Below, piece by piece: positions 1 through 64,000 of a DNA stretch of 64,000 nucleotides. A program made the translations under genes and the position numbers. The notes under the pieces were generated by a model. That model did no database searches and was not told where the DNA came from. It worked only from the letters and a program-made list of their open reading frames with translations. The stretch spans positions 1 to 64,000 of the forward strand of contig CADEDY010000012.1 in the NCBI GenBank assembly GCA_902826215.1, read 5' to 3'. How positions within the stretch are numbered: the first letter of the stretch is position 1; every line of letters begins with the position of its first letter. This DNA comes from an uncultured Bacteroidota bacterium (GTDB lineage Bacteria > Bacteroidota > Bacteroidia > Flavobacteriales_F > PHOS-HE28).

Positions 1-284
1 GGTAGCGAAGGGGCGTGAGGAGGGGACGGCGACGTCCGCTCTATATAAGGATACAGGAACGGCTGCTGGGGTGTTGGGTGTGGCTGTGTTCGAAGAAGGG
101 GTCGTGGCGTGCAAGGCCGGTCGGGTGCGTGCCTCTTCTTCAGGCGCTGACGAGGTCGAGTTCCCAGGCCCAATGGACCGGCTTCATCCTGTGCATCGCG
201 GAGCATCTCTTACATCCATTCCCGTCAGAACCCCGATCCCGGGTGTTGCACTGCTCTAGTGGAACAGCACAGACACGATCGGCC

Positions 285-953
285 ATGGCCCAGCGGACTC
301 CCCTCCCCAGCGTTGCCCCGGTTCGGGTGATGGTGGGGATCGCGCACGACGAGAACCTGGTGCGCAAGGGATTCCGCAGCGCTTTGCAGGAGGCGGGCAT
401 GGAGGTGGCGATCGCCGTGGACACGCTTGCCGATCTGGAGGTGGGTTTGCGCAGCTTGCCGGACGTGCGGGTGCTGGTGGTGCAGCTGCACCTGCCGGTG
501 AAGCAGATGACGGAGGACCTGGAGCGGTTGATGCGCCGTAGCAAGTTGCCGGTGATCGTGATCGGTGCGCTGAACGGGCCCGTGGTGGAGACCTTGGTGC
601 AACTGGATGTGAAGGGGGTGTTGACCAACAAGGTGCTGGACCCCGAACTGGTGACGGCGGTGCAGGTGGTGGCGCAGGGCGGCATCCATGCCAACAATTG
701 GATGCTGGACCAATTGAAGCACAAGCGCAAACGGACCACGCTGGACGAGGAGCGCAGCAACGTGAAGCTGACGGCCAAGTTGGAGCAGACCGCACAGTTG
801 CTCTTCGACCACCCCGAATTGGGCATGCCGGCGCTGGCTGCCCTTGCGAACCTGAACAAACGCACGCTGGAAAGCCGCGCGAAGGCCTTGTACGACAAGA
901 TGAACCTGGCCAACCGCAATGCCTTCATGAAGTACAAGGGCCTGCACAGATAG
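285..953 (+). CDS. Pseudo-receiver / LuxR-type HTH regulator
   Basis: A 222-residue protein with the layout of a NarL/LuxR response regulator: a CheY-like receiver (about residues 13-130) and a C-terminal helix-turn-helix (about 160-220, around LAALANLNKRTLESRAKALY). It aligns by eye with the response regulators at 8384 and 9929, but the key receiver residues are changed. The acidic pair is His21-Asp22, the phosphoacceptor position (VVDLHMP in the paralogue) reads VVQLHLP with Gln67, and the Thr/Ser position is Gly. It probably binds DNA and works without Asp phosphorylation (inference). The frame is open upstream to base 15, but ATG 285 fits where the receiver fold begins. It stands alone; the next 560 bases hold repeats. 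Confidence 0.75.
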   Translation: MAQRTPLPSVAPVRVMVGIAHDENLVRKGFRSALQEAGMEVAIAVDTLADLEVGLRSLPDVRVLVVQLHLPVKQMTEDLERLMRRSKLPVIVIGALNGPVVETLVQLDVKGVLTNKVLDPELVTAVQVVAQGGIHANNWMLDQLKHKRKRTTLDEERSNVKLTAKLEQTAQLLFDHPELGMPALAALANLNKRTLESRAKALYDKMNLANRNAFMKYKGLHR

Positions 954-962
954 GCCGAGGAG

Positions 963-979
963 GGAGGCCGACGATCACG
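963..979 (-). repeat. Inverted copy of the array's GATCGTCGGCC motif
   Basis: GGAGGCCGACGATCACG, ten bases after the stop of the regulator, is the reverse complement of the motif CGTGATCGTCGGCCTCC that occurs at 1081, 1250 and 1314 in the downstream tandem array. It therefore forms a potential long-range stem with each of them. Confidence 0.75.
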
Positions 980-1006
980 AGGGGGAAGGCACCTTACGCC
1001 GACGTC

Positions 1007-1331
1007 GGCACGACTTGCAACACACGTGGTACGACGTGCACGGTAGGTGCAACGACTTGCACGGTAAGTGGTACGACCTGCGTGATCGTCGGCCTCCCTG
1101 TATGTGATCGTCGGCACGACTTGCACGGCGGGTGGCACGACTTGCGTGATCGGTGGTACGACTTGCACGGTAAGTCGCACGACTTGCGCAACAGGTGGTA
1201 CGACGTGCATGAACGGTGCAACGACCTGCACGGCAAGAGGCACGACTTGCGTGATCGTCGGCCTCCCTGTACATGATCGTCGGTACGACTTGCAAGGCAA
1301 GTGGTACGACCTGCGTGATCGTCGGCCTCCC
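1007..1331. repeat. 21-bp tandem repeat array (about 13 units)
   Basis: Units of 21 bp with consensus GGYACGACYTGCRYGRYMRGT start at 1007, 1028, 1049, 1070, 1113, 1134, 1155, 1176, 1197, 1218, 1239, 1282 and 1303. Two 22-bp interrupting units (1091 and 1260) begin GGCCTCCCTGTA and end TGATCGTC. The CGACNTGC core is most conserved and the second half of each unit varies. Because 21 is a multiple of three, all frames stay open; one gives Gly-Thr-Thr-Cys heptads, but no start context, signal peptide or flanking domain supports a gene. The array fills most of the gene-free stretch 954-1516; 1332-1516 shows nothing recognisable. Confidence 0.9.
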
Positions 1332-1540
1332 TTGCCGTGTTGGTGCATGGTGTTCACACGCACATGCGGGCACTTTTGAAAATGCCCGTCCACCGCGGGA
1401 TGCAGAAGACCAATTCCGTATGTGCACGGAGTTTCGCGTCCGGGGCGTACCCGGTATTCCACTTCGCCGCGTGCAGCCTTCCTGGTCCGGATCCCGTGTA
1501 AGGGTCAAACTAAACCATGGCACTGGACAGGCCGAACAAA

Positions 1541-2173
1541 ATGAAGAATGTGTATTACATCGTGAAACTGGGGTTGGATCGGATCACCTCATCCATGCTG
1601 CTGGTAAAAGCCCGCAACATGGTAAGCAAGATCACCGGCAATGCAGCATTTTCTACGCCTACACCACCGTTGGCCACGGTGACGGCAGCTGCGGACAAGT
1701 TGGAGTCGGCCATCAATGCGTACGAGCTCAACCGTGGGCCGGGCGAATACACGGATCGGGAGCTGGCCTTCATGGAGGTGAAGGGCTTGGTGACGGATCT
1801 GGGGGCGTATGTGCAGAGTGCCAGCAATGGCGATCTGGACCTGATCAAAAGCGCGGGCTGCGGCGTGCGCAAATCAGGAGCACCGTTGGGTCAGTTGCCC
1901 GCTCCCAAGAATGTGTTGGCGCGTACCACGGCCTACCCCGGGCGCATCGAGATCACGTGGGGTGGAGTGCGCGGTCGGGGCACCTACACCATCGATCATT
2001 GCTTGGGTGACCCCAGCGAGGCATCGAACTGGAAGCCCTTCGGGATCACCAGCAAGAACCGCTACACTGCGGATGGTCTGGAGAGCAACAAGGAGCATTT
2101 CTTCCGGATCACGGCCATCGGTGCCGCAGGCGCAAGCCCGGTAAGTGACGCTGCGAGTGCGAAAGCCGCGTGA
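1541..2173 (+). CDS. Fibronectin type III domain protein
   Basis: About 210 residues. The N-terminal half is probably helical, with a TGNAAFSTPTPPLATV segment I have seen in short Bacteroidota proteins of unknown role. The C-terminal half (about residues 115-210) reads as one fibronectin type III domain: a Pro-rich linker (LPAPKNV), then RIEITWGGVRGRGTYTI, then NRYTADGLESNKEHFFRITA and AAGASPVSDA. There is no signal peptide or membrane segment, so it may be cytosolic or surface-delivered by an unknown route. ATG 1541 (MKNVYYIVKLGLDR) is preferred; ATG 1517 in the same frame adds eight residues. Function unknown. Confidence 0.75.
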   Translation: MKNVYYIVKLGLDRITSSMLLVKARNMVSKITGNAAFSTPTPPLATVTAAADKLESAINAYELNRGPGEYTDRELAFMEVKGLVTDLGAYVQSASNGDLDLIKSAGCGVRKSGAPLGQLPAPKNVLARTTAYPGRIEITWGGVRGRGTYTIDHCLGDPSEASNWKPFGITSKNRYTADGLESNKEHFFRITAIGAAGASPVSDAASAKAA

Positions 2174-2260
2174 TCCCAGGTGATCCTTCTTCCTCAGGCC
2201 CTTGCCCCGGAACTGCCACTGGCGGTCCGGGGTCGGGGCGTTGAGAGGGGAAGGGAGAGA

Positions 2261-2330
2261 ATGTAGAACATCGAATGTAGAATACCGAATATCGAATGTC
2301 GAACATCGAAGGATGAATGTCGAAGGATCG
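2261..2330. repeat. Low-complexity TCGAAT/GTAGAA repeat
   Basis: Degenerate repetition of short units such as GAACATCGAATGTAGAA, GAATATCGAATGTCGAA and GGATGAATGTCGAAGG. A second block with the same words lies at 2414-2442 (GAACATCGAATGTAGAAGGATGAAT). The period is irregular (about 7-9 bases), so this is cryptic simplicity and not a clean tandem array. It fills much of the gap between the FN3 protein and the next gene. Confidence 0.75.
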
Positions 2331-2373
2331 TCGCCCACCCAACAGGAAAAGACGGAACAGGAATGCGCGTAAG

Positions 2374-2391
2374 GGCGGATGATCATCCGCC
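2374..2391. repeat. Perfect 18-nt palindrome, variant of the 2977 family
   Basis: GGCGGATGATCATCCGCC is a perfect palindrome preceded by CGTAAG, the same lead-in as the four palindromes at 2977-3119. Against those (GGCCGATGATCATCGGCC) both arms differ by a compensating C-to-G / G-to-C swap, so the symmetry is kept. Confidence 0.8.
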
Positions 2392-2467
2392 TGAAAGGAA
2401 GGACGATAGTAAAATGATGAACATCGAATGTAGAAGGATGAATGCACTGACCACCAACACGACGACC

Positions 2468-2986
2468 ATGCAAACACAACAGCAACACATCGAGACCTTG
2501 AGCGCGTTCGAGCGGGAATACCTGGATTGGTATGTGCGAGCGCACGACACCGTGGGGGAGCCCTTCGACCCGCAGGTGTATCTACAACTGGCCCGGGCGC
2601 AGTGGAGCAACAGGCCGCAGCTGGCCGAAACGTTCGCACGTTGCACCGCGCATTGGTACGCGAGCGAGGAACACCTGTACTCGTACTTCTGCGCGCCGAT
2701 GCATCGCCGACTACGTGGTGATCACGCCGGCTGTCTCTTTCTTCAACACCCCACGCTGGGGCGCCTGGTGGTGGATGTTCGGCACGACGCCGACGTGGCC
2801 GGCGGACTGGCCGTCAGCGGCATCGAATACCTGGACCGCGTGATGCGCAGCGTGAAGGAGGAAACGTACGACCTGTACTGGCCCGCGGGCGATGCGGTGC
2901 CGACGAGCCGCGCACCGCAACAGGGGCGGATGCGCGTTGTGCACGTGGCTAGCACGGTCGTGGGACAACGCGGTAAGGGCCGATGA
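2468..2986 (+). CDS. Hypothetical protein
   Basis: About 172 residues from ATG 2468 (MQTQQQHIETLSAFEREYLDWYVRAHD). The N-terminal part looks helical, followed by an alpha/beta stretch (GRLVVDVRHDADVAGGLAVSG). No family is recognised, and there is no signal peptide or membrane segment. The open frame extends upstream to 2363 through low-complexity sequence, so earlier starts (2363, 2438) are unlikely. Its last codons and TGA stop lie inside the first copy of the palindromic array, so the C-terminus (GQRGKGR) is at least partly made of repeat sequence. It could be a truncated gene whose end was replaced by the repeat. Confidence 0.5.
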   Translation: MQTQQQHIETLSAFEREYLDWYVRAHDTVGEPFDPQVYLQLARAQWSNRPQLAETFARCTAHWYASEEHLYSYFCAPMHRRLRGDHAGCLFLQHPTLGRLVVDVRHDADVAGGLAVSGIEYLDRVMRSVKEETYDLYWPAGDAVPTSRAPQQGRMRVVHVASTVVGQRGKGR

Positions 2987-3126
2987 TCATCGGCCCCAGC
3001 ACCAACGAACGACGTAAGGGCCGATGATCATCGGCCCCAATACCAACGAACGACGTAAGGGCCGATGATCATCGGCCCCAATACCAACGAACGACGTAAG
3101 GGCCGATGATCATCGGCCCCAACACG
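2974..3126. repeat. 41-bp tandem array with perfect 20-nt palindrome (4 copies)
   Basis: Four copies of GGGCCGATGATCATCGGCCC at 2977, 3018, 3059 and 3100 with an exact 41-bp period, each preceded by GTAA. The linker is about CCAATACCAACGAACGAC, with one or two differences in the outer copies. Each palindrome can fold into an 8-bp GC-rich stem with a GATC loop. The linkers are near identical, so this is not a CRISPR array. There is no T-run after the stems, so simple intrinsic termination is not supported. It sits between two same-strand genes. Confidence 0.95.
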
Positions 3127-3145
3127 AACGGACCGGATGACACCG

Positions 3146-3153
3146 TATCTTGA
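3146..3153 (+). promoter_or_regulatory. Candidate -7 element for the GNAT gene
   Basis: TATCTTGA lies 15 bases before the start codon and resembles the Bacteroidota -7 element TAnnTTTG. No clear -33 TTTG was found; the upstream sequence is the palindromic array. Confidence 0.35.
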
Positions 3154-3168
3154 ACCAGCGAAGTCGTG

Positions 3169-3993
3169 ATGGGCATCAACGAGAACGTGCAGTACATCCC
3201 GCTCACCGTTGAGGTGATCGAGCAGGCTGCGCACCCGTGGCCCGACCAGTGGGAAGAGCAGCTGGGCCGCTTGCGCTGGCACCTGAGCACGCCCTACGCC
3301 ACCGCGCTGATGGCCGAGATCTTCGGCGATGTGATCGGTGTGGCCTGCGGTTTCGTGCAGGATGATGTGGGCCGCATCACAGTGCTCGGTTTCCTCGACG
3401 AGGCGGATGCCGAAGTGCGCAAGCGCCTCACCGATGCGCTGATCGATGCGCTCACCGAACAAGGCTGCACCAGCATCGAACTGGTGGCCGCACCGGCCGA
3501 CGTGGCCAAGTGGCAGGGCTTCGGTTTCGAGGCACACGAGACCATCTTGCGCTACACCGGCGGCAAGTTCATCCAAGCCACGCGCGACGAGGTGATCCAC
3601 CACGAAGTGGAACACCGCCTCGGGATCCTGCACCTGGACCGCAAGGCCTTCGGCTACGACCGCAGCACCTTGGTGATGGAGCACATCTACCTCTGCGTGG
3701 TGTACATGGAAGGCACGCGCATCCGCGGCTATTCCCTCTCGCTGCTCGGCGAAGGCCTCATCGTCGCCGACGCCCCCGACGTGGGCCTGGAGCTGCAACG
3801 CTGGCACTTCCCCATCCAAGAACACGTGCTGCTCCCGGAAGGCAGCCCCGGGTCAGGCCCGGGGCAGGCTCACGAACACCTCACCAAGCAAGGCTACCGC
3901 AGCGAGGTGGAAGGCATCCGCATGGTGCGAGGCGACGTGAAACCGTTGAAGGTGGAGATGTGTTTTGCGTGGGAGTGGGGGGCGGTGTGTTGA
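3169..3993 (+). CDS. GNAT-family N-acetyltransferase-like protein
   Basis: 274 residues from ATG 3169; the preceding in-frame GTG 3166 is less likely. The first half has GNAT character: an alpha/beta stretch (GDVIGVACGFVQDDVGRITVLGFLDEADAEVR), then a helix (RKRLTDALIDALTEQG), then a strand (CTSIELVAAP) and a KWQGFGFEAHE segment, like the acetyl-CoA fold's GFY/F region. The second half (from about 140) may be a duplicated or degenerate acyltransferase fold. The substrate cannot be told. Near residue 230 a short SPGSGPGQ insert is encoded by a GC-rich inverted repeat. A strong terminator follows. Confidence 0.55.
   Translation: MGINENVQYIPLTVEVIEQAAHPWPDQWEEQLGRLRWHLSTPYATALMAEIFGDVIGVACGFVQDDVGRITVLGFLDEADAEVRKRLTDALIDALTEQGCTSIELVAAPADVAKWQGFGFEAHETILRYTGGKFIQATRDEVIHHEVEHRLGILHLDRKAFGYDRSTLVMEHIYLCVVYMEGTRIRGYSLSLLGEGLIVADAPDVGLELQRWHFPIQEHVLLPEGSPGSGPGQAHEHLTKQGYRSEVEGIRMVRGDVKPLKVEMCFAWEWGAVC
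3845..3865. repeat. GC inverted repeat inside a coding region
   Basis: GCCCCGGG, five bases (TCAGG), then CCCGGGGC: a perfect 8-bp inverted repeat inside the GNAT-like gene. It encodes a Ser-Pro-Gly-Ser-Gly-Pro-Gly linker. Confidence 0.7.
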
Positions 3994-4016
3994 ATACGTG
4001 ATCGTTGTGAGAATGG

Positions 4017-4049
4017 AGAACCCCGGCTGGTGCCGGGGTTCTTTTTTTT
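4017..4049 (+). terminator. Rho-independent terminator
   Basis: AGAACCCCGG, loop CTGGTG, CCGGGGTTCT, then an eight-T run: a classic strong intrinsic terminator 24 bases after the GNAT-like gene stop. Confidence 0.95.
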
Positions 4050-4110
4050 GGGGGGGGCGACCAGCAACTCGTTCGCTGATCGCATGGTGCTCTTGGAATT
4101 CGACCTTTCG

Positions 4111-5817
4111 TTATGGAACCGGCTTCGTCTGCTTCTCGGTCTTCGGCCAGAGGAAGGAGATGCCGAAGAAGAAACCCGTGCCGTAGCGTTTTGCGGTGAG
4201 GTCGTTCTCCTTCAATTCATCTGCACCGTACGATCGATCCACCTGCAAGCTGGGTTTCAGTGCATCCACTTGAGAGAGAACTGCGCCGACGTGAATGGAT
4301 GCCCAAGGGTCGCGCCCTAAGAGGATGCCCGCGCCGCCATACATCGTGACATCGCTGAACTCGGTCATGTTCAAACCGAAGCCGATGAGGCCGTCCGGTT
4401 TCCACCTCCTGTTCGTCCGCTTGGAGATGTGCACCGTAGCAGCCAGTGCGGGACGGACATTCCCGAGTTCCGTGTTCTGCCGTAGGATGCGCATGGCGTC
4501 ATCGTTGGGATCGGTATCCAAGCGGTAGGACCGATCGACCAAGCCGATGATGGCGACCGGTCCAGTGCCGAAATCGACTTTGGCACCGCCGCAGATGTAT
4601 TGCTTGTAGGTGAAGACACCATCCATCGGACTGCAAGGCCCTTTGTGCCCCTCCCGTGGTTCCACCTTCACCTCGAATTCGATGAGGTCGGCCTCTGCTT
4701 GTACGGGTAGGGACCGGACGGTGAACGCCTCACCGGATGTTACGGCGAGGTAGGTTGCGAGCACGTCGCTCATGCGCGAGGGGTGGTCCGCCTTCACATA
4801 GGCATCGTGGATCTGCGTGATCGCTTTCCGGATCTTCTCGACCCGTGCTTTTTCGTTGGGATCCTCCGCCATTTTCTGGCTCACTTCCGGGCGACGCAGG
4901 AACGAATCGTACTGCTCATTGAATTCATCAATGGCCTTCTTCAGGTAGTACTCCATACCATGAAGACCGCCGTTCCAGCCATTGTCCTCGCCAAGTTTCC
5001 TGACCTTTTCCTGGATGGCGGTGGTGGACAAGCAGGCGTCGTGCAAGATGGTCTCCATGACCTTGAATTGGAGTATCGCGTAGTTCAGGTTGTCATCTTG
5101 CTCAACGACCCCGTTCGCTTTTGCGATCAACTTCTCAATGCTCTCCTGGTACTTGTCGACGACCATTTTATCCAATTGCTTGGTCGTTTCTTCGAGCTGT
5201 TTGGACAGGCGTTCCGCTTGCTTCGTGCTGGCCTCCACCTGCTGTTTGAGCACCACATTGATCGAGTCGAGCATGGGTTTGTAGTCGCGAACGTTCTCAC
5301 GGGATAGGGAGTCCTCTTTGGATCCTTTCGCATAGTCGGCGAGCAGGTTCTTTATGGCCTCGATGTCGGTGGTCACCGGTCGTGAAACGATCTTGTTCAG
5401 TTCCTCCTTCAGCTTTTTCTGATCGGCGAGGAGTTTGTTGTTCTGTTCCTTCATTTCCTCCAAGAGGGTCCGTGTTTCGCTCTGTTGCTGCTCGGTCTCT
5501 TTCGTGGTGGGTTTCTGTCCGACGGCCGCATTGACGTCCGCTTTTGCGTCAGCCGTGTTGGATGCCGGGAAACCGATGAAGTCGCCGACCTTGCCTGAAG
5601 GCTCGGTGTACACCCGCACATTCTTACCGGTTATGGTCACCTTCTGGGTGGCCGGGTTCACGTTGATCAGCTCGATCACCGTGGTCGAGTCCATGGAAAG
5701 GCAGCTTTTCGGCGTGGTCATTCGCATGTTGCTGGCGTCAAGGGTGATCCGCGTGTGTTGGGCGGATGCGCTGATGATCAGCGCATGGAAGAAGAGGAGT
5801 AGGGTGTTGCGTAGCAT
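4111..5817 (-). CDS. Secreted coiled-coil protein with barrel-like C-terminus
   Basis: 568 residues from ATG at 5817. It begins with a signal peptide (MLRNTLLLFFHALIISASAQ, cleavage after SAQ). Residues about 30-90 form a beta-rich head; about 100-260 is a long Lys/Glu/Gln-rich coiled coil (NNKLLADQKKLKEELNK; QAERLSKQLEETTKQLDKM). The C-terminal 150 residues alternate hydrophobic strands with Gly and aromatic residues (GLIGFGLNMTEF, YGGAGILLG, GTGFFFGISFLW), like an outer-membrane barrel segment. No named family recognised. It is divergent from the lipoprotein at 5965, sharing a 147-bp control region, and the two may work together at the outer membrane (inference). Confidence 0.75.
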   Translation of the reverse strand: MLRNTLLLFFHALIISASAQHTRITLDASNMRMTTPKSCLSMDSTTVIELINVNPATQKVTITGKNVRVYTEPSGKVGDFIGFPASNTADAKADVNAAVGQKPTTKETEQQQSETRTLLEEMKEQNNKLLADQKKLKEELNKIVSRPVTTDIEAIKNLLADYAKGSKEDSLSRENVRDYKPMLDSINVVLKQQVEASTKQAERLSKQLEETTKQLDKMVVDKYQESIEKLIAKANGVVEQDDNLNYAILQFKVMETILHDACLSTTAIQEKVRKLGEDNGWNGGLHGMEYYLKKAIDEFNEQYDSFLRRPEVSQKMAEDPNEKARVEKIRKAITQIHDAYVKADHPSRMSDVLATYLAVTSGEAFTVRSLPVQAEADLIEFEVKVEPREGHKGPCSPMDGVFTYKQYICGGAKVDFGTGPVAIIGLVDRSYRLDTDPNDDAMRILRQNTELGNVRPALAATVHISKRTNRRWKPDGLIGFGLNMTEFSDVTMYGGAGILLGRDPWASIHVGAVLSQVDALKPSLQVDRSYGADELKENDLTAKRYGTGFFFGISFLWPKTEKQTKPVP

Positions 5818-5964
5818 GGCTTTGTGGATTTGCGTGCCACAAAGCACCCCTGATCGCTCATGCCCGAATAGCGTTCTATTCACTGGCGGGGACCACGTAT
5901 TTTTCACCTGGTCACACGCCTTGGTGGCGATTTCCTTTGCGAACAGATCCACATACACTGAACA

Positions 5965-6945
5965 ATGAACACCACTCCAAACAGTATCGGCCAACTAGCC
6001 TGTCTAGTAGGTTGCCTCGGACTTTCCATGCTGGTCGGCTGCGGGCCGGAACCGGAAAAGCAAGTGCCTACTCCACCTTCCCAAGAGAAGACGATCCAAA
6101 CGAACGAAGTCGTTACACTCACCGTGCAGAAGGATGCTTCGAAAGGACTCTCACTTATGCGCTTGGGCTTGGTCCCGGTCGACCCGCCCACCGGGCCGAT
6201 CACCACCAATGATTATCAGGTATACCGCAACGACCACGAGGACCACTTCAAGGTCTTCACTGGAGTTCTATTCGAAGGGCAGGAGAAGTTGATACCCCTG
6301 AACAACGTGCGGCACGAGGTCCCGTGGTACAAATTGGCGGAATTGGTCGCGAGTTACGGGGGGGGTGTCGTAGGAATTCAGATCTCCTACGGCCTGTTCC
6401 AAGGTGCTTTCCTACCGGTGTATGAAATGGTGAAATTGGATGGTTTGGAACCCACCGTCATCACGGATTCAGGATGGATCTATGACGTAAAAGAAGGAGC
6501 CTTCAAGAAGGCCAGCGATACGGTGCGCAAGGATCTGATGAAGCACTATACGGATTCTGTTCGGGTCAAGCGCACGAACGCAGCTGCGTTCAACGCATTG
6601 GACGCCGCCCGGGATCCCAGTTCCATTTTCTTCTCTTGGAACGACCGTTTCGTGAAATTGATGAATGACAACCCCGGCTCCCTTCCGCCGACGCTGATAG
6701 TGGCCCCCAACGACCCACGGTATCTGGTGATCACATGCATGGCTTATGAGGCAAATCTCCCACCTGGGTCGCCCAACAAAGAGTATCGCCATGCACTTGG
6801 TCTGCATGTGGCCAAACTGGTGGAGCATGCAGGTATTTCCGTGCTCGTGGACCAATTGAATGGTTCGAACACTTCCGATCATACCATGAGGGCCATGGAC
6901 ATCGGTGCGCTGTGCCCCCCGAACTGCCCGAAACGCACCCTCTAG
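5965..6945 (+). CDS. Lipoprotein of unknown function
   Basis: 326 residues. The N-terminus carries a lipoprotein signal (GCLGLSMLVGC, lipobox LVGC), so it should be lipidated and anchored in the envelope. After a Pro/Glu-rich linker there is a mixed alpha/beta domain with no family I recognise (DHFKVFTGVLFEGQEKLIPLN; ITDSGWIYDVKEG; ILVDQLNGSNTSDH-type end). It contains Cys-Pro-Pro-Asn-Cys-Pro close to the C-terminus, which could form a disulfide or metal site. It is divergent from the coiled-coil secreted protein at 5817, and the next gene starts 31 bases downstream on the same strand, so they may be co-transcribed. Confidence 0.7.
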   Translation: MNTTPNSIGQLACLVGCLGLSMLVGCGPEPEKQVPTPPSQEKTIQTNEVVTLTVQKDASKGLSLMRLGLVPVDPPTGPITTNDYQVYRNDHEDHFKVFTGVLFEGQEKLIPLNNVRHEVPWYKLAELVASYGGGVVGIQISYGLFQGAFLPVYEMVKLDGLEPTVITDSGWIYDVKEGAFKKASDTVRKDLMKHYTDSVRVKRTNAAAFNALDAARDPSSIFFSWNDRFVKLMNDNPGSLPPTLIVAPNDPRYLVITCMAYEANLPPGSPNKEYRHALGLHVAKLVEHAGISVLVDQLNGSNTSDHTMRAMDIGALCPPNCPKRTL

Positions 6946-6976
6946 GTGCCTGAGCAACCAGTGACGATACCGAAGC

Positions 6977-7627
6977 ATGTTGGACCTTGGGATGGCATTG
7001 AACGTGGTGATCATGCTGGTCGCTTGGGTGGCCTGGTGGCGTGTACCTGACATACGGTCATGGTCCTTCGTCCAGGTCCTCCGGATCACTATCCTAATGG
7101 CTTTGCTCACCGAGGTGCTCGGTATCGTGTTGGCGCACACGATCGGAAGGAATGCGTTCATGTACAACGTATCCACACTCGTCGAGTTCCTACTGGTCCT
7201 GTGGCTGGTGGGGCGTTATCGGCCCGAATGGAGAGTCCGCGTCTTCGTTGCTGCGATCATGGGCACGTTCGGGTTCGTGTGCAATTTCTGGTTCAATGAT
7301 CCCTTCGAATTCTTGATGTCCGAAGCGGTTCTGCTGTACGCCTTTATCCTGTGTACTCTGATCCTTATGGTACTTTGGCACATGGCGAACACGAGTGTTC
7401 GGTCCTTGCATCGGGTGCCGGAATTCTGGGTGTTCATGGGGTTGCTCGTTTTCTATGGTGGATTGATGCCCATCGTGGCCCTCATCCGTTTCATCTTCTA
7501 CGATGATGAGCAGCTTGCGACCCAATTGTACAGGGTCATCACGGTCCTGATCTTCGTGCGCTATTCCATGTTCACAGCGGCGGGTATCTTGGCTCGACAC
7601 AACGTTGGAGCACATGGACATGGATAG
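6977..7627 (+). CDS. Multi-pass membrane protein, candidate sensor partner of a kinase (module A)
   Basis: 216 residues with about six hydrophobic helices and short loops (VVIMLVAWVAWW; ILMALLTEVLGIVLA; LVEFLLVLWLVG; VLLYAFILCTLILMVLW; VFMGLLVFYGGLMPIVALI; VITVLIFVRYSMFTAAGIL). It has the same length, topology and position as the protein at 11568, with matching landmarks such as LHRVPEFWVFMGLLVFY versus LHREPLFWVLLSIMVYY and IFVRY versus FVIRY. Its 3' end overlaps the downstream histidine kinase start, so translation is coupled. It may act as the sensor for that kinase, which has no sensory domain of its own (inference). Confidence 0.8.
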   Translation: MLDLGMALNVVIMLVAWVAWWRVPDIRSWSFVQVLRITILMALLTEVLGIVLAHTIGRNAFMYNVSTLVEFLLVLWLVGRYRPEWRVRVFVAAIMGTFGFVCNFWFNDPFEFLMSEAVLLYAFILCTLILMVLWHMANTSVRSLHRVPEFWVFMGLLVFYGGLMPIVALIRFIFYDDEQLATQLYRVITVLIFVRYSMFTAAGILARHNVGAHGHG

Positions 7628-8387
7628 GGAACGGTACATCTTCATCGTGCTCGTGGGCACTGCCTTCATCCTTTCCATGATCGGGATCGTAGGCTTCCTC
7701 ATGGTCGTCAACACCAACCGCCGCCACCGCCACCGCGCCGAACTCGCCGAGGCCGACCTGCGTCGCGAGAGCGAGGTGATGCAGGCCGAGCGCGAGGCGA
7801 CGGAGCAGACCTTGAACGAGATCGGGCGGGAGCTGCACGACAGCGTGGGGCAGTTGCTCACCGTGGCGCAGATGGGGTTCCTGAACCGGCTGGACCCGGC
7901 GTTGCTGGAGGAAGCACCGGTGGCCACGGCGATGGGCGCGCTGGACGAAGGCATCGAAGAGGTGCGGCGCTTGGGGCGTTCGCTCAACAGCGACCTCTGG
8001 CAGGAGCGGGCCTTAGTGGATGCCTTGGAAGCCGAAGCCGTGCGCATCGAACGGCTCGGTCGCGGGCGGGTGCTGCTGACGGTGGAAGGCGATCCTGCGG
8101 ATCCCTCGGCGGACATCAAGACGGTGCTCTTCCGGACCTTCCAAGAGGTGATGAACAATGCCTTGAAGCACAGCGGGGCCGACACGTTGGAGATCACCGT
8201 GAGCGGCAATACGCTGCCCGCGTTGCGCATCGCCGACAACGGGCGTGGCTTCGATGCGACGACCGCGAAGAACGGCGGCGGCCTCGTGAACATCCGGAAA
8301 CGTTGCACCCTGATCGGTTACCAGGCCAAGCTGGAAACGGAGACCGGCAAGGGCTGCGTTTGGACCTTGACACCTACCACCCAATGA
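7620..8387 (+). CDS. Single-TM HisKA_3-type histidine kinase (module A)
   Basis: 255 residues. One N-terminal TM helix (about 7-30, FIVLVGTAFILSMIGIVGF) is followed by a short coiled coil. The HisKA_3 phosphoacceptor motif is ELHDSVGQLL with His73, and the HATPase domain has N-box EVMNNALKHSGA, G1 IADNGRGF and a late GGGLVNIRKR. There is no periplasmic or PAS sensor. ATG 7620 is chosen because it places the His at residue 73, as in the paralogue at 12214; in-frame TTG 7605 and ATG 7614 are also possible. It overlaps the upstream membrane gene by 8 bases and the downstream response regulator by 4 (ATGA), giving a tightly coupled three-gene unit. Confidence 0.9.
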   Translation: MDRERYIFIVLVGTAFILSMIGIVGFLMVVNTNRRHRHRAELAEADLRRESEVMQAEREATEQTLNEIGRELHDSVGQLLTVAQMGFLNRLDPALLEEAPVATAMGALDEGIEEVRRLGRSLNSDLWQERALVDALEAEAVRIERLGRGRVLLTVEGDPADPSADIKTVLFRTFQEVMNNALKHSGADTLEITVSGNTLPALRIADNGRGFDATTAKNGGGLVNIRKRCTLIGYQAKLETETGKGCVWTLTPTTQ

Positions 8388-9040
8388 CAGCGATCGCCTT
8401 GGTCGACGACCACCACTTGATGCGCGCCGGCCTCGTGGGCATGGTGAACGGACTGCCCGGTTTCGAAGTCACCCTCGAAGCGGCGAACGGCAAAGAGCTC
8501 ATCGAGCTCTTGCGCGATGCGACGCCACCGGCCATCGCCATCGTGGACCTCAACATGCCGGTGATGGACGGCTATGCGACGATCGCGTGGCTGCGTGAAC
8601 ATGCACCGAACATCCTGCCGTTGGCGCTCACCTTCGACGCGACCGATGATGCGATGGTGCGTGCCGTGCGCGCCGGTGCACGTGGCTTTGTGCTCAAGAG
8701 CGCACGTCCGCAGGTGCTCAAGAACGCCTTGGATTCGTTGCTGCTCACGGGCTACTACTACACCGATGCATCGCACGATGTGCTGACACGTCACCCGGAA
8801 ATGAAGACGCGCGAGGAGCGCGAACGGGACAAGGTGGTGGCGGACATCACGCCGCGCGAACTGGAGTTCCTGCACCTGGTCTGCGACGAGTCGGAACCGA
8901 CCTACGAGGAGATCGCCGCGCGCATGGGTGTGCACCGCCGCACGGTGGACAACTACCGGATCGCGCTGTTCGACAAGTTCAACATCAAGAGCAAGACCGG
9001 ACTGGTGCTCTTCGCGATGCGCTGGGGGTTGATGCCGTGA
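8384..9040 (+). CDS. NarL/LuxR-type response regulator (module A)
   Basis: 218 residues. Receiver domain with the acidic pair Asp8-Asp9, phosphoacceptor Asp55 (AIVDLNMPVMDGY), Thr in LALTF and Lys in GFVLKS. The C-terminal LuxR-type HTH is about 145-215 (ITPRELEFLHLVCDESEPTYEEIAARMGVHRRTVDNYR). It starts within the kinase stop (ATGA), so it is the cognate regulator of the kinase at 7620. It is complete and all key residues are present. Confidence 0.93.
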   Translation: MTAIALVDDHHLMRAGLVGMVNGLPGFEVTLEAANGKELIELLRDATPPAIAIVDLNMPVMDGYATIAWLREHAPNILPLALTFDATDDAMVRAVRAGARGFVLKSARPQVLKNALDSLLLTGYYYTDASHDVLTRHPEMKTREERERDKVVADITPRELEFLHLVCDESEPTYEEIAARMGVHRRTVDNYRIALFDKFNIKSKTGLVLFAMRWGLMP

Positions 9041-9081
9041 GGGCGCGCAGTGGACGTTCTGCGTTCGCTAACTCCGGCGCC

Positions 9082-9768
9082 TCACAGCTTGACGAACTTC
9101 AGGATCCCCAAGGGCGTGCTGCGATCGTCCGAGAGGTGCATGAAATACACCCCTGCCGGCAGGGGGGCGACATCGACGCGGTCTCCTGCCTGTATGTTGG
9201 CGTGGGTGGCCACGAGGGCGCCGCTCACATTCATGATCGAAACCGCATAGTTGCTGCCAACTCCCCTGATCTGCACATGATCAACGGCCGGCGACGGAAA
9301 GACAGTGATGTTCGCACGGTCGGTGCTTCCTGGGTCGGCAAGGCCGGTCTGTAGGCCGCCACTGATCCCGAGGAGGGCCCAGTTGCCGATGAACACACCC
9401 GGGATCACCTCGGTCTCTTGCCAAAACAGGGTATCGATGACGGTGCAGGTGATGCCCGAGCTGTCGTTGGTGATCACCAAGGTCACCTGCATGGAATCGG
9501 TGATCGGCACCGTGTGGTCGAATGCCATGAATGCCTGTCCCGGGAAATCGCCGGATGTATTTGCTTGCTGAACGATGTCGCCGGAGAAGGTGGAGACCTC
9601 CCATACACACACATTGGCAAAGCCGGAAGGCAGGAGGAAGAACCCGGCTTGATACAATTGCACATAGGTGGTATCGGATGTCGACACGGACAAGCCCATC
9701 GAGGAGCACTGGCTCTGCGCCAGGAGGTGCGAGAACAACAGGGGAAGCAGGGCGTGGATCTTCTTCAT
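9082..9768 (-). CDS. Secreted protein with T9SS type A sorting domain
   Basis: 228 residues from the ATG at 9768. It has a signal peptide (MKKIHALLPLLFSHLLAQSQ), then a beta-rich middle domain of about 120 residues with no recognised family. The C-terminal domain of about 75 residues is of the Por_Secre_tail kind: ITVFPSPAVDHVQIRG, then YAVSIMNVSGALV, then GDRVDVAPLPAGVYFMHL. Such tails send proteins through the type IX secretion system to the surface, where the tail is removed. Convergent with the response regulator at 8384; the gap is about 40 bases. Confidence 0.85.
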   Translation of the reverse strand: MKKIHALLPLLFSHLLAQSQCSSMGLSVSTSDTTYVQLYQAGFFLLPSGFANVCVWEVSTFSGDIVQQANTSGDFPGQAFMAFDHTVPITDSMQVTLVITNDSSGITCTVIDTLFWQETEVIPGVFIGNWALLGISGGLQTGLADPGSTDRANITVFPSPAVDHVQIRGVGSNYAVSIMNVSGALVATHANIQAGDRVDVAPLPAGVYFMHLSDDRSTPLGILKFVKL

Positions 9769-9928
9769 GCGATAGGGTCGTACGTTGTTCGTGCAGTTCA
9801 GTAGGACAAAGAACGGGCTGAATGGATGTTGAAGTGGGTGATCCGCCTTCAACGAGAAGAACCAAGGATATCGGCAGCGACCCTTCACTTGGAGCAATGC
9901 TCTTTCGCGGAAGCTGCGTATCATTGAC

Positions 9929-10657
9929 ATGCCTGAAATGCGTACCCCAGCTCCCGTCCATCGGATACCCGTTGCCCTGGTCGATGACCACGCCTTGTTG
10001 CGCAACATGCTTGCCAACATGATCGGTAGCATGCCCGCTTACGAGGTGGTGCTGGAAGCGGCGAACGGGGCCGAGCTGGTGAAGGCGATGGAGTCCACGG
10101 ACCTTCGGGTCTCGGTGGCGGTGGTTGATCTGCATATGCCCGTGATGGATGGCTATGAGACCATCGGGTGGTTGCGCACCCATCACCCGGCGACGCGGTC
10201 GTTGGCCCTCACCTTCGAGCGCACCCAACAGGCCATGGAACGTTCGTTGCAAGCGGGGGCCTGCGGCTTCATTCTGAAGGATGTGGGCTACGAGGAATTC
10301 AAGGATGCGTTGGACCAAGTGGCCACGGTCGGCCATTACCATAACAAGGTGGTACTGGATCCGCCGATCGTTGCCGAGCCGGTGCAGGAGAAGTTGCAGA
10401 CCCCGATCGGCAAGCCCCTGTTCGGGGACGAGCGACCTCGATCGCCCAGCTCGGTGTCGTTCACGGAACGCGAACGCGCCTTCGTTCAGCTGGCCTGCGA
10501 CCTTCGCGAACTCACGTACGATCAGATCGCCGAGGAAATGGAGGTGCATCGGCGCACCGTGGATGGTTACCGCGATGCGGTGTTCACCAAGTTGAACGTG
10601 AAGACCCGTGCAGGTATGGTGTTGTGCGTGCTGCAATGGGGCCTGGTGGAGCAATGA
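9929..10657 (+). CDS. NarL/LuxR-type response regulator
   Basis: 242 residues, paralogous to the regulator at 8384. Receiver: Asp19-Asp20 pair, phosphoacceptor Asp67 (AVVDLHMPVMDGYETIGWLR, identical layout), Lys in GFILKD. C-terminal LuxR HTH (FTERERAFVQLACDLRELTYDQIAEEMEVHRRTVDGY). The linker between domains is longer than in the paralogue. No kinase is next to it; the nearest free kinase is at 12214 (module B), separated by a frameshifted gene and the membrane protein, so it is the likely partner (inference). Confidence 0.92.
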   Translation: MPEMRTPAPVHRIPVALVDDHALLRNMLANMIGSMPAYEVVLEAANGAELVKAMESTDLRVSVAVVDLHMPVMDGYETIGWLRTHHPATRSLALTFERTQQAMERSLQAGACGFILKDVGYEEFKDALDQVATVGHYHNKVVLDPPIVAEPVQEKLQTPIGKPLFGDERPRSPSSVSFTERERAFVQLACDLRELTYDQIAEEMEVHRRTVDGYRDAVFTKLNVKTRAGMVLCVLQWGLVEQ

Positions 10658-10713
10658 TGAACAGGTTGCGGGGAATCGCATAACAATTTCCACGACCCCC
10701 GTACTATGGAACA

Positions 10714-10756
10714 GGGGGGTCATTTACACGGGTAAGGGGGGGTCATTTACACGGGT
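10714..10756. repeat. Direct repeat of GGGGGGTCATTTACACGGGT
   Basis: Two head-to-tail copies (10714-10733 and about 10736-10756), separated by AA and differing by one G in the G-run. They sit about 60 bases before the start of the frameshifted gene at 10815 and 57 bases after the response regulator stop, so they are a candidate operator. The copies are spaced about two helical turns apart. Confidence 0.75.
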
Positions 10757-10814
10757 CCGATCGCTGGCGGGGGTGGTATGGGGCGGATAGTTTCGGCCCC
10801 ATCAAATCCAACCC

Positions 10815-11545
10815 ATGTCATCCATGCCCAATGGCGCGATCACGCGCACGCAGTTCGACGCTGCACGCAACCAGTTCAAGGATCGGTTCCTGGTGAACGG
10901 AACCACGGTGGTGACCGAAGTATTGCAACATTTCAAGTACAGCGACCTCGCTGATCTGGTCGCGGTGATCGAACAACCCTACCGACTGGTGATCGTGCAT
11001 TACGGTCTGGAGGAACAGAGATGCGGTATGGTTTCAGCTTCACCTTCGGCACACGGATCGCCGGTACGGATTCCTATGTGTACACGAAGCAGCATCATGC
11101 CTCGCACCTGCTCACCCCGGCAGGTTTCGTGCCCATTCCCGAAGCGGCTTGGGATGCCTTGCGCAAGAGCTACGAAGAGACGATGATGACGAAACGCGAC
11201 AGCGGTCCGTTCGAGAAATTGGTGGAGGTGGACGCGCTTCGCACCGTGCTCCCTTGGGAAGCTGAGCTGCAGCCACTCTACGTTGACAACGTATCACAGA
11301 GCCCCGAGGACTACCGCATGATGGTGGAGAGCATGAGCCGTTTCCACGATGAGGAAGTGGGTGAGGATGGTGCAAAGAGCTTGAAAGGGTTCCGCCACGA
11401 TATCGGCTTCTACATGGAAGAACTCCAAGGCCAGGATTGGGTACGCTTGCTCGGCGATGCGGTGGAATCGGCGCCGTACCGCAACCGTGCTGCCGATTTC
11501 GGCAACCTTTGCCCGGTATTGTGCGGCACCTATACCGAGGTGTGA
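10815..11545 (+). pseudogene. Hypothetical gene interrupted by a single-base frameshift
   Basis: Two ORFs join end to end but in different frames. Frame one runs from ATG 10815 (MSSMPNGAITRTQFDAARNQ) to about base 11018 (VIVHYGLEEQ), and frame two from about 11021 to TGA 11545 (MRYGFSFTFGTRIAGTDSYV to CGTYTEV). The total of 731 bases is one short of a multiple of three, so one lost base near 11015-11022 (GAACAGAGATGCGG) would restore a 243-residue protein. The sequence after the shift in frame one (GMVSASPSAHGSPV) is low-quality shadow coding. The product has no signal peptide and no family I recognise. It could be a true decayed gene, a programmed shift or a sequencing error. Confidence 0.7.
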
Positions 11546-11567
11546 CCATCCCCAACGAACGCCGACC

Positions 11568-12227
11568 ATGAATGTGCTCGGAACATACAAGGAACTGGTG
11601 CTGGTAGCAGCCCTCTTCGCATGGTTCATAGCACGGAGGCGTGCGTCCCAGAAGTGGTTCCCTTGGGTGGGTGCCTTATTGATCCTGGAATTCACGGTGG
11701 AGATCGTGGCCAAGCTGCTCTCCAGCAGGGGCATCAACAATCACCTTGCGTACAATGTGTTCTTCGCGGTGGAGTTCGTGGTGATCGCACGCCTGTTGTA
11801 CATCAACTGGCCCGAAGCCCGCCACTTGCGCCGCGTGGTGCAGGTGGCCGTTGCGATCTTCCTGCCCACCCTGGTCTGGGATCTCGGATCGCACGATTCG
11901 GCGCATTACCTCGCCACCAACGCGCTGATCATCGGTGGCCTGCTCCTGGGTGCCATCTCGGCGAAAGCGCTCTTTGTTCTAGCGCGCGAGAGCATTGTTC
12001 CGCTGCATCGCGAACCGTTGTTCTGGGTCCTGCTCTCGATCATGGTGTACTATTTGACCTTCATACCGATATTCGGTCTGTACAACTACCTCATTGCCCA
12101 GAACTCGCCGATCACGTTCCAGTTGAACTACATCAACAATGTCCTCTTCGTGATCCGTTATGGATCTGTACTGACCGGTCTGGTGATGCTGTACCGACAA
12201 GCGACCCCATCTCATGACGGGCAATGA
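11568..12227 (+). CDS. Multi-pass membrane protein, candidate sensor partner of a kinase (module B)
   Basis: 219 residues, paralogue of the protein at 6977, with six or seven hydrophobic helices (KELVLVAALFAWFIA; WVGALLILEFTVEIVAKLL; VFFAVEFVVIARLLYI; VAVAIFLPTLVWDLG; LIIGGLLLGAISAKALFVL; FWVLLSIMVYYLTFIPIFGLYNYLI; VLFVIRYGSVLTGLVML). The open frame extends to 11457, but ATG 11568 lies just after the stop of the frameshifted gene and begins the first helix. It overlaps the kinase gene at 12214 by 14 bases. It probably senses or localises a signal for that kinase (inference). Confidence 0.8.
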   Translation: MNVLGTYKELVLVAALFAWFIARRRASQKWFPWVGALLILEFTVEIVAKLLSSRGINNHLAYNVFFAVEFVVIARLLYINWPEARHLRRVVQVAVAIFLPTLVWDLGSHDSAHYLATNALIIGGLLLGAISAKALFVLARESIVPLHREPLFWVLLSIMVYYLTFIPIFGLYNYLIAQNSPITFQLNYINNVLFVIRYGSVLTGLVMLYRQATPSHDGQ

Positions 12228-12984
12228 CATTCTGATCACCATCGTTGTCAGCTGCCTCAGTATCCTGGTGGTGCTGTCGTTGGTGGTGGCGTTGTTGGTG
12301 ATCAGCTCCAACCGGCAGAACCGGCACCGTGCGGAACTGGCGAGCGCGGAATTGCAACGTGAACGGGATGTGATGAAGGCCGAACGCGAAGCCGTGCAGC
12401 ACACCTTGCACGAGGTTGGCATGGAGTTGCACGACAACGTTGCACAATTGCTTTCAACCACCCAATTCGGTCTTTCCACAGCGCTCAACGAGGACCCACG
12501 GAACGGGTTCGTCAACTCGGCGTACGCGAGCGTGCTGCAGGCCTTGGGCGAGGTGCGTCGCCTCAGCCACACGCTGTCCACCGATATGTGGAGGAACCGC
12601 ACCTTGGACGAAGCCATCGGGATCGAAGCCCTGCGCTTGCAGCGCTTGGGGAATATGCCGGTGCACGTGGATGTGATCGGGACCTTGCCCGTCATGAGCA
12701 TCGAAGTGAACACCGCCTTGTACCGCGTTTTCCAAGAAGTGGTGAACAACGCGATCAAGCACAGCGGAGCCGATAGGCTGGAGGTGACCCTCTCGGCCAT
12801 GCCGCTCTTCAACCTCACCATCGCGGACAATGGCAAGGGGTTCGATCCGCTCACCAACAGGTCGGGCAACGGCATGGCCAACATCACCCGTCGGTGCGAC
12901 AACATCGCATTCAGGGCGGTGTGTACCAGCAATCCGGGACAAGGGTGCAAGTGGCGGTTCCAAGAGCTACCAGCTTCGGCCTGA
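12214..12984 (+). CDS. Single-TM HisKA_3-type histidine kinase (module B)
   Basis: 256 residues with one TM helix (about 6-30), then a coiled stretch nearly identical in layout to the kinase at 7620 (NRHRAELASAELQRERDVMKAEREA). Phosphoacceptor His73 is in MELHDNVAQLL. The HATPase domain shows N-box EVVNNAIKHSGA, G1 IADNGKGF and NGMANITRR. There is no extracellular or PAS sensor. It overlaps the upstream membrane gene by 14 bases. No response regulator follows; the partner is probably the regulator at 9929. Confidence 0.9.
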   Translation: MTGNDILITIVVSCLSILVVLSLVVALLVISSNRQNRHRAELASAELQRERDVMKAEREAVQHTLHEVGMELHDNVAQLLSTTQFGLSTALNEDPRNGFVNSAYASVLQALGEVRRLSHTLSTDMWRNRTLDEAIGIEALRLQRLGNMPVHVDVIGTLPVMSIEVNTALYRVFQEVVNNAIKHSGADRLEVTLSAMPLFNLTIADNGKGFDPLTNRSGNGMANITRRCDNIAFRAVCTSNPGQGCKWRFQELPASA

Positions 12985-13424
12985 TCGGTTCGACCCCGCA
13001 GGAAGTTGCTTGTCGACGTGTTCGATCAAGCACACTGTTCGTGCGCGCACCGGCGCAATAGAACAAAGGTTAGATGGGCCCCTTGGCCTACGTGACCGCT
13101 AGTTGGGCCAACTTGCCGTCCAAACCTGATAACCATGGTCCGGTTCGCCCTTCATCGTTCGCTGCTTGTCCTGTTCGGAGCACTTTTTCTGATGACCACC
13201 AACGCCCAGCAGGCGTGGGTGCCTTATGAGTTGGTGTTGTTGCGGAAAGCTGATACATCGACTGAGCAATTGCGCGGGTCGCGAGCAGGTCGACCATCCA
13301 TGATGTGTTCTTGCTTTCTGCGGCATAGCGATCGACCGCTGATGACCTGTGCAGGGAAGCAGTGAGCGACTTCATTCCTGGATCACGACCATTTCCTAAC
13401 TTGAACGAATTGAACGAAGTACCC
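12985..13424. other. Gene-poor stretch with a possible secreted-protein remnant
   Basis: No complete gene is seen in these 440 bases. ATG 13135 opens a 76-codon frame to 13365 whose first 35 residues look like a signal peptide and mature start (RSLLVLFGALFLMTTNAQQ, then AWVPYELVLL). It then turns into Arg/Ser/Cys-rich sequence typical of out-of-frame reading. It could be the 5' end of a decayed secreted-protein gene, or chance. Confidence 0.4.
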
Positions 13425-14387
13425 ATGGAGAATAGGAACATGATGCGTCAGTCGATCACCGTGCTCGGCTTCATCACTGCTGGACTTGTTCGCGGTCAAT
13501 CCGTTGATCCGGCCGTCATCGGTGCTGCAGGTGGGAGTGGGGACGTTACCGGCATTAGAGTGGATTGGGCGGTCGGCGAGCTGACCACCACTACGCTGGA
13601 CAACGGAACGAACCTGGTGACCCAAGGCTTCCATCAAGGCGATCCCGTGAAGGTGGCCTTGAACATCCGTGCCTTTCTGCAAGGCCCGTACAACAGTGGT
13701 ATTGGGGCGATGACCGATGGCCTCCGTGCGAACGGACTCGTACCTACGCAAGAGCCGTATACCGCTGCGGGGTATGGCTTCATCGGAGGCGGCGGCGAAA
13801 GCACGACACAAATGATGCTCGACTTCCCGGGCAGCAACGCGATCATCGACTGGGTCCTCTTGGAACTGCGCGACAAGACCAACAACACGAGTGTGTTGTA
13901 TGCGCGCAGCGCCTTGCTGCAGGCCGATGGCGATGTCGTTGATGTGGACGGCTTCTCCGCTGTTGACTTTCGCGTTGCATCGGATGATTATTTCATCTGT
14001 GTGCTGCATCGCAACCATCTTTCGGTCATGACCCTTGAACCGGTCACATTGTCCCGCATCGCGACCGCAGTGGACCTGACCAATGGCAGCACCGCCACGT
14101 TCGGAACGAACGCGCAGCAGGTCTCGGCCGGCACGTACCTCTTATGGGCCGGTGATGTGAACGCAGACGGCACCATCATCTACACCGGTCAGGACAACGA
14201 CCGCGATCCGATCCTCAGCGCGATCGGCGGCGTGGTACCCACCAATACCATCACGGCTTACCACAAGGGCGATGTGAACATGGATGGCACCGTGATGTAT
14301 ACCGGCGAAGGCAACGACCGTGATCCGATCCTACAGAATATCGGTGGCGTGGTGCCGACGAATGTGCGGCTGGGGCAGGTGCCGTAG
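13425..14387 (+). CDS. Secreted protein with two Asp-rich dockerin-like repeats
   Basis: 320 residues; signal peptide after the start (MMRQSITVLGFITAGLVRGQ, cleavage near GQS). The N-terminal segment (IGAAGGSGDVTGIRVDWAVGE, then NLVTQGFHQ) is typical of surface proteins of Bacteroidota. A central beta-rich domain follows. The C-terminus has two near-identical motifs about 40 residues apart: GDVNADGTIIYTGQDNDRDP and GDVNMDGTVMYTGEGNDRDP, each followed by IL..IGGVVPTN. The DxNxDG core resembles a calcium-binding dockerin/EF-hand loop. No T9SS tail of the usual kind follows; the repeats may act as a substitute tail or binding module. ATG 13425 is chosen; 13440 is possible. Confidence 0.75.
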   Translation: MENRNMMRQSITVLGFITAGLVRGQSVDPAVIGAAGGSGDVTGIRVDWAVGELTTTTLDNGTNLVTQGFHQGDPVKVALNIRAFLQGPYNSGIGAMTDGLRANGLVPTQEPYTAAGYGFIGGGGESTTQMMLDFPGSNAIIDWVLLELRDKTNNTSVLYARSALLQADGDVVDVDGFSAVDFRVASDDYFICVLHRNHLSVMTLEPVTLSRIATAVDLTNGSTATFGTNAQQVSAGTYLLWAGDVNADGTIIYTGQDNDRDPILSAIGGVVPTNTITAYHKGDVNMDGTVMYTGEGNDRDPILQNIGGVVPTNVRLGQVP

Positions 14388-14786
14388 AACAATACCTGTG
14401 TTCCAGGCAAGTGCCGTATAGGGGAGTGTCTTCAGTGGGGTGAAGGGCCGCTCCGAACGGAGTCGGCTTTTCTTGTTTCCGTCGGTGGGGCGTGTTGGCT
14501 GATCGCCGACCTCGATCGCATCGGGGAGAAGCTCCTGCTTCAATGTACCACTGAATGGTGCACCGGATGATATGGCGAGGAACTCGTCATCCATGAAGAT
14601 GCACCCGCCGTGGCATTTCGGGGAACATGCGAATTCCCTTGGGGAAGTAGGTGCACGATCGACACTTCGGTACAAGCCCGCTGATTCTTGCGCAAAGCCT
14701 TGATAACAGTGAGTTCTGCTCGTTCCGGTCTACGCGGTCAGGGCTGTGGAACAGTGTTGGTTCCGGCATGGTCAAACTTCAACAAC
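14388..14786. other. Gene-free stretch
   Basis: Apart from the weak hairpin at 14447-14474, I see no gene, repeat or RNA here. Short open frames lack signal, domain or start support. Confidence 0.5.
14447..14474 (+). terminator. Weak intrinsic terminator
   Basis: GCCGCTCCG, loop AA, CGGAGTCGGC with one bulge, then TTTTCTT. It lies 60 bases after the stop of the dockerin-like protein gene, so it may end that transcript. Confidence 0.5.
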
Positions 14787-15287
14787 ATGACCAAGCCGAC
14801 CAACATCAGTTTGATGGCCGTTGCCCTGACAGGGGGACTGCTCATCACCGGGTGCTCCAGCAGCCCCGAAGAAATGAAGGAGAACATGAACGACAAGATG
14901 GAGAACGTTCAAGAGCAGATCAATGAGCTACCCAGCGAACCAACTGTGGCCGATTGGGAAAGCGAGCGCAACGACGTGCTCCAAGAGCTCCGCGATCTGC
15001 GGGAGACCATCGATCGCCGACTGTCCACTTCGAATGAGAAATTGGCCAGTAAGAACTTGAAGCCGAGCGAGCGCACCGATGAGATGGCTGTGCAAGTCGA
15101 ACTCATGCGGGAGAAGGACCGTGTGGAAGTAGCGATCGCGAATGTGGAGAGTGCTGAAACGGGAACATGGATCAGCATCAAGGAGGACACGCGCAAGACC
15201 ACCAACGAAGTGAAGGACTGGTGGTCACGCTTGAAGGATAACGTCGATAAGAAGACCGACGCGGACAAGGACAACGATGGCCATTGA
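14787..15287 (+). CDS. Small helical lipoprotein
   Basis: 166 residues with a lipoprotein signal (LMAVALTGGLLITGC, lipobox ITGC) followed by a highly charged, helical coiled-coil body (EEMKENMNDKMENVQEQINE; WESERNDVLQELRDLRETID) and a Lys/Asp tail. No family recognised; a periplasmic stress-type or structural lipoprotein is possible. ATG 14787 puts the signal at the right distance; the frame is open further up to 14688 with no signal-like sequence. A terminator follows 38 bases after the stop. Confidence 0.75.
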   Translation: MTKPTNISLMAVALTGGLLITGCSSSPEEMKENMNDKMENVQEQINELPSEPTVADWESERNDVLQELRDLRETIDRRLSTSNEKLASKNLKPSERTDEMAVQVELMREKDRVEVAIANVESAETGTWISIKEDTRKTTNEVKDWWSRLKDNVDKKTDADKDNDGH

Positions 15288-15325
15288 GCCTAGTTGACCG
15301 GTGTGGTATGTGGAACCACACAAAG

Positions 15326-15356
15326 GAACGGCGCCTTTCGGGGCGCCGTTCTCATT
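15326..15356. terminator. Bidirectional hairpin terminator
   Basis: GAACGGCGCC, loop TTTCGG, GGCGCCGTTC: a perfect 10-bp stem between two converging genes (lipoprotein on +, secreted protein on -). The T-run on the + side is short (TCATTTG). Confidence 0.75.
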
Positions 15357-15371
15357 TGAGGTTGTACCAGT

Positions 15372-16148
15372 TCACTGCTTCACGATGGAGAAGGTGCGCA
15401 TGGCATGCTGGCCGATGCACTGCACGCGGTACATCCCTGCTTGCAGACCTGAAAGATCGAGTTGAAGTGTCGTCTCCGAAGTGGTGGGCGTGTATTCGTG
15501 CACCAAGCGACCATCCGCGCTCCACACCGCGATGCGTTGCATGGCTGTGCCAGCTACTGCGCTTACCATCAACGGCCCCTCGGTAGGGTTCGGTCCGACG
15601 GTTACCGGAAGTTCCGTGTTCTCAGCCACGCTGCTTGTGTTGATCACGTTCAACAGGAAGTCGTCGAAGCCGCCGTATTGGTAATCACCACAAGCGCCGA
15701 ATCCATTCTCGTTGGTACTCTGGAACCCATCGCTGCCCCATGGAGATACCACGCGGAGGAGGTAGGTTCCGTTCGGCGTGTTGGCAGGCACCGTGATGTC
15801 GAAGAGGTACTCGAAGCCCGGGTCACCACCGACGTACGAATAGAACAGGTTCTCGTCATCGGAGAAGTCGAAGTCGTTGTTGAGGTCGGCCCATACGGCG
15901 CAGCCGGTCCAGTTGCCGCTGGTCACCGACATCGTTGCGGGTACACCGGGCTCCACGGTGGCGCTCATGTCGGTGTGGTCGGTCACGCTGCAGTCGCCAT
16001 CGAAGTACCACTCCATGTTGGCGAGCAGGATGCTCTGACTGTGCCAACTGAAGCACCCGTTCTGGAAGGTGGGGGCGCAGTAGTTCTGCGCAGCGGCGCT
16101 TGATGAAAGTGCGACGACAAGGAGAGGCAGTGCGTAGCGTGTAAGCAT
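15372..16148 (-). CDS. Secreted GEVED-type protein with T9SS sorting domain
   Basis: 258 residues from ATG at 16148. Signal peptide MLTRYALPLLVVALSSSAAAQ. A GEVED-like region follows: Gly/Asp-rich strands around SGNWTGCAVWADLNNDFDFSDDE and TYLLRVVS, often found in cell-surface proteins. The last 75 residues form a T9SS type A tail (VTVGPNPTEGPLMVSAV; RIAVWSADGRLVHEY; LQLDLSGLQAGMYRVQCIG). It converges on the lipoprotein gene at 14787. Confidence 0.85.
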   Translation of the reverse strand: MLTRYALPLLVVALSSSAAAQNYCAPTFQNGCFSWHSQSILLANMEWYFDGDCSVTDHTDMSATVEPGVPATMSVTSGNWTGCAVWADLNNDFDFSDDENLFYSYVGGDPGFEYLFDITVPANTPNGTYLLRVVSPWGSDGFQSTNENGFGACGDYQYGGFDDFLLNVINTSSVAENTELPVTVGPNPTEGPLMVSAVAGTAMQRIAVWSADGRLVHEYTPTTSETTLQLDLSGLQAGMYRVQCIGQHAMRTFSIVKQ

Positions 16149-16254
16149 AGGTGATGGGTGTTTGTTGCGCCGACACCGCAATGGTATCGATGCAACGAGT
16201 TTACGACCGCGAGCGCTTGGGTTGCAAATCTCTTTGAGGTGGATGCTTGACCGG

Positions 16255-16292
16255 TCAATAAAAGAAGAAGCCCCGACTTACGCCGGGGCTTC
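16255..16292 (-). terminator. Intrinsic terminator of gdhA
   Basis: Read on the - strand: GAAGCCCCG, loop GCGTAAGT, CGGGGCTTC, then TTCTTTTATT. It lies 22 bases after the gdhA stop. Confidence 0.9.
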
Positions 16293-16313
16293 TCGGGATC
16301 AACGAGGTGAGGC

Positions 16314-17759
<1,446 letters not shown>

Positions 17760-17822
17760 CTACATTCCATAGGACACTGACAATGGTCGCTTGTCCGGGG
17801 ACTGAATTCGGGTGGTCGGTCG

Positions 17823-17830
17823 TATCTTCG
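17823..17830 (+). promoter_or_regulatory. Candidate -7 element for the lipoprotein at 17875
   Basis: TATCTTCG, a frequent variant of TAnnTTTG in this window, 45 bases before the start codon. Confidence 0.45.
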
Positions 17831-17874
17831 GATACGTTCAGGTCAACCGGACACGTTCACGAAGTATCCGATCC

Positions 17875-18372
17875 ATGAAAACGAGCAGAACCGCCCTAGG
17901 AGCATCCGTTGCGATCCTCTTGCTCCAAACGACGAGTTGCAGGCGCTCATCCGAGGAAGTGATCGCCCCTGTTGCGCCTGCTCCGGTGGAGGTGGACTAC
18001 CGCGACCAGTTCTGCGATGACTTCCTGTTCACGGTTCGGGTCACATCGTGGATGCTGGGTCAGCCCGTAACGGAGGATACTGTCCTCTACGACGGTTCGG
18101 TGCGGATCTATGAGGTGGAGGATAGTGCCGCTGACCTGTTCAACGACGATGACAGTGCAGAGGATGTGGACCGAAAGGTCACCATTCGCTTTCTTGAAGG
18201 ACTCAAGATCACATCGTTGATCGAAGAAGATGGCACCCTGGTGGATCGGACCGGATATCATTATGGACATAGCGGTGGCTTCACCCATCCGGATACGCTT
18301 CGGTTCACGATCGGTGGCTTGGGTGGACTCGGGGGCGGCATGAACTACGCCGTGGTCGGGGTGCGCCAGTGA
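17875..18372 (+). CDS. Putative lipoprotein, unknown function
   Basis: 165 residues from ATG 17875. The N-terminus (MKTSRTALGASVAILLLQTTSC) is a lipoprotein signal with Cys at about residue 22, followed by a Pro/Ala linker. The mature part is a beta-rich acidic domain ending in a glycine-rich stretch (FTIGGLGGLGGGMNYAVVGV). Not recognised. Its 3' end converges on dprA with a 38-base gap. Confidence 0.65.
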   Translation: MKTSRTALGASVAILLLQTTSCRRSSEEVIAPVAPAPVEVDYRDQFCDDFLFTVRVTSWMLGQPVTEDTVLYDGSVRIYEVEDSAADLFNDDDSAEDVDRKVTIRFLEGLKITSLIEEDGTLVDRTGYHYGHSGGFTHPDTLRFTIGGLGGLGGGMNYAVVGVRQ

Positions 18373-18410
18373 AATTGGTCCTATTTCGCCATTGGTTGGG
18401 TGCGCGGCGC

Positions 18411-19514
18411 TCAATTCACCTGATACACCTTACCCGGTAAGCTCCTGACCACCCCGCTGAACTCCAGGTTGAGAAGCAGCCCTGCCACTTTGCCTTGCGC
18501 CATTTTGCTCTGCACGCACAACTCGTCGATGTCCACTTTGTTCTTGGCCTTGATGATGTCGACCAGCACTTGCTCCTCGGGCAATAGCTCGGTGAAGAGC
18601 GCGGCTTGCACCACTTTCTTCTTTTTCGCCATCCACTCCATCAAGGTGATCACATCCTTGGCGCTGGTGACCAATGCGGCCTTGTTCTGTTGGATCAAGC
18701 GGTTGCAGCCTTCGCTGTGCGGATCGGTCGGGCGGCCGGGGTAGGCGAACACTTCGCGGTCATAACTGCTCGCGATGTCGGCGGTGATGAGGCTGCCGCC
18801 CTTGGGACCACTTTCCACCACCACGGTGCAATCGCTGAGTCCGGCAATGATGCGGTTGCGCGCTGGGAAGTTGCCGGGTGCGAAGGGGCTGTCGCTCGGG
18901 AGTTCGCTCACCAGTCCGCCATGCTCCAACATGTCCTTCGCGGTGTTGGAGTGTTCGCCCGGGTAGAGGCGATCCAGACCGTGTGCCACACAGCCGATCG
19001 TTGGTAGGTCGTTCTTCAGCGCCGTGCGGTGCGCAACGATGTCGATGCCGTAGGCCAAGCCGCTCACAATGCTCGCGTTGCAATCCTTGAGGCCTTCCAC
19101 CAGTTCCACGCAGAGGCGCTTGCCCTGTTCGGTGGGTGTGCGTGTACCGACGATGGCGACCATGTGCGCCGCCTCGGGTTCGACGTTGCCTTTCGCATAG
19201 AGCAGCACGGGCGCGTCTTCGGCGTGTTTCAAACGCTGCGGAAAGTCGGCATCGAGGTAGAAGCGCATGCGCAACTTGTGTTTGCGCACATAGGCCAGTT
19301 CCTTTTCCGCCTGCGGCAGGATCTTCTTGTCGGTGATGCTGGCAATGAGCTTCGGACCGATGCCCGGCACCTTTTCCAAGGTGTTCTTCAGCTTCCTATC
19401 CGCGAAAATGGGATCCACACCGCCGCAATACGCCACGAGGTTGCGTGCGTTCACCGGACCGATGCCTTTGAGCATGGCCAGTGCGATGCGGTGGATCCAC
19501 TGTTGATCGTCCAC
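18411..19514 (-). CDS. dprA: DNA-processing protein DprA
   Basis: 367 residues from GTG 19514. It loads RecA on incoming single-stranded DNA during natural transformation. N-terminal helix-hairpin-helix (MLKGIGPVNARNLV; VPGIGPKLIASI), central Rossmann-like DprA domain with IVGTRTPTEQGKRL, SGLAYGIDIVAHR, SELPSDSPFAPGNFPARNRIIAGLS and GGSLITADIA, then a C-terminal winged helix (VDIDELCVQSKMAQGKVAGLLLNLE). In-frame starts before GTG 19514 run through the intergenic region into the divergent receptor gene, so the GTG is preferred. Confidence 0.95.
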   Translation of the reverse strand: MDDQQWIHRIALAMLKGIGPVNARNLVAYCGGVDPIFADRKLKNTLEKVPGIGPKLIASITDKKILPQAEKELAYVRKHKLRMRFYLDADFPQRLKHAEDAPVLLYAKGNVEPEAAHMVAIVGTRTPTEQGKRLCVELVEGLKDCNASIVSGLAYGIDIVAHRTALKNDLPTIGCVAHGLDRLYPGEHSNTAKDMLEHGGLVSELPSDSPFAPGNFPARNRIIAGLSDCTVVVESGPKGGSLITADIASSYDREVFAYPGRPTDPHSEGCNRLIQQNKAALVTSAKDVITLMEWMAKKKKVVQAALFTELLPEEQVLVDIIKAKNKVDIDELCVQSKMAQGKVAGLLLNLEFSGVVRSLPGKVYQVN

Positions 19515-19537
19515 GGTGTGCGGCTTGATCGAATTTC

Positions 19538-19545
19538 TACATTTA
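19538..19545 (+). promoter_or_regulatory. Candidate -7 element of the TonB-dependent receptor
   Basis: TACATTTA, 40 bases before ATG 19585, matching TAnnTTTG in seven of eight positions. The opposite-strand element at 19569 overlaps the same 70-bp control region. Confidence 0.4.
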
Positions 19546-19568
19546 CCCGCACCCCGTGTGGGTCTCCA

Positions 19569-19576
19569 CAAATGTA
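19569..19576 (-). promoter_or_regulatory. -7 element of dprA
   Basis: CAAATGTA, read as TACATTTG on the - strand, 55 bases upstream of GTG 19514. Confidence 0.5.
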
Positions 19577-19584
19577 ACCGACGC

Positions 19585-21984
19585 ATGCTGAGGCTTACCA
19601 CGGTCGTTATCGCTTTCTTCGCTTTGTTGCATGTTCACGGGCAGGACGTCCTGTTGAAGGGCACTGTTCGGGACTCGACCTCCGGCGAAACGCTCATCGG
19701 AGTGAATGTGACCTATGCGCCCGGCAAGGGCACGGCCACGGACGTGAACGGCGCATACGCCTTGGTCGTGCCTGTTGGACCGAATACCATCACGTATTCC
19801 TTCGTTGGCTATGACCCTCGTACCGTGGTGCTCGACCTTCCGGAAGCCGCCTCGGTGACCAACGATGTTCGCATGAAGGTTTCCACCAACCAGTTGGACA
19901 TGGTGGTCATCAGTGCAGGCAAATTCGATCAGCGTGTCGGCGAGGTGACCCAATCGCTCAGCGTGCTTCGTCCGGATCTGATCCGCAACAAGAACATCGT
20001 GTCGTTGAACGATGCGTTGGATCAAGTGCCGGGCGTAGTGATCGTGGATGAAGAACCACAGATCAGAGCGGGCAGTGGTTTCAGTTACGGGGCGGGCAGC
20101 CGTGTACAGGTTCTGGTGGATAATGTCCCGATCCTAAGTGGCGATATCGGCCGACCCAATTGGTCCTTCCTTCCGATCGAGAACCTCGAACAGGTGGAAG
20201 TGATCAAAGGCGCGTCTTCCGTATTGTATGGTAGTGCGGCACTGAGCGGCGTGATCAATGTGCGCACGGCCTATCCGCGCGAGAAACCCCGTACGCGTGC
20301 TTCGGTGTTCTCCGGCATGTATGATGCGCCCTTGAATGCGAAGGCGCGCTGGTGGGGCGATAACAACCCGATGTTCGGTGGTGCCAACTTCTCGCACGCC
20401 CAACAGTTCGGCAAGTTCGATCTCGTGCTCGGCGGCTTGGCGTACAGTGACAACGGGTACATCGGCCCGGAACCGCAATCACCGGACAGCATCGCGGCCG
20501 ATCCGTTGCGCACGGGACCAGGAGGCTATGAGAACCGCGTGCGTTTCAATGTGGGTACGCGCTGGCGGAATGGCAAAGTGAAAGGCCTCAGCTACGGCAT
20601 CAATGCCAACGCGATGAAGAGCCGCAGCACCAGCGTCTTCATCTGGAACGATATCGAGGACGGCCTCTATCGTCCAAAGCCGGGCACGGTCACGCGCACC
20701 AAAGGAGCGCAGTACTATGTGGACCCGTACGTCGATTACCTGTCCAAGCGTGGCACACACCACACGTTACGAACGCGGTTCCATCGACAGGAATTCGATA
20801 ACGACAACGACCAGAGCAACAGCAACTCAACCTACCACGCGGAGTATCAAGTGCAGCAAAAGGTGGATCTCTTCGGCGAAACGGTACTCACCGGCGGCCT
20901 CGTGTGGCGGCAGGTCGATTCGCAGGCCCAATTGTACAGTGGAAGTGAGGACGGTAGTGGGTTGAACAGTGCGACGAATACAGCGGCGTATCTGCAGGTC
21001 GACAAGAAGATCATCGAGAAGATCATGGTGAGCGCCGGTGTGCGCTACGAGCAGTTCGTGGTGAACAATGCCGAGGCCGGTCGTCCGGTGTTCCGTGCGG
21101 GGGCCAACTATCAACTCTTCAAAGCCACTTACTTGCGTGCGAGCTACGGGCAGGGATTCCGATTCCCCACCATCGGTGAGCGCTTCATCAGCACCAACGT
21201 TGGCAGCCTGCGGGTGTACCCCAATGCGGACCTGCTTCCTGAACAAAGCTGGAATGTGGAGGCGGGCATCAAGCAAGGTTTCAAGATCGGCAACTTCATG
21301 GGGTATGTGGATGCGGTCGCCTTCCAACAGGAATACAAGGACTATGTGGAGTTCACCTTCGGGCAGTGGGGGCAACCACCGTTCACTTTCGATAACCTGT
21401 TGGGCCTCGGTTTCAAGAGCGTGAATACGGGTGGAGCGCGCGTCACCGGGTATGAATTCGAGTTGATGGGTCGTGGCGATATCGGTGCTGTGAACCTCAC
21501 CGCCTTGATCGGTTACACCAACACGATGCCGATCAGCACAACGCCGAACCAAGTGTATGCACAGCCCACGTCGAGTACCAGCACCTTTGCGCCGAGCACC
21601 TACGCCAACACGAGCTACGATACCACCAACAACGTGCTCAAGTTCCGCATCCAACAGCTCTTCCGCCTTGATCTGCAGGCTGCATACAAACGCTTCTTCA
21701 TCGGCGGCAGTATGCGCTACAATAGCCATGTGCAGAACATCGACCTCGCCTTCATCACGCTCGATGACAACGGTCTTTTGGAGACCGGAGTGCATGAATG
21801 GATGATCGCGCACCGGAGCGGTGATACCATCATCGACGGTCGCATCGGGCTCACCTTTCCCGGCGGTGTTCGCGCAGCATTCATCGTGAACAACCTTACG
21901 AACCGATCCTACTCCATGCGCCCGCTGGCCATCGAAGCCCCGCGCAGTTTCCAGTTCCAACTCGGCTTGGACATCGGGAGTTGA
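19585..21984 (+). CDS. TonB-dependent receptor
   Basis: 799 residues. Signal peptide (MLRLTTVVIAFFALLHVHGQ), then an N-terminal carboxypeptidase-like regulatory domain (about 22-105: VLLKGTVRDSTSGETLIGVN, GTATDVNGAYALVVP, ITYSFVGYD), then a plug domain (about 120-230: LNDALDQVPGVVIVDEEPQI, VQVLVDNVPILSG, VEVIKGASSVLYGSAALSGV) and a barrel. It ends with a strand terminated by aromatic-rich sequence (RSFQFQLGLDIG). Such receptors take up siderophores, vitamins or glycans using ExbB/ExbD/TonB; no SusD partner follows, so a siderophore/metal or small-ligand role is more likely (inference). Confidence 0.93.
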   Translation: MLRLTTVVIAFFALLHVHGQDVLLKGTVRDSTSGETLIGVNVTYAPGKGTATDVNGAYALVVPVGPNTITYSFVGYDPRTVVLDLPEAASVTNDVRMKVSTNQLDMVVISAGKFDQRVGEVTQSLSVLRPDLIRNKNIVSLNDALDQVPGVVIVDEEPQIRAGSGFSYGAGSRVQVLVDNVPILSGDIGRPNWSFLPIENLEQVEVIKGASSVLYGSAALSGVINVRTAYPREKPRTRASVFSGMYDAPLNAKARWWGDNNPMFGGANFSHAQQFGKFDLVLGGLAYSDNGYIGPEPQSPDSIAADPLRTGPGGYENRVRFNVGTRWRNGKVKGLSYGINANAMKSRSTSVFIWNDIEDGLYRPKPGTVTRTKGAQYYVDPYVDYLSKRGTHHTLRTRFHRQEFDNDNDQSNSNSTYHAEYQVQQKVDLFGETVLTGGLVWRQVDSQAQLYSGSEDGSGLNSATNTAAYLQVDKKIIEKIMVSAGVRYEQFVVNNAEAGRPVFRAGANYQLFKATYLRASYGQGFRFPTIGERFISTNVGSLRVYPNADLLPEQSWNVEAGIKQGFKIGNFMGYVDAVAFQQEYKDYVEFTFGQWGQPPFTFDNLLGLGFKSVNTGGARVTGYEFELMGRGDIGAVNLTALIGYTNTMPISTTPNQVYAQPTSSTSTFAPSTYANTSYDTTNNVLKFRIQQLFRLDLQAAYKRFFIGGSMRYNSHVQNIDLAFITLDDNGLLETGVHEWMIAHRSGDTIIDGRIGLTFPGGVRAAFIVNNLTNRSYSMRPLAIEAPRSFQFQLGLDIGS

Positions 21985-22023
21985 TCCACCAGCGGACACC
22001 GGTCCGGAGAACACCCGGCGCAA

Positions 22024-22031
22024 TACCTTGC
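22024..22031 (+). promoter_or_regulatory. Candidate -7 element of kdsB
   Basis: TACCTTGC ends 4 bases before the kdsB ATG, so the leader would be very short. Confidence 0.4.
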
Positions 22032-22035
22032 ACCC

Positions 22036-22785
22036 ATGCGCATCCTAGGGATCATCCCGGCCCGCTTCGCCAGTACCCGATTGCCCGGCAAGCCGATGGC
22101 CGACATCGGTGGCAAGAGCATGGTGCAGCGTGTACTGGAACAAGCCAAGCAAGCGCGCCGGTTGACCGAAGTCGTAGTGGCCACGGACGATGACCGGATC
22201 CTCGGTCACATTGCGCAGGTGGGAGGGAAGGCTGTGCTGACATCCACGGAACATCCGAGCGGAACGGATCGCTGCTACGAAGCACTGACCTTGATGGGGG
22301 CTGACCGATTCGATGCCGTCGTCAATATCCAAGGGGATGAACCCTTTCTCGTGCCCGCCCAGATCGACGAACTCTGCGACGCACTCGCGGCTGCCAAAGG
22401 CGGCATAGCAACACTCGCCCACCACGTTAGAGACGATCGCGACCTCGATGATCCGGGTCGTGTGAAGATCACCACCGACGTTCATGGCGATGCGCTCTAT
22501 TTCAGCCGGGCGGCGATCCCCGTCTTGCGCAACCACACGACCGGCCACCGGCATGCTGCTTTCCCATTTCTAAAGCACATCGGCCTGTATGCCTATCGGA
22601 CCGGGATCCTGCAGCAACTCGTTGCGTTGGAACCCTCCTCTTTGGAACGGGCCGAATCGCTGGAACAGTTGCGCTGGCTGGAGAACGGGTTCAAGGTCCG
22701 GGTCGGGCTCACCGAACATCCCTCGTTCTGTGTGGACACCCCGGCCGATCTGGAAGAAGCGCGGCGGATCGCAAGCCGGTCCTGA
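22036..22785 (+). CDS. kdsB: 3-deoxy-manno-octulosonate cytidylyltransferase
   Basis: 249 residues, normal for KdsB. It activates Kdo as CMP-Kdo for LPS inner-core synthesis. Motifs: N-terminal IIPARFASTRLPGKPMADI (nucleotide-binding), VVATDDDRI, GKAVLTSTEHPSGTDR, VVNIQGDEPF and the C-terminal FLKHIGLYAYR / SLEQLRWLENGFKVRVGLTE. Complete. Together with the GT9 transferase and the MsbA-like exporter it shows an LPS outer membrane. Confidence 0.97.
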   Translation: MRILGIIPARFASTRLPGKPMADIGGKSMVQRVLEQAKQARRLTEVVVATDDDRILGHIAQVGGKAVLTSTEHPSGTDRCYEALTLMGADRFDAVVNIQGDEPFLVPAQIDELCDALAAAKGGIATLAHHVRDDRDLDDPGRVKITTDVHGDALYFSRAAIPVLRNHTTGHRHAAFPFLKHIGLYAYRTGILQQLVALEPSSLERAESLEQLRWLENGFKVRVGLTEHPSFCVDTPADLEEARRIASRS

Positions 22786-22800
22786 TCAACCGGTAGTCGA

Positions 22801-22808
22801 TATCTTGC
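22801..22808 (+). promoter_or_regulatory. Candidate -7 element of the SPOR gene
   Basis: TATCTTGC, ten bases before ATG 22818. Confidence 0.4.
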
Positions 22809-22817
22809 ACGCCGAAG

Positions 22818-23855
22818 ATGGGCCTCGAACGCGACCTCCACGACCTGTTGTACGAGCACGATTGCGTGATCGTACCCGGCTGGGGCGGATTCCTTGCCCA
22901 GTACAAGCCCGCTAGGTTGGATGCGGCGCGGCGCGTGGTCCATCCACCCAGTAAGGATGTGGGTTTCAACCGCCACCTGCTCCGCAATGACGGATTGCTG
23001 AACCACCATCTTGCCGAACGGGATGGCTTGACCTTCACCGCTGCGAATGAGGTGCTCGGGAATGAAGTGGCCCACTGGCGCAGTGAACTGGACCGTACCG
23101 GCCGGTTGGAATTGCCGCGGATCGGCATTTTCTACCGCGACAGTGAGCGGAATCTCCAATTCGATCCGGACGATCGCGCGAATTTCCTGAAGGAAGCATT
23201 CGGCCTGCGCCCGGTTCCTGCCGTAGAGGTCGTACGTGCTGCACCGGAGCCGGTTCCCGTACTGCCATTGCGGCCTGTTGTTCTGGAGCCGAGCCGTGGT
23301 CCGCGTTGGAACTGGGCTGCTGCTGCCGGCATCGCCTTGTTGTTGACCGCCGGTGTTGCGGGTATCCTGTACAGTATGCAGGACAACGGGGGCACCGCTT
23401 TCGCCGATCTGATGAAGCGCCCAACACCGACCTATGCTCCGACAACTCCATCCGAGCCGTTGAAGACCACGCAAGCCTCCGTATTCTCGCTTCCGGACGA
23501 ACCGCTCGGCATCAAGACCTTGCCGCTCACCGAGAACGATAGTGTTACGCTCACCGTCGACCTTGGCTTACCGGTCGAGGTGGCGCCTGCGGAAACCACG
23601 ATGGTGTCCGTTCCGAAAAGGGGCTCCACCTTGGGTCGCTTCCACATCATCGGTGGTTGTTTCGCCCAGCCCGAGAATGCGGATCGCCTCTTGAACGAGT
23701 TGCAGGGCAAGGGCTATGCTGCCCACCGCTTGGCCCAGTATGGTGAATTGCATCCTGTGGCATTCGGTAGCTATCCCGACCGTGCCTCGGCGTTGGAAGC
23801 ACTCGCTTCCATCCGCAATGATGGATCCGCGCAAGCGTGGTTGTTGGTGCGGTAA
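22818..23855 (+). CDS. HU-CCDC81 and SPOR domain protein
   Basis: 345 residues. The N-terminal HU-like CCDC81 domain (about 5-110: LYEHDCVIVPGWGGFLAQYK, NDGLLNHHLAERDGL) is typical of Bacteroidota. One TM helix follows (about 160-185, WNWAAAAGIALLLTAGVAGIL), then a Pro/Thr linker and a C-terminal SPOR domain (about 270-345: FHIIGGCFAQPENADRLLNELQGKGYAAHRL, VAFGSYPDRASALEAL). SPOR domains bind denuded glycan strands at septa, so the protein probably couples a cytoplasmic DNA-binding-like domain with septal peptidoglycan. Confidence 0.92.
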   Translation: MGLERDLHDLLYEHDCVIVPGWGGFLAQYKPARLDAARRVVHPPSKDVGFNRHLLRNDGLLNHHLAERDGLTFTAANEVLGNEVAHWRSELDRTGRLELPRIGIFYRDSERNLQFDPDDRANFLKEAFGLRPVPAVEVVRAAPEPVPVLPLRPVVLEPSRGPRWNWAAAAGIALLLTAGVAGILYSMQDNGGTAFADLMKRPTPTYAPTTPSEPLKTTQASVFSLPDEPLGIKTLPLTENDSVTLTVDLGLPVEVAPAETTMVSVPKRGSTLGRFHIIGGCFAQPENADRLLNELQGKGYAAHRLAQYGELHPVAFGSYPDRASALEALASIRNDGSAQAWLLVR

Positions 23856-23871
23856 CGGCTGAGCACTTCCG

Positions 23872-23879
23872 TACCTTCG
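23872..23879 (+). promoter_or_regulatory. Candidate -7 element for the gene at 23892
   Basis: TACCTTCG, 12 bases before ATG 23892. Confidence 0.45.
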
Positions 23880-23891
23880 TACCACAGAACC

Positions 23892-24296
23892 ATGGAGACG
23901 ATGCATGTCGTGGAGCTTGAGGCCTGTTCGGTGACCTTTTACGATGACGGGATCGTGCACACCCACTTCAAGGATCACCACTTGGTGAGTCCGGAAGAGG
24001 TGCAGGAGATGTTCGAGACCATCGAAAAGGAACGCAAGGGTCGTAAGGCTTTGCTGATGGTCTCCGTTGGCGAAGGAACCACGATGAGCAACGAGGCTCG
24101 TGCACACGCTTCCTCCGAGGCCTCTTGCAAGTACATCGCAGCAGATGCGATCGTGGTCCGTGATTTCGGCCACCAGCTCGCCGCCAATGTTTTCGTGCGA
24201 CACCACAAGCCGCACCGTCCCATACAGATGTTCCCCGACCACGAGACCGCTATGACCTGGTTGGCCACGCACCGCGACCTTATCGATCCCGTTTAA
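23892..24296 (+). CDS. Small STAS/SpoIIAA-like protein (DUF7793 type)
   Basis: 134 residues. The pattern of strands and helices (VTFYDDGIVHTHFKDHHLVS; LLMVSVGEG; SCKYIAADAIVVRDFGHQLAANVFV; PIQMFPDHETAMTWL) looks like the STAS-like proteins of unknown function that Bacteroidota carry. No catalytic motif. Next gene starts 3 bases downstream, suggesting an operon. Family assignment is from memory. Confidence 0.65.
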   Translation: METMHVVELEACSVTFYDDGIVHTHFKDHHLVSPEEVQEMFETIEKERKGRKALLMVSVGEGTTMSNEARAHASSEASCKYIAADAIVVRDFGHQLAANVFVRHHKPHRPIQMFPDHETAMTWLATHRDLIDPV

Positions 24297-24299
24297 GTC

Positions 24300-24941
24300 A
24301 TGTTCCTCCGTTCGATCTTGCTGACCTCCCTGTTGGCGACCGGTCTGTTCTGTGCAGCTCAGGTCTCCGAAAGTCCTTCGCGCACCATCAACATCGGCAA
24401 GGCCGAAGTGACTTCCTTGGCCATCGCGCCCAAAGGCGATCACGTGCTGGTTGGCACCAATGACGGAGCTGTCTACAGCAACATGGAGACGGGCAAGAAG
24501 GTGTACGCCTTCCCGTATGCAGAGGATGGTGGGAAGGCTGTTTACCACACCGGGTTCAACGACAACGGCGAGTTCGCGGTGCTGATCGGTCACAGTGGTA
24601 AGCGCACCATTTGGAGCATCACCAACGGCAAGCAAGAGAAGGTGATGACCGCCCACCGCTGGGTGCCCGATCCTCGCGCTGTGAAAGCCATGGGACTGGA
24701 CATGTCGAATTCCACGTTCGATCGGTTCTATCAGCAGACCGAAGTGCGTATCGGCGATGTGCTCGTGCGTTCCGGCAAGAAGGGCATCGTTGAATTCGTG
24801 GATGCTGAGGGCAAAGTGCAACGCACCATCACCTTTCCAGAGAACAAGGACCAGCACCACCAAGCCCCGCTACTCCTGTGGGACAAGTACCTGCTGATCG
24901 GCACGGACAACGGCAACGTGTTGTTCTACGACGTGCTCTGA
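24300..24941 (+). CDS. Secreted WD40-like beta-propeller protein
   Basis: 213 residues with a signal peptide (MFLRSILLTSLLATGLFCAAQ) and repeating four-strand blades with hydrophobic-Asp-Gly-x-Val patterns (DHVLVGTNDGAVYSNMETGK; FAVLIGHSGKRTIWSITNG; LLIGTDNGNVLFYDVL). Too short for a full seven-blade propeller. Its 3' end overlaps the convergent peroxiredoxin gene by 16 bases. Role unknown. Confidence 0.6.
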   Translation: MFLRSILLTSLLATGLFCAAQVSESPSRTINIGKAEVTSLAIAPKGDHVLVGTNDGAVYSNMETGKKVYAFPYAEDGGKAVYHTGFNDNGEFAVLIGHSGKRTIWSITNGKQEKVMTAHRWVPDPRAVKAMGLDMSNSTFDRFYQQTEVRIGDVLVRSGKKGIVEFVDAEGKVQRTITFPENKDQHHQAPLLLWDKYLLIGTDNGNVLFYDVL

Positions 24942-25384
24942 GCCTCCAAAGCGGAGAGTGCTTCACGTACGTGCTGGTTCGCGCGTAACGGATCGCTCAC
25001 GGCCCCTCGAACAACACCCTGCTTGTCGATCACATAGGTCACTCGCCCAGCGAACAAGCCCAGTGTGCGGCCCACATCGAACGCTTCGCGAACCTCGCCA
25101 TTCGTATCGGTGAGCAACTGATAAGGAAGCTTCCAACGTGTTGCGAAGGAGCGGTGCGAGCCAACAGCATCGTTGCTGATGCCCAACACCACCGCATCCA
25201 TGTCCATGAGCGCATGATGTGCATCACGGAAAGCACACACCTCCAATGTGCACACGAGGGTATTGTCCTTCGGATAGAAGAAGATCACCACGTTGCATTG
25301 GCCGCGAAAGGCGCTCAAGCGCACAGGCACTCCGTCCTGATCGAACAGGTCGAAGTCCGGCGCGATGGATCCGACCTCAAGCAT
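24926..25384 (-). CDS. Peroxiredoxin, BCP/PrxQ type
   Basis: 152 residues. It reduces hydroperoxides with thiol donors. Peroxidatic Cys in PKDNTLVCTLEVCAFRD, with a second Cys five residues later, as in the PrxQ resolving pair. Start MLEVGSIAPDFDLFDQDG at 25384. It overlaps the upstream HemJ-like gene by 8 bases (translational coupling) and the convergent gene at 24300 by 16. Confidence 0.93.
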   Translation of the reverse strand: MLEVGSIAPDFDLFDQDGVPVRLSAFRGQCNVVIFFYPKDNTLVCTLEVCAFRDAHHALMDMDAVVLGISNDAVGSHRSFATRWKLPYQLLTDTNGEVREAFDVGRTLGLFAGRVTYVIDKQGVVRGAVSDPLRANQHVREALSALEAQSTS

Positions 25385-25943
25385 CCTTCTTCTCGGTGGA
25401 ACTGTTCTTCTGTAGCGCACTGACCGCGAGAATGATCACGCCACCGACCACCAGTAGGCCGATGGAACCCCACACCCAGGATGCCTCCTCCCGATAGATC
25501 AAGAGCACGACCAGGGTGAACAGAAAGAGCGTGGCCACGGATACCCACGCACGCAGTTGGAAGGTCGACCAGGTTGCTTCTCCCCGCTTCAACCGGAGGT
25601 GCAAGCGGTGCACCACCACCTGATACGCCGTGAGCAAGGCGAAATAGCCGAAGAGCACCTGGATGAAGGATCGCTGGAACAGCTCCGGTCGTTGCCAAAG
25701 GACATACACTCCCAACGACAGGAATACGACCAGCATCGGCCAATTGAGGAAGTACAGTGCCCGCCGTTCCAGATCGCTGAACTGCTTGGTGAGGATGGTG
25801 CGATCAGGCTCCCATTTGCCCATCGCTTCACGGTGCGCTACGAAAAGACGCACCACGTGGAACGAGCCGCCGAAGAAGGAGGCCAGTGCGAAGAGCTGAA
25901 GCGCCTTCATCCAAAGCGGGATCTCAACAACGGTAGGTTCCAT
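25377..25943 (-). CDS. HemJ/CopD-like four-TM membrane protein
   Basis: 188 residues from ATG at 25943 (MEPTVVEIPLW; ATG 25961 also possible). Helices: ALQLFALASFFGGSFHVV, RALYFLNWPMLVVFLSLGVYVL, FIQVLFGYFALLTAYQVVVH and AWVSVATLFLFTLVVLLIY, plus a C-terminal one. The first helix (FFGGSFHVVRLFVAH) and the later DLERRALY..NWP resemble the HemJ/CopD family, which includes protoporphyrinogen oxidase, but key heme-ligand His placement was not checked. The -7 element TATCTTTG lies just upstream at 25959. It pairs with the peroxiredoxin gene. Confidence 0.6.
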   Translation of the reverse strand: MEPTVVEIPLWMKALQLFALASFFGGSFHVVRLFVAHREAMGKWEPDRTILTKQFSDLERRALYFLNWPMLVVFLSLGVYVLWQRPELFQRSFIQVLFGYFALLTAYQVVVHRLHLRLKRGEATWSTFQLRAWVSVATLFLFTLVVLLIYREEASWVWGSIGLLVVGGVIILAVSALQKNSSTEKKDA

Positions 25944-25958
25944 GGCAGCTTGTTCTTC

Positions 25959-25966
25959 CAAAGATA
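25959..25966 (-). promoter_or_regulatory. -7 element of the HemJ-like operon
   Basis: TATCTTTG on the - strand, perfect consensus, 16 bases upstream of ATG 25943. Confidence 0.6.
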
Positions 25967-25983
25967 GCGGCCTGCACCGAAGC

Positions 25984-25991
25984 TACCTTAG
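25984..25991 (+). promoter_or_regulatory. Candidate -7 element of the thioesterase
   Basis: TACCTTAG, six bases before ATG 25998. It is divergent from the HemJ operon promoter at 25959, so the two share about 40 bases. Confidence 0.4.
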
Positions 25992-25997
25992 CGCCCC

Positions 25998-26513
25998 ATG
26001 ACCAAGACCACGCGCCCCATCAGCGATAGTTACGCGGAGACCACTCACATCGTCCTGCCGAACGACACCAATACGATGAACAACCTGTTCGGTGGTCGGC
26101 TGTTGCAGTGGTTGGATATTTCTTCGGCAATTGCGGCGCACCGCCATTGCAAGCGTGTGGTGGTGACCGTAGCAGTGAACCACGTAGGCTTCGATCGCGC
26201 CATCAAATTGGGCGATATGGTCACCATCAAGAGCCACGTGAGCCGGGCTTTCGGCACGAGCATGGAGATCTGGTCCGATGTGTGGGTGGAGGATCAGATC
26301 ACCGGTGATAAGATCATGGCGAACAGTGCCATCTACACCTTCGTGGCGATCGATCAAGCGGGACATCCGATCGTTGTGCCGGATGCAACACCGACCAACG
26401 AGGAAGAACAGCGGAGGTACGATGGTGCCTTGCGTCGCCGACAACTGCGTTTGATCCTCAGCGGCAAGATGAAGCCCGCTGATGCCACCGAGCTGAAAGC
26501 GCTCTTCGCGTAG
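25998..26513 (+). CDS. Acyl-CoA thioesterase (hotdog fold)
   Basis: 171 residues, single hotdog domain. Features: NTMNNLFGGRLLQWLDISSAIAAHRH (the N..GG..L.W.D helix of the YciA/BACH type), VNHVGFDRAIKLGDMVTIKSHV and MANSAIYTFVAID. It hydrolyses acyl-CoAs; chain length not predictable. ATG 25998. Confidence 0.9.
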   Translation: MTKTTRPISDSYAETTHIVLPNDTNTMNNLFGGRLLQWLDISSAIAAHRHCKRVVVTVAVNHVGFDRAIKLGDMVTIKSHVSRAFGTSMEIWSDVWVEDQITGDKIMANSAIYTFVAIDQAGHPIVVPDATPTNEEEQRRYDGALRRRQLRLILSGKMKPADATELKALFA

Positions 26514-26516
26514 GGC

Positions 26517-26879
26517 CTACAATCCTTCGTCCAGCGTGTCCCCGTCGAAGATCTCGCCGGTAGCGGTGTCGTGCGCACGCAGGTCGAGGTGCCGCAGGAT
26601 CGCTGCGACACAAGCCGCACTTTGGTCACCGCCGTGCACATGCGCCACCATGTACCGCACCTGCGTGGCATCCTCCATGTGCAGTTGGATGCTGATGTCG
26701 ATCACCACGCTGCGGATGAAGATCCACACACGATCCTGTTCCTCGGCGAAGGGCACTGCTTCGCGGATGCGCGCGACCAACTCGTCGCGGTTGCCGATCG
26801 AGCGAGGTTTGTGCGTGGCCGGCACGTCCTGGATGGACGCTACGTTCGGAAGGTCTTGGATGAAGATGTCCCAACTCAT
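26517..26879 (-). CDS. Hypothetical protein
   Basis: 120 residues from ATG at 26879. It begins MSWDIFIQDLPNVASIQDVP and holds a helix (RDELVARIREAVPFAEE) and strands (VWIFIRSVVIDISIQLH). Not recognised. Start overlaps the end of the upstream glycosyltransferase gene by 4 bases (ATGA), so the two are co-translated. Confidence 0.65.
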   Translation of the reverse strand: MSWDIFIQDLPNVASIQDVPATHKPRSIGNRDELVARIREAVPFAEEQDRVWIFIRSVVIDISIQLHMEDATQVRYMVAHVHGGDQSAACVAAILRHLDLRAHDTATGEIFDGDTLDEGL

Positions 26880-27853
26880 TGACGCGCTGCTGTTGCGATG
26901 GCGACGAGGTCCTGCTGTTCCATGCAGTGGAAGTGGCCTTTGGGGCAGTGATCGTGGCCGATCTTCGAGCACGGCCGACACCCGAGGCCTTTGACCTCGG
27001 CCAAGTGCGCAAGCTCCGGATGTTGCGGGATGTATGGTCCCATGCCGAATGCGGGAACGGTATTCCCCCACACGCTCACCACATTCTTCCTGAACGCTGC
27101 CGCGATGTGCATGGCACCGCTGTCATGGGCGATCACACTGGTCGACTGCCGGATCAGCGAAGCGCTGCCCAGAATGTCGTACCGGCCTGTGGCGTCGAAG
27201 ATCCGGCCGCCGATCGTGGTCGCCATGCGCCCGGCGATCCCCCGATCCGCGTTCCCGCCTATGATCACGATCGGGCCTTCGATCAACCGGGCAAGTTCGA
27301 TGAGCTTGTGTTCTGGAAGTCGTTTGGTGGTGTGTGCCGCGCCGATCGCCAGCACCGTGTATCCGTTGCGGTGCGTTGCGGGCAAGGTATCCATCGGTAC
27401 CTCCCGATCAGCTGGTATGAAGAGTTCAAGACCTTGTCCGTCGTTCTTCACGCCCAAGAGCTCCACCGTGCTGAGGTAGCGGTCCACGATGTGCTGACGG
27501 GGCAAGCGGTCCATCTTGAAGTTGACCAGCAGCCACTTCTCTAAGTTCAGCTTCGGAAAGCTCGTTGCCTTCACCCCCAACGCCTGCTTGATCCGCGCGG
27601 TCCGGAGGTTGTGGTGCAGGTCGATCACGGCATCGAATCGTTCAGCGCGCAATCGGCCCATCAAACTGCCGATGTCCTCGCCCATTTCGTGCAGCCGGTC
27701 CACGTGCGGGTTGAAACGCACCAGATCGCCGAACACGGTTTTGGTGGCCATGTGCAACTCCACGCCAGGAACCTGCTCCTTCACACACCGCAGCACCGGG
27801 CTGGTGAGCACGATGTCGCCGATGGAACTGAAACGAAGGACGAGGAGTTTCAT
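26876..27853 (-). CDS. Family 9 glycosyltransferase (heptosyltransferase-like)
   Basis: 325 residues. GT9 landmarks: N-terminal VLRFSSIGDIVLTSPVLRCVKEQVP, DAVIDLHHNLRT, a central nucleotide-sugar region (TTKRLPEHKLIELARLI, PIVIIGGNADRGIAGRM), SVIAHDSGAMHIAAAF and VSVWGNTVPAFGMGPY, and a Cys/His-rich tail (GCRPCSKIGHDHCPKGHFHC). It probably adds a sugar to the LPS core. A perfect -7 element TACTTTTG lies 23 bases upstream. Confidence 0.92.
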   Translation of the reverse strand: MKLLVLRFSSIGDIVLTSPVLRCVKEQVPGVELHMATKTVFGDLVRFNPHVDRLHEMGEDIGSLMGRLRAERFDAVIDLHHNLRTARIKQALGVKATSFPKLNLEKWLLVNFKMDRLPRQHIVDRYLSTVELLGVKNDGQGLELFIPADREVPMDTLPATHRNGYTVLAIGAAHTTKRLPEHKLIELARLIEGPIVIIGGNADRGIAGRMATTIGGRIFDATGRYDILGSASLIRQSTSVIAHDSGAMHIAAAFRKNVVSVWGNTVPAFGMGPYIPQHPELAHLAEVKGLGCRPCSKIGHDHCPKGHFHCMEQQDLVAIATAARQ

Positions 27854-27875
27854 GCACGTCGCTTGGAGCGGGGGC

Positions 27876-27883
27876 CAAAAGTA
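27876..27883 (-). promoter_or_regulatory. -7 element of the glycosyltransferase
   Basis: TACTTTTG on the - strand, perfect consensus; the tatD promoter region lies beside it on the + strand. Confidence 0.6.
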
Positions 27884-27945
27884 GGTGCACGATGCGTCAA
27901 CGTCGGAACGATCCCACGTCCCGCACTCTCCGTTACTTCGTCCCG

Positions 27946-28713
27946 ATGTTCGTAGACACGCACGCCCACTTGTACCACCAACAATTCGCAGGCGACCGCG
28001 AGGCCATGTTGCAACGCGCTTTGGATGCAGGGGTCACCAAGCTTTTCCTGCCCAACGTGGACCACGAAAGCATCGCAGGAATGGATGCCCTCGCGCAGGA
28101 GCATCCCGCCACCTGCTTTCCGTTGATGGGCCTGCATCCATGCTCAGTAGGCGAGGTGAACGACGAGGCCATGTTGGAGGTGGAGCGGCTCTTGCGAACG
28201 GGTGGTTATTGTGCTGTGGGAGAGATCGGTATCGATCTCTACTGGGACAAGACCTGGCTGGTGCAGCAACAGGACGTTTTTCGGCAACACGTCCGCTGGG
28301 CGAAGGAGTTGGACCTGCCGATCGTGATCCATTGCCGCAACAGCTTCGCCGAGACCATCGCGATCGTGGAAGAGGAGAACGCTGGGAACCTGCGCGGGGT
28401 GTTCCACTGCTTCACGGGTAGTCCGGAAGAGGCGGCCCGCATCGTGGCCTTGAAGGACTTCTACCTGGGCATCGGCGGGGTGATCACTTTTCCGAGAGGT
28501 GGCTTGTTCGAGACCATGCAGAAGGTGGGAGTGGAGCATTGTGTGCTGGAGACCGATGCGCCCTACCTAGCGCCGGTGCCTTTCCGTGGGAAACGCAACG
28601 AAAGTTCCTATATCCCGCACATCGCCGCTAAGTTGGCCGAAGCTGCGGGGGTGAGGGTAGAGGAGGTCGCGCACATCACCACCACCAATGCTCTAGCTCT
28701 CTTCCGTCGATGA
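27946..28713 (+). CDS. tatD: TatD-family deoxyribonuclease/hydrolase
   Basis: 255 residues from ATG 27946 (MFVDTHAHLYHQQF; the frame is open to 27892 but lacks family similarity there). Metal ligands: VDTHAHL, GEIGIDLYW, VIHCRNS, GVFHCFTGS and LETDAPYLAP. Nuclease acting on DNA ends. The next gene overlaps by 4 bases (ATGA at 28710). Confidence 0.94.
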   Translation: MFVDTHAHLYHQQFAGDREAMLQRALDAGVTKLFLPNVDHESIAGMDALAQEHPATCFPLMGLHPCSVGEVNDEAMLEVERLLRTGGYCAVGEIGIDLYWDKTWLVQQQDVFRQHVRWAKELDLPIVIHCRNSFAETIAIVEEENAGNLRGVFHCFTGSPEEAARIVALKDFYLGIGGVITFPRGGLFETMQKVGVEHCVLETDAPYLAPVPFRGKRNESSYIPHIAAKLAEAAGVRVEEVAHITTTNALALFRR

Positions 28714-29741
28714 GCGACCGCGCCTCCGTCCTCCTGATCTACACCGGTGGCACCATTGGCATGTGGGCCGATCCACGCACAGGTGCCTTGCAACCCATGG
28801 ATCTGGCGCATTTGGAACAGCAAGTTCCGGAGCTGGAACGCATAAACGTGCATTTGGAAAGCGTGGCTTTCGAGAAGCCCATCGATAGCAGTGATATGCA
28901 ACCGGCGGATTGGGTGCGTATCGCCGAACTGATCGGCACGCATTATGAACGCTTCGACGGTTTCGTAGTGCTCCACGGTAGTGATACCATGGCCTACACA
29001 GCCAGCGCCCTCAGCTTTCTGCTGGAAGGGCTCACGAAACCCGTTGTGCTCACCGGGTCGCAATTGCCCATCGGCACCATACGCACAGATGCCCGGGAGA
29101 ACCTGATCACGGCCATCGAGATCGCTGGTGCGAAAGATGCAGAGGGGCGGGCTCAGGTTCCCGAGGTCTGCGTCTATTTCGAGTACCGCCTTCTACGCGG
29201 TAACCGCACCGTGAAAGTGCACGCGGAGCGTTTTGAAGCTTTCCGTTCGCCGAACTGGCCTACTTTGGCCGAGGCCGGTGTTCATATCCGATATGATCGT
29301 TCGGCGATGCTTCCACCTCGTTCGGGTCCATTGAACGTGCATGCGGAATTGGATCAGCGTGTGGCCGTGTTGCGCTTGTTCCCCGGCATCGGTGCGGACT
29401 GGGTGGACCATGCCCTGCGTGCGCCCGGACTGCAGGCTGTGGTGGTCACCACGTTCGGAAGCGGCAACGGACCTACGGATCCTGGATTCATCGCCGCCCT
29501 GCGGAATGCACGCGAGCGCGGGATCGTGCTCTTGAACGTCACCCAATGTGTGGGCGGTCGGGTGGAGCAGGGTCGGTATACCACCAGCACGGCTTTCGAG
29601 GAAATGGGCATGATCGCCTGTGCCGACATGACGGTGGAGGCCGCGCTGACCAAGGCCATGTTCCTGCTCGGGCAGGGAGGAACGGCCGCATTGACCCAAG
29701 GAATGGCCACACCGATCGCGGGCGAGTTCACGTTGGCTTAA
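28710..29741 (+). CDS. ansA: Type I L-asparaginase
   Basis: 343 residues, normal for the cytoplasmic class. Motifs: IYTGGTIGMWADP (first catalytic Thr), VLHGSDTMAYTASALSF (second Thr with Asp), PVVLTGSQLPIGTIRTDARENL. C-terminal half has TFGSGNGPTDP and NVTQCVGGRV. Coupled to tatD by ATGA. Confidence 0.95.
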   Translation: MSDRASVLLIYTGGTIGMWADPRTGALQPMDLAHLEQQVPELERINVHLESVAFEKPIDSSDMQPADWVRIAELIGTHYERFDGFVVLHGSDTMAYTASALSFLLEGLTKPVVLTGSQLPIGTIRTDARENLITAIEIAGAKDAEGRAQVPEVCVYFEYRLLRGNRTVKVHAERFEAFRSPNWPTLAEAGVHIRYDRSAMLPPRSGPLNVHAELDQRVAVLRLFPGIGADWVDHALRAPGLQAVVVTTFGSGNGPTDPGFIAALRNARERGIVLLNVTQCVGGRVEQGRYTTSTAFEEMGMIACADMTVEAALTKAMFLLGQGGTAALTQGMATPIAGEFTLA

Positions 29742-29816
29742 CATGCCTTCGGGAAACCGCTACCTGTTCAAGCCCCACCGCTTTCTGGATCCCATTCGAG
29801 GGGAACGTCCTTTTCG

Positions 29817-29824
29817 TAGTTTAG
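29817..29824 (+). promoter_or_regulatory. Candidate -7 element of tRNA-Ser
   Basis: TAGTTTAG, 40 bases before the tRNA, similar to TAnnTTTG with one mismatch. Confidence 0.35.
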
Positions 29825-29863
29825 CCGCCCGTTGGAGCGGAACAACACCGTAACAATTGAACT

Positions 29864-29953
29864 GGAGAGATGGCCGAGTGGTTGAAGGCGCGCGCCTGGA
29901 AAGTGCGTTTACCCGAAAGGGTAACGGGGGTTCGAATCCCTCTCTCTCCGCCA
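29864..29953 (+). tRNA. tRNA-Ser (anticodon GGA)
   Basis: 90 nt including an encoded CCA. Acceptor GGAGAGA pairs with TCTCTCC; D-arm in TGGCCGAGTGGTTGAAGGC; anticodon stem CGCGC/GTGCG around loop CTGGAAA, anticodon GGA reading UCC/UCU. The long variable arm (ACCC GAAA GGGT) and T-arm GGGGGTTCGAATCCC are typical of serine tRNAs. Confidence 0.97.
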
Positions 29954-29968
29954 TTCTCGCTTCGCTCT

Positions 29969-29976
29969 TACCTTGT
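29969..29976 (+). promoter_or_regulatory. Candidate -7 element of the exbB operon
   Basis: TACCTTGT, 16 bases after the tRNA end and 47 before ATG 30024. Confidence 0.35.
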
Positions 29977-30023
29977 CCCTCGGAACCAACACTGAACAAC
30001 CCCCTACGTTAACGACCCGCATC

Positions 30024-30779
30024 ATGGTACGTAAGTTCTTGTCCCTTTGCATGGCTGCCTTCATGAGTGTCAGCCTCTTCACCGCTCCGGTCATGGCTCA
30101 GGATGCGCCTGCCGCTGCTTCCACCGAAGTCACCGCTGAAGCCCAGGAAGGTCAGCAGACCTTCAAGGATCGTTTCATCGAGGGTGATCCCGTGTGGATG
30201 GCCCCTGTGTTGCTCTGCTTGATCCTCGGTCTTGCATTCGTTATCGAGCGGATCATCTATTTGAACATGGCTTCCACGAACACCGATAAACTCTTGACCG
30301 GCGTTGAAGATGCCATGAGGAGCGGTGGAGTGGATAGTGCGAAGGAGCTTTGCCGCAATACCAAAGGACCTGTTGCCGGCATCTTCTTCCAAGGCCTGGA
30401 TCGCGCTCACGAAGGCATCGACATCGCTGAGAAGTCCATCGTGGCTTACGGTGGTGTGGAAGTGGGTCGTCTGGAACGCGGTCTTTCGTGGATCAGCCTC
30501 TTCATCGCACTTGCACCGATGCTCGGGTTCTTGGGAACGGTTATCGGGATGATCTTCGCTTTCGACCAGATCGCCGCAGCGAACAACATCAGTCCTGCGA
30601 TCGTGGCCAGCGGTATCAAGGTGGCGTTGCTTACCACCGTATTCGGTCTTATCGTGGCGATCGTGTTGCAGGTGTTCTACAACTATCTCCTCAGCCGCAT
30701 CGATAGCATCACCGGCCAAATGGAAGAGGCTTCCATCGGCTTGGTCGACCTGCTCATCAAGAACAACTCCAAGCGTTGA
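30024..30779 (+). CDS. exbB: ExbB/TolQ/MotA-type proton channel protein
   Basis: 251 residues. N-terminal segment like a signal peptide or extra helix (SLCMAAFMSVSLFTAPVMAQ), then helices at about 58-80 (WMAPVLLCLILGLAFVIERIIYL), about 155-180 (SWISLFIALAPMLGFLGTVIGMIFAFD) and about 200-225 (IKVALLTTVFGLIVAIVLQVFY). GFLGTVIGM is the family core. With ExbD it uses the proton gradient to energise TonB-type transport. ATG 30024 is chosen; upstream codons are leader. Confidence 0.93.
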   Translation: MVRKFLSLCMAAFMSVSLFTAPVMAQDAPAAASTEVTAEAQEGQQTFKDRFIEGDPVWMAPVLLCLILGLAFVIERIIYLNMASTNTDKLLTGVEDAMRSGGVDSAKELCRNTKGPVAGIFFQGLDRAHEGIDIAEKSIVAYGGVEVGRLERGLSWISLFIALAPMLGFLGTVIGMIFAFDQIAAANNISPAIVASGIKVALLTTVFGLIVAIVLQVFYNYLLSRIDSITGQMEEASIGLVDLLIKNNSKR

Positions 30780-30782
30780 TCC

Positions 30783-31187
30783 ATGCATAAGAGTTCAGGA
30801 CTTCTCGGGAACATCGCCATGTGGGCCATCTCCGGCCTCGGTGCGATCTTCTTCATCATGATCATGAACGGTAGTGATACGGGCATCGACCTGGGTCTCT
30901 ACCTCACCTATGTCGCTTTTGGTCTGGGCATTCTGCTCGCCATTCTCTCCGGAGTGATGGCCTTGTTCTCCGGCGGGAACATCAAGAGTGCGCTGCTCCC
31001 CATCGGGGCCTTCATCGCCGTGTTCGCGGTTGCCTATCTCCTGGCAGATGGTACCGTGAAACCTACTTGGGACCTTTCCGAAACCGGATCGAAGCTCATC
31101 AGTGCGGGCCTGACCATGACGGCGATCGCAATGGCCGTGGCTGTTGCACTCGCGATCTTCGGTTCGATCAAGAAGATCATCAGCTGA
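30783..31187 (+). CDS. Small membrane protein between exbB and exbD
   Basis: 134 residues with four hydrophobic helices (IAMWAISGLGAIFFIMIMN; LGLYLTYVAFGLGILLAILSGVMALF; LLPIGAFIAVFAVAYLLAD; LTMTAIAMAVAVALAIFGSIK). No family recognised; a protein of this kind commonly separates exbB from exbD in Flavobacteria. It is 3 bases after exbB and 4 before exbD, so it is part of the complex (inference). Confidence 0.75.
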   Translation: MHKSSGLLGNIAMWAISGLGAIFFIMIMNGSDTGIDLGLYLTYVAFGLGILLAILSGVMALFSGGNIKSALLPIGAFIAVFAVAYLLADGTVKPTWDLSETGSKLISAGLTMTAIAMAVAVALAIFGSIKKIIS

Positions 31188-31191
31188 ACCC

Positions 31192-31926
31192 ATGCTCAAG
31201 AAACGGAAACGATCGGGTGTTCAGGAGATCAATGCCGGCTCCATGGCCGACATCGCCTTCCTGTTGCTCATCTTCTTCCTGGTGACCACCACCATGGATA
31301 CCGATGCGGGTATCCTGCGCTTGCTGCCACCCATTGTGCCGGATGAGCAGAATACCGATGTCGTGAACCAACGTGATGTGTACATCGTGTTGATCAACGA
31401 TGCCGACCAATTGCTGGTGGAAGGTGCACCCATGGACATCAAGGACCTGCGTGAAGGGGCCAAACTCTTCATGACGAATCCGGACAATAGCGAAGACCTG
31501 CCGGAGCGTCGTAAAGTGACTGTCGCAGTTTGCCAGCAACGCGTCGCCGAGAACAAGGCCGGTGTGGCTGCCAGCGGCTCCGACGAGCAGGCAAAGCAGT
31601 CCTACCAGGAGTTGTTGAACAAGTGGGAGGATAAATTGGATGCCGTGCGGTTGATCGGCGAATACAACGAACTGCCTCCGAACGCGGTGATCTCCTTGCA
31701 GACCGGTTCCAAGACCAGCTACGACATCTACGTGAAGGTCCAGAACGAACTGGAAGCGGCGATCGCTGAGCTGCGTGACGAGCTGAGCAAAGAGAAGTTC
31801 AACCGCAAGTTCTCCGAACTGAACGGCAAGAACGACGACGATAAGCCGTTGATCAAGGCGGTCCGACTGGTTTACCCACAACGTATCTCCGAGGCCGAAC
31901 CGGTGGAGATCGCTAACAAGCCCTAG
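31192..31926 (+). CDS. ExbD-type protein with long periplasmic insert
   Basis: 244 residues, longer than the usual 130-150. N-terminal ExbD helix at about 16-36 (NAGSMADIAFLLLIFFLVTT). The periplasmic part has a Lys/Glu-rich insert (about 95-170: ERRKVTVAVCQQRVAENKAG, SYQELLNKWEDKL) before the C-terminal domain (AVISLQTGSKTSYDIYVKVQNELEAAI). Family core AFLLLIFFLVTT contains the membrane Asp (D20, ADIAFL). Works with ExbB. Confidence 0.9.
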   Translation: MLKKRKRSGVQEINAGSMADIAFLLLIFFLVTTTMDTDAGILRLLPPIVPDEQNTDVVNQRDVYIVLINDADQLLVEGAPMDIKDLREGAKLFMTNPDNSEDLPERRKVTVAVCQQRVAENKAGVAASGSDEQAKQSYQELLNKWEDKLDAVRLIGEYNELPPNAVISLQTGSKTSYDIYVKVQNELEAAIAELRDELSKEKFNRKFSELNGKNDDDKPLIKAVRLVYPQRISEAEPVEIANKP

Positions 31927-31929
31927 ACC

Positions 31930-32385
31930 ATGTCACGATTCAAGGACACGTCAGGAAAGGATACCCCGCCGATCAGTACGGCTTCGCTGCCGGATATCAT
32001 CTTCATGCTTCTGTTCTTCTTCATGGTGACCACCGTGATGCGCGAAACGGAGTTGTTGGTGAAGATCACCTTGCCTGAGGCTTCGGAGATCACCAAGCTG
32101 GAGGACAAGGCGCTTGTGGACTATCTCTACATCGGCCCACCCTCCAACGAGGCACTGGGTACCGAACCGCTCATGCAGCTGAATGATCAGTTCGCCAAAT
32201 TGGATGAGATCGATCCATGGGTGAAGCTGAACGAAGAGCGCCGCGATGAGAAGGAGGTGCCACTGATCACCCGCTCATTGAAGGTGGACAAAGGCACCTA
32301 CATGAAGATCGTCACCGATGTGAAGCAGGAGCTTCGCAAGAGCAATGCGCTGAAGATCAACTACAGCGCTGCCCAGGGGCGTTGA
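31930..32385 (+). CDS. ExbD-type protein, short form
   Basis: 151 residues. TM helix with ASLPDIIFMLLFFFMVTTVM carries the family Asp. The C-terminal half (YMKIVTDVKQELRKSNALKINYS) is the ExbD periplasmic domain. Three bases after the long ExbD gene. A strong terminator ends the operon. Confidence 0.92.
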   Translation: MSRFKDTSGKDTPPISTASLPDIIFMLLFFFMVTTVMRETELLVKITLPEASEITKLEDKALVDYLYIGPPSNEALGTEPLMQLNDQFAKLDEIDPWVKLNEERRDEKEVPLITRSLKVDKGTYMKIVTDVKQELRKSNALKINYSAAQGR

Positions 32386-32403
32386 TCCTCAGTTCATATT
32401 CCC

Positions 32404-32437
32404 AGGACCGGCCACTCTCGAGTGGCCGGTCCTTTTT
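32404..32437 (+). terminator. Intrinsic terminator of the exbB operon
   Basis: AGGACCGGCCACT, loop CTCG, AGTGGCCGGTCCT, then TTTT: a very strong hairpin just after the short exbD. Confidence 0.95.
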
Positions 32438-32507
32438 GTTACCGTACCGTTCCTGAACCATAAGGCCGACCGTGCACGTTGAATGTTAGCGACCGCGTTC
32501 TCCGGTC

Positions 32508-33239
32508 ATGCGAACCAAAAGGAACCAACGGTCCGAACGACCGGATCTCAATGCTGGGAGCATGGCGGACATCGCCTTTCTCCTGCTCATTTTCTTCTTG
32601 GTCACGACGACCATGGATACCGAGGTCGGAATCCTCCGCTTGCTGCCTCCGATGGAGAAGGCACCGCAGCCGACGGAAGCGAACGGACGCGATGTGTACG
32701 AAGTGAACATCAACGATGCGAATGAGCTCTCGGTGGAGGGAATTCCCATGGATATCCAGGATCTCCGTTCCGGTGTAAAGGAGTTCATGACCAACCCGGA
32801 GAACAGCTTAGTACTGCCTGAACGTCGCTCGGTGAACAGGGCGATCTGTGAACAAGGGATCGCCTTGGCCCGATCGCGCATGCTCCATGCATCCGATGAG
32901 GTCTCCAAGCAGGTCCATCAGAAGGAGTTGAGCACGTGGGAGCACAAACTCGCGGTCACGGAACTCATCGGCGATTTCCAAGAACTACCACCGAATGCGG
33001 TGATCGCCTTGCGCACAGGTTCCAGGACGAGCTATGCCATGTACATGAACGTACAGAACGAATTGGAGGCCGCGGTCGAAGATCTGCGCGAAGCCTTGTG
33101 CAAGGAGAAGTTCCATCGCGAGTTCAAGGAGCTGAATGAGAAGAGCAGCGACGACAGGCCGTTGATCAAAGCGATCCGGGCGGTCCATCCACAACGCATC
33201 TCCGAAGCGGAGCCGCTGGAGGTACAAAGCATCCGCTGA
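32508..33239 (+). CDS. ExbD-type protein, long form, second copy
   Basis: 243 residues, a paralogue of the 31192 gene over its whole length: NAGSMADIAFLLLIFFLVTTTMDTEVGILRLLPP, then ELPPNAVIALRTGSRTSYAMYMNVQNELEAAVEDLREAL and PLIKAIRAVHPQRISEAEPLE. It carries its own substitutions (for example NRAICEQGIALARSRML in the insert), so it is an old tandem duplicate. It stands after a terminator with no second exbB, so it either uses the upstream ExbB or another one. Confidence 0.9.
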   Translation: MRTKRNQRSERPDLNAGSMADIAFLLLIFFLVTTTMDTEVGILRLLPPMEKAPQPTEANGRDVYEVNINDANELSVEGIPMDIQDLRSGVKEFMTNPENSLVLPERRSVNRAICEQGIALARSRMLHASDEVSKQVHQKELSTWEHKLAVTELIGDFQELPPNAVIALRTGSRTSYAMYMNVQNELEAAVEDLREALCKEKFHREFKELNEKSSDDRPLIKAIRAVHPQRISEAEPLEVQSIR

Positions 33240-33241
33240 CC

Positions 33242-33697
33242 ATGTCGATCTTCAAGCGTGGATCAACAAAGAGTACACCGCCGATCAGTACGGCTTCGCT
33301 GCCGGACATCATCTTCATGCTCCTGTTCTTCTTCATGGTGACCACCGTGATGCGCGAAACGGAATTGTTGGTGAAGATCACCTTGCCGGAAGCTTCGGAG
33401 ATCATCAGGCTCGAGGACAAGGCCCTCGTGGACTACATCTACATCGGACCACCTGTGGACCCGGATCGTGGCACCGAGCCACTGACGCAGTTGAACGGCC
33501 AGTTCGCCAGATTGAACGAGATCAATCAATGGATGGACTGGAACGAAGCCCGCCGCGATCAGAAGGAGGTGCCCTTCATCACCCGATCGCGGAAAGTGGA
33601 CAAGGATACCCGGATGAAGATGGTGATCGATGTGAAGCAGGAATTGCGAAGGAGCAATGCGTTGAAGATCAACTACAGCGCTGAACAAGACCGTTAG
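33242..33697 (+). CDS. ExbD-type protein, short form, second copy
   Basis: 151 residues, paralogue of 31930. The N-terminal 45 residues are almost identical (PPISTASLPDIIFMLLFFFMVTT), the centre differs (YIYIGPPVDPDRGTEPL, WMDWNEARRDQKEVPF). Two bases after the long ExbD copy. DNA in the TM region is nearly identical between copies. Confidence 0.92.
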   Translation: MSIFKRGSTKSTPPISTASLPDIIFMLLFFFMVTTVMRETELLVKITLPEASEIIRLEDKALVDYIYIGPPVDPDRGTEPLTQLNGQFARLNEINQWMDWNEARRDQKEVPFITRSRKVDKDTRMKMVIDVKQELRRSNALKINYSAEQDR

Positions 33698-33742
33698 GCC
33701 GCGATACATCATGCTAAGAACCACGCCCTAGGCCGACATCCG

Positions 33743-33750
33743 TACTTTTG
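33743..33750 (+). promoter_or_regulatory. -7 element of the dus gene
   Basis: TACTTTTG, perfect consensus, eight bases before the start codon, so the leader would be nearly absent. Confidence 0.6.
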
Positions 33751-33758
33751 CAGCCCTC

Positions 33759-34751
33759 ATGCCCCGCATCGGCTCCATCGAACTGCCCGAGTTCCCACTC
33801 CTCCTTGCCCCCATGGAGGACGTAAGCGATCCCCCGTTCCGTGCCCTCTGCAAGAAGCACGGCGCCGATCTGATGTACACCGAGTTCATCAGCAGCGAAG
33901 GCTTGATCCGCAAGGCGGCCAAGGGGATGAAAAAGCTCGACATCTTCGACCAGGAGCGTCCTGTCGGGATCCAACTGTTCGGCGGGAGTGAGGATGCGAT
34001 GGAGGAAGCGGCCCGCATCGCCGAGGGTGCTGGTCCTGAATTGATCGACATCAACTACGGTTGCCCTGTACACAAGGTGGTGAACAAGGGTGCCGGTGCG
34101 TGCTTGTTGCAGGACGTGGACAAGATGGTGCGGCTCACCGAGAAAGTGGTGAAGGCCGTGAAGTTGCCTGTTACCGTGAAGACGCGCTTGGGTTGGAACG
34201 AAGCCACCAAGAACATCATGGAAGTCGCCGAGCGCTTGCAGGATGTCGGTATCCAGGCCTTGAGCATCCACGGTCGTACGCGCGCACAACTCTACAAGGG
34301 CCCTGCCGATTGGACCTTGATCGGCGAGGTGAAGAACAACCCGCGCATCACCATTCCCATCTTCGGCAATGGCGATATCGATTCACCGGAGAAAGCCGTT
34401 GAATACCGGGACCGCTACGGTGTGGATGGCATCATGATCGGTCGTGCCAGCATCGGGCATCCATTCATCTTCAACGAGATCAAGCATTTCATCGCCACCG
34501 GAACACACTTGGCGCCGCCAACGGTGGCCGATCGCGTGGAAGCGGCGCGTGAGCACCTGCGCTCTTCGCTCGCTTGGAAAGGCCCGTGGGAAGGCGTGGT
34601 GGAAATGCGCCGGCACTATGGCAACTACCTCAAAGGCTTACCGAACGTGAAGGAGGTGCGACTTCGCCTATGCACCGAGCGCGACCCGACCATTCTGGAA
34701 GAGATCCTTGATGAGGTCGTGGCCAACTACGCCTTCGCCGAAGTAGCGTGA
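33759..34751 (+). CDS. dusB: tRNA-dihydrouridine synthase, DusB type
   Basis: 330 residues, TIM barrel flavoprotein reducing uridines in tRNA D-loops. LAPMEDVSDPPFRALCKKHGADLMYTEFI at the N-terminus, catalytic Cys in INYGCPVHKVVNKGAG, flavin binding LSIHGRTRAQLYKGPADW and GNGDIDSPEKA, DGIMIGRASIGHPFIF. The 3' end overlaps the convergent permease by 25 bases. Confidence 0.94.
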   Translation: MPRIGSIELPEFPLLLAPMEDVSDPPFRALCKKHGADLMYTEFISSEGLIRKAAKGMKKLDIFDQERPVGIQLFGGSEDAMEEAARIAEGAGPELIDINYGCPVHKVVNKGAGACLLQDVDKMVRLTEKVVKAVKLPVTVKTRLGWNEATKNIMEVAERLQDVGIQALSIHGRTRAQLYKGPADWTLIGEVKNNPRITIPIFGNGDIDSPEKAVEYRDRYGVDGIMIGRASIGHPFIFNEIKHFIATGTHLAPPTVADRVEAAREHLRSSLAWKGPWEGVVEMRRHYGNYLKGLPNVKEVRLRLCTERDPTILEEILDEVVANYAFAEVA

Positions 34752-35956
34752 AGGAACCTCCGGCTCAGGGTGCGCAATGGTACCCATGAAGCGAGCAGAC
34801 CGATGGTCAGCACCGCTGCGGCGATCAGAACGAGATCCAAGGGCAGCACCTTCACGGGATACGCTTCCACCACCGAGCCGCTGAGCTGCACGATGCCGTA
34901 GTGTTGTTGTGCCCAGCAGATGCCGAGGCCCACAGCAAGGCCCACCACGGTGCCGACCACCACGATCAAGACGCCTTCGCCGAAGAAGATGCCGCGCACT
35001 GTGGATGGTGTGGCGCCCATGCCCATCAACGTGCGCATATCGCGGCGCTTCTCGATCATCATCATGGTGAGCGAGGCGATGATGTTGAAGGCCCCGATGA
35101 GGCCGATGAAGGAGAGGACGATGAAGGTGAAGAGCTTCTCTGAGGCGTTCGTTTTGTACATCAGCGCGTTCTTCTGGTAACGCGTCTTCACTGTGAAGCT
35201 GTTGCCCAGTTGTGCCCGCAGCGTTTCGGCCGTTCGGTCCATGTCCTTCTTGTCCACGAGCTGCAGTTCCAAGGCCGTGACAGCGCTGTCGTAATGAAGG
35301 AGGTCCGCAGCGATGTCCAAGGGGACCAACGCATACTTCATGTCGAACTCCATGTTCATGGTGTAGGTGCCGCGCACGGCGATGGCCGTGGTCTCGAACG
35401 CCCGCTGCTGGTACTTGCTCAATTTGCGTCCGCGCACCGGCGCACTGATCTCCAACGGCTCGAAGATGCCATCATCCAAGGGCACACCTAGCTCGGTCTT
35501 CAATCCGATCCCAAGGATCGCCGCGGGGCCTGCTAGACCTTCGAAGGTGGGCTCGCCACTGAAGAGGTAGCGTGCCATATGGCTCATGCTCAGGTATTGC
35601 GACTCAACACCCTTCATCGTGGCCACGGTCTGCTGATCGCCCGAGCGAAGAAGCACGTTCTCCTCGATCACCCAGCTGCTGTTCTGAACGGTAGGCATGG
35701 CGAGTATGCGTTCCAGGTCCACCGCATCCTTGCCGAAGGTCTTGCCTTCCGCTGCGGTGATGGTGATGTCCTGATCGAACGGACTGTAGATGCTATCGAC
35801 GAGGTCCGCGATGCCGTTGAGCGTGCTGAGGACCACGACCATGGCGGCTGTGACCACCGCGATCACACCGATGCTGATGGCCGTGATAACGTTGATAGCG
35901 TTCGTACTCCGCTTGGCAAGCAGGTAGCGGCGGGCGAATAGGAACGGGAGGTTCAT
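34727..35956 (-). CDS. LolC/LolE-type ABC permease
   Basis: 409 residues from ATG at 35956 (MNLPFLFARRYLLAKRSTNAINVITAIS; a GTG 6 bases earlier is possible). Four TM helices in the MacB/FtsX pattern (about 20-45; three near the C-terminus, e.g. TFIVLSFIGLIGAFNIIASLTMMMIEKR, GVLIVVVGTVVGLAVGLGICW, PLDLVLIAAAVLTIGLLASW), a periplasmic domain between. It probably moves lipoproteins to the outer membrane with an ATPase encoded elsewhere. Confidence 0.88.
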   Translation of the reverse strand: MNLPFLFARRYLLAKRSTNAINVITAISIGVIAVVTAAMVVVLSTLNGIADLVDSIYSPFDQDITITAAEGKTFGKDAVDLERILAMPTVQNSSWVIEENVLLRSGDQQTVATMKGVESQYLSMSHMARYLFSGEPTFEGLAGPAAILGIGLKTELGVPLDDGIFEPLEISAPVRGRKLSKYQQRAFETTAIAVRGTYTMNMEFDMKYALVPLDIAADLLHYDSAVTALELQLVDKKDMDRTAETLRAQLGNSFTVKTRYQKNALMYKTNASEKLFTFIVLSFIGLIGAFNIIASLTMMMIEKRRDMRTLMGMGATPSTVRGIFFGEGVLIVVVGTVVGLAVGLGICWAQQHYGIVQLSGSVVEAYPVKVLPLDLVLIAAAVLTIGLLASWVPLRTLSRRFLHATSAKA

Positions 35957-35974
35957 GCCCACGGGTTCACATGC

Positions 35975-36784
35975 CTATTTCCACGCCTTCACGATCAAGC
36001 CCGTTCCCGTTGGGTGCTTCATGCGCACATCGAACATGTTCAGCACGAAAGCAATGGGATAGGCAAGGAGGTAGTAGAAGGGGAGCACAATGAAGAACAA
36101 CTTGCTCGTCTGTAGCATGAGCAAGGGCCATTTCATGCTCAACTTCCAACTGACCTTGCCCGGTGCGCCGTAACTGTACCGCGCGTCCACTTTGCTGAAT
36201 CCATTGCGCAGGCACTTCGCTCGGATATCGTCGATGTTGTAGCCGTCGCGCACATGCTCTTCGATGAAGGATCCTTCGCCTTCCTCATGGACATCGCTCC
36301 CGCCCTGATCGCTAGGTGTGCTGATGATGAGCATGCCACCGGACCTGAGCGACGTACTGTAGCAGCGGAGCGCGGCCTCGTCCTCCAGGATGTGTTCCAT
36401 CACATCAACGCATACCACCAGCTCGAACGCTTCCGGTTTCGTGTACCTCGTCACGTCACCGACCTCGAAGTTCACCTGCGGTCGACCGATGCGTTGGAAG
36501 AACGCGTTGCAATCCGCCACCTGCTCATCCTTCACGTCGATGGCCGTGATGGTCCACTTCGATGAGTGACCACTGAGCCAGTAGCTGTATTGCCCGAAGC
36601 CGGCTCCAGCGTCGTATATGGCCAATGAACGGTCCTTTTTGTCGCTGCTCCAGGCTCGCAGCTCGCGTTGGATATGCCATGCGCGCAAAAGCAAGAGATC
36701 GAGCAAATGATAGAACAGCTTCCGCAGGAGAGGTGTGCTGTTGAAGACCACGCCCAAGCGGCGCTTCACCGGATCGTACTGCAT
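35975..36784 (-). CDS. SAM-dependent methyltransferase
   Basis: 269 residues, class I fold: SAM motif I LAIYDAGAGFGQYSYWL, motif II about AIDVKDEQVAD, motif post-I DVTRY and FELVVCVDVMEHILEDEAALR, then LRSGGMLIISTPS. The C-terminal 70 residues include a hydrophobic helix (LLMLQTSKLFFIVLPFYYLLAYPIAFVL), suggesting membrane attachment. Substrate unknown. It sits between the permease and rbfA, all on the - strand with short gaps. Confidence 0.88.
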   Translation of the reverse strand: MQYDPVKRRLGVVFNSTPLLRKLFYHLLDLLLLRAWHIQRELRAWSSDKKDRSLAIYDAGAGFGQYSYWLSGHSSKWTITAIDVKDEQVADCNAFFQRIGRPQVNFEVGDVTRYTKPEAFELVVCVDVMEHILEDEAALRCYSTSLRSGGMLIISTPSDQGGSDVHEEGEGSFIEEHVRDGYNIDDIRAKCLRNGFSKVDARYSYGAPGKVSWKLSMKWPLLMLQTSKLFFIVLPFYYLLAYPIAFVLNMFDVRMKHPTGTGLIVKAWK

Positions 36785-36786
36785 GC

Positions 36787-37125
36787 CTATCCCTTCAGCA
36801 GTTTGTCGATCTCCTCGGCGCGGTCCAGCGAATCATCCACGTAGAACAGCAGTTCCGGAACGACCCGCATCTGCTTGCCGATGCGCCCACCCAGTTGCCC
36901 GCGCAAACGGTGCGACTGGCCTTTGATCACCTCGATCACCGCTTTCTTGTCCTTCACCGGGAAGAGGCTCAGGTACACTTTGGCGATCCCGAGGTCCGGG
37001 CTCACCCGCACCGCGGATACCGTGATCAGCCCGCCGGGAAGCAGGGTGCGGGTCTCCTGCTGGAAGATCTCAGCGAGTTCCCGCTGCATCAGGCTGTTCA
37101 CCTTGTTCTGTCTAACACTGTCCAT
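36787..37125 (-). CDS. rbfA: Ribosome-binding factor A
   Basis: 112 residues, the normal size. It binds the 30S subunit for 16S rRNA processing. Sequence: VRQNKVNSLMQRELAEIFQQ, TVSAVRVSPDLGIAKVYLSLFP, RGQLGGRIGKQMRVVPELLFYVDDSLDRAEEID. Its promoter -7 element TACCTTCG is at 37133-37140 on the - strand. Confidence 0.95.
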   Translation of the reverse strand: MDSVRQNKVNSLMQRELAEIFQQETRTLLPGGLITVSAVRVSPDLGIAKVYLSLFPVKDKKAVIEVIKGQSHRLRGQLGGRIGKQMRVVPELLFYVDDSLDRAEEIDKLLKG

Positions 37126-37132
37126 GACCGCG

Positions 37133-37140
37133 CGAAGGTA
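37133..37140 (-). promoter_or_regulatory. -7 element of rbfA
   Basis: TACCTTCG on the - strand, 8 bases from the rbfA start. Divergent from the ABC exporter element at 37174. Confidence 0.45.
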
Positions 37141-37173
37141 GGCGCTTGCCCGCTGTGGGCTGCCCCATTGGGG

Positions 37174-37181
37174 TAACTTCG
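37174..37181 (+). promoter_or_regulatory. -7 element of the ABC exporter
   Basis: TAACTTCG, 16 bases before ATG 37197. Confidence 0.45.
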
Positions 37182-37196
37182 CGCTCGCTTTCGCCC

Positions 37197-39017
37197 ATGC
37201 GCAACTTCTTCCGCATTCTTCGTTTCGGCAAGCCGTACCGGCACTATGCGGTGCTCAACGTGGTCTTCAATCTGCTGGCCACGCTGTTCCACCTCACGTC
37301 GTTGCTGCTCTTCATCCCCTTTCTGCGCCTGCTACTTGGTCAGGTGCAGCCCGTGGATGTGCGGCCCACCGTGCTTTGGACGCGCGAAGGACTTGAAGGC
37401 ACCTTCAACTGGGGACTGACACAGCTCATCGCTTCCAATGGGCAAATGGGTGCGCTGCTCGCCATCAGCATCGCGGTGGTCGTGATCTTCCTGTTCAAGA
37501 ACTTCTTCCGCTACCTCGCCGTGGTGGCGATCTGCAACTTCAGGAACTACATCGTCCGCGACATTCGGGCTGCCGTTTACGACAAGATGCTCGAGTTACC
37601 CTTGCGCTACCATAGTGGCGAGCGGAAAGGCGATCTGCTCGCGCTGATCACGAACGACATGCACGTGATGGAGTACTCGGTGATGTTCTACATCGAGATG
37701 GTCTTCCGGGAACCGATCGCCATCCTGCTCTTCCTGGGGACCATGATCACCATCGCGCCGCAATTGACGTTGGTGGCTCTTCTGCTCTTGCCGATCAGTG
37801 GTTTCCTCATCGCGCGCATCAGCAAGAGCCTGAAGCGCAAGAGCACGCGCGTACAAGAGAAAAGTGCAGACTTGCTTGCTCGCGTGGAAGAGACCCTTAC
37901 GGGCATCCGGGTGATCAAAGCGTTCAATGGCGAGGCGGACATGAAGCGCCGGTTCGATCGGGAGAACGAGATGCTCACCCGTTCCAGCATCGCGATGCTG
38001 AACCGGCAGGACATCGCTTCGCCACTGAGCGAGACCATGGGTGCCGCGGTGATGGCGGCCATTGCGTACATCGGCGGCTACTACGTGCTCGGTCCGGATG
38101 CGACGTTGACGGGCGATAGCTTCCTCGGCTTCATCATCATCTTCTCGCAGCTCCTCCCACCGATCAAGGGCTTCTCCCAAGGCTATTCGGCCATCGTGCG
38201 CGGGTCGGCCAGTGGGCAGCGTTTGTTCGACCTGCTTGCCGTGGAGAACACCGTGAAGGAGCGACCCGACGCCGAACCCATCGAAGGGTTCACCGATCGC
38301 GTCGAGTTCCGCAACGTGACGTTCACCTACGATACCGCACCCGTTCTCCAGGACATCCAATTGGTCATCCCGAAAGGAAAGAGCGTGGCCTTGGTGGGCA
38401 CCAGCGGAAGTGGAAAGACCACCATGGCCGGCCTGCTGCCGCGCTTCTTCGATGTGACTGGCGGGCAGGTGCTGGTGGATGGTCAGGACATTCGCGATGT
38501 CCGCATCAACGACCTGCGTGCCTTGATGGGCATCGTGACACAGGACAGCATCCTCTTCAACGATACGGTGGCGAACAACATCGCCTTCGGCACGCCCGGC
38601 GTGGCTGCAGCCGACATCGAACGCGCGGCGCGGATCGCCAATGCGCACGACTTCATCCTGCAGTTGGAGGAGGGTTACCAGACCAATATCGGGGATGGCG
38701 GCAATCGCTTGAGCGGTGGGCAGAAACAACGGATCGGTATCGCACGTGCCGTCCTCAAGAACCCGGCGATCCTGATCCTCGACGAAGCCACCAGTGCCCT
38801 CGACACCGAAAGCGAACGCTTGGTGCAGGACGCGTTATTCAAGATGCTCGAAGGACGCACGAGCCTCGTGATCGCACACCGCCTCAGTACCATCCAGCAT
38901 TGCGACGAGATCTGTGTAATGCAACAAGGTCGCATCATCGAACGCGGCACGCACCAGCAGTTGTACGGTTCCGGTGGGCAATACCGCAAGCTTTGCGATA
39001 TGCAGGCGTTCGCCTAA
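37197..39017 (+). CDS. MsbA-like ABC exporter (TM + ATPase)
   Basis: 606 residues. N-terminal six-TM domain (about 20-330; NVVFNLLATLFHLTSLLLFI, AISIAVVVIFLFKNFF and others), C-terminal ATPase with Walker A VGTSGSGKTTMAG, Q-loop TQDSILFN, signature LSGGQKQR, Walker B ILILDEATSALD and switch His in VIAHRLST. It probably flips a lipid such as lipid A. The acyltransferase gene starts 26 bases downstream and may be co-transcribed. Confidence 0.94.
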   Translation: MRNFFRILRFGKPYRHYAVLNVVFNLLATLFHLTSLLLFIPFLRLLLGQVQPVDVRPTVLWTREGLEGTFNWGLTQLIASNGQMGALLAISIAVVVIFLFKNFFRYLAVVAICNFRNYIVRDIRAAVYDKMLELPLRYHSGERKGDLLALITNDMHVMEYSVMFYIEMVFREPIAILLFLGTMITIAPQLTLVALLLLPISGFLIARISKSLKRKSTRVQEKSADLLARVEETLTGIRVIKAFNGEADMKRRFDRENEMLTRSSIAMLNRQDIASPLSETMGAAVMAAIAYIGGYYVLGPDATLTGDSFLGFIIIFSQLLPPIKGFSQGYSAIVRGSASGQRLFDLLAVENTVKERPDAEPIEGFTDRVEFRNVTFTYDTAPVLQDIQLVIPKGKSVALVGTSGSGKTTMAGLLPRFFDVTGGQVLVDGQDIRDVRINDLRALMGIVTQDSILFNDTVANNIAFGTPGVAAADIERAARIANAHDFILQLEEGYQTNIGDGGNRLSGGQKQRIGIARAVLKNPAILILDEATSALDTESERLVQDALFKMLEGRTSLVIAHRLSTIQHCDEICVMQQGRIIERGTHQQLYGSGGQYRKLCDMQAFA

Positions 39018-39043
39018 GTCTTCTTGCTTTTACTTTCACGCCG

Positions 39044-40156
39044 ATGCAACCGCACACCGGCTCCCGCGTTTTCGGCCTCGATCTGATGCGGGCTGTGGCC
39101 ATCCTGCTGGTGCTGCGCTCCCATGCGGACGATCTGTTGGACGCGTACTGGCCTGCCGATCCCGGCATGGCAGCCTTGGATGGTGTGGATGTGTTCTTCG
39201 TGCTGAGCGGCTTCCTCATCGGCGGGATCCTTCTGCGCATGAGCGAAGCGGTCGAGATGGCGTGGGGTCGACGTCTGATTGATTTCTGGCAGCGCCGGTG
39301 GTTGCGGACCTTGCCGAACTATTTCCTCTTCTTGTTGATCAACATCATCCTGGTCCATTCCGGCTTAGCACCCGGACTGTTGAACGAGAACACCTTGGCG
39401 TATTTCGTCTTCCTACAGAACTTCATCATTCCGCTCGATCTGTTCTTTTGGGAATCGTGGTCGTTGGCGGTGGAGGAGTGGTTCTATCTTCTGTTCCCGA
39501 TCCTGCTGTTCATTCTGATCGGGGCGTTGAAACGACCTGTTCGTAGTGCGTTTCTCATCGGTGTGGGGTTGATGATCATCATCCCGACCGTGCTGCGGTT
39601 CAGTGCTGTGGAAGCCGCCGGTACACCGTTCATGTTGGATCTGTTGGTCCGGAAGATCGTGGTCCTGCGACTCGATACCATCGGCTTCGGCGTGCTGATG
39701 GCTTGGTTCGCGCACGTGCTTCCCGCACACTTCCATGCTCGTCGCTTCGAGCTTTTCGCGATCGGTGTGATCGGCTTGACCACGTCCATTCTGCTTCGCA
39801 GTGACACGAACCTGACGTACATGGGTACATGGTTCTTCACGGTATCCGGCATGTCCATGGCGTTGATGTTGCCCGTCGTGGCCGGATGGAAGCGTACAGG
39901 TCGATGGGGGAGTGGGGTGGCTTTCCTGAGCCTGATCTCCTACGCGCTGTATTTGGTCCACATGCCGGTGCGGCACCTTTTCATGCCGTTGCTTGTGGGT
40001 CGCTCTCTGTCACTGTCCATTGGACTATATGCAGCGTACTGGATCGTCTGCCTCATTTTGGCCGCTCTGGTCTTCCGTTATTGGGAGAGACCTTTCATGG
40101 ATCTGCGGCAACGGTTCAGTCGGCGGATCCTGGAAGTTCCTAGCTCTTCTTCTTGA
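39044..40156 (+). CDS. OafA/YrhL-type membrane acyltransferase
   Basis: 370 residues, acyltransferase 3 family, about ten TM helices. FGLDLMRAVAILLVLRSH at the N-terminus supplies the family motif with Arg and His, followed by FFVLSGFLIGGILL and SWSLAVEEWFYLLFPI. It adds acyl groups to surface sugars. Its 3' end overlaps the convergent PBP gene by 17 bases. Confidence 0.92.
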   Translation: MQPHTGSRVFGLDLMRAVAILLVLRSHADDLLDAYWPADPGMAALDGVDVFFVLSGFLIGGILLRMSEAVEMAWGRRLIDFWQRRWLRTLPNYFLFLLINIILVHSGLAPGLLNENTLAYFVFLQNFIIPLDLFFWESWSLAVEEWFYLLFPILLFILIGALKRPVRSAFLIGVGLMIIIPTVLRFSAVEAAGTPFMLDLLVRKIVVLRLDTIGFGVLMAWFAHVLPAHFHARRFELFAIGVIGLTTSILLRSDTNLTYMGTWFFTVSGMSMALMLPVVAGWKRTGRWGSGVAFLSLISYALYLVHMPVRHLFMPLLVGRSLSLSIGLYAAYWIVCLILAALVFRYWERPFMDLRQRFSRRILEVPSSSS

Positions 40157-42398
40157 ACAATCGGTCGAAGATGTTCTCCTTCTTCTCCGGCTCTGTTCTG
40201 CGGCCATCCTTCGGTCCGAAAACATCGTTGATCAGTTCTTCCAACGCGTTGGGTTTGCGTCGTGGCTCGCAATCCAGATCGGGCTCGTGGTCCACCGGAA
40301 GGTTGAACGATCGGATGTAGCGTTTGCGCAGATCAGGTGCTCGTTCGATCTGTTCCAAGACCTTGCCGACGATGGGCAGGGCAAGTTGTCCTCCCGTTCC
40401 ATTTGCACTTCGGAAATGGATATCGTTGTTGAATGCGCCTACCCATGTGCCGATCACGAGCCCGGGTGTGTAGGCCACGAACCAGGCGTCACCATAATCC
40501 TGCGAAGTGCCTGTTTTCCCTGCGAACGGACTCGTCACACCGTATTTCGATCGAAGCGCCGCACCGGTCCCCTGATCCACTGCACGTTGCAACATGGCGT
40601 TGATGTCCGAAGCCACCGTGGCCGTGATCGCTTGTTTGGAAGCAGGTCGTTCCGCTTGGTATAAGGTCTTCCCTTTGGCGTCTGTGATGCTGACGATCAA
40701 CTGCGGGGTCACGCGTCTGCCACTCATGGCGAATGCGCCGTACGCTGGTACGATCTCCTTCAAGGCGATGTCCGTGGCGCCCAGGGCCAAGGAGGGATTG
40801 GAAGCATCCTTGGTGGGTAGGCCCAATGCTTCTAAAGTGTTCCGCACGGTATCTGCACCCGTTCGGAAATAGAGATCCACGGTTGGGCGATTCATGCTCT
40901 TGGTCAATGCGTACCACATGGCCACCTCGCCGCCGATGGTGTCGCGATCGAAGTTGTCCGGGGCCCAATCTTTGAACTCGGTATACGCTCGTTTGTCGTT
41001 GTTCAGGTAGGTGCATGGTTCCATGCCACGCTCCAATGCTGCGGCATAGATGATCGGCTTGATCGTACTGGCGATCGGTCGTCGTGTATTCACCAAGTCG
41101 TATGGGAGATAGCGATGGTCATTACCACCCACCCACGCTCGTATGGCCCCGCTCCCTGGTTCCATCATCAGGACCGCAGCATGGAGAAGGGAATGATAAT
41201 GCCATAGGCTGTCGCGATAGGTCAAGGAGTCCACGCGTCGAGCGCCGTGATGATAGATCTCCCGAACGATCGTCGCGTTCTTCTTCCAGCTGCTTCCTCC
41301 TTTGTGACCGGCGATCTTCTCCCAAGCCTTGCGATCCTTGTTCGCGCGCAACTCCCGATCCAGCTTCGGTTGCATGGCGGCCAGTTGCTGTTGTGCCGCC
41401 ACATGCGCCATCCGTTGGAGATCGGCATCCAAGGTGGTCATTATGCGGAGCCCGTCCTTCTCGATGTCATAACTGGTACCGGTCTTCTTGCCGAGCTCCT
41501 TCAGCAGTTTGCGCGCTTCCCCATTCACCTGATGCACGAAGTAGCCATACAGGTCGAGGGCATCTCCACCCGTATAGTTCAAGTTGAGCGGCAAGGATTG
41601 AAGGCTATCCACCTGCCCTGCGGTGAGCTTTCCCTGCTTCTGCATCTGGGCCAGGACCTGATCGCGTCGACGTTTGGAGGCTTGCGGGTGCAAGCGCGGA
41701 TTGTATGCGGTGTTCGCCTTCAGCATGCCCACGAGCACGGCGCTTTCCTGTACGTTCAGGCGCTTGGTCGGCTTGCCGAAGTACCGTTGTGCAGCGGATT
41801 CGATCCCATAGGCATTCTCACCGAACGGCACCGAATTGAAGTAGAGCACGAGCACGTCCTCCTTGGTGAGTATGCGTTCCAACCGCTGTGCCACCAACGC
41901 TTCCTTCATCTTGTTCACCGGTATGGTAAGGAGCCCGTGTTTCTCCCGCCCGTAGAGGTTCTTGATGATCTGTTGCGAGATGGTGCTTCCCCCTCCACCC
42001 CCTTTGTCCCGTCCGAGCAAGGTGCGGAAGAAGACGCGGATATAGCTGCGACCATCCACCCCTTCATGCGTGAAGAAGCGCGCATCCTCGGTGGAGATCA
42101 AGGCATCCACCAAGTACTTGGGCAGGTCGCTGAACTTGACGTTCGTGCGATCCTGTGCGAAGAGCTTTCCGATCAACCGGCCGTCGCGGTCCAATACCAA
42201 GGTGGCTTGTTCGTGACGGATGTCCGCGAGTTCCTGTTCGCTCGGTAATTCACCGAAGAACCCGCTGCGGACGGCTTGCATGAAGGCGAAGAACACCACA
42301 AGAACAAAGACCGCAGTCCAAAGTCCGACGCGGAACCAAGGGACACCGCCCTTCCCGCCTTTCTTGCCCTTCTTCGCTGGCTTACGTTTCGCCGCCAT
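40140..42398 (-). CDS. Class A penicillin-binding protein (PBP1A-type)
   Basis: 752 residues from ATG at 42398 (in-frame TTG 42404 is possible). A Lys/Gly-rich cytoplasmic start, one TM helix (VGLWTAVFVLVVFFAFMQAV), then a glycosyltransferase domain (LISTEDARFFTHEGVDGRSY, GGGSTISQQIIKNLY) and a transpeptidase domain: SxxK in RPIASTIKPIIYAAALERG, SxN in TKSMNRPTVDL and KTG in FAGKTGTSQDYGDAW. It makes and cross-links peptidoglycan. Confidence 0.95.
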   Translation of the reverse strand: MAAKRKPAKKGKKGGKGGVPWFRVGLWTAVFVLVVFFAFMQAVRSGFFGELPSEQELADIRHEQATLVLDRDGRLIGKLFAQDRTNVKFSDLPKYLVDALISTEDARFFTHEGVDGRSYIRVFFRTLLGRDKGGGGGSTISQQIIKNLYGREKHGLLTIPVNKMKEALVAQRLERILTKEDVLVLYFNSVPFGENAYGIESAAQRYFGKPTKRLNVQESAVLVGMLKANTAYNPRLHPQASKRRRDQVLAQMQKQGKLTAGQVDSLQSLPLNLNYTGGDALDLYGYFVHQVNGEARKLLKELGKKTGTSYDIEKDGLRIMTTLDADLQRMAHVAAQQQLAAMQPKLDRELRANKDRKAWEKIAGHKGGSSWKKNATIVREIYHHGARRVDSLTYRDSLWHYHSLLHAAVLMMEPGSGAIRAWVGGNDHRYLPYDLVNTRRPIASTIKPIIYAAALERGMEPCTYLNNDKRAYTEFKDWAPDNFDRDTIGGEVAMWYALTKSMNRPTVDLYFRTGADTVRNTLEALGLPTKDASNPSLALGATDIALKEIVPAYGAFAMSGRRVTPQLIVSITDAKGKTLYQAERPASKQAITATVASDINAMLQRAVDQGTGAALRSKYGVTSPFAGKTGTSQDYGDAWFVAYTPGLVIGTWVGAFNNDIHFRSANGTGGQLALPIVGKVLEQIERAPDLRKRYIRSFNLPVDHEPDLDCEPRRKPNALEELINDVFGPKDGRRTEPEKKENIFDRLFKKKS

Positions 42399-42449
42399 GT
42401 TCAATGGGCGCCGATCATGCTTGGAAGAACAACGCCGGAAAAGCGCTGA

Positions 42450-43673
42450 TCATTCCGTCTCATAGCTGTCCTTGAAGAGCAGATCGCTTTCGTAAGGATA
42501 GCGCGCCGTATGGATCACCTTCACGCGTTCGTACAACAGCTTGCGCAGGGCATCGATGTTGATGCGCTGTGCCGCACTGATGAAGATGCACTCTTCACCG
42601 TTCATGCGTGCCATCCATGTCTCCTTCAACTCCTCCAGCGAGAACTGATCCACGCGTTTCGGCTCCAGGTCATCCGGGTCATGGTGAGCAGGCTGGTAGG
42701 CATCGATCTTGTTGAACACCACGATCACCGGTTTGTCACCAGCGCCGATCTCGTTCAAGGTCTGCCGAACGGTTTCGTATTGCTCTTCGAAATTGTGGTG
42801 GCTGATGTCAACGACATGAAGCAGGAGGTCCGCCTCACGTGTTTCATCCAACGTGCTCTTGAAACTCTCGATGAGCTGTGTAGGTAGCTTACGGATGAAG
42901 CCCACCGTGTCGCTAAGCAGGAAGGGGAGATTGCCCAACACGATCTTGCGCACCGTGGTGTCCAATGTGGCGAAGAGCTTATTCTCAGCGAACACCTCGC
43001 TCTTGCTCAAAAGCGTCATCAGCGTGCTCTTGCCCACGTTGGTGTAACCCACCACGGCCACGCGGACCAGCTTGCCGCGATTGCCACGCTGGGTGGCCAT
43101 TTGCCGATCGATCTGCTTCAGTTGGTTCTTGAGCAATGAGATCCGATCGCGGATCAAACGACGGTCCGTCTCGATCTCCTTTTCACCTGCACCGCCGCGC
43201 GTCCCAGTGCCACCGCGCTGACGCTCCAAGTGCGTCCACAGTTTCGTGAGGCGTGGCAACATGTACTCGTACTGCGCCAATTCGACCTGCGTTTTGGCAT
43301 GTGCCGTGCGGGCGCGTCGTGCGAAGATGTCGAGGATCAGGCGAGGGCGATCCAGAACAGGTGTGCCGAGTTCCTTCTCGAGGTTACGCTGCTGGGCTGG
43401 CGACAGCTCATCATCGAAGATCACGGACTGTGCACCATTCTCCAACATCCATGCTTTCACCTCCGCGAGTTTTCCGCTTCCCACGTACGTGCGTCCATCG
43501 GGCTTGTGCAGCTTCTGGGTGAAGCGCTTCAACGTCGTGATGTCGGCGGTCGTCGCCAGGAATTCGAGCTCGTCCAGGTATTCCGTAACCTGATCAAGGT
43601 CCTGGTGATCGGTGATCAAACCGATGAGCACCGCGGTTTCCGCAGTGCTTTTCGCATCCTTCGCGTCGATCAT
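42450..43673 (-). CDS. hflX: GTPase HflX
   Basis: 407 residues. N-terminal HflX domain (VLDRPRLILDIFARRARTAHAKTQVELAQYEYMLPRLT), glycine-rich segment (RGGTGTRGGAGEKEIETDRR), then a GTPase domain with G1 VGYTNVGKSTLM, G3 DTVGFIRKLPTQLIESF and G4 NKID. It splits stalled ribosomes. It overlaps the cytochrome gene by 4 bases (ATGA). Confidence 0.95.
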   Translation of the reverse strand: MIDAKDAKSTAETAVLIGLITDHQDLDQVTEYLDELEFLATTADITTLKRFTQKLHKPDGRTYVGSGKLAEVKAWMLENGAQSVIFDDELSPAQQRNLEKELGTPVLDRPRLILDIFARRARTAHAKTQVELAQYEYMLPRLTKLWTHLERQRGGTGTRGGAGEKEIETDRRLIRDRISLLKNQLKQIDRQMATQRGNRGKLVRVAVVGYTNVGKSTLMTLLSKSEVFAENKLFATLDTTVRKIVLGNLPFLLSDTVGFIRKLPTQLIESFKSTLDETREADLLLHVVDISHHNFEEQYETVRQTLNEIGAGDKPVIVVFNKIDAYQPAHHDPDDLEPKRVDQFSLEELKETWMARMNGEECIFISAAQRINIDALRKLLYERVKVIHTARYPYESDLLFKDSYETE

Positions 43674-43996
43674 TCAACCTTGCCCAGCATGCGCACGTAG
43701 TCCACAACGGCGTCGACCTCCTTGGCACTCAGGATGTCCTTGTACGGCATCATCGCGCCCCGCCCTTGTTTCACCATGGCGATCATCTCGTCCCTGCTCA
43801 GAGCAGAGACGGTGAGATCCTTCGCGCCGTTCAAGCCCAACTTGCCATCGCGACCGTGACAGAGTGCACAGTTGAGGTTGAATACCGACTGCCCGGAGAC
43901 CTTGGCCCCTTCATTGGTCATTTGCGATCCCTCCGAAGAGGCGCTTCCGCAAGCGAGGAGCAATAGCCCAATGCTGTAAATGATGATCCGCTTCAT
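43670..43996 (-). CDS. Small c-type cytochrome lipoprotein
   Basis: 108 residues from ATG at 43996 (44002 and 44008 also possible). Lipoprotein signal (IIIYSIGLLLLACG), then one heme c motif in LNCALCHGRDG (CxxCH) and a likely axial Met in GAMMPY. It is anchored in the envelope and may carry electrons to a terminal oxidase. Between a membrane protein and hflX in one - strand unit. Confidence 0.9.
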   Translation of the reverse strand: MKRIIIYSIGLLLLACGSASSEGSQMTNEGAKVSGQSVFNLNCALCHGRDGKLGLNGAKDLTVSALSRDEMIAMVKQGRGAMMPYKDILSAKEVDAVVDYVRMLGKVE

Positions 43997-43998
43997 GT

Positions 43999-44439
43999 TC
44001 ATAGCCATCCGCGTCCATGTCCCACCTCACGCAGCGGCCAAGGAATGGCCCATAGGATGAGGACCAATGCGATGAGGTAGAAGATGGCAACGCGCTTTTG
44101 CTTCACACGTTCTTCCTTTGCCTTTTTCGATGAAACGCGACCGATGGTAACTAGGACGATGGCGATGACCATGGTGCCGATGTGCTCCATTTTCCAGAAA
44201 CGACCAACGTCGCCTGTCATGCTGTTGTACGTGCTGTAATTGATCAGGTACAGTATCAGCCCGATCACGAGTTGGATATGGCAAAGGACCATGGCAGCGA
44301 TCGCTACTGCACGGTCGCCGTTGAGTATCGGGCGGTTGCCAAGAAATCCACGCAGATGAGCAAAGCCGGCCCATGCAACGGCGATGACAACGCCGTAACG
44401 AAGCAAGCTGTGAGCGAAGAGGAGAAAATAATTGTCCAT
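43999..44439 (-). CDS. Four-TM membrane protein next to cytochrome c
   Basis: 146 residues with helices at about 10-30, 45-65, 85-105 and 115-135; conserved His residues in FAHSLLRYGVV, CHIQL and MEHIG could hold heme. It begins 43 bases from a TACTTTTG element. It is probably the membrane partner of the cytochrome c lipoprotein downstream. Family not certain. Confidence 0.7.
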   Translation of the reverse strand: MDNYFLLFAHSLLRYGVVIAVAWAGFAHLRGFLGNRPILNGDRAVAIAAMVLCHIQLVIGLILYLINYSTYNSMTGDVGRFWKMEHIGTMVIAIVLVTIGRVSSKKAKEERVKQKRVAIFYLIALVLILWAIPWPLREVGHGRGWL

Positions 44440-44465
44440 GGTGGAGAGCTTTCCTTATCGGCTGT

Positions 44466-44473
44466 CAAAAGTA
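44466..44473 (-). promoter_or_regulatory. -7 element of the membrane protein-cytochrome-hflX operon
   Basis: TACTTTTG on the - strand, perfect consensus, 27 bases before the start of the membrane protein at 44439. Confidence 0.6.
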
Positions 44474-44620
44474 GGGCTGTTGTGGCTCCGTTCCACGTGG
44501 GCTCGATTCCTGTTCGAGACCTTGTTAGACGTTGATCGCCGCCATTGACCCGGGACCTTCCGAAATACAATTCTCGTCAGTGGGATCAGGACCATCCAAC
44601 TTCCATGAACTTTGGACCGA

Positions 44621-45856
44621 ATGGCACGGTTCGGATCGATCACGCTCGTTGTTCTGAGCGCTGCACTCAGCGGCATTGTTCTGTGGTGGAACATGGCCAT
44701 CCATCAGACCCCGATCCCGGGCTCCACCGAGGAGCTTGAGCAGGTTGACGCGGTATTGCGTGCATCCCGGGACGGTATGCATGGGGATCTTCCCTGGCGC
44801 ATGCAACGCCTGTTCCCGGAGGGGGCCGCGTTCAGCTATGCGCTCTTCGGCCTTGCGCATTGCCAGGTCGCGATGCGGCGCCCGATGGGCGATCGCGGCA
44901 TTCAATTGGAAGAGGCTCGATGGAGCATGGACGGACTTCGCTCGGAGCGCGTGCGCGGCGGATTTCCAGCGTTGCTTCCACCTGGACACGGGATCTTCTA
45001 CGCCGGTTGGTCAGCATTGCTTGAGGGCTCGCTGATCGAGGCGAGCGGGGTTGAGGACCCACTGGAGGTCAGTCTCTTCCGGCAGCATTGCGACACCATC
45101 GCGGGTACATTCGCTGCAGCGGGGTCCTCATTCCCTGCTTCCTACAACGGGATGGCCTGGCCGGCCGATGCAACCGTGGCCATTGCGGCACTGGCGCTGC
45201 ACGATAGGCTTTTCCCCGATCGCTATGATGGCACGGTCAGCAACTGGGTGGAACGTGTGCGGGCTGAGACACCGCCCGGCGAAGGAATTGCCCACGCTTG
45301 GGATCCGGATGCCGGAGTGGTCCGCACTCCCATGCGCGGTAGCTCCATGGCGTTGATGTGCGTCCTGCTGCCGAGCATCGATGCGGAACTGGCCAAGGAG
45401 CAGTTCGGTATTTTCAGAAAGGAGTTCTTCGCAGAACGGTTCGGCGTGCCTGTGATCTCCGAGTTTCCGAAGGGTCAACGGGGGTTGGGCGATGTGGATT
45501 CGGGGCCATTGATCCTGGGTGCAGGTGCAGCAGCCATGATCGTTGGTGCGGGTGCCTGCAGAATGAACGGGGATGCCTTCCATGATCTGGAAATGAGCAG
45601 CACCACCGATGGTTTCGGCTTCGTGTTCGGGAAGGAAGAACGGACCTATCTCTTCGGCGCCATGCCCATCGCCGACCTCTTCATTGTATGGTCCAGATCA
45701 CGATCCGTGTCCAACCCCGTTCAACCGGCGCGTCCGATGTTCCTGAGGTTCCACCTATGGTCCACCGTACTGATGTTCTTGATCTGGGCACCTTTTGTCT
45801 GGCGGGCACTTCGTAAAAAGCGTCGTCGTGTGCTTCGGAACCAAGTGGTTCAATAG
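44621..45856 (+). CDS. Membrane-anchored protein with possible alpha/alpha-barrel
   Basis: 411 residues from ATG 44621 (an in-frame TTG lies 9 bases earlier). TM helix at about 6-24 (GSITLVVLSAALSGIVLWW) and a second at the C-terminus (STVLMFLIWAPFVW), so both ends are in the cytoplasm and the large domain lies between. The middle (FAAAGSSFPASYNGMAWPADATVAIAALALHDRL, then GIAHAWDPDAG) resembles an alpha/alpha-barrel like the linalool dehydratase/isomerase domain (from memory, unverified). Role unknown. Confidence 0.65.
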   Translation: MARFGSITLVVLSAALSGIVLWWNMAIHQTPIPGSTEELEQVDAVLRASRDGMHGDLPWRMQRLFPEGAAFSYALFGLAHCQVAMRRPMGDRGIQLEEARWSMDGLRSERVRGGFPALLPPGHGIFYAGWSALLEGSLIEASGVEDPLEVSLFRQHCDTIAGTFAAAGSSFPASYNGMAWPADATVAIAALALHDRLFPDRYDGTVSNWVERVRAETPPGEGIAHAWDPDAGVVRTPMRGSSMALMCVLLPSIDAELAKEQFGIFRKEFFAERFGVPVISEFPKGQRGLGDVDSGPLILGAGAAAMIVGAGACRMNGDAFHDLEMSSTTDGFGFVFGKEERTYLFGAMPIADLFIVWSRSRSVSNPVQPARPMFLRFHLWSTVLMFLIWAPFVWRALRKKRRRVLRNQVVQ

Positions 45857-46818
45857 CCGATCTTCGCACGAACACGTGCGATCACCCCTTCGGCAACTTC
45901 GGTCGCCTTCGCCGCACCGATCCGCAGCTGTGCATCCAATTCGCTGCGGTCGGCCATTAGGCGGTCGAACGTATCCCGTTCGTTCCTGTATCCGTCCAGC
46001 AGTGCGGCGAGAAGTTCTTTCTTCGCGTGGCCGTATCCGTAACCGCCATTCAGGTAATTGGCACGCATGGTTTCCACGGCCTCTGGTGGTGCGATCAGCC
46101 GGTACAATGCAAAGACGTGGCAGGTATCGGGGTTCTTCGGCTCTTCGAGCGGCGTGCTGTCCGTGACGATACCCATCACTTGTTGTTTCAACACTTTCTC
46201 GGGGGCGAACAAACCGATGGTGTTGCCCCGGCTCTTGCTCATCTTTTCCCCGTCCGTACCGGGCACGATCATCACCTGCTGGTCGGTCTTGGCGGTAGGT
46301 ATCACGAAGGTTTCGCCCATGTGGTGATTGAAACGCTCGGCGACGTCCCGGGTGATCTCCAAATGCTGGAGCTGGTCCTTTCCGACGGGCACGTACTGCG
46401 CGTCATAGAGCAGGATGTCCGCCGCCATCAACATAGGGTAGGTGAACAGCCCAGCATTCACATCCTCCAAACGGTCGGCCTTGTCCTTGAAGCTGTGGGC
46501 AAGCGTGAGTCGCGAGTATGGGAAGAAACAACTCAGGTACCAGGTCAATTCGGCCGTCAAAGGCACGTCGCTCTGGCGGTAGAACACGGTGCGGGTAGGA
46601 TCCAGGCCGCAAGCCAGCCAAACGGCAGCTACGCCGTACGTGTTCTCGCGCATCTGCGCCCCATCCTTGATCTGGGTGAGGGCGTGCAGGTCTGCAATGA
46701 AGAGGAAGGACTCATTCTTGGGGTCCTTGCTGAGTTGGATGGCGGGTAGGATGGCGCCGAGCACATTGCCCAAATGTGGAATACCGGTGCTTTGAATGCC
46801 TGTGAGTATGCGTGCCAT
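45850..46818 (-). CDS. trpS: Tryptophanyl-tRNA synthetase
   Basis: 322 residues. Class I synthetase: HIGH-like motif in GIPHLGNVLGAI, KMSKS in GEKMSKSRGNTIGLF, and AADILLYDAQYVPVGKDQLQHLEITRDVAERFN. It charges tRNA-Trp. Convergent 7-base overlap with the 44621 gene. Confidence 0.96.
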   Translation of the reverse strand: MARILTGIQSTGIPHLGNVLGAILPAIQLSKDPKNESFLFIADLHALTQIKDGAQMRENTYGVAAVWLACGLDPTRTVFYRQSDVPLTAELTWYLSCFFPYSRLTLAHSFKDKADRLEDVNAGLFTYPMLMAADILLYDAQYVPVGKDQLQHLEITRDVAERFNHHMGETFVIPTAKTDQQVMIVPGTDGEKMSKSRGNTIGLFAPEKVLKQQVMGIVTDSTPLEEPKNPDTCHVFALYRLIAPPEAVETMRANYLNGGYGYGHAKKELLAALLDGYRNERDTFDRLMADRSELDAQLRIGAAKATEVAEGVIARVRAKIGY

Positions 46819-46828
46819 AGGAAGGCCG

Positions 46829-46836
46829 CGAAGTTA
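46829..46836 (-). promoter_or_regulatory. -7 element of trpS
   Basis: TAACTTCG on the - strand, 11 bases from the trpS start; the plsC-like promoter element TATTTTCG is at 46878-46885 on the + strand. Confidence 0.45.
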
Positions 46837-46877
46837 GCCGCGATGCGTTCAACCGACCTTAGCGGTCCGCGACGGCC

Positions 46878-46885
46878 TATTTTCG
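46878..46885 (+). promoter_or_regulatory. -7 element of the plsC-like gene
   Basis: TATTTTCG, 20 bases before GTG 46905. Confidence 0.4.
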
Positions 46886-46904
46886 CGCTCCATTTTTCTG
46901 CAAG

Positions 46905-47708
46905 GTGACCGGATCCACGTTGAACGAACGACCCCGTGTGGTGGATGGCGAAAGCCGTCGATCGCCGGTATTCAAGTGGCTCTTCCTGCCGTTCCGGTGG
47001 CTCTACAAGATCTATTTCGCCCTCGTCTTCTTCCTCTCCCTGGTGGTCCTGTACATCCCCTTCCGGATCCTGCTTTTCCGCCCGAGGAGGTATCATCGGG
47101 CATTTAGATTGAAGCGTGCATGGGCCTATTTCCTGCAATTCGCGAGCGGTGTTCCCATGTCGGTGGATCGTCGTGCCGCTCTTCCACCAGCGCCCTATGT
47201 GATCTGTTGCAACCACAGCAGCTACCTGGACATCATCCAGATGTACAACGTGGTGCCGGAGTACTTCCTCTTCATGGGCAAGTACGAGCTGCTGCGCTGG
47301 CCGCTCTTCAACATGTTCTTCAAGGGGATGAACATCGCCGTGAACCGGGGCAGCCATGTGGAAGCGGCCAAGGCGTTCCGTCGTGCTGCGAGCGCGTTGG
47401 ATCGAGGTACCAGCCTTGCCCTGTTCCCGGAAGGAACCATTCCGGCCTTCACGCCAAGGATGAAACCCTTCAAGGATGGGGCTTTCAAGCTGGCCATCGA
47501 AAAGCAGGTCCCGATCGTGCCCATCACCTTTTTGGACCACTGGCGGCTGTTCGGAGAGCCAACCGAGTTCATGAGCCGTGCTCGTCCCGGTATCGCTCGG
47601 GCGGTGGTACACCCGGCCATATCCACCAAGGGCCTCACCATGGATGATCTGGTAGCTTTGCGCGCACAGGTCTATCGCACGATCGAAGAACCACTCCTTG
47701 CTGTATGA
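46905..47708 (+). CDS. 1-acylglycerol-3-phosphate acyltransferase-like
   Basis: 267 residues from GTG 46905. TM helix near 30-55 (LYKIYFALVFFLSLVVLYI). Catalytic HxxxxD in CCNHSSYLDIIQM, then GTSLALFPEGTI with the P-E-G-T motif. Transfers an acyl chain in phospholipid synthesis. Overlaps gatC by 4 bases (ATGA). Confidence 0.92.
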   Translation: MTGSTLNERPRVVDGESRRSPVFKWLFLPFRWLYKIYFALVFFLSLVVLYIPFRILLFRPRRYHRAFRLKRAWAYFLQFASGVPMSVDRRAALPPAPYVICCNHSSYLDIIQMYNVVPEYFLFMGKYELLRWPLFNMFFKGMNIAVNRGSHVEAAKAFRRAASALDRGTSLALFPEGTIPAFTPRMKPFKDGAFKLAIEKQVPIVPITFLDHWRLFGEPTEFMSRARPGIARAVVHPAISTKGLTMDDLVALRAQVYRTIEEPLLAV

Positions 47709-48001
47709 AGATCACCGACGCCACCCTGGACCGCATTGCGGAACTTGCTCGATTGGATGTAGGCGATGCCGCTTCCCGTTCCCAGCTTTTGGGAGATATG
47801 CAGCGCGTGATCAATTTCGTGGAGAAACTGAACGAGGTGGATACCACCGGGGTGGAACCACTCATCTTCATGACCGAAGGTTCCGATGTGCTTCGGGAAG
47901 ATGTGGCACAGCTGGAGATCAGCAAAGCAGAGGCCTTGAAGAATGCACCGGTGAAGGACAGCGACTACTTCAAGGTGCCGCGCGTGGTGGACAAAGGTTA
48001 G
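47705..48001 (+). CDS. gatC: Asp/Glu-tRNA amidotransferase subunit C
   Basis: 98 residues: MKITDATLDRIAELARLDV, LGDMQRVINFVEKLNEVDTTGVEPLIFM, VLREDVAQLEISKAEALKNAP and DYFKVPRVVDKG, all GatC hallmarks. gatA/gatB are not in the window. Confidence 0.95.
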   Translation: MKITDATLDRIAELARLDVGDAASRSQLLGDMQRVINFVEKLNEVDTTGVEPLIFMTEGSDVLREDVAQLEISKAEALKNAPVKDSDYFKVPRVVDKG

Positions 48002-48106
48002 ATACCTCCCCACTAAGGGTGAACTTTTGGTGAAGACGGTCCGTAGTACGGTTCGCTTTCACATTTTCGCACTCGAACTCTCCCAGTAGCACGAAAACCA
48101 CGTTCA

Positions 48107-49048
48107 ATGAAGGCTTTTGTTTCCCGATTCCCGGTACTCACGCTCGCTGTGATCGTGCTCGGCATCCAATTCGCGATCGTGCTGATCTCCGCATCCCTCA
48201 TTCCCGAAGGAAAGCGGATGCACGACTCGCCAGAGGCACACATGATCTTCCGGTTCCGGGTTTTCTGGCCTCTGGTGTTCGCCGTGCTCATAACTTGGTA
48301 CTTGGAGGGTAAGGCTGGTCTTTACAAACTCTTCGGTGCCTATAAAGTGTGGCGTGTCCCCGCCAAATGGTACGCCTTCTCACTCACCTGGAAATTCCTC
48401 TTCTGTTATCTGGGCTGGGCGGTCGCGGATATCGCTGGCATTCTGCCATGGCCCGGTACGGCGCAGCATATGTTCGATACTGGTGGTGGTACGCACCGCA
48501 TGCACATCTTCAACCTTTTGGCCACCATGCCCTTCATCATCGGGATCGCTTTGGTGGAGGAAACGACTTGGATGAAGTATTGTGCGACACGTCTTCAGGA
48601 CAAATACAATGCGTTCGTTTCGTGCTCCATTACAGGTGTGATCTGGGGCTTGTGGTACTTGCCGATGTTGCTGCTCGGGGAGGGCGTACCGGACGGTATC
48701 CCTTGGTATATGTTCCTCCTGAGCATGGTGGGCCTCGCGATCATACTGGGTTGGGTGTACAACATGACCCATAGCGGACTTATCCTCCTGATCATGCAGC
48801 TTATCAGTAACATCGCCTTCTTCATCGTTCCAGCTTTGCCGGTAGCGCATGATGGTGACCCGAGTTGGGTGATGGTGTTCGTATGGGTGGAATTGGCGAT
48901 CGCAGCGATCATCGTGATCGGTTATGGTTACAAGGACATGGGGGTTGGTCCACGTCCGACATGGACCGATCCCATGATCCCCGAGTCCACCAAGAAGGAG
49001 AAGGACTTCGGGGGCGATGTGATCCCGGCCACCTCGCGTATTCGATAG
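48107..49048 (+). CDS. CPBP-type membrane protein lacking protease motifs
   Basis: 313 residues with about eight helices. It follows the CPBP (Abi) fold: EE motif segment in IIGIALVEETTWMKYCATRLQDKYNAF and the next-helix segment CSITGVIWGLWYLPMLLLGE. In active members these read EExxxR and FxxxH (ALWHLP). Here the Arg position is Met and the His position is Tyr. A catalytic role is therefore doubtful; a pseudo-protease or transporter-like role is possible. Confidence 0.75.
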   Translation: MKAFVSRFPVLTLAVIVLGIQFAIVLISASLIPEGKRMHDSPEAHMIFRFRVFWPLVFAVLITWYLEGKAGLYKLFGAYKVWRVPAKWYAFSLTWKFLFCYLGWAVADIAGILPWPGTAQHMFDTGGGTHRMHIFNLLATMPFIIGIALVEETTWMKYCATRLQDKYNAFVSCSITGVIWGLWYLPMLLLGEGVPDGIPWYMFLLSMVGLAIILGWVYNMTHSGLILLIMQLISNIAFFIVPALPVAHDGDPSWVMVFVWVELAIAAIIVIGYGYKDMGVGPRPTWTDPMIPESTKKEKDFGGDVIPATSRIR

Positions 49049-49105
49049 GTGAGCCGTCATTCCATATCAGAGCCTTTTCTTAGCGCTCCTGCCACCAACC
49101 GAGAA

Positions 49106-49861
49106 ATGAGAACTTCCATGGATAACGCATTCATTGCTACGACCTTCGACTGGGATCACCGCTATCCGACGTCTTGGCAACGGTTCTCGAACAAGGTGTT
49201 GCGGAAGTTGCGGTTGACTGTGCGCCTTTCTCCCGCGCCTTCCGACATGGCTAACGTGGAGGCACGCATGAATTTGTTCCACTTGCTGGAGCAGACCGTG
49301 GTCAACAAGGTGCCCGGCGATGTGGTGGACCTTGGCTGCAATGCCGGTGACAGCACGATCGTAATGCAACGCATCCTCACTGAATTGGATCCATCCAAAG
49401 CAGTGCATGCTTATGACAGTTTCGAGGGACTACCTGAACTCACCGAGAACGATCGGAACGACAATGTGTATGGCAAGGGATACATGGCCGCTGGCTTGGA
49501 GCTTTTCTCGCACAAGTTCAGAACACTTGGCCTGAAGATGCCCTACACGCACAAGGGCTGGTTCGAGGAAACGGTACCGAAGGACCTGCCTGAGAAGATC
49601 AGCTTCGCCCTGTTCGATGGCGATCTCTACGAATCGACACGCCACCTTCTGCCGCATGTCTATGAACGAATGTCGCCCGGTGCCATCGGAATGATCGCGG
49701 TGTACTACGACGAGAAGATCCTGGCAAGGGAAGGTATTTCCGGTGGTTACCGTTCACCCGGGGTCAAACGTGCGACCGACGAGTTCTTCAGGGATAAGCA
49801 GGAGAAGGTGAGCGTCCTGTATGCCAACGAGTATTCGAACGGCTACTTCCGAAAGCTGTGA
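49106..49861 (+). CDS. TylF/MycF-like class I methyltransferase
   Basis: 251 residues. SAM motif I DVVDLGCNAGDSTIVMQRIL, HAYDSFEGLPELTEND, then FALFDGDLYESTRHLLPHVYERMSPGAIGMI, and GVKRATDEFFRD. This is the TylF group (O-methylation of sugars or polyketides). ATG 49106 follows an upstream GTG (49049). The next gene begins about 100 bases later. Confidence 0.85.
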   Translation: MRTSMDNAFIATTFDWDHRYPTSWQRFSNKVLRKLRLTVRLSPAPSDMANVEARMNLFHLLEQTVVNKVPGDVVDLGCNAGDSTIVMQRILTELDPSKAVHAYDSFEGLPELTENDRNDNVYGKGYMAAGLELFSHKFRTLGLKMPYTHKGWFEETVPKDLPEKISFALFDGDLYESTRHLLPHVYERMSPGAIGMIAVYYDEKILAREGISGGYRSPGVKRATDEFFRDKQEKVSVLYANEYSNGYFRKL

Positions 49862-49966
49862 TGGTTGTTGGGTCCGGGCAAGGATCCACATGGAAGGTCC
49901 GTTCTTGGCAGGTGGGTACACGGTTCGGCGATGAGTTCGCACCTTTGCCCCTCATCCATTTTGAGC

Positions 49967-51157
49967 ATGTACGGCATTTTCCAACAGCTTCTGAAGAACG
50001 AGATCTCCTCCATTCAAGAGGCCGGGCTCTTCAAACGCGAACGTGTCATCACCAGTGAGCAAGGGGCGGAGATCACCGTGAATGGTCGGAAGGTCTTGAA
50101 TTTCTGCGCCAACAATTACCTCGGTCTGTCTTCGCATCCCGAGGTGACGAAAGCGGCCCATGATGCCTTGGATTCGCATGGCTTCGGCATGAGCAGCGTT
50201 CGGTTCATCTGTGGGACACAGGACATCCACAAGGAACTGGAAGCCAAATTGTCCGCGTTCCATTCCGTCGACGACACGATCCTCTATGCGGCGTGCTTTG
50301 ATGCGAACGGAGGTGTTTTCGAACCGTTGCTCTCTGAACTGGACGCCATCGTCAGCGATTCACTCAACCACGCCAGTATCATCGATGGGGTGCGGTTATG
50401 CAAGGCGATGCGGTACCGCTATGCCAACAACGACATGGCCGATCTGGAGGTGCAGTTGAAGAGTGCGAAGAAGGATGGCGCACGCCATATCCTGATCGTG
50501 ACCGATGGTGTCTTCAGTATGGATGGTATCGTTGCCGATCTCAAGGGCGTGTGCGATCTCGCCGACAAATACGAGGCACTCGTCATGGTGGATGAATGTC
50601 ACGCTGCCGGTTTCATCGGGAAGACCGGTCGTGGAAGCGTTGAACATTGCGGAGTGACCGGTCGTGTCGACATCATCACCGGTACCCTGGGCAAGGCCCT
50701 CGGCGGTGCCATGGGTGGTTATACGAGTGCTCGAAAGGAGATCGTGGAACTGCTCAGGCAGCGGTCGCGCCCGTATTTGTTCAGCAATTCGCTTGCGCCA
50801 TCCATTGTCGGTGCTTCCATCAAGGTGATCGACCTGCTGAGTGCGTCAACAACGCTTCGCGATCGATTGGAGAAGAACGTGGATCGTTTCCGCAGCGGGA
50901 TCGAAGCGCTCGGATTCAAGACGCGTGGCGCAGGGGCGGCCATCGTCCCCGTGATGCTCGGCGATGCCAAATTGAGCCAATTGATGGCCGACGCCCTGTT
51001 GGATGAAGGCATTTACGTGATCGGATTCTTCTATCCCGTTGTGCCGAAGGATACAGCGCGCATCCGCGTTCAACTCAGCGCAGCACACACCGACGAACAC
51101 ATCGACCGGGCCCTGGCTGCCTTTGCCAAGGTCGGGAAGGACCTTGGCGTGATCTAA
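49967..51157 (+). CDS. kbl: Glycine C-acetyltransferase
   Basis: 396 residues, fold-type I PLP enzyme. It joins glycine and acetyl-CoA to 2-amino-3-ketobutyrate in threonine breakdown. Motifs: [71 protein letters not shown] and PLP Lys in [22 protein letters not shown] 49967 fits the family; the open frame begins at 49865. Confidence 0.94.
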
Positions 51158-51264
51158 CGCTTCGGACCCTTCTACACCGATAGGATCCATCCATGTGCGG
51201 CTCCGCACAAGGGTATCTTTTGCCGTTCCTCCAGAAGCCAAGAAGCTGTTCTTGAGCTGTCGTA

Positions 51265-51272
51265 TATCTTTC
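51265..51272 (+). promoter_or_regulatory. Candidate -7 element of the six-gene operon
   Basis: TATCTTTC, 40 bases before ATG 51313. A second similar site TATCTTTTG occurs at 51214. Confidence 0.4.
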
Positions 51273-51312
51273 GCACTGGCGCATACCAGTGCCGTTGATA
51301 ACAACCTGAACC

Positions 51313-52683
51313 ATGGCAGACAGTTTCGACCTATTGGATGAGCTCGGCGACGAGAAGAAGGTGAGCGAGTTGAAAGCACGCATTCAAAAAAAGAAGGCGA
51401 GCGACGTGATCTCGAAGTTGGACAGCATCGAGAGCGAGATCGAAAGTGCCGCCTCGAACAACAAGAGTTCGGAGGACATCGTTTCGGGCATCATCAATGC
51501 CAAGTTCGAAAGCCTGAACGGTGATGTGGAAAGTACGGAGAAGGACCTGCAGGAGCTGATGCTGCACCTGCGCGCCATGCTCGATAGCTGCGGAGGTGAA
51601 TTCGCCAACCTGCAAGAGCTCAACAAGAGCGAGTTGAACATGGTGGCCAGTGCGAAGAGCAAACTGGAGGGTGCAGGGCGCGACCTGGCCGATGCCAACG
51701 GCATGAGCAATGCGTGGAACATCCTCTTCGGCTATAAGAACAGCAAAGTGAACCGCCTGACCAATGAATTGGCAGCCGCTGAACAAGGTGTCAAGAAAGC
51801 GGAACAGGACGCGAACCGCTTGTATCGTGAACGCTTGAAGAACGCGGACATCGGCGAATCGCTGAACCGGATCATCAGTCAAGTGCAAGGTCTGAGCGGA
51901 GTGGTGGAGGAGATGATCCTGGAGGTGGAGAAGCAGATCGATGCGCTTAAGAACCGGAAGGAACTGGCTTTCGAGACCAAGGAGAAAGCTGCCAAGGTGA
52001 TGGAGAGCCGCAAGGCCGAGCTCGAGAACCTGGAGGCGCTGATGAAGATGGAGGAGAAGTCGCTGGAAGAGTTGGCGAACAACAGCCCGGAATACACCGA
52101 GCAACAGAAGAAGATCGCCGACATGCGCGAGCGCCGTGCCGAGGTGAAGGGGAAGTTCAACATTGCACTGGGCATCTTCCAGAGCAAGGAGCGTTTCGTG
52201 GACCAGATCGTGATCCACTTGGAGGCACAGACCACGACGAAGAACAACCTGAAGCAGTTGATCGGACAGCTCAAGAGCGATACCGAAGAGCGCGTGACCA
52301 CCTACGAATCAGGCTTGCAACTGATCCGTTCCGCTACCGCGCAGGAAGCGGCTTCCATCTACGAAGAGGCCGGAGTGAAGACCGACCAGAAGATCACCGA
52401 GATCGCCGCCAAGGTGTTCGTGTCGAGTGAGCGGGATCGTATCGATCGGGTCAAGAAGCACCCCGAGCGGATGACCGAACTGCACAAAGTGCTCGTGGCC
52501 ATGGCCGAAGCAACCGCACAGTTCAAAGCCAAGGATGCGGAGATCCTGAAGGCGCACAGCAATAAGTTCGGGATCGATGTGAGCGAGACCTTCAGCAGCA
52601 ACCACGAAGGCAAAGGCAGTGCCCCTGGTCAGCCAGCACCCGCGAAGAAGGAAGGGGATGTCAATGATCTGTTGGGTGGGTAG
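51313..52683 (+). CDS. Coiled-coil protein, first gene of six-gene operon
   Basis: 456 residues, soluble, strongly helical and coiled-coil over residues about 15-100, 140-260 and 310-420 (ELKARIQKKKASDVISKLDSI; MKMEEKSLEELANN; EQQKKIADMRERRAEVKGKF). No signal or TM. The pattern of long helices with RERRAEVKGKFNIALGIFQ and EAQTTTKNNLKQLIGQL recalls the TelA toxic-anion-resistance family, but identity is not established. The C-terminus is a Pro/Gly/Lys-rich flexible tail ending GDVNDLLGG. It may be the scaffold or substrate adaptor for the AAA+ ATPase downstream (inference). Confidence 0.85.
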   Translation: MADSFDLLDELGDEKKVSELKARIQKKKASDVISKLDSIESEIESAASNNKSSEDIVSGIINAKFESLNGDVESTEKDLQELMLHLRAMLDSCGGEFANLQELNKSELNMVASAKSKLEGAGRDLADANGMSNAWNILFGYKNSKVNRLTNELAAAEQGVKKAEQDANRLYRERLKNADIGESLNRIISQVQGLSGVVEEMILEVEKQIDALKNRKELAFETKEKAAKVMESRKAELENLEALMKMEEKSLEELANNSPEYTEQQKKIADMRERRAEVKGKFNIALGIFQSKERFVDQIVIHLEAQTTTKNNLKQLIGQLKSDTEERVTTYESGLQLIRSATAQEAASIYEEAGVKTDQKITEIAAKVFVSSERDRIDRVKKHPERMTELHKVLVAMAEATAQFKAKDAEILKAHSNKFGIDVSETFSSNHEGKGSAPGQPAPAKKEGDVNDLLGG

Positions 52684-52784
52684 TTCGTAGGAATGTATGG
52701 GTCCGGTGCCGCCTGAAACGCGGAACTGAGGTCCAAGTCCCTATCAACACCAACGACGAACAAGCAGTATCGAGTTCCATTCCC

Positions 52785-53897
52785 ATGAAGACCATCGACA
52801 TCGAGAGCCACTTCACGGACCTCGATCGTTACATCCTTGAGAACAATGTGGAGTACGAGCGGTACTTCAAGTTCGTGACCCATATTCTCGATGCTTTCAC
52901 TACAACGTTCGCGCCTAAAGAGGGCGTACAAGAACACGAGGTGACCATCGTGCGTGACCTATCTGCTCGCTTCCTACTTACGTTGCGTGCCTTGGGGTTG
53001 AAGTACCTCTTCGAGGAAACGGATCGCATGCGGATCGATCTCACGGCAAGTGGATTCCCGAACCACTTGGAGCTCCGCAAGATGGCCGCCGACCTTGGCC
53101 GCTTGAAGGAAGGAGGCCTGAACTTGGTGAATCAGGAAACGCTCAAAAGGCAACTGCTCGATAAGCTCATCGACGGCGACAGTGAACCCACATCGATCCT
53201 GCAGAAACTCGCGATCTCGCAATACTTCAGTACCATCGAACAAGGTGGCCTCTTCGGTGAATTCGTGCCGGGCAACCTGCGTGAATTGAAAGTATTCGAT
53301 GCAACGAAACACAAGAAACGGTTCCTCTGCTCCTGGGCTTCGTTCGACACTGTGACGAACCGCCCATACGTATATCTGATGGTCTTCGATAACGACCCCG
53401 ACCCGCGCGGCCCAAGGACGGAGCGTGTCGACTTCGATCCGCTGTTCGTGGACGTCATCAAGAAGTGTACGCACAACACGGCACCGCTCAAGGTCATTGC
53501 CTCCGACATCGATGAAGCCTATGCGTGGGTGCATCCCAAAGTGCTGAAGCGCATCGACGTCGGACCGATCCTGGGTGAATACGACCAGACCGAGGATGAA
53601 CGCGCAAAGGAGATCGGAAAGCACATTCCTTCAGGTCACTTCGTGATGCATGTGACCACGGAGATCGTGTTCTCAGTTGGTCAAGAGAAGAAGAGCACCG
53701 GCTTGCTGTCAAAGACCGAATTACGCGAGGTCTTCCATGTGGATGAGACCAACAAGGATTGCATGGAACGTATGGTGAGCGAAGTGCAGAACTACCTCTT
53801 CACCACCCACACCGTGATGCAATACCTCAGCGATAATCAGAAGGGAATGCTCAAGGAGCTGAGCGCGCCACCATTCATCTGTACACCTGTTGCCTGA
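52785..53897 (+). CDS. Unrecognised protein, second gene of six-gene operon
   Basis: 370 residues, no TM or signal. A helical N-terminal half is followed by alpha/beta parts (RFLCSWASFDTVTNRPYVYLMVFDND; AYAWVHPKVLKRIDVG). Not recognised. 101 bases after the coiled-coil gene and one base before the AAA+ gene (TGA T ATG), so it is co-translated with the ATPase. Confidence 0.85.
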   Translation: MKTIDIESHFTDLDRYILENNVEYERYFKFVTHILDAFTTTFAPKEGVQEHEVTIVRDLSARFLLTLRALGLKYLFEETDRMRIDLTASGFPNHLELRKMAADLGRLKEGGLNLVNQETLKRQLLDKLIDGDSEPTSILQKLAISQYFSTIEQGGLFGEFVPGNLRELKVFDATKHKKRFLCSWASFDTVTNRPYVYLMVFDNDPDPRGPRTERVDFDPLFVDVIKKCTHNTAPLKVIASDIDEAYAWVHPKVLKRIDVGPILGEYDQTEDERAKEIGKHIPSGHFVMHVTTEIVFSVGQEKKSTGLLSKTELREVFHVDETNKDCMERMVSEVQNYLFTTHTVMQYLSDNQKGMLKELSAPPFICTPVA

Positions 53898-53898
53898 T

Positions 53899-55872
53899 AT
53901 GGAAAAGAGCGGAGCATCACAGATCCCCGTCACCGAGGAGCAATTGAACGCCTACAAGGAGGAGATCACCGCCTTGCTGAAGATGGTGAGCTGGTCCCCG
54001 GATCAACGCAGCAGACCCTCCAGCAATACACAGCTGGATGCCAGTTTCCTGCTACATGTGGGCAAGGCCCTGAACGTGGGCGAGACCGATGAGCTTTCCG
54101 TGTTGAAGAGCGCCGTGCGAATCAGCGACGATCGCACCATCCTGACCAACACCACCAACGTCGTGCTCAATGCGATCCGCAAGGGATTCTGCATGGGCAA
54201 GCATTTGAGTGTGTTGTTCGAGCGGAGCAGTGGTTTGGAATTGTTGCAACAGAAGAACAACGATGGCAGCCTGCACCAGAGCGAGATGCCCGCGTTCCAC
54301 GACAAGCTTCAAACCTCATCGTCGATCGTGCTGTTCGTTGCATCGTACTACATCACGCACGCCCTCAACAACGTTCGATCGGATGAGCACTCGTCGATCA
54401 ACATCGATTTCGGAGGCGTACCGGAGGTGAAGCTGAGCCGTCCGAGCCAAGCAGTTCAATGCGCCATATACTACTACGCAGCCTATCTGGAGCGCAGTGG
54501 TGTGGTGAAGTCCGATCTCGAGTTGTTGAAGATCACCTTGCTCTACTTCGAGCGGTTGATGGAGGAGATCCTCATGCGCAAAGGCTCCCTGAAGGACGCG
54601 GAATTCTTCACCGCGCAGAATTACAAGTTGGAGCATTCGGACTTCACGGTGCAGGGCTTCGAGGTGGCCTACAATGCCCAGGTGAAAGGCGTTGAGTTCA
54701 ATGCCACGCGCATGGAGGATATCGTGGCCAACGAACAGGCCAAGCACATGTTCCGGCGCTTCGCGGAACGGTTGCTCTGTTACGACCTGAACGAGCAGAA
54801 GAACCCGATGTTGGTGCTCGGTGGCATGCCCAGCATCACCATGGCCGACGGTAAGCCCGGTACCGGAAAGAGCATGCTCATTGCGGCGGTGGCCACGATG
54901 CTGCAAGAGCGTTGTGAGGTGTTGAAGTTACCCTTCCTGTTCTGGCCTCTGCCAGAGAACATCATCTCCACCTTCCAGGGCGGTTCAGCCGAACGCGCGA
55001 TCGAATGGTTCCGCCCGATGCAGGACACCGGCAAGATCGTCTTCGCACCGATCGACGATGCCGAGAACAACCTCGAGGAACGCACCCGGCAAGGCGTGTC
55101 GGCTGGCGTGCGCGAGTTCATCGGGGTATTCCTGCGCAATACCGAAGGGGCCTATGCGGTGAACCACGGCAACCGCATGATCAGCTTGTTCACCAACATC
55201 CCGGACCAGATCGACAAGGCCGTGCTCTCACGCATCCAGGTTCGCGTGAGCATGGAAGGCGCCAAGCGCTTCGAGGATTTCGTGGACCAGGACCACCTGT
55301 GGTGGAAGAAATACCGCGAGCTCGATCCGAAATTCATCAAGGACCCGGGGGTGAAGGACTACGAGTTCATGAGCGCACAGCGGCAGGTCGCGTCCATGAG
55401 CGATCTGCACAAAGGCGGAAGTACCGAGGTCCAGAACGCGGATCTACGGACGATCTACGAAGCCAGCCTCAAGCAACACGATGCAGGCACGCACGAGTTC
55501 TTCGGTGTGTTCTACACCGCTGTTCTTGAACGGTTCCCCTTCTTTAGTTCGCGTGATCTGCGGAACATCCAGAAGGCCGTGGATGCGCGTGTGACTGACT
55601 TCGACCTGCCCACGATCTGGTGGGACAAGCCCGACGAGTTCTTCTTCAAGGACTATGATACCAAGCTCGCCATGCTGAAGGAGTTGATGCGCTCCAACCT
55701 AGGCCATATCAGCTTCGAAGAAGTGCGCTTGCAGGAGGCGCTGAACTACCTCGACAATGCGATCAGGATCAACGAGACAGGCATAGACCGGCAGGTGGAA
55801 CGCCGGGCCGAAGAGATCTATATCCAGCAAAAGGCGATGGAGTTGCAGGCCAAGAAGAACGCCAGGACGTAA
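53899..55872 (+). CDS. AAA+ ATPase, third gene of six-gene operon
   Basis: 657 residues. The first 290 residues are a helical, unrecognised domain. Then an AAA+ core: Walker A in ADGKPGTGKSMLIAAVA (Gly318-Ser325), Walker B region KIVFAPIDDAENN (Asp386-Asp387, instead of the usual DE), and a probable Arg finger in LSRIQVRV (Arg445 or Arg448). The C-terminal 150 residues are helical. It likely remodels a protein partner, perhaps the coiled-coil protein (inference). Start ATG 53899; TTG 53890 also in frame. Confidence 0.92.
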   Translation: MEKSGASQIPVTEEQLNAYKEEITALLKMVSWSPDQRSRPSSNTQLDASFLLHVGKALNVGETDELSVLKSAVRISDDRTILTNTTNVVLNAIRKGFCMGKHLSVLFERSSGLELLQQKNNDGSLHQSEMPAFHDKLQTSSSIVLFVASYYITHALNNVRSDEHSSINIDFGGVPEVKLSRPSQAVQCAIYYYAAYLERSGVVKSDLELLKITLLYFERLMEEILMRKGSLKDAEFFTAQNYKLEHSDFTVQGFEVAYNAQVKGVEFNATRMEDIVANEQAKHMFRRFAERLLCYDLNEQKNPMLVLGGMPSITMADGKPGTGKSMLIAAVATMLQERCEVLKLPFLFWPLPENIISTFQGGSAERAIEWFRPMQDTGKIVFAPIDDAENNLEERTRQGVSAGVREFIGVFLRNTEGAYAVNHGNRMISLFTNIPDQIDKAVLSRIQVRVSMEGAKRFEDFVDQDHLWWKKYRELDPKFIKDPGVKDYEFMSAQRQVASMSDLHKGGSTEVQNADLRTIYEASLKQHDAGTHEFFGVFYTAVLERFPFFSSRDLRNIQKAVDARVTDFDLPTIWWDKPDEFFFKDYDTKLAMLKELMRSNLGHISFEEVRLQEALNYLDNAIRINETGIDRQVERRAEEIYIQQKAMELQAKKNART

Positions 55873-57143
55873 TGTTGAAGCTGATCCAGAGCGGCCTCTT
55901 CGGTGGACAATTGTTCCACGTTTCCACCAAGGAATTGGTGGAGCGCTACAATGCTTGTTTGGATGATATCGGTCTGGAGCGCACGCAACTGAAGGACTTC
56001 CACATCGATGGATGGGGGTGGAGCCCGGAGATCGCCGAGGAGCGGCAGGACAAGCAGTACCTCTCGCACGGCAGCGCCAATCCGTATTCGATCATCATTA
56101 CGCCGGAGCAGCAGCAGGGTTCGCTGTACTACCCCTACCATTCGTTCGACTGGGATATCCATCATCAGGTGTTCGAGAAGTACGCGAAGCAGATCGCCGA
56201 CATCACCACGGATTGCGGATTGTGGCTCGCACTCGATCAGGATATCAGCGCTTACCGGTCACCGCAGGATCTGCTGATGATCGATGTCGTGAAGGTGCAA
56301 TTCAAGACCACCAGGAACCTGATCACCGCGGCCCGGGAACAACGGGAGCTTGTTCGCACCTACTTCGACAAACCCATGGCTTGGGCGGATCGTGAACTGC
56401 GGCAGAAGATCAGCGCAAGCGGCAAGGAACATGGCGACCTCCGGTTCCGAAACCTGGACGTGTTGCCCTTTCCGTTCACGGACATTCGTGCGTTCTACAC
56501 CACGGCTTTCGATGGTCTTTATGTGCTTCGAGACACGGTCATCGGTAAGCCGGTGTTGATCCTGCAGAACAACAGCTCTTCTGTTTCCGGTGAATTGCAA
56601 CATGCCCACGTGGAGTTCAACCTGAACGATCCCGCGCTGGTGGGATACTTGTTCAGCAATGGCCTTGTGGAACATTCCTATGCGCACTTCAAGGAGGTTC
56701 CGGTCCTGCTCGTGCATCAGATCGACCTGATACTCGCGAACGCCAGCTTGAAGTTGGATGCGCCGGTGGAATTGATCGGCCTGACAGAGAGCAAGCGGAA
56801 GGGCTTGATCAACACCTTGCAGACGAAAGGGCTGTTGGGTGATGACTATTTCCAGTTGGAGGAAGTGCGCCGGTCATTGCTTAGGAACGAAAAGGTGCAA
56901 CCCGAGGGCGAAGCACTGATCCGCGACCATTTGATCCATCCGGTCAAGGACCAGAACGTGCAGGTGCGCACCATCATTTGGCAGCTGATCGCGAACATCT
57001 TCGGCGTGAATGAACTGGTGCGCTATACCTTCAACAAGCCCGATTTCTATCACCGCTACAAAGGCTGGCCTGAACAGTACCAGCGCTGGGTGATCAAGGA
57101 GTTGCAGGAACATCACGGTATCTTCGGGAAACTCACCGCGTAG
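55872..57143 (+). CDS. Unrecognised protein, fourth gene of six-gene operon (DUF6638-like?)
   Basis: 423 residues, no TM. The ATG shares a base with the ATPase stop (TAATG), so it is translationally coupled. Segments: LKDFHIDGWGWSPEIAEE, YLSHGSANPYSIII, LYYPYHSFDWDIHHQ and GDLRFRNLDVLPFPFTDIRAFYTTAFDG. It reminds me of the DUF6638 group, unverified. No catalytic motif recognised. Confidence 0.85.
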   Translation: MLKLIQSGLFGGQLFHVSTKELVERYNACLDDIGLERTQLKDFHIDGWGWSPEIAEERQDKQYLSHGSANPYSIIITPEQQQGSLYYPYHSFDWDIHHQVFEKYAKQIADITTDCGLWLALDQDISAYRSPQDLLMIDVVKVQFKTTRNLITAAREQRELVRTYFDKPMAWADRELRQKISASGKEHGDLRFRNLDVLPFPFTDIRAFYTTAFDGLYVLRDTVIGKPVLILQNNSSSVSGELQHAHVEFNLNDPALVGYLFSNGLVEHSYAHFKEVPVLLVHQIDLILANASLKLDAPVELIGLTESKRKGLINTLQTKGLLGDDYFQLEEVRRSLLRNEKVQPEGEALIRDHLIHPVKDQNVQVRTIIWQLIANIFGVNELVRYTFNKPDFYHRYKGWPEQYQRWVIKELQEHHGIFGKLTA

Positions 57144-57146
57144 ATC

Positions 57147-57656
57147 ATGGACAGCTTGCTCACCCTCGCACTCGCCTTCATTGCCGGCATCGTGTTCTAC
57201 TATCTGGACCTCGGTCGCGGCCGTCGGTGGAATACCCGCTGGTACGACCTCACTCACCAGCACAAGAGCCCGGTGCTCCTGGACAAGGGCCTGATCCACT
57301 TGCAGCCATTCCAGCAGAAATTGGTGATGGCCATCATCGTCGCTGGACTGTTCACTGCAGCAGCCATTGCGCTCGGTGGTGATCATGCCCTGCTGGACCT
57401 CATCACAGGGGCCGTTGCGGTAGTTGGACTCTTGCTCGGTTTCTACGCTTCGGTGTTCCTCTTCAAAGGCAGGCAATTGAACATGGACCCTGTGCGCAAA
57501 GCCATGAACAAGGTGGATGATCTGGAGAAGAAGGTCCACGACATCGGGACCGTTCCGACGGAGCGGATCGTACCTCTCGCCGAGCCTGAGAAACCCGCTG
57601 CCAAGGAGGAGAAGCCCGATTGGCGCGAGGGCATCAAGAAGTTCACGGATAAGTAA
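57147..57656 (+). CDS. Membrane protein, fifth gene of six-gene operon
   Basis: 169 residues: helices at about 3-20 (LLTLALAFIAGIVFYYL), about 58-78 (KLVMAIIVAGLFTAAAIAL) and about 85-105 (LITGAVAVVGLLLGFYASVFLF), then a charged tail (PLAEPEKPAAKEEKPDWREG). Starts 4 bases after the previous stop. Not recognised. Confidence 0.8.
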   Translation: MDSLLTLALAFIAGIVFYYLDLGRGRRWNTRWYDLTHQHKSPVLLDKGLIHLQPFQQKLVMAIIVAGLFTAAAIALGGDHALLDLITGAVAVVGLLLGFYASVFLFKGRQLNMDPVRKAMNKVDDLEKKVHDIGTVPTERIVPLAEPEKPAAKEEKPDWREGIKKFTDK

Positions 57657-57673
57657 CGGTACTGGCCAACACG

Positions 57674-59278
57674 ATGCCGACTCCTGTTGAACAGCTTGAC
57701 GACAAAGGCCAGCTCTATTGGTTGCAGCACAACCTGCGTGCAGGCGCTTCCCGTCGCATCCGCGCTTGGGTGAAACAGAAACCCGTGATGGCCGTGATCA
57801 CTTTTCTGGTCGCGGCCTATCTCCTCTTCGTGCTACGGAGTGTTTATCAGCCGATGGTCCTCGGCATCCGCAAGTATTTCTTCTGGATCCTCGTGCTGCT
57901 CTTCTTGATGTGGATCGTGCGCAAGGTCTTCCGTCGCTCGCAGGCGTGGAAGAAGGTGATGGGATCGCTCGTCAGCCTGTTGCTCCTGATCGCCATTGCA
58001 TGGATCACACCCCGCCTGGTCCATTATGGTTCGCAGTACGTGTACTACAATGCGTTGAACAAGGTGCAAGTGGACCAGCTGCCGGTGACCGGGCAGGAGC
58101 GCATACAGCCCATCAGCTCCATTCACACCCTAACGGATCAAGAAGCGCTTTCGGAAACGGAGGACGCGACCATGCCCCGTTTCGTGCGGACCAATGAGGG
58201 GGACTACGAATACACCACGGCGATCGGGCCTTCACAGGCGTACAAAGTGCAACAGTTCACCAAGGACATGTACGAGGTGATCCACATTCCGGGTCAGCTT
58301 CCATCGCCGAATTTCTCCTCCGGTTATCGCGACAAGGTCGATTTCGAGGTCGGGGAGTTCCTGCTCTTCAGCAAGAACACCCACACCGCTGTGGTGAAGC
58401 GTTTCGATCCATGGCAGTATTGCTCCATGGAGCCTTCCGATCCGGTCTACCTTCAGAATGAACAAGGTGAATGGGTGCAGGTCGTTGGTTTGATCAAGTG
58501 GGTCGGATTCGTTTTCCCGCGTCCCGTTTTCGGTGGGGTCATGGTGATCGAACAGCACAAGCCGTCCGACATCTATGCCAAGCGGTTGTTCTTCGGAAAG
58601 GGCACCTTCATTCCGGCAGAGCAGCTCGTCGATCATCCTTTCCTGCAAGGTCAGGATGTTATGCCCCGAGAGGTGACGCGCTACATCGCCGAAAGCTTTC
58701 GTTTTCGCCGTGGCTTCCTGGCACCAATGCCCGGTTACCACGAAGGGGATATCCGCGTGCCCCAACTACCCGAAGGCCAGGATCCGCAACCCTTCGTGGT
58801 CCATTCGGAATTGAAGGGTGCTGCTGGCAAGCTCTACAACTACTTTGGATTGGAGCCTTACGAAGAAGCAAAGAAGGGGCTGAGTGTGAGCCTGTTCATT
58901 CCCGGAGATGGCATGAAGGAGGTCTATTTCATCGACCACACCACCAGCGGTGCCGCCTTCCTTGGCAGCAGTGCCGTGAGTGCCAAGATCATAGAGAGCC
59001 GTAAAGAGTATGATTGGACGCACAGCTATCCAGCGGAAACCCGGCCTTTCATCCGTGAGATCGGAGGTCGCGTGCGTTTGTTCTGGCTGAGCACCATCGT
59101 TACCCGTGCTGGCGATGGCCACGGTCGATTCATCGGTGGCAGTGTGCCGGAGATCACGATCACCGATGCAGTGCACGGCAAGGTGACCTGGATCCCGACC
59201 GACCTCGTGGGTTCGCCCGAGAAGTGGATGGACGTGGTGGTCGAGGTGATGCAGCCTTTTTGGGATCACGAGCGATAG
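57674..59278 (+). CDS. Membrane-anchored protein, sixth gene of six-gene operon
   Basis: 534 residues. Three TM helices at about 38-55, 65-85 and 95-115 (VMAVITFLVAAYLLFVL; YFFWILVLLFLMWIVRKV; VSLLLLIAIAWITPRLV), then a large domain of about 410 residues with no family I know. It contains Trp/Tyr-rich strands (SLFIPGDGMKEVYFIDHTTSGAAFLG; ITITDAVHGKVTWIPTDLVG). Topology not certain. It is 17 bases after the small membrane protein, the last gene of the operon. Confidence 0.8.
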   Translation: MPTPVEQLDDKGQLYWLQHNLRAGASRRIRAWVKQKPVMAVITFLVAAYLLFVLRSVYQPMVLGIRKYFFWILVLLFLMWIVRKVFRRSQAWKKVMGSLVSLLLLIAIAWITPRLVHYGSQYVYYNALNKVQVDQLPVTGQERIQPISSIHTLTDQEALSETEDATMPRFVRTNEGDYEYTTAIGPSQAYKVQQFTKDMYEVIHIPGQLPSPNFSSGYRDKVDFEVGEFLLFSKNTHTAVVKRFDPWQYCSMEPSDPVYLQNEQGEWVQVVGLIKWVGFVFPRPVFGGVMVIEQHKPSDIYAKRLFFGKGTFIPAEQLVDHPFLQGQDVMPREVTRYIAESFRFRRGFLAPMPGYHEGDIRVPQLPEGQDPQPFVVHSELKGAAGKLYNYFGLEPYEEAKKGLSVSLFIPGDGMKEVYFIDHTTSGAAFLGSSAVSAKIIESRKEYDWTHSYPAETRPFIREIGGRVRLFWLSTIVTRAGDGHGRFIGGSVPEITITDAVHGKVTWIPTDLVGSPEKWMDVVVEVMQPFWDHER

Positions 59279-59439
59279 TTACAACGGCCCATTGCGGCAT
59301 CTGGGAGCTGGCATCTTGGTAAGCTCGATGAAGTGAGGCTTCGCAACGGCGTTCCGTTCCCAATTATCATTTCTTTTTCATCTCTCAGGAGGAACTCGAC
59401 CCGGATCCCATCCGTTCCAAGGACCTGCCGAGAACCCGA

Positions 59440-60045
59440 ATGAAGCACCGACCCACTGTCCTGTTCGCACTCTGTTCAATTGTCGTGGGTAATTCACTGG
59501 CTCAGCAGAATGTCGGTGCGATCGCCGGTCTACAACGATCCGTTTGGCGGGCACCCGGGCATGTATTCAATGCTCGCGATCGGATGGAGCTGGGGTTCTT
59601 TTCTGCCATGCAACTGCATTCCAACTTGGCGCTTAGGAACGAATTGGCCATGGGCATCGGGGCTTCCACATCCCTGCACGTGGAACGAGTACGGTTCGCC
59701 TCACTGGTCAAGTACTACCCTCGCCCCAAATTCTATTTGCTCCTAGGTGTAGAAGTGTTGGTTCCACTGGGGACTGTTGATCCACAGGAGGTTGGCCCGG
59801 AATTGCCCCCACAACGGATGGATCTGGCCATCTTCACTGGTGCTGGAACGCGCTTTTCGGACCGCTCCGAAGTGGGCCTTCGTGCAGGCATTGGAATGTT
59901 GGTCAGCGAAGAAATGCCCGTATACGGCAAGGCCCGTGATCATACTCTTTCTATCGTTTATGGCTATTTGTTGAAGGGCAGGCTACCGGGCTTCACCAAG
60001 CGTAGGCAATGGAAACGGCAGGTCCGCAGCACTCCGCTCATCTAG
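59440..60045 (+). CDS. Small outer-membrane-like protein
   Basis: 201 residues with signal peptide ([20 protein letters not shown]) and alternating strands ending with aromatic residues ([57 protein letters not shown]). The pattern fits a small beta barrel of the PorT or outer-membrane-beta-barrel type. Its own unit; no clear terminator found. Confidence 0.6.
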
Positions 60046-60101
60046 CCCCGGTCCGCGAACGGCCCTGAGCGCGGCTTCCGAACGATACGCACACCGCGTT
60101 G

Positions 60102-60130
60102 TTTGTTTCCGGGAAAAGGATCTATCTTCG
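60102..60130 (+). promoter_or_regulatory. Promoter of rplM operon
   Basis: TTTG (60102-60105), 17 bases, then TATCTTCG (60123-60130): a good -33/-7 pair of the Bacteroidota type. The rplM start is 43 bases downstream. Confidence 0.7.
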
Positions 60131-60149
60131 CACCCCGTTTCCGGGAAAA
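60106..60149. repeat. Two copies of TTTCCGGGAAAA in the rplM leader
   Basis: Copies at 60106-60117 (between the -33 and -7) and 60138-60149 (just after the -7), 32 bases apart, about three helical turns. TTTCCGGGAAA is itself an inverted repeat around the central G. Candidate operator for the ribosomal protein operon. Confidence 0.7.
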
Positions 60150-60172
60150 AAGCCCTTAAAACCACTACTACC

Positions 60173-60628
60173 GTGGCATCGACGACCTACACCACCAGCA
60201 TGGCCAATGCGGCCACCGTGCAGCAAGAATGGCTGCTCGTAGATGCTGAAAACCAGACACTTGGACGCTTTGCAAGCAAAGTGGCCATGCTCGTTCGCGG
60301 CAAGCACAAGACCACCTTCACCCCGCATGTGAATTGCGGCGATCACGTGATCGTGATCAATGCCGATAAGATCCGTCTTACCGGTAAGAAGATGGAGGAG
60401 AAGGAGTACCAGCGGTACAGTATGTACCCCGGTGGCCAGACCCGTGAGCCTGCCAAGAACCTCATGGCCCGCAAGCCAGAGGCGATGGTTGAACTCGCTG
60501 TTCGCGGTATGCTTCCCAAGAACCGTTTGGGTCGCCGCCTCTTCAGCAACCTGCATGTGGTGGCAGGCAATACCCACAAGCACGAAGCACAGAAGCCACG
60601 TACGTTCGACCTGAACACGCTTAAGTAA
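60173..60628 (+). CDS. rplM: 50S ribosomal protein L13
   Basis: 151 residues from GTG 60173. The N-terminus [37 protein letters not shown] matches other Bacteroidota L13s that have a similar leader before the core; an ATG at 60200 would remove it. Other hallmarks: [36 protein letters not shown] and [14 protein letters not shown]. One base before rpsI. Confidence 0.97.
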
Positions 60629-60629
60629 G

Positions 60630-61016
60630 ATGGAGCCTATCCTCAGCCTCGGCCGCCGCAAGACAGCCATCGCCCGCATCACCCTGACCGAAGGCACGGG
60701 TGAGATCATCGTGAATGGCCGTGATGGTCAGGAGTATTTCCCGGTGACCATGCAGCAGTTCAAACTGCAGCAGCCCTTCAAGCTCACGGAAACCGTGGGT
60801 AAGTATGATGTGATCGCTACCGTGGACGGTGGTGGTATTACCGGCCAGGTGGACGCCGTGCGCTTGGGCATTGCCCGCGCATTGGTGAAGATCGATGCCG
60901 AACACAAACCGAAACTCAAGGCCGAAGAACTGATGACCCGTGACCCACGCGCTGTGGAACGGAAGAAGTTCGGACGCAAGAAAGCGCGTAAGCGTTACCA
61001 GTTCAGCAAGCGTTAA
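60630..61016 (+). CDS. rpsI: 30S ribosomal protein S9
   Basis: 128 residues: LGRRKTAIARITLTEGTGEIIVNGRD, VDGGGITGQVDAVRLGIARAL and the basic C-terminus KKFGRKKARKRYQFSKR, whose tail contacts P-site tRNA. It is 1 base after rplM. Confidence 0.98.
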   Translation: MEPILSLGRRKTAIARITLTEGTGEIIVNGRDGQEYFPVTMQQFKLQQPFKLTETVGKYDVIATVDGGGITGQVDAVRLGIARALVKIDAEHKPKLKAEELMTRDPRAVERKKFGRKKARKRYQFSKR

Positions 61017-61126
61017 GGTCCCAACGCTGCTTCAGGATCCAATCCCGCTGGACTCTTCGGAAACGAAGGCTACCAGCGGGATGCCTGTATCAACGGGAAC
61101 AAGGAAAGTGAACTAGATCAAGAAAA

Positions 61127-61909
61127 ATGGCTCGTATTGAATTCAAGCAGTTGTTGGATGCCGGTGTGCACTTCGGTCACCTGAAGCGCAAGTGGAACCC
61201 CAACATGGCCCCTTACATCTTCGATGAGAAGAAAGGGATCCACATCATCGATCTGAACAAGACCGCAGTCAAGCTCGAGGAAGCTGCTGCAGCCATGAAG
61301 AGCATTGCCCGTAGCGGTAAGAAAGTGCTCTTCGTTGCGACCAAGAAACAAGCGAAGGACATCGTCACCCAAAAGGTGAAGGAGACCGGCATGCCTTACG
61401 TTACCGAGCGCTGGAGCGGTGGTATGCTCACCAACTTCGGAACGATCCGTCGCACGATCAAGAAGATGGCCACCATCGATCGCATGCGTACCGATGGCAC
61501 CTTCGAGAACATGAGCAAGCGTGAGCGCCTCCAAGTGAGCCGTCAGCGGGAGAAGATGGAGAAGAACCTCGGTTCCATCGCCGATCTCACCCGCCTGCCC
61601 AGCGCCTTGTTCATTGTGGACATCGTGAAGGAGCACATCGCCGTGGCTGAAGCACGCAAGCTGAATATCCCTACGTTCGCTATGGTCGACACCAACAGCG
61701 ATCCGAGCAAAGTGGATTTCCCGATCCCAGCGAACGACGACGCCACCAAGAGCATCGAGCTCATCGTGGACGTGATGATCGCCGCCATCAACGAAGGCAT
61801 GGAGGAGCGGAAGAACGACAAGACCGCGGTTGATGAAGCCCCTGAGGAAGGAGCCGAGGTCGAAGCGGAGGCAGCTGAGGAGACCCCTTCTGCCGAAGAG
61901 AAAGCGTAA
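61127..61909 (+). CDS. rpsB: 30S ribosomal protein S2
   Basis: 260 residues: QLLDAGVHFGHLKRKWNPNM, KVLFVATKKQAKDIV, ERWSGGMLTNFGTIRRTIKK and TFAMVDTNSDPSKVDFPIPAND. Extra acidic C-terminal tail (about 25 residues, Glu/Ala-rich), common in Bacteroidota. Confidence 0.98.
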   Translation: MARIEFKQLLDAGVHFGHLKRKWNPNMAPYIFDEKKGIHIIDLNKTAVKLEEAAAAMKSIARSGKKVLFVATKKQAKDIVTQKVKETGMPYVTERWSGGMLTNFGTIRRTIKKMATIDRMRTDGTFENMSKRERLQVSRQREKMEKNLGSIADLTRLPSALFIVDIVKEHIAVAEARKLNIPTFAMVDTNSDPSKVDFPIPANDDATKSIELIVDVMIAAINEGMEERKNDKTAVDEAPEEGAEVEAEAAEETPSAEEKA

Positions 61910-61961
61910 AGTAATTCGGAGCGATCGTCATCGCCCCAAAACCTGATAAATCATGAGCACA

Positions 61962-62792
61962 ATGGCCATTACTGCTGCCGATGTGAACAAGCTGCGCCAG
62001 ATCACTGGTGCAGGTATGATGGATTGCAAGAAGGCTCTCACGGAGGCCAACGGCGATTTCGATGCCGCTATCGATGTGTTGCGTAAACAAGGTCAGAAAG
62101 TCGCTGCCAAGCGCGCTGATCGCGACGCTACCGAAGGTCTCGTGATCGCGAAGACCAGCGCCGATGGCACACACGGTGTACTCGTTTGTGTTAACTGCGA
62201 GACCGACTTCGTGGCCAAGAACGGTGACTTCACCGCGATGGCCGAGAAGATGGCCTCCATCGCTTTGGAGAAAGGCCTCGCTAGCGTGGAAGCCATGAAG
62301 GCTGCAGCCTACGACAGCAACGGCATGACCGTCGCTGAGAAGTTGATCGAACAGACCGGCGTGATCGGCGAGAAGATCGACATCAGCGCCTGCGCCGAAG
62401 TGAAAGCTGCTTTCGTGTACGCATACAACCATCCTGGAAACAAGGTGGCGAGCATCGTTGGACTGAACAAGGCCGGCTTTGAAACCGCTGCTAAGGATGT
62501 TGCCATGCAGATCGCTGCTATGGGACCGATCGCCCTGAACAAGGAAGCGGTTCCGCAAAGCGTGATCGACAAGGAGATCGAGATCGGGAAGGACCTCGCC
62601 ATCCAAGAGGGCAAGCCTGCTGACATGGCCGAGAAGATCGCTTTGGGCCGCCTGAACAAGTTCTTCAAGGAGAGTACACTTCTCGCTCAGGAGTTCATCA
62701 AGGACAACAAGCTCACGGTGGAGCAATACCTCAAGGCACAGGACAAGGATCTGACCGCAACGGACTTCAAGCGACACTCGCTCACCGTCTGA
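61962..62792 (+). CDS. tsf: Elongation factor Ts
   Basis: 276 residues from ATG 61962 (MAITAADVNKLRQITGAGMMDCKKALTEANGDFDAAI; ATG 61953 also possible). UBA-like N-terminus and the TDFVAK signature in CVNCETDFVAKNGDF. Exchanges GDP on EF-Tu. Ends with a terminator. Confidence 0.97.
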   Translation: MAITAADVNKLRQITGAGMMDCKKALTEANGDFDAAIDVLRKQGQKVAAKRADRDATEGLVIAKTSADGTHGVLVCVNCETDFVAKNGDFTAMAEKMASIALEKGLASVEAMKAAAYDSNGMTVAEKLIEQTGVIGEKIDISACAEVKAAFVYAYNHPGNKVASIVGLNKAGFETAAKDVAMQIAAMGPIALNKEAVPQSVIDKEIEIGKDLAIQEGKPADMAEKIALGRLNKFFKESTLLAQEFIKDNKLTVEQYLKAQDKDLTATDFKRHSLTV

Positions 62793-62813
62793 TCATTCAT
62801 GACAACCTGAATG

Positions 62814-62848
62814 GAACGGCCCCTTTGAACAAAGGGGCCGTTCTTTCG
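62814..62848 (+). terminator. Intrinsic terminator after tsf
   Basis: AACGGCCCCTTT, loop GAAC, AAAGGGGCCGTT, then CTTTCGTT: a strong hairpin between tsf and pyrH. Confidence 0.9.
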
Positions 62849-62891
62849 TTCAGACCACACTTCCGACAAGAAGTCTTCTCAACGACATCCT

Positions 62892-62899
62892 TACTTTTC
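62892..62899 (+). promoter_or_regulatory. Candidate -7 element of pyrH
   Basis: TACTTTTC, 20 bases before ATG 62920; one mismatch to the consensus. Confidence 0.4.
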
Positions 62900-62919
62900 G
62901 CCCTGCACAACGATCATCC

Positions 62920-63633
62920 ATGGCCCAACGGTACAAGCGCATCCTCCTGAAACTCTCCGGTGAAAGCCTGATGGGCAACAAGGCCTACGGGATCGATAGC
63001 GAACGCCTCAGCCTCTACGCAGAAGAGATCATCGCCATCGCCACACAAGGTGTGGAAGTGGCCGTGGTGATCGGTGGTGGCAACATCTACCGCGGCATGC
63101 AGGCCGAAGGCAGTGGCATCGATCGGGTGCAGGGCGATCACATGGGCATGTTGGCCACGGTGATCAACAGCTTGGCCTTGCAAAGCGCTCTCGAAGCGAA
63201 GGGATACAAGACCCGGTTGTTGAGTGCGATCAAGATGGAGCAGATCGCCGAACCCTTCATCCGCCGCCGAGCTGTGCGACACCTGGAGAAAGGCCGCATC
63301 GTGATCTTCGGGGCAGGCACAGGCAATCCCTACTTCACTACGGATACGGCCGCCAGCTTGCGCGCCATCGAGATCGAGGCCGATGTGATCCTCAAAGGAA
63401 CCCGCGTGGATGGCATCTACACCGCCGACCCGGAGAAGGACAAGAGCGCGACCAAGTACGAGCGGATCACCTTTGCCGAGGTCTACGAGAAAGGGCTGAA
63501 TGTGATGGATATGACAGCCTTCACACTGTGCAAGGAGAACAACTTGCCCATCATCGTCTTCGACATGAACAAGCCAGGGAATCTGGGGCGACTGTTGAAA
63601 GGCGAGCAGGTAGGAACGTTGGTGGAGTTGTAG
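62920..63633 (+). CDS. pyrH: UMP kinase
   Basis: 237 residues: [73 protein letters not shown]-type segment ([19 protein letters not shown]), [16 protein letters not shown]. Phosphorylates UMP to UDP. Normal hexameric bacterial enzyme. Confidence 0.97.
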
Positions 63634-63660
63634 GCTAGCCGCCTGTTCCTGCGCAGCCAC

Positions 63661-63668
63661 TACTTTTG
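63661..63668 (+). promoter_or_regulatory. -7 element of frr
   Basis: TACTTTTG, perfect consensus, 38 bases before ATG 63707. Confidence 0.6.
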
Positions 63669-63706
63669 CGCCCGCTGGCCGTTGGCCGGTTGAATACCAT
63701 TTGACC

Positions 63707-64000
63707 ATGATCGATACGACCGCCGCCGTGAAGCAGTGCGAAGAGCACATGCACAAAACCGTTGAACACCTGGATCACGAATTGACCAAGATCCGTGCAG
63801 GTGCTGCCAACCCCGGCATGTTGGACACCGTCCGCGTGGATTATTACGGTCAAATGGTTCCGTTGAGCCAGGTGGCCTCCGTGAACACCGGGGATGCCCG
63901 CACCCTTTTCGTGAAGCCTTGGGAGAAGAAGTTGATCGATGCGATCGAGAAGGCGATCATCGGAGCCAATCTCGGGTTCAACCCCAGCAACAACGGCGAG
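63707..64000 (+). CDS. frr: Ribosome recycling factor (partial, window end)
   Basis: 98 codons to the window edge: MIDTTAAVKQCEEHMHKTVE, LTKIRAGAANPGMLDTVRVDYYG and VSLNT-like ASVNTGDARTLFVKPWEKKLIDAIEKAI. It frees ribosomes from mRNA after stop codons. The 3' half lies beyond the window. Confidence 0.95.
   Translation, partial: MIDTTAAVKQCEEHMHKTVEHLDHELTKIRAGAANPGMLDTVRVDYYGQMVPLSQVASVNTGDARTLFVKPWEKKLIDAIEKAIIGANLGFNPSNNGE

Follow-up and report, generated by a model that had tools for sequence, protein, structure and literature searches.

The repeat and its genes

What is a 20-base word doing in two copies, nearly side by side, in the gap between a response regulator gene and the gene that follows it? 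The window analyzed here (64,000 nucleotides of contig C12 of G000, the source genome, a 4.16-Mb assembly in 51 contigs from an uncultured Bacteroidota bacterium) carries GGGGGGTCATTTACACGGGT at 10714 to 10733 and again at 10737 to 10756, both on the forward strand, 43 bases in total. An earlier note, made from sequence, had drawn attention to this direct repeat, and both copies are indeed there; the gap between them, given in the note as two bases, is in fact three (AAG), and the start-to-start distance is 23 bp. The core of each copy, TTTACACGGGT, occupies 10723 to 10733 and 10746 to 10756, respectively. The note had also placed the repeat between a response regulator and a gene at 10815, and this is where it lies: the regulator gene, RR9929, spans 9929 to 10657 upstream, and the next open reading frame (ORF) runs from 10815 to 11186.

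RR9929, on the plus strand, encodes a response regulator of the NarL/LuxR type, having a receiver domain (Response_reg, E = 1.5e-20) and a LuxR-type helix-turn-helix (GerE, E = 2.4e-6), both above the Pfam cut-off. Among its sequence matches in the PDB, DevR was best and NarL was also among the best; it matches NarL-type NCBIfam models below their equivalog cut-offs. Downstream, and on the same strand, is gene X (10815 to 11545), with no Pfam match. The earlier note called this gene frameshifted, and we agree: the frame that opens at 10815 is lost near 11015 to 11025 and continues in an ORF at 11021 to 11545. The gene X match in two other genomes of the genus, G005 and G036, falls within a single open frame of 249 codons (a 241-amino-acid ORF at L097:2298-3023). 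Mutation and assembly error could both explain the frame break. X is followed on the plus strand by a hypothetical gene (11568 to 12227; no Pfam match, orthologues in G036 and G005), whose product, by eye, may be membrane protein-like, and then by a histidine kinase gene (12214 to 12984; HATPase_c by Pfam), the proposed partner of RR9929.

Two further features of these regulators are worth recording. The stretches from 5965 to 9040 and from 9929 to 12984 are adjacent paralogous two-component modules, each with a hypothetical gene, a kinase, and a regulator, and further copies of the module are present in G038:C15. Near the start of the window, RR285 (285 to 953, plus strand) encodes a response regulator-like protein with a Response_reg match below the cut-off; it has VVQL where RR9929 and its relatives have VVDL, so the usual phospho-acceptor aspartate is seemingly missing.

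Related arrays in the genome and the genus

The earlier note took the repeat for a plausible binding site and proposed looking for it in other promoters; a lack of binding and of further copies would have spoken against this. Further copies do exist, and arrays were found both in the same genome and in its relatives. Exact GGGGGTNNNTTACACGGG gave 13 matches in 3 of the 45 genus genomes (9 in G000 and 4 in 2 of the 44 others), with none for the backwards control in all 45. When up to two mismatches were allowed in G000, there were 12 matches, 10 of them in arrays and 2 isolated, against 5 for the control. The 10 copies make up three arrays: 2 in the window, 2 on C22, and 6 on C39. Paired cores 22 to 44 bp apart gave 10 matches in 4 of the 45 genomes and a second pair pattern gave 9 in 3, each with a control of 0; a left-arm variant with one mismatch gave 12 matches in 5 of the 45 (control, 1). 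Three of the left-arm-variant matches, single one-mismatch sites in G018, G035, and G002, may have arisen by chance. Overall, three further genomes of the genus have arrays with the same core, NTTACACGGGT, and a fourth has a diverged array.

The arrays are confined to the genus as far as the search went (98 relatives, of which 53 belong to other genera); beyond the genus there was one isolated one-mismatch match, in G060, and one control match. No match was found on plasmids with a 51-base query, on viral contigs with the paired pattern, or in genome collections with the strict pair pattern, and the loose pair pattern found one contig in those collections, by sequence the same as G036:C266. 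In the literature searched, we found neither the core word TTTACACGGGT nor work on LuxR-type direct-repeat sites in Flavobacter or on minisatellites with response regulators.

The compiled set comprises 31 sites in 11 arrays from five genomes, handled as 12 entries, with G036:C173 entered once for each strand that carries sites. Isolated matches were left out as nonarrays (those in C1, C3, C13, C14, and C15 of G000 and those in G060, G018, G035, and G002), and the two G005 sites were located by eye at the orthologous place rather than by a pattern. Within the window, a scan of 5000 to 14000 for weaker sites showed, besides the two copies, isolated two-mismatch matches only.

A word that turns up at several loci, always outside recognized genes, could belong to a mobile element, for example as the multiple terminal repeats of an IS21-like element, or to a dispersed REP-like repeat. 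The terminal repeats of IS21, which are G-rich and contain TCA, do resemble it. We nonetheless regard this origin as very unlikely, given that the arrays keep their orthologous place. For IS21 ends specifically, an IstB profile had no match on G000 contigs C12, C22, and C39.

Anatomy of the site

Across the 31 sites, CACG is invariant within the common core NTTACACGGGT, and the left arm varies. It is GGGGGGT in G000 and G036:C266, ACACCGG in G036:C40 and C173, and mostly ACACCGT in G038, where C15a mixes two flavors. The C173 flavor is close to a dyad, CCGGTGT-TT-ACACGGG, in a 7-2-7 layout. G036:C40 shares this near dyad with C173, G038 has it in part, and the window flavor, which is not an inverted repeat, lacks it. 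We count both the variation of the left arm between arrays and the lack of an inverted repeat in the window form against an operator array.

The G-runs of 6 and 7 plus a GGG in the window form bring to mind a structure formed by the DNA or RNA itself, such as a G-quadruplex, or a leader RNA. We find this hard to credit. ACACCGG or ACACCGT replaces the G-run in most of the G036 and G038 arrays, the sites precede the predicted start, and Rfam, run on 9000 to 13000, gave a single chance hit, 800 bp away and well short of its gathering score.

Sites on a helical grid

The distances between neighboring sites are 22 (twice), 23 (eight times), 24, 33 (three times), 34, 44, 45, and 56 bp, plus 147 bp in G005. 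Those of 22 to 24, 33 to 34, 44 to 45, and 56 bp fit a grid of about 11 bp, or one helical turn. Taking all 19 spacings, the 147-bp gap included, 0 of 5,000 random sets matched the observed phasing; the best period was 11.3 bp, and a second period of 10.4 bp fits almost as well. Since the 23-bp pairs may share descent, we also considered the seven spacings not near 23 by themselves, leaving out the 147-bp gap here and in the smaller subsets (P = 5e-5 at 11.4 bp). The test on six spacings, with one 33 removed because it may be homologous, gave P = 6.5e-4, and the five spacings of C39 alone gave P = 0.004 at 10.8 bp. It should be noted that the pair searches constrained the range of spacings and not their phase. 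Repeated sites that would lie on one face of the helix, about two turns apart, are what one looks for in NarL-family operator arrays, and the grid agrees with this.

Could the arrays instead be a functionless minisatellite, with a 23-bp unit copied by slippage and the matching words elsewhere descended from it? A 23-bp distance separates most pairs, whose copies are near-identical within a locus, and neighboring loci often carry long tandem arrays, as such an origin would lead one to expect. In C39, C266, C15a, and C15b, however, the DNA between sites is unrelated and the spacing still keeps to the grid. We therefore think a minisatellite improbable, and the orthologous locus described below argues against it further. 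The simplest version, with units head to tail and no unrelated DNA between them, fits the 22- to 24-bp pairs and not those four arrays.

The orthologous locus and a promoter-like box

The gene order RR9929, X, hypothetical gene, kinase is common to G036:C40 and G005:C227, the G005 contig ending within the kinase gene. Between the regulator gene and X, G036:C40 has four sites at 23 to 24 bp, and G005:C227 has two diverged sites. The word GCGGATAGTTTCG upstream of X is identical in the window, G036, and G005. The region also holds TAGTTTCG (10788 to 10795, plus strand), a putative promoter box that agrees at five of six positions with TAnnTTTG; PMC9723704 gives that motif, at -12 to -5, as the flavobacterial housekeeping -7 box. 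The window box begins 42 nt past the start of the second core, and it recurs unchanged in G036 and G005. From the start of the last core to the box, the distance is 42, 42, and 43 nt in G000, G036, and G005, the G005 value being aligned on CACGGGT. Over the 27 bases between the last core and the box, pairwise ungapped identity among the three orthologues is only 11, 7, and 10. Core and box distance have been kept while the remaining intergenic DNA has diverged, a pattern at odds with a minisatellite.

A five-of-six box at this distance is also present in two of the nine other array entries (G000:C22 at 42 nt and G036:C173, minus strand, at 43 nt). Such boxes occur at a frequency of 0.0014 per position, which makes two of nine improbable by chance (P = 2.8e-4, taking the entries as independent). 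The other seven of the nine have no -7-like box at 42 to 43 nt, and this counts against an operator array; boxes sought in mirror orientation showed no consistent offset.

The earlier note's view of the repeat as a site for a regulator, its copies about two turns apart, appears well supported by the same-core arrays elsewhere, the 11-bp grid, and the kept distance to the promoter-like box. Which protein would bind is a separate matter.

Association with response regulators

Ten of the 11 arrays lie at response regulator or regulator-like genes or at a recurring fibronectin-III-like module: 8 adjoin regulator or regulator-like genes, with C39 included via a probable contig link, and 2 have the fibronectin module only. 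The link is a 92.7% match between the 41 bases that end G000:C39 and the 41 that open the window, so the six-site array of C39 probably lies upstream of RR285. In G036, the C266 array is upstream of the RR285 orthologue (82% identity). The regulator-like proteins encoded next to the C266 and C39 arrays have Response_reg matches below the Pfam cut-off and no LuxR helix-turn-helix match, and both points count against an operator array. The G038:C24 array is upstream of, and in opposite orientation to, a gene for a protein with a GerE domain above the cut-off. On the stretches examined, G036:C173 and G000:C22 lie beside the fibronectin-III-like module with no regulator gene seen. The remaining array, G025:C30, has neither a regulator gene nor the fibronectin module on its 5.2-kb contig.

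The earlier note had named the 9929 regulator as a candidate binder. The support is circumstantial: the gene is adjacent, an array accompanies the orthologue in each of four genomes, and the two co-occur. A relative of RR9929 with at least 50% identity is found in four genomes (G000, G036, G005, and G038), and an array adjoins it in all four, at C12, C40, C227, and, in G038, both upstream (C15a) and downstream (C15b). With this 50% threshold, which was picked after the data had been seen, paired sites are present in 3 of the 4 genomes that have such a relative and in 1 of the 41 that do not (Fisher P = 0.0011); counting the diverged pair in G005 makes it 4 of 4 (P = 3.4e-5). Arrays away from the RR9929 locus are likewise found in 3 of the 4. 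The set includes incomplete genomes, such as G003 (73%) and G040 (79%).

As a measure of relatedness, we used the conserved protein encoded at 16314 to 17669, which from its sequence we take to be glutamate dehydrogenase. The five nearest genomes (G040, G039, G021, G003, and G008; 92 to 94% over the full-length protein) have no paired sites. G005, G036, and G038 stand at 89 to 90%, and the array-bearing G025 at 92% on a fragment.

G025 is the exception in this pattern. Its best RR9929 relative is at 42%, and with no regulator gene seen beside its array, we count it against an operator array. It also favors a variant in which the arrays are operators for another protein, RR9929 being merely adjacent. 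RR8303, the close neighboring paralogue, is 46% identical to RR9929, and both have VHRRTVD in the recognition region; an RR285-like protein or an unlinked factor would be other candidates. There are 18 matches to RR9929 in G000 to choose from, and the C22 and C173 arrays likewise lack a visible regulator gene alongside. We see another binder as possible, if doubtful. Every genome whose RR9929 orthologue reaches 50% identity has an array at that locus, the 3-of-4 versus 1-of-41 distribution of paired sites follows RR9929, and the vicinity of the RR8303 operon has nothing stronger than isolated two-mismatch matches.

Long tandem arrays at fibronectin-like genes

The fibronectin-III-like genes have repeats of another kind upstream. 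All six distinct genes that we met, a class named after a single Pfam match (in L098; the window protein at 1541 to 2173 has none), are preceded by tandem arrays with a period of 21, 22, 42, or 63 bp and unrelated units, at window 1008-1321, L015:6330-6633, L098:4325-4719, L103:6788-7362, L118:5629-6110, and L099:1688-1815. A scan of 241.5 kb with minima of 100 bp and 2.5 copies per array, over stretches chosen for regulators or the motif and not as a random sample, returned six arrays, five of them at fibronectin-like genes. A NTTACACGGGT array is also present at five of the six fibronectin-like loci, at one via the probable link between C39 and the window.

One can imagine that the NTTACACGGGT arrays and the long 21-, 22-, 42-, and 63-bp arrays are one kind of element at different ages, built by duplications of two helical turns. 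We consider this unlikely. If true, operator arrays would drift along with a diverging response regulator family, keeping their period and not their sequence.

Two smaller observations belong here. In both genomes, a single TTACACGGGA word precedes the fibronectin-like gene, at window 1492-1501 (minus strand) and at L099:1427. In addition, 2973 to 3130 of the window holds a 41-bp unit repeated 3.9 times, with the palindrome GGCCGATGATCATCGGCC in each, and no open frame spans the stretch.

A proposed operator array and its known counterparts

On balance, we lean toward the repeats being an operator array for a response regulator of the NarL/LuxR type, RR9929 being the likeliest, with the sites lying upstream of the X operon as those of an activator would. 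This reading draws on the core family, the grid, the orthologous persistence, the box distance, the neighborhood, the co-occurrence, and the geometry of known arrays. We imagine that RR9929, once phosphorylated by the kinase encoded at 12214 to 12984, would bind each NTTACACGGGT site; with the sites whole helical turns apart, the bound molecules would be aligned on one face of the DNA. The last core, 42 nt before the putative -7 box, would lie at about -54 to -44 with the box placed at -12 to -5, just upstream of the position of RNA polymerase. From this placement, we infer activation rather than repression of the X, hypothetical gene, and kinase operon, which would close a feedback loop, and the remaining arrays could bring a small regulon under the same regulator. 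The paralogue RR8303 might bind the array as well.

For an uncharacterized two-component system in a Bacteroidota genus, this provides an operator word that can be put to the test and a candidate regulon of modest size. One arm of the site and the copy number vary between species, whereas the helical phase is kept, as is the spacing from the promoter-like box; the arrays may thus offer a natural series for studying the evolution of activator arrays.

The geometry appears to match the activator arrays of three NarL-family regulators: BvgA (PMC7250471), DevR (PMC3029386), and NarL at napF (PMC4549865). At BvgA-dependent promoters of Bordetella, much as proposed for the window, several sites two turns apart lie on one helix face with the last beside the core promoter; the dimers are at 22-bp centers, and the last site abuts -35 (PMC7250471). 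In that account, the weaker BvgA sites are hard to spot in sequence, whereas here each putative site has a clear core; spacings of 33, 44, and 56 bp are also found among our arrays. In Escherichia coli, the NarL site at napF lies at -40 to -49, and the NarL layout of inverted heptamers around a 2-bp gap resembles the dyad of the G036 flavor (PMC4549865), although the heptamer differs and the window flavor has no matching left heptamer. DevR/DosR of Mycobacterium is likewise a NarL-type regulator with at least two boxes per promoter; its boxes are cooperative, and the proximal one overlaps -35 (PMC3029386). Its box sequence is different. Phased arrays of NarL-family sites were already known, and the NTTACACGGGT arrays would add another.

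What the first reader, a model, noticed from the sequence alone, without database searches (positions are those of the whole stretch)
51313..59278. Six-gene operon with an AAA+ ATPase, a coiled-coil protein and two membrane proteins
Six same-strand genes over 8 kb: a coiled-coil protein, an unrecognised protein, an AAA+ ATPase, another unrecognised protein, and two membrane proteins. From the second gene on, junctions are 1, -1, 3 and 17 bases, so the products are probably made together. Only the ATPase falls in a family I can name firmly. The layout suggests an ATP-driven machine with a cytosolic scaffold and a membrane platform. The function is unknown; protein remodelling, envelope maintenance, toxic-anion tolerance (if the first protein is TelA-like) or defence are all open. 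This is the best candidate here for an undescribed system.
Basis: partly seen in the sequence, partly recalled or inferred. Interest (0 to 1): 0.75.

Follow-up and report, generated by a model that had tools for sequence, protein, structure and literature searches.

The report
Undescribed six-gene AAA ATPase membrane system
Six neighbouring genes, found together in hundreds of bacteria, appear to encode an undescribed molecular machine: an ATP-burning ring protein, a coiled-coil partner, two helper proteins and a membrane anchor, whose job in the cell is still unknown.

Summary
The six genes are real, at the stated coordinates and with the stated junctions. They form a unit: all 72 Bacteroidota loci in which all six were found carry A-B-C-D-E-F in this order on one strand. 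In 149 Flavobacteriaceae genomes the same 48 hold B and C, and 47 of these hold F. A reduced A-B-C-D core occurs in Vibrio and Rhizobiaceae. C is a classic single-domain AAA ATPase with intact Walker A, pore loop and arginine fingers; its Walker-B glutamate is Asp in all 87 sequences. D is DUF6638 (PF20343). A, B, E and F match no family. Confident models of D (pLDDT 91) and F (pLDDT 81) match no solved fold. No paper on DUF6638/PF20343 was found. In the window's genus 0 of 34 sister genomes carry D, and sisters show the empty site between kbl and rplM, so here it is accessory. TelA is not supported. Defence is unlikely: stable housekeeping neighbourhoods, no phage copies, no PADLOC match. Best reading: C threads or disassembles coiled-coil A, with B and D as adaptors, tethered to the inner membrane by E and F. 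The ATPase engine is well supported; substrate and role are inference.

The parts
51313..52683 (+). Gene A: 456 aa coiled-coil protein. In Bacteroidota it carries a DLL-type short motif at both ends (N-terminal FDLLD/E; C-terminal (D/N)DLL(G/S/N) after a flexible linker).
   Evidence: homologues in 72 of 72 loci with enough upstream sequence; no Pfam family
52785..53897 (+). Gene B: 370 aa soluble protein, no known family. Invariant in the seven-sequence alignment: S89, F91, P92, W184, D188, P194, D243, P251, G260-P261.
   Evidence: present in exactly the 48 Flavobacteriaceae genomes that hold C
53899..55872 (+). Gene C: 657 aa classic AAA ATPase. About 300 aa N-terminal region of unknown fold, AAA domain about 300-455, C-terminal region. 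Walker A 318-325, pore loop 1 at 357-361 (S-T-F/Y-Q-G), Walker B I-D386-D387, sensor N433, R445 and R449.
   Evidence: PF00004 E 1.2e-9; nearest solved relatives VCP-like/CDC48, 26S Rpt and Vps4; motif table over 87 sequences
55872..57143 (+). Gene D: 423 aa DUF6638 protein (PF20343). Confident model (pLDDT 91.3, pTM 0.86) with no match to a solved or viral fold.
   Evidence: (E 1.5e-38)
57147..57656 (+). Gene E: 169 aa membrane protein, predicted three TM helices, then an acidic/proline-rich tail ending in a conserved tip (DWREGIKKFTDK here; KSARERLKDKGLM in Flavobacteriaceae).
   Evidence: charge pattern suggests a cytosolic tail
57674..59278 (+). Gene F: 534 aa membrane protein. Membrane-spanning N-terminal region (about 39-113), then about 400 aa beta-rich domain, predicted extracytoplasmic.
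   Evidence: model pLDDT 80.8, no PDB match at E<=0.001
51155..60090 (.). Accessory insertion of about 8.9 kb between kbl and rplM, holding the operon and the gene at 59440-60045. Five sister species have the empty site, with 113-183 bases between the two genes.

Best explanation
A conserved AAA ATPase remodelling system. C forms a ring (inferred from its family) that uses ATP to pull on a protein through its aromatic pore loop. The most likely client is its constant partner A, a coiled-coil protein that probably assembles into a scaffold or polymer. The DLL motifs at the two ends of A and the conserved tip of E's tail are proposed docking peptides. B and D, constant cytosolic companions, are proposed adaptors or regulators. 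E and F hold the assembly at the inner membrane, with F exposing a beta-rich domain to the periplasm that could report envelope state. Two rhizobial loci have an unrelated membrane protein (DUF2333) in that position and the Vibrio loci have none, so A-B-C-D is the engine and the membrane part is exchangeable. The proposed role is upkeep of the cell envelope or of membrane-bound complexes. Shown by computation: the gene unit, co-inheritance, ATPase motifs, membrane segments, lack of known relatives. Inferred: ring, threading, A as client, docking, envelope role.
For: Fixed order and strand in 72 of 72 complete loci. Matching phyletic sets: C in 48, B in the same 48 and F in 47 of those 48 of 149 Flavobacteriaceae genomes. 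In G833 F lies about 0.85 Mb from B-C on the same contig yet is kept. Distance matrices of all six proteins correlate within the larger clade at r 0.77-0.94, with 0 of 200 permutations reaching the value for each pair; shared species history contributes. The A-B-C-D core recurs in Vibrio, Sinorhizobium, Shinella and R. leguminosarum at 16-28% identity. Walker A, aromatic pore loop (F/Y359-Q-G) and both arginines invariant in 87 sequences. Membrane segments and charge pattern of E and F. Conserved terminal motifs in A and E. PspA/Snf7 operons with classical AAA ATPases in bacteria are read as ATP-dependent membrane remodelling (PMC11237479), an analogous layout.
Against: No direct evidence of any interaction, ring, client or phenotype. 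The catalytic Walker-B glutamate is Asp in all 87 sequences, so hydrolysis may be slow or C may act as a switch. E and F are absent from the Proteobacterial loci, so membrane work may not be the core function. The C-terminal DLL motif of A is absent in Proteobacteria. Most genomes lack the system, so it is not essential.
Confidence: 0.5

Rival explanations
1. A bacterial analogue of ESCRT-III/Vps4: A polymerises on the inner membrane and C takes the polymer apart, giving membrane scission or repair, with E and F as anchors.
For: Classic AAA with Vps4 and CDC48 relatives and an aromatic pore loop; coiled-coil partner; membrane genes in the operon. Ravi et al. (PMC11237479) describe PspA or Snf7 with AAA ATPases in bacteria.
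Against: A gives no listed PspA (PF04012) or Snf7 hit at E<=1 in 15 scans. C is no closer to Vps4 than to CDC48 or Rpt ATPases. The fold of A was not modelled.
Confidence: 0.1
2. A signalling or regulatory complex in which C is a slow ATP-dependent switch (Asp at the catalytic Walker-B position), passing a signal from F's periplasmic domain to B and D, one of which is an enzyme.
For: Asp387 in all 87 sequences; D and B hold many invariant polar residues; F has a conserved domain predicted outside the membrane.
Against: No DNA-binding, kinase or nucleotide-cyclase domain in the operon; the pore loop is kept, which a pure switch would not need; D's fold matches no known enzyme.
Confidence: 0.2
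3. An anti-phage or mobile-element defence system.
For: Sporadic presence: 0 of 34 sister genomes in the window's genus, with an empty site; AAA plus membrane proteins is a common defence layout (own knowledge).
Against: No PADLOC match for the six proteins beyond weak noise, only single-member weak hits among 40 D proteins; none in 50,697 phage records or IMG/VR; one copy per genome in a third of Flavobacteriaceae; recurrent housekeeping neighbours.
Confidence: 0.08
4. A TelA-type toxic-anion or tellurite tolerance locus.
Against: The TelA profile PF05816 finds no match anywhere in the window genome, G042 or five Proteobacterial records that hold A, while it detects its own family in control genomes; no listed TelA hit in 15 A scans.
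Confidence: 0.03

Closest known systems
PspA/Snf7 operons with classical AAA ATPases (Ravi et al. 2024, PMC11237479)
   Same: A coiled-coil protein next to a classical AAA ATPase and membrane proteins; bacterial; read as ATP-dependent membrane remodelling
   Different: A shows no PspA or Snf7 signal; C has one AAA domain, not two; B, D, E and F do not appear among the partners in the passages read; gene order differs
ESCRT-III/Vps4 and the archaeal Cdv system
   Same: Classic AAA with aromatic pore loop and paired arginines; coiled-coil putative client
   Different: No recognised MIT or Snf7 domain; Walker-B glutamate replaced; three extra partners and a domain predicted in the periplasm
CDC48/VCP-like and Rpt ATPases
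   Same: Best profile matches of C's AAA domain in the PDB
   Different: C has a single AAA domain, a different N-terminal region and a fixed operon with no protease
DUF6638 (PF20343)
   Same: D is a member, over the curated cut-off in the window and in related genomes
   Different: The family has no assigned function; this work gives it an operon, a partner set and a confident model
DUF2333 membrane proteins (PF10095)
   Same: Occupy the position after D in Sinorhizobium and Shinella, with a predicted N-terminal TM and an outer domain
   Different: No profile similarity to F

Membership tests
Classic AAA ATPases (PF00004 clade) | Walker A GxxGxGK[S/T] | tested here: met
   G-x-P-G-T-G-K-S/T invariant in 87 sequences
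Classic AAA ATPases (PF00004 clade) | Walker B hhhhDE with catalytic Glu | tested here: not met
   I-D386-D387: Asp at the Glu position in 87 of 87. C is therefore filed by its domain profile and other motifs, with this departure stated.
Classic AAA ATPases (PF00004 clade) | Second region of homology with paired arginine fingers; aromatic pore loop | tested here: met
   N433, R445, R449 and F/Y359-Q-G invariant; PF00004 over cut-off
DUF6638 (PF20343) | Profile match over curated cut-off | tested here: met
   133 bits against 27, residues 12-414
TelA (PF05816) | Profile match of A | tested here: not met
   No match in the whole genome; no listed hit in 15 A proteins at E<=1
ESCRT-III / PspA-Vipp1 | PspA_IM30 or Snf7 profile match of A | tested here: not met
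   Absent from the listed Pfam hits at E<=1 (one lowest-ranked family was not shown)
ESCRT-III / PspA-Vipp1 | Helical hairpin fold and membrane-bound polymer | not tested
Known anti-phage defence systems | PADLOC model match and defence-island or mobile context | tested here: not met
   housekeeping neighbours

The most novel reading that the evidence does not exclude
A previously undescribed class of bacterial AAA machine: a four-protein cytosolic core (A-B-C-D) shared by Bacteroidota and Proteobacteria that couples ATP use to remodelling of a coiled-coil polymer at the membrane, with two new folds (DUF6638 and F), working as a bacterial counterpart of ESCRT/Vps4 that is not derived from PspA.
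Probability: 0.15. Interest if true: 0.9.

Novelty: new variant of a known kind. Interest (0 to 1): 0.6.

Why it matters
An all-or-none gene set in about a third of Flavobacteriaceae, with a four-gene core reaching Vibrio and Rhizobiaceae, is a whole machine without a name. Two of its proteins have confident models unlike any solved structure. The ATPase makes it testable at once: mutants in Walker A and the pore loop, deletions in a culturable Winogradskyella, Polaribacter or Sinorhizobium, and pull-downs should reveal client and role. It would also give a function to DUF6638.

Tried and rejected
TelA: rejected by profile in whole genomes and in A-family members; no TelA sequence could be fetched for a profile-profile test (the one accession tried is not held). 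Defence: PADLOC, phage and viral-contig searches empty or noise. F and rhizobial DUF2333 as one family: rejected, probability 0.9%. Fold relatives of F and D: none in the PDB at E<=0.001, none for D among viral models; top rows for F, such as beta-propellers, have query TM-scores at or below about 0.2 and were not taken as homology. First genome-contig scan with D alone found nothing; an alignment of C was needed. Sequence searches of the PDB with B, D and F gave nothing significant. Coiled-coil artefact hits of A (SMC, spectrin, CENP-F) were disregarded. Papers: nothing for DUF6638 or PF20343; one irrelevant paper for DUF2333.

Full report
OBSERVATION. The six ORFs are present as described: A 51313-52683, B 52785-53897, C 53899-55872, D 55872-57143, E 57147-57656, F 57674-59278, with gaps of 101, 1, -1, 3 and 17 bases. 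Consensus scans found no promoter- or terminator-like sites above chance in the operon; Bacteroidota promoters differ from the sigma-70 consensus (own knowledge), so this says little.

FAMILIES. C is PF00004 (E 1.2e-9) and D is PF20343/DUF6638 (E 1.5e-38); A, B, E and F have no Pfam, NCBIfam, PADLOC or PHROG family. Profiles of B, D and F find no solved relative by sequence. The profile of C finds VCP-like/CDC48, Rpt and Vps4 ATPases, all through the AAA domain.

THE GENES STAY TOGETHER. G042, another family of the same class, has all six in order, with one extra 208 aa gene between B and C. Of these, 72 have all six genes, and all 72 have the same order and strand. Extra genes are tolerated inside: a NUDIX hydrolase between C and D in about 45 loci, a four-helix-bundle-like protein, a CheB/CheR-like gene (recognised from sequence), and in L092 a gene resembling a type III restriction subunit directly before C. 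Exceptions: L019 keeps B and C (contig edge upstream) but D-F do not follow; L039 ends before E because of a large insertion.

CO-OCCURRENCE. Of 149 Flavobacteriaceae genomes, 48 have C, exactly those 48 have B, and 47 of them have F; in the 48th, G891, C itself is only partly covered. C and B are single copy throughout. In G833 F is about 0.85 Mb away from B-C on the same contig and on the other strand, yet kept. Phylogenetic dependence makes formal odds meaningless, but the pattern is all-or-none. Pairwise distances of the six proteins correlate within the larger clade (r 0.77-0.94); shared species history is part of that.

CORE. In Vibrio vulnificus and V. parahaemolyticus, Sinorhizobium meliloti pSymB, Shinella and R. 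leguminosarum the order A-B-C-D is kept, in S. meliloti with an IS4 element and an endonuclease-like gene between C and D. E and F are missing. Sinorhizobium and Shinella have a DUF2333 membrane protein after D, unrelated to F. The minimal machine is therefore four cytosolic proteins, and the membrane part is lineage-specific.

ENGINE. Over 87 C sequences Walker A, pore loop 1 (S-x-F/Y-Q-G), the sensor Asn433 and Arg445/Arg449 are invariant, so C looks like an active, threading-type classic AAA ATPase. The catalytic Walker-B Glu is Asp387 in all of them. An Asp there could still support hydrolysis, perhaps slowly; this is an open question.

PARTNERS. A is a long helical, heptad-like protein with DLL-type motifs at both ends in Bacteroidota. 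E ends in a conserved tip after a flexible tail, predicted cytosolic. These look like docking peptides (inference). F has an N-terminal membrane region and a beta-rich domain predicted outside. F's model (pLDDT 80.8) and D's (pLDDT 91.3, pTM 0.86) have no solved relative at E<=0.001, and D has no viral relative.

GENOMIC SETTING. In the window's genus 0 of 34 sister genomes have D. In G001, G009, G016, G024 and G029 kbl and rplM are direct neighbours (113-183 bases apart), whereas the window has about 8.9 kb between them; other sisters carry other sequence there: G012 1.3 kb, G010 2.0 kb, G018 and G026 several kb. GC content matches the flanks (55.9% against 56.2-56.7%), so gain was not very recent, or the donor was similar; loss in all the sisters is the alternative. 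In Flavobacteriaceae the neighbours are recurrent chromosomal genes such as an ABC-F ATPase, pirin and formimidoylglutamase-like proteins (names from sequence recognition).

ALTERNATIVES. TelA fails its profile test in the window genome and in five Proteobacterial records that hold A. Defence lacks PADLOC, phage or viral support. The nearest described layout is PspA/Snf7 with classical AAA ATPases (PMC11237479), but A gives no listed PspA or Snf7 signal.

CONCLUSION. A conserved, unnamed AAA-driven system. Unit, engine and membrane part are supported by computation; client, docking and envelope role are inference. No statement here rests on an experiment.

Noticed in passing
window 51155-60090 and sister loci L115-L123: The interval between kbl and rplM is variable in this genus: empty in five sisters, 1.3, 2.0 and several kb of other sequence in others. 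It may be an integration hotspot.
   Followed up: partly
window 59440-60045: A 201 aa protein with no Pfam match, which looks like a signal-peptide-bearing outer-membrane beta-barrel, lies inside the same insertion but outside the conserved operon.
   Followed up: no
L011:9901-10488, L014:10388-10981 and about 43 other loci, between C and D: A NUDIX hydrolase sits inside the operon in about half of the loci. It may be functionally linked or just a tolerated insertion.
   Followed up: partly
L092:3-1916: A gene resembling a type III restriction subunit lies directly upstream of C, where B is expected; A and B were not found on this short contig.
   Followed up: partly
L019 (CATLPG010000082.1): The record is titled Saccharospirillaceae (Gammaproteobacteria), but its C is 62% identical to the window's, and genomes drawn from the class of this genome (G449) overlap those of the window's class. 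The record's name looks wrong.
   Followed up: partly
G833 (C1:1829928 and C1:2678102): B and C are together, but F is about 0.85 Mb away on the opposite strand and kept: a natural experiment for functional linkage.
   Followed up: no
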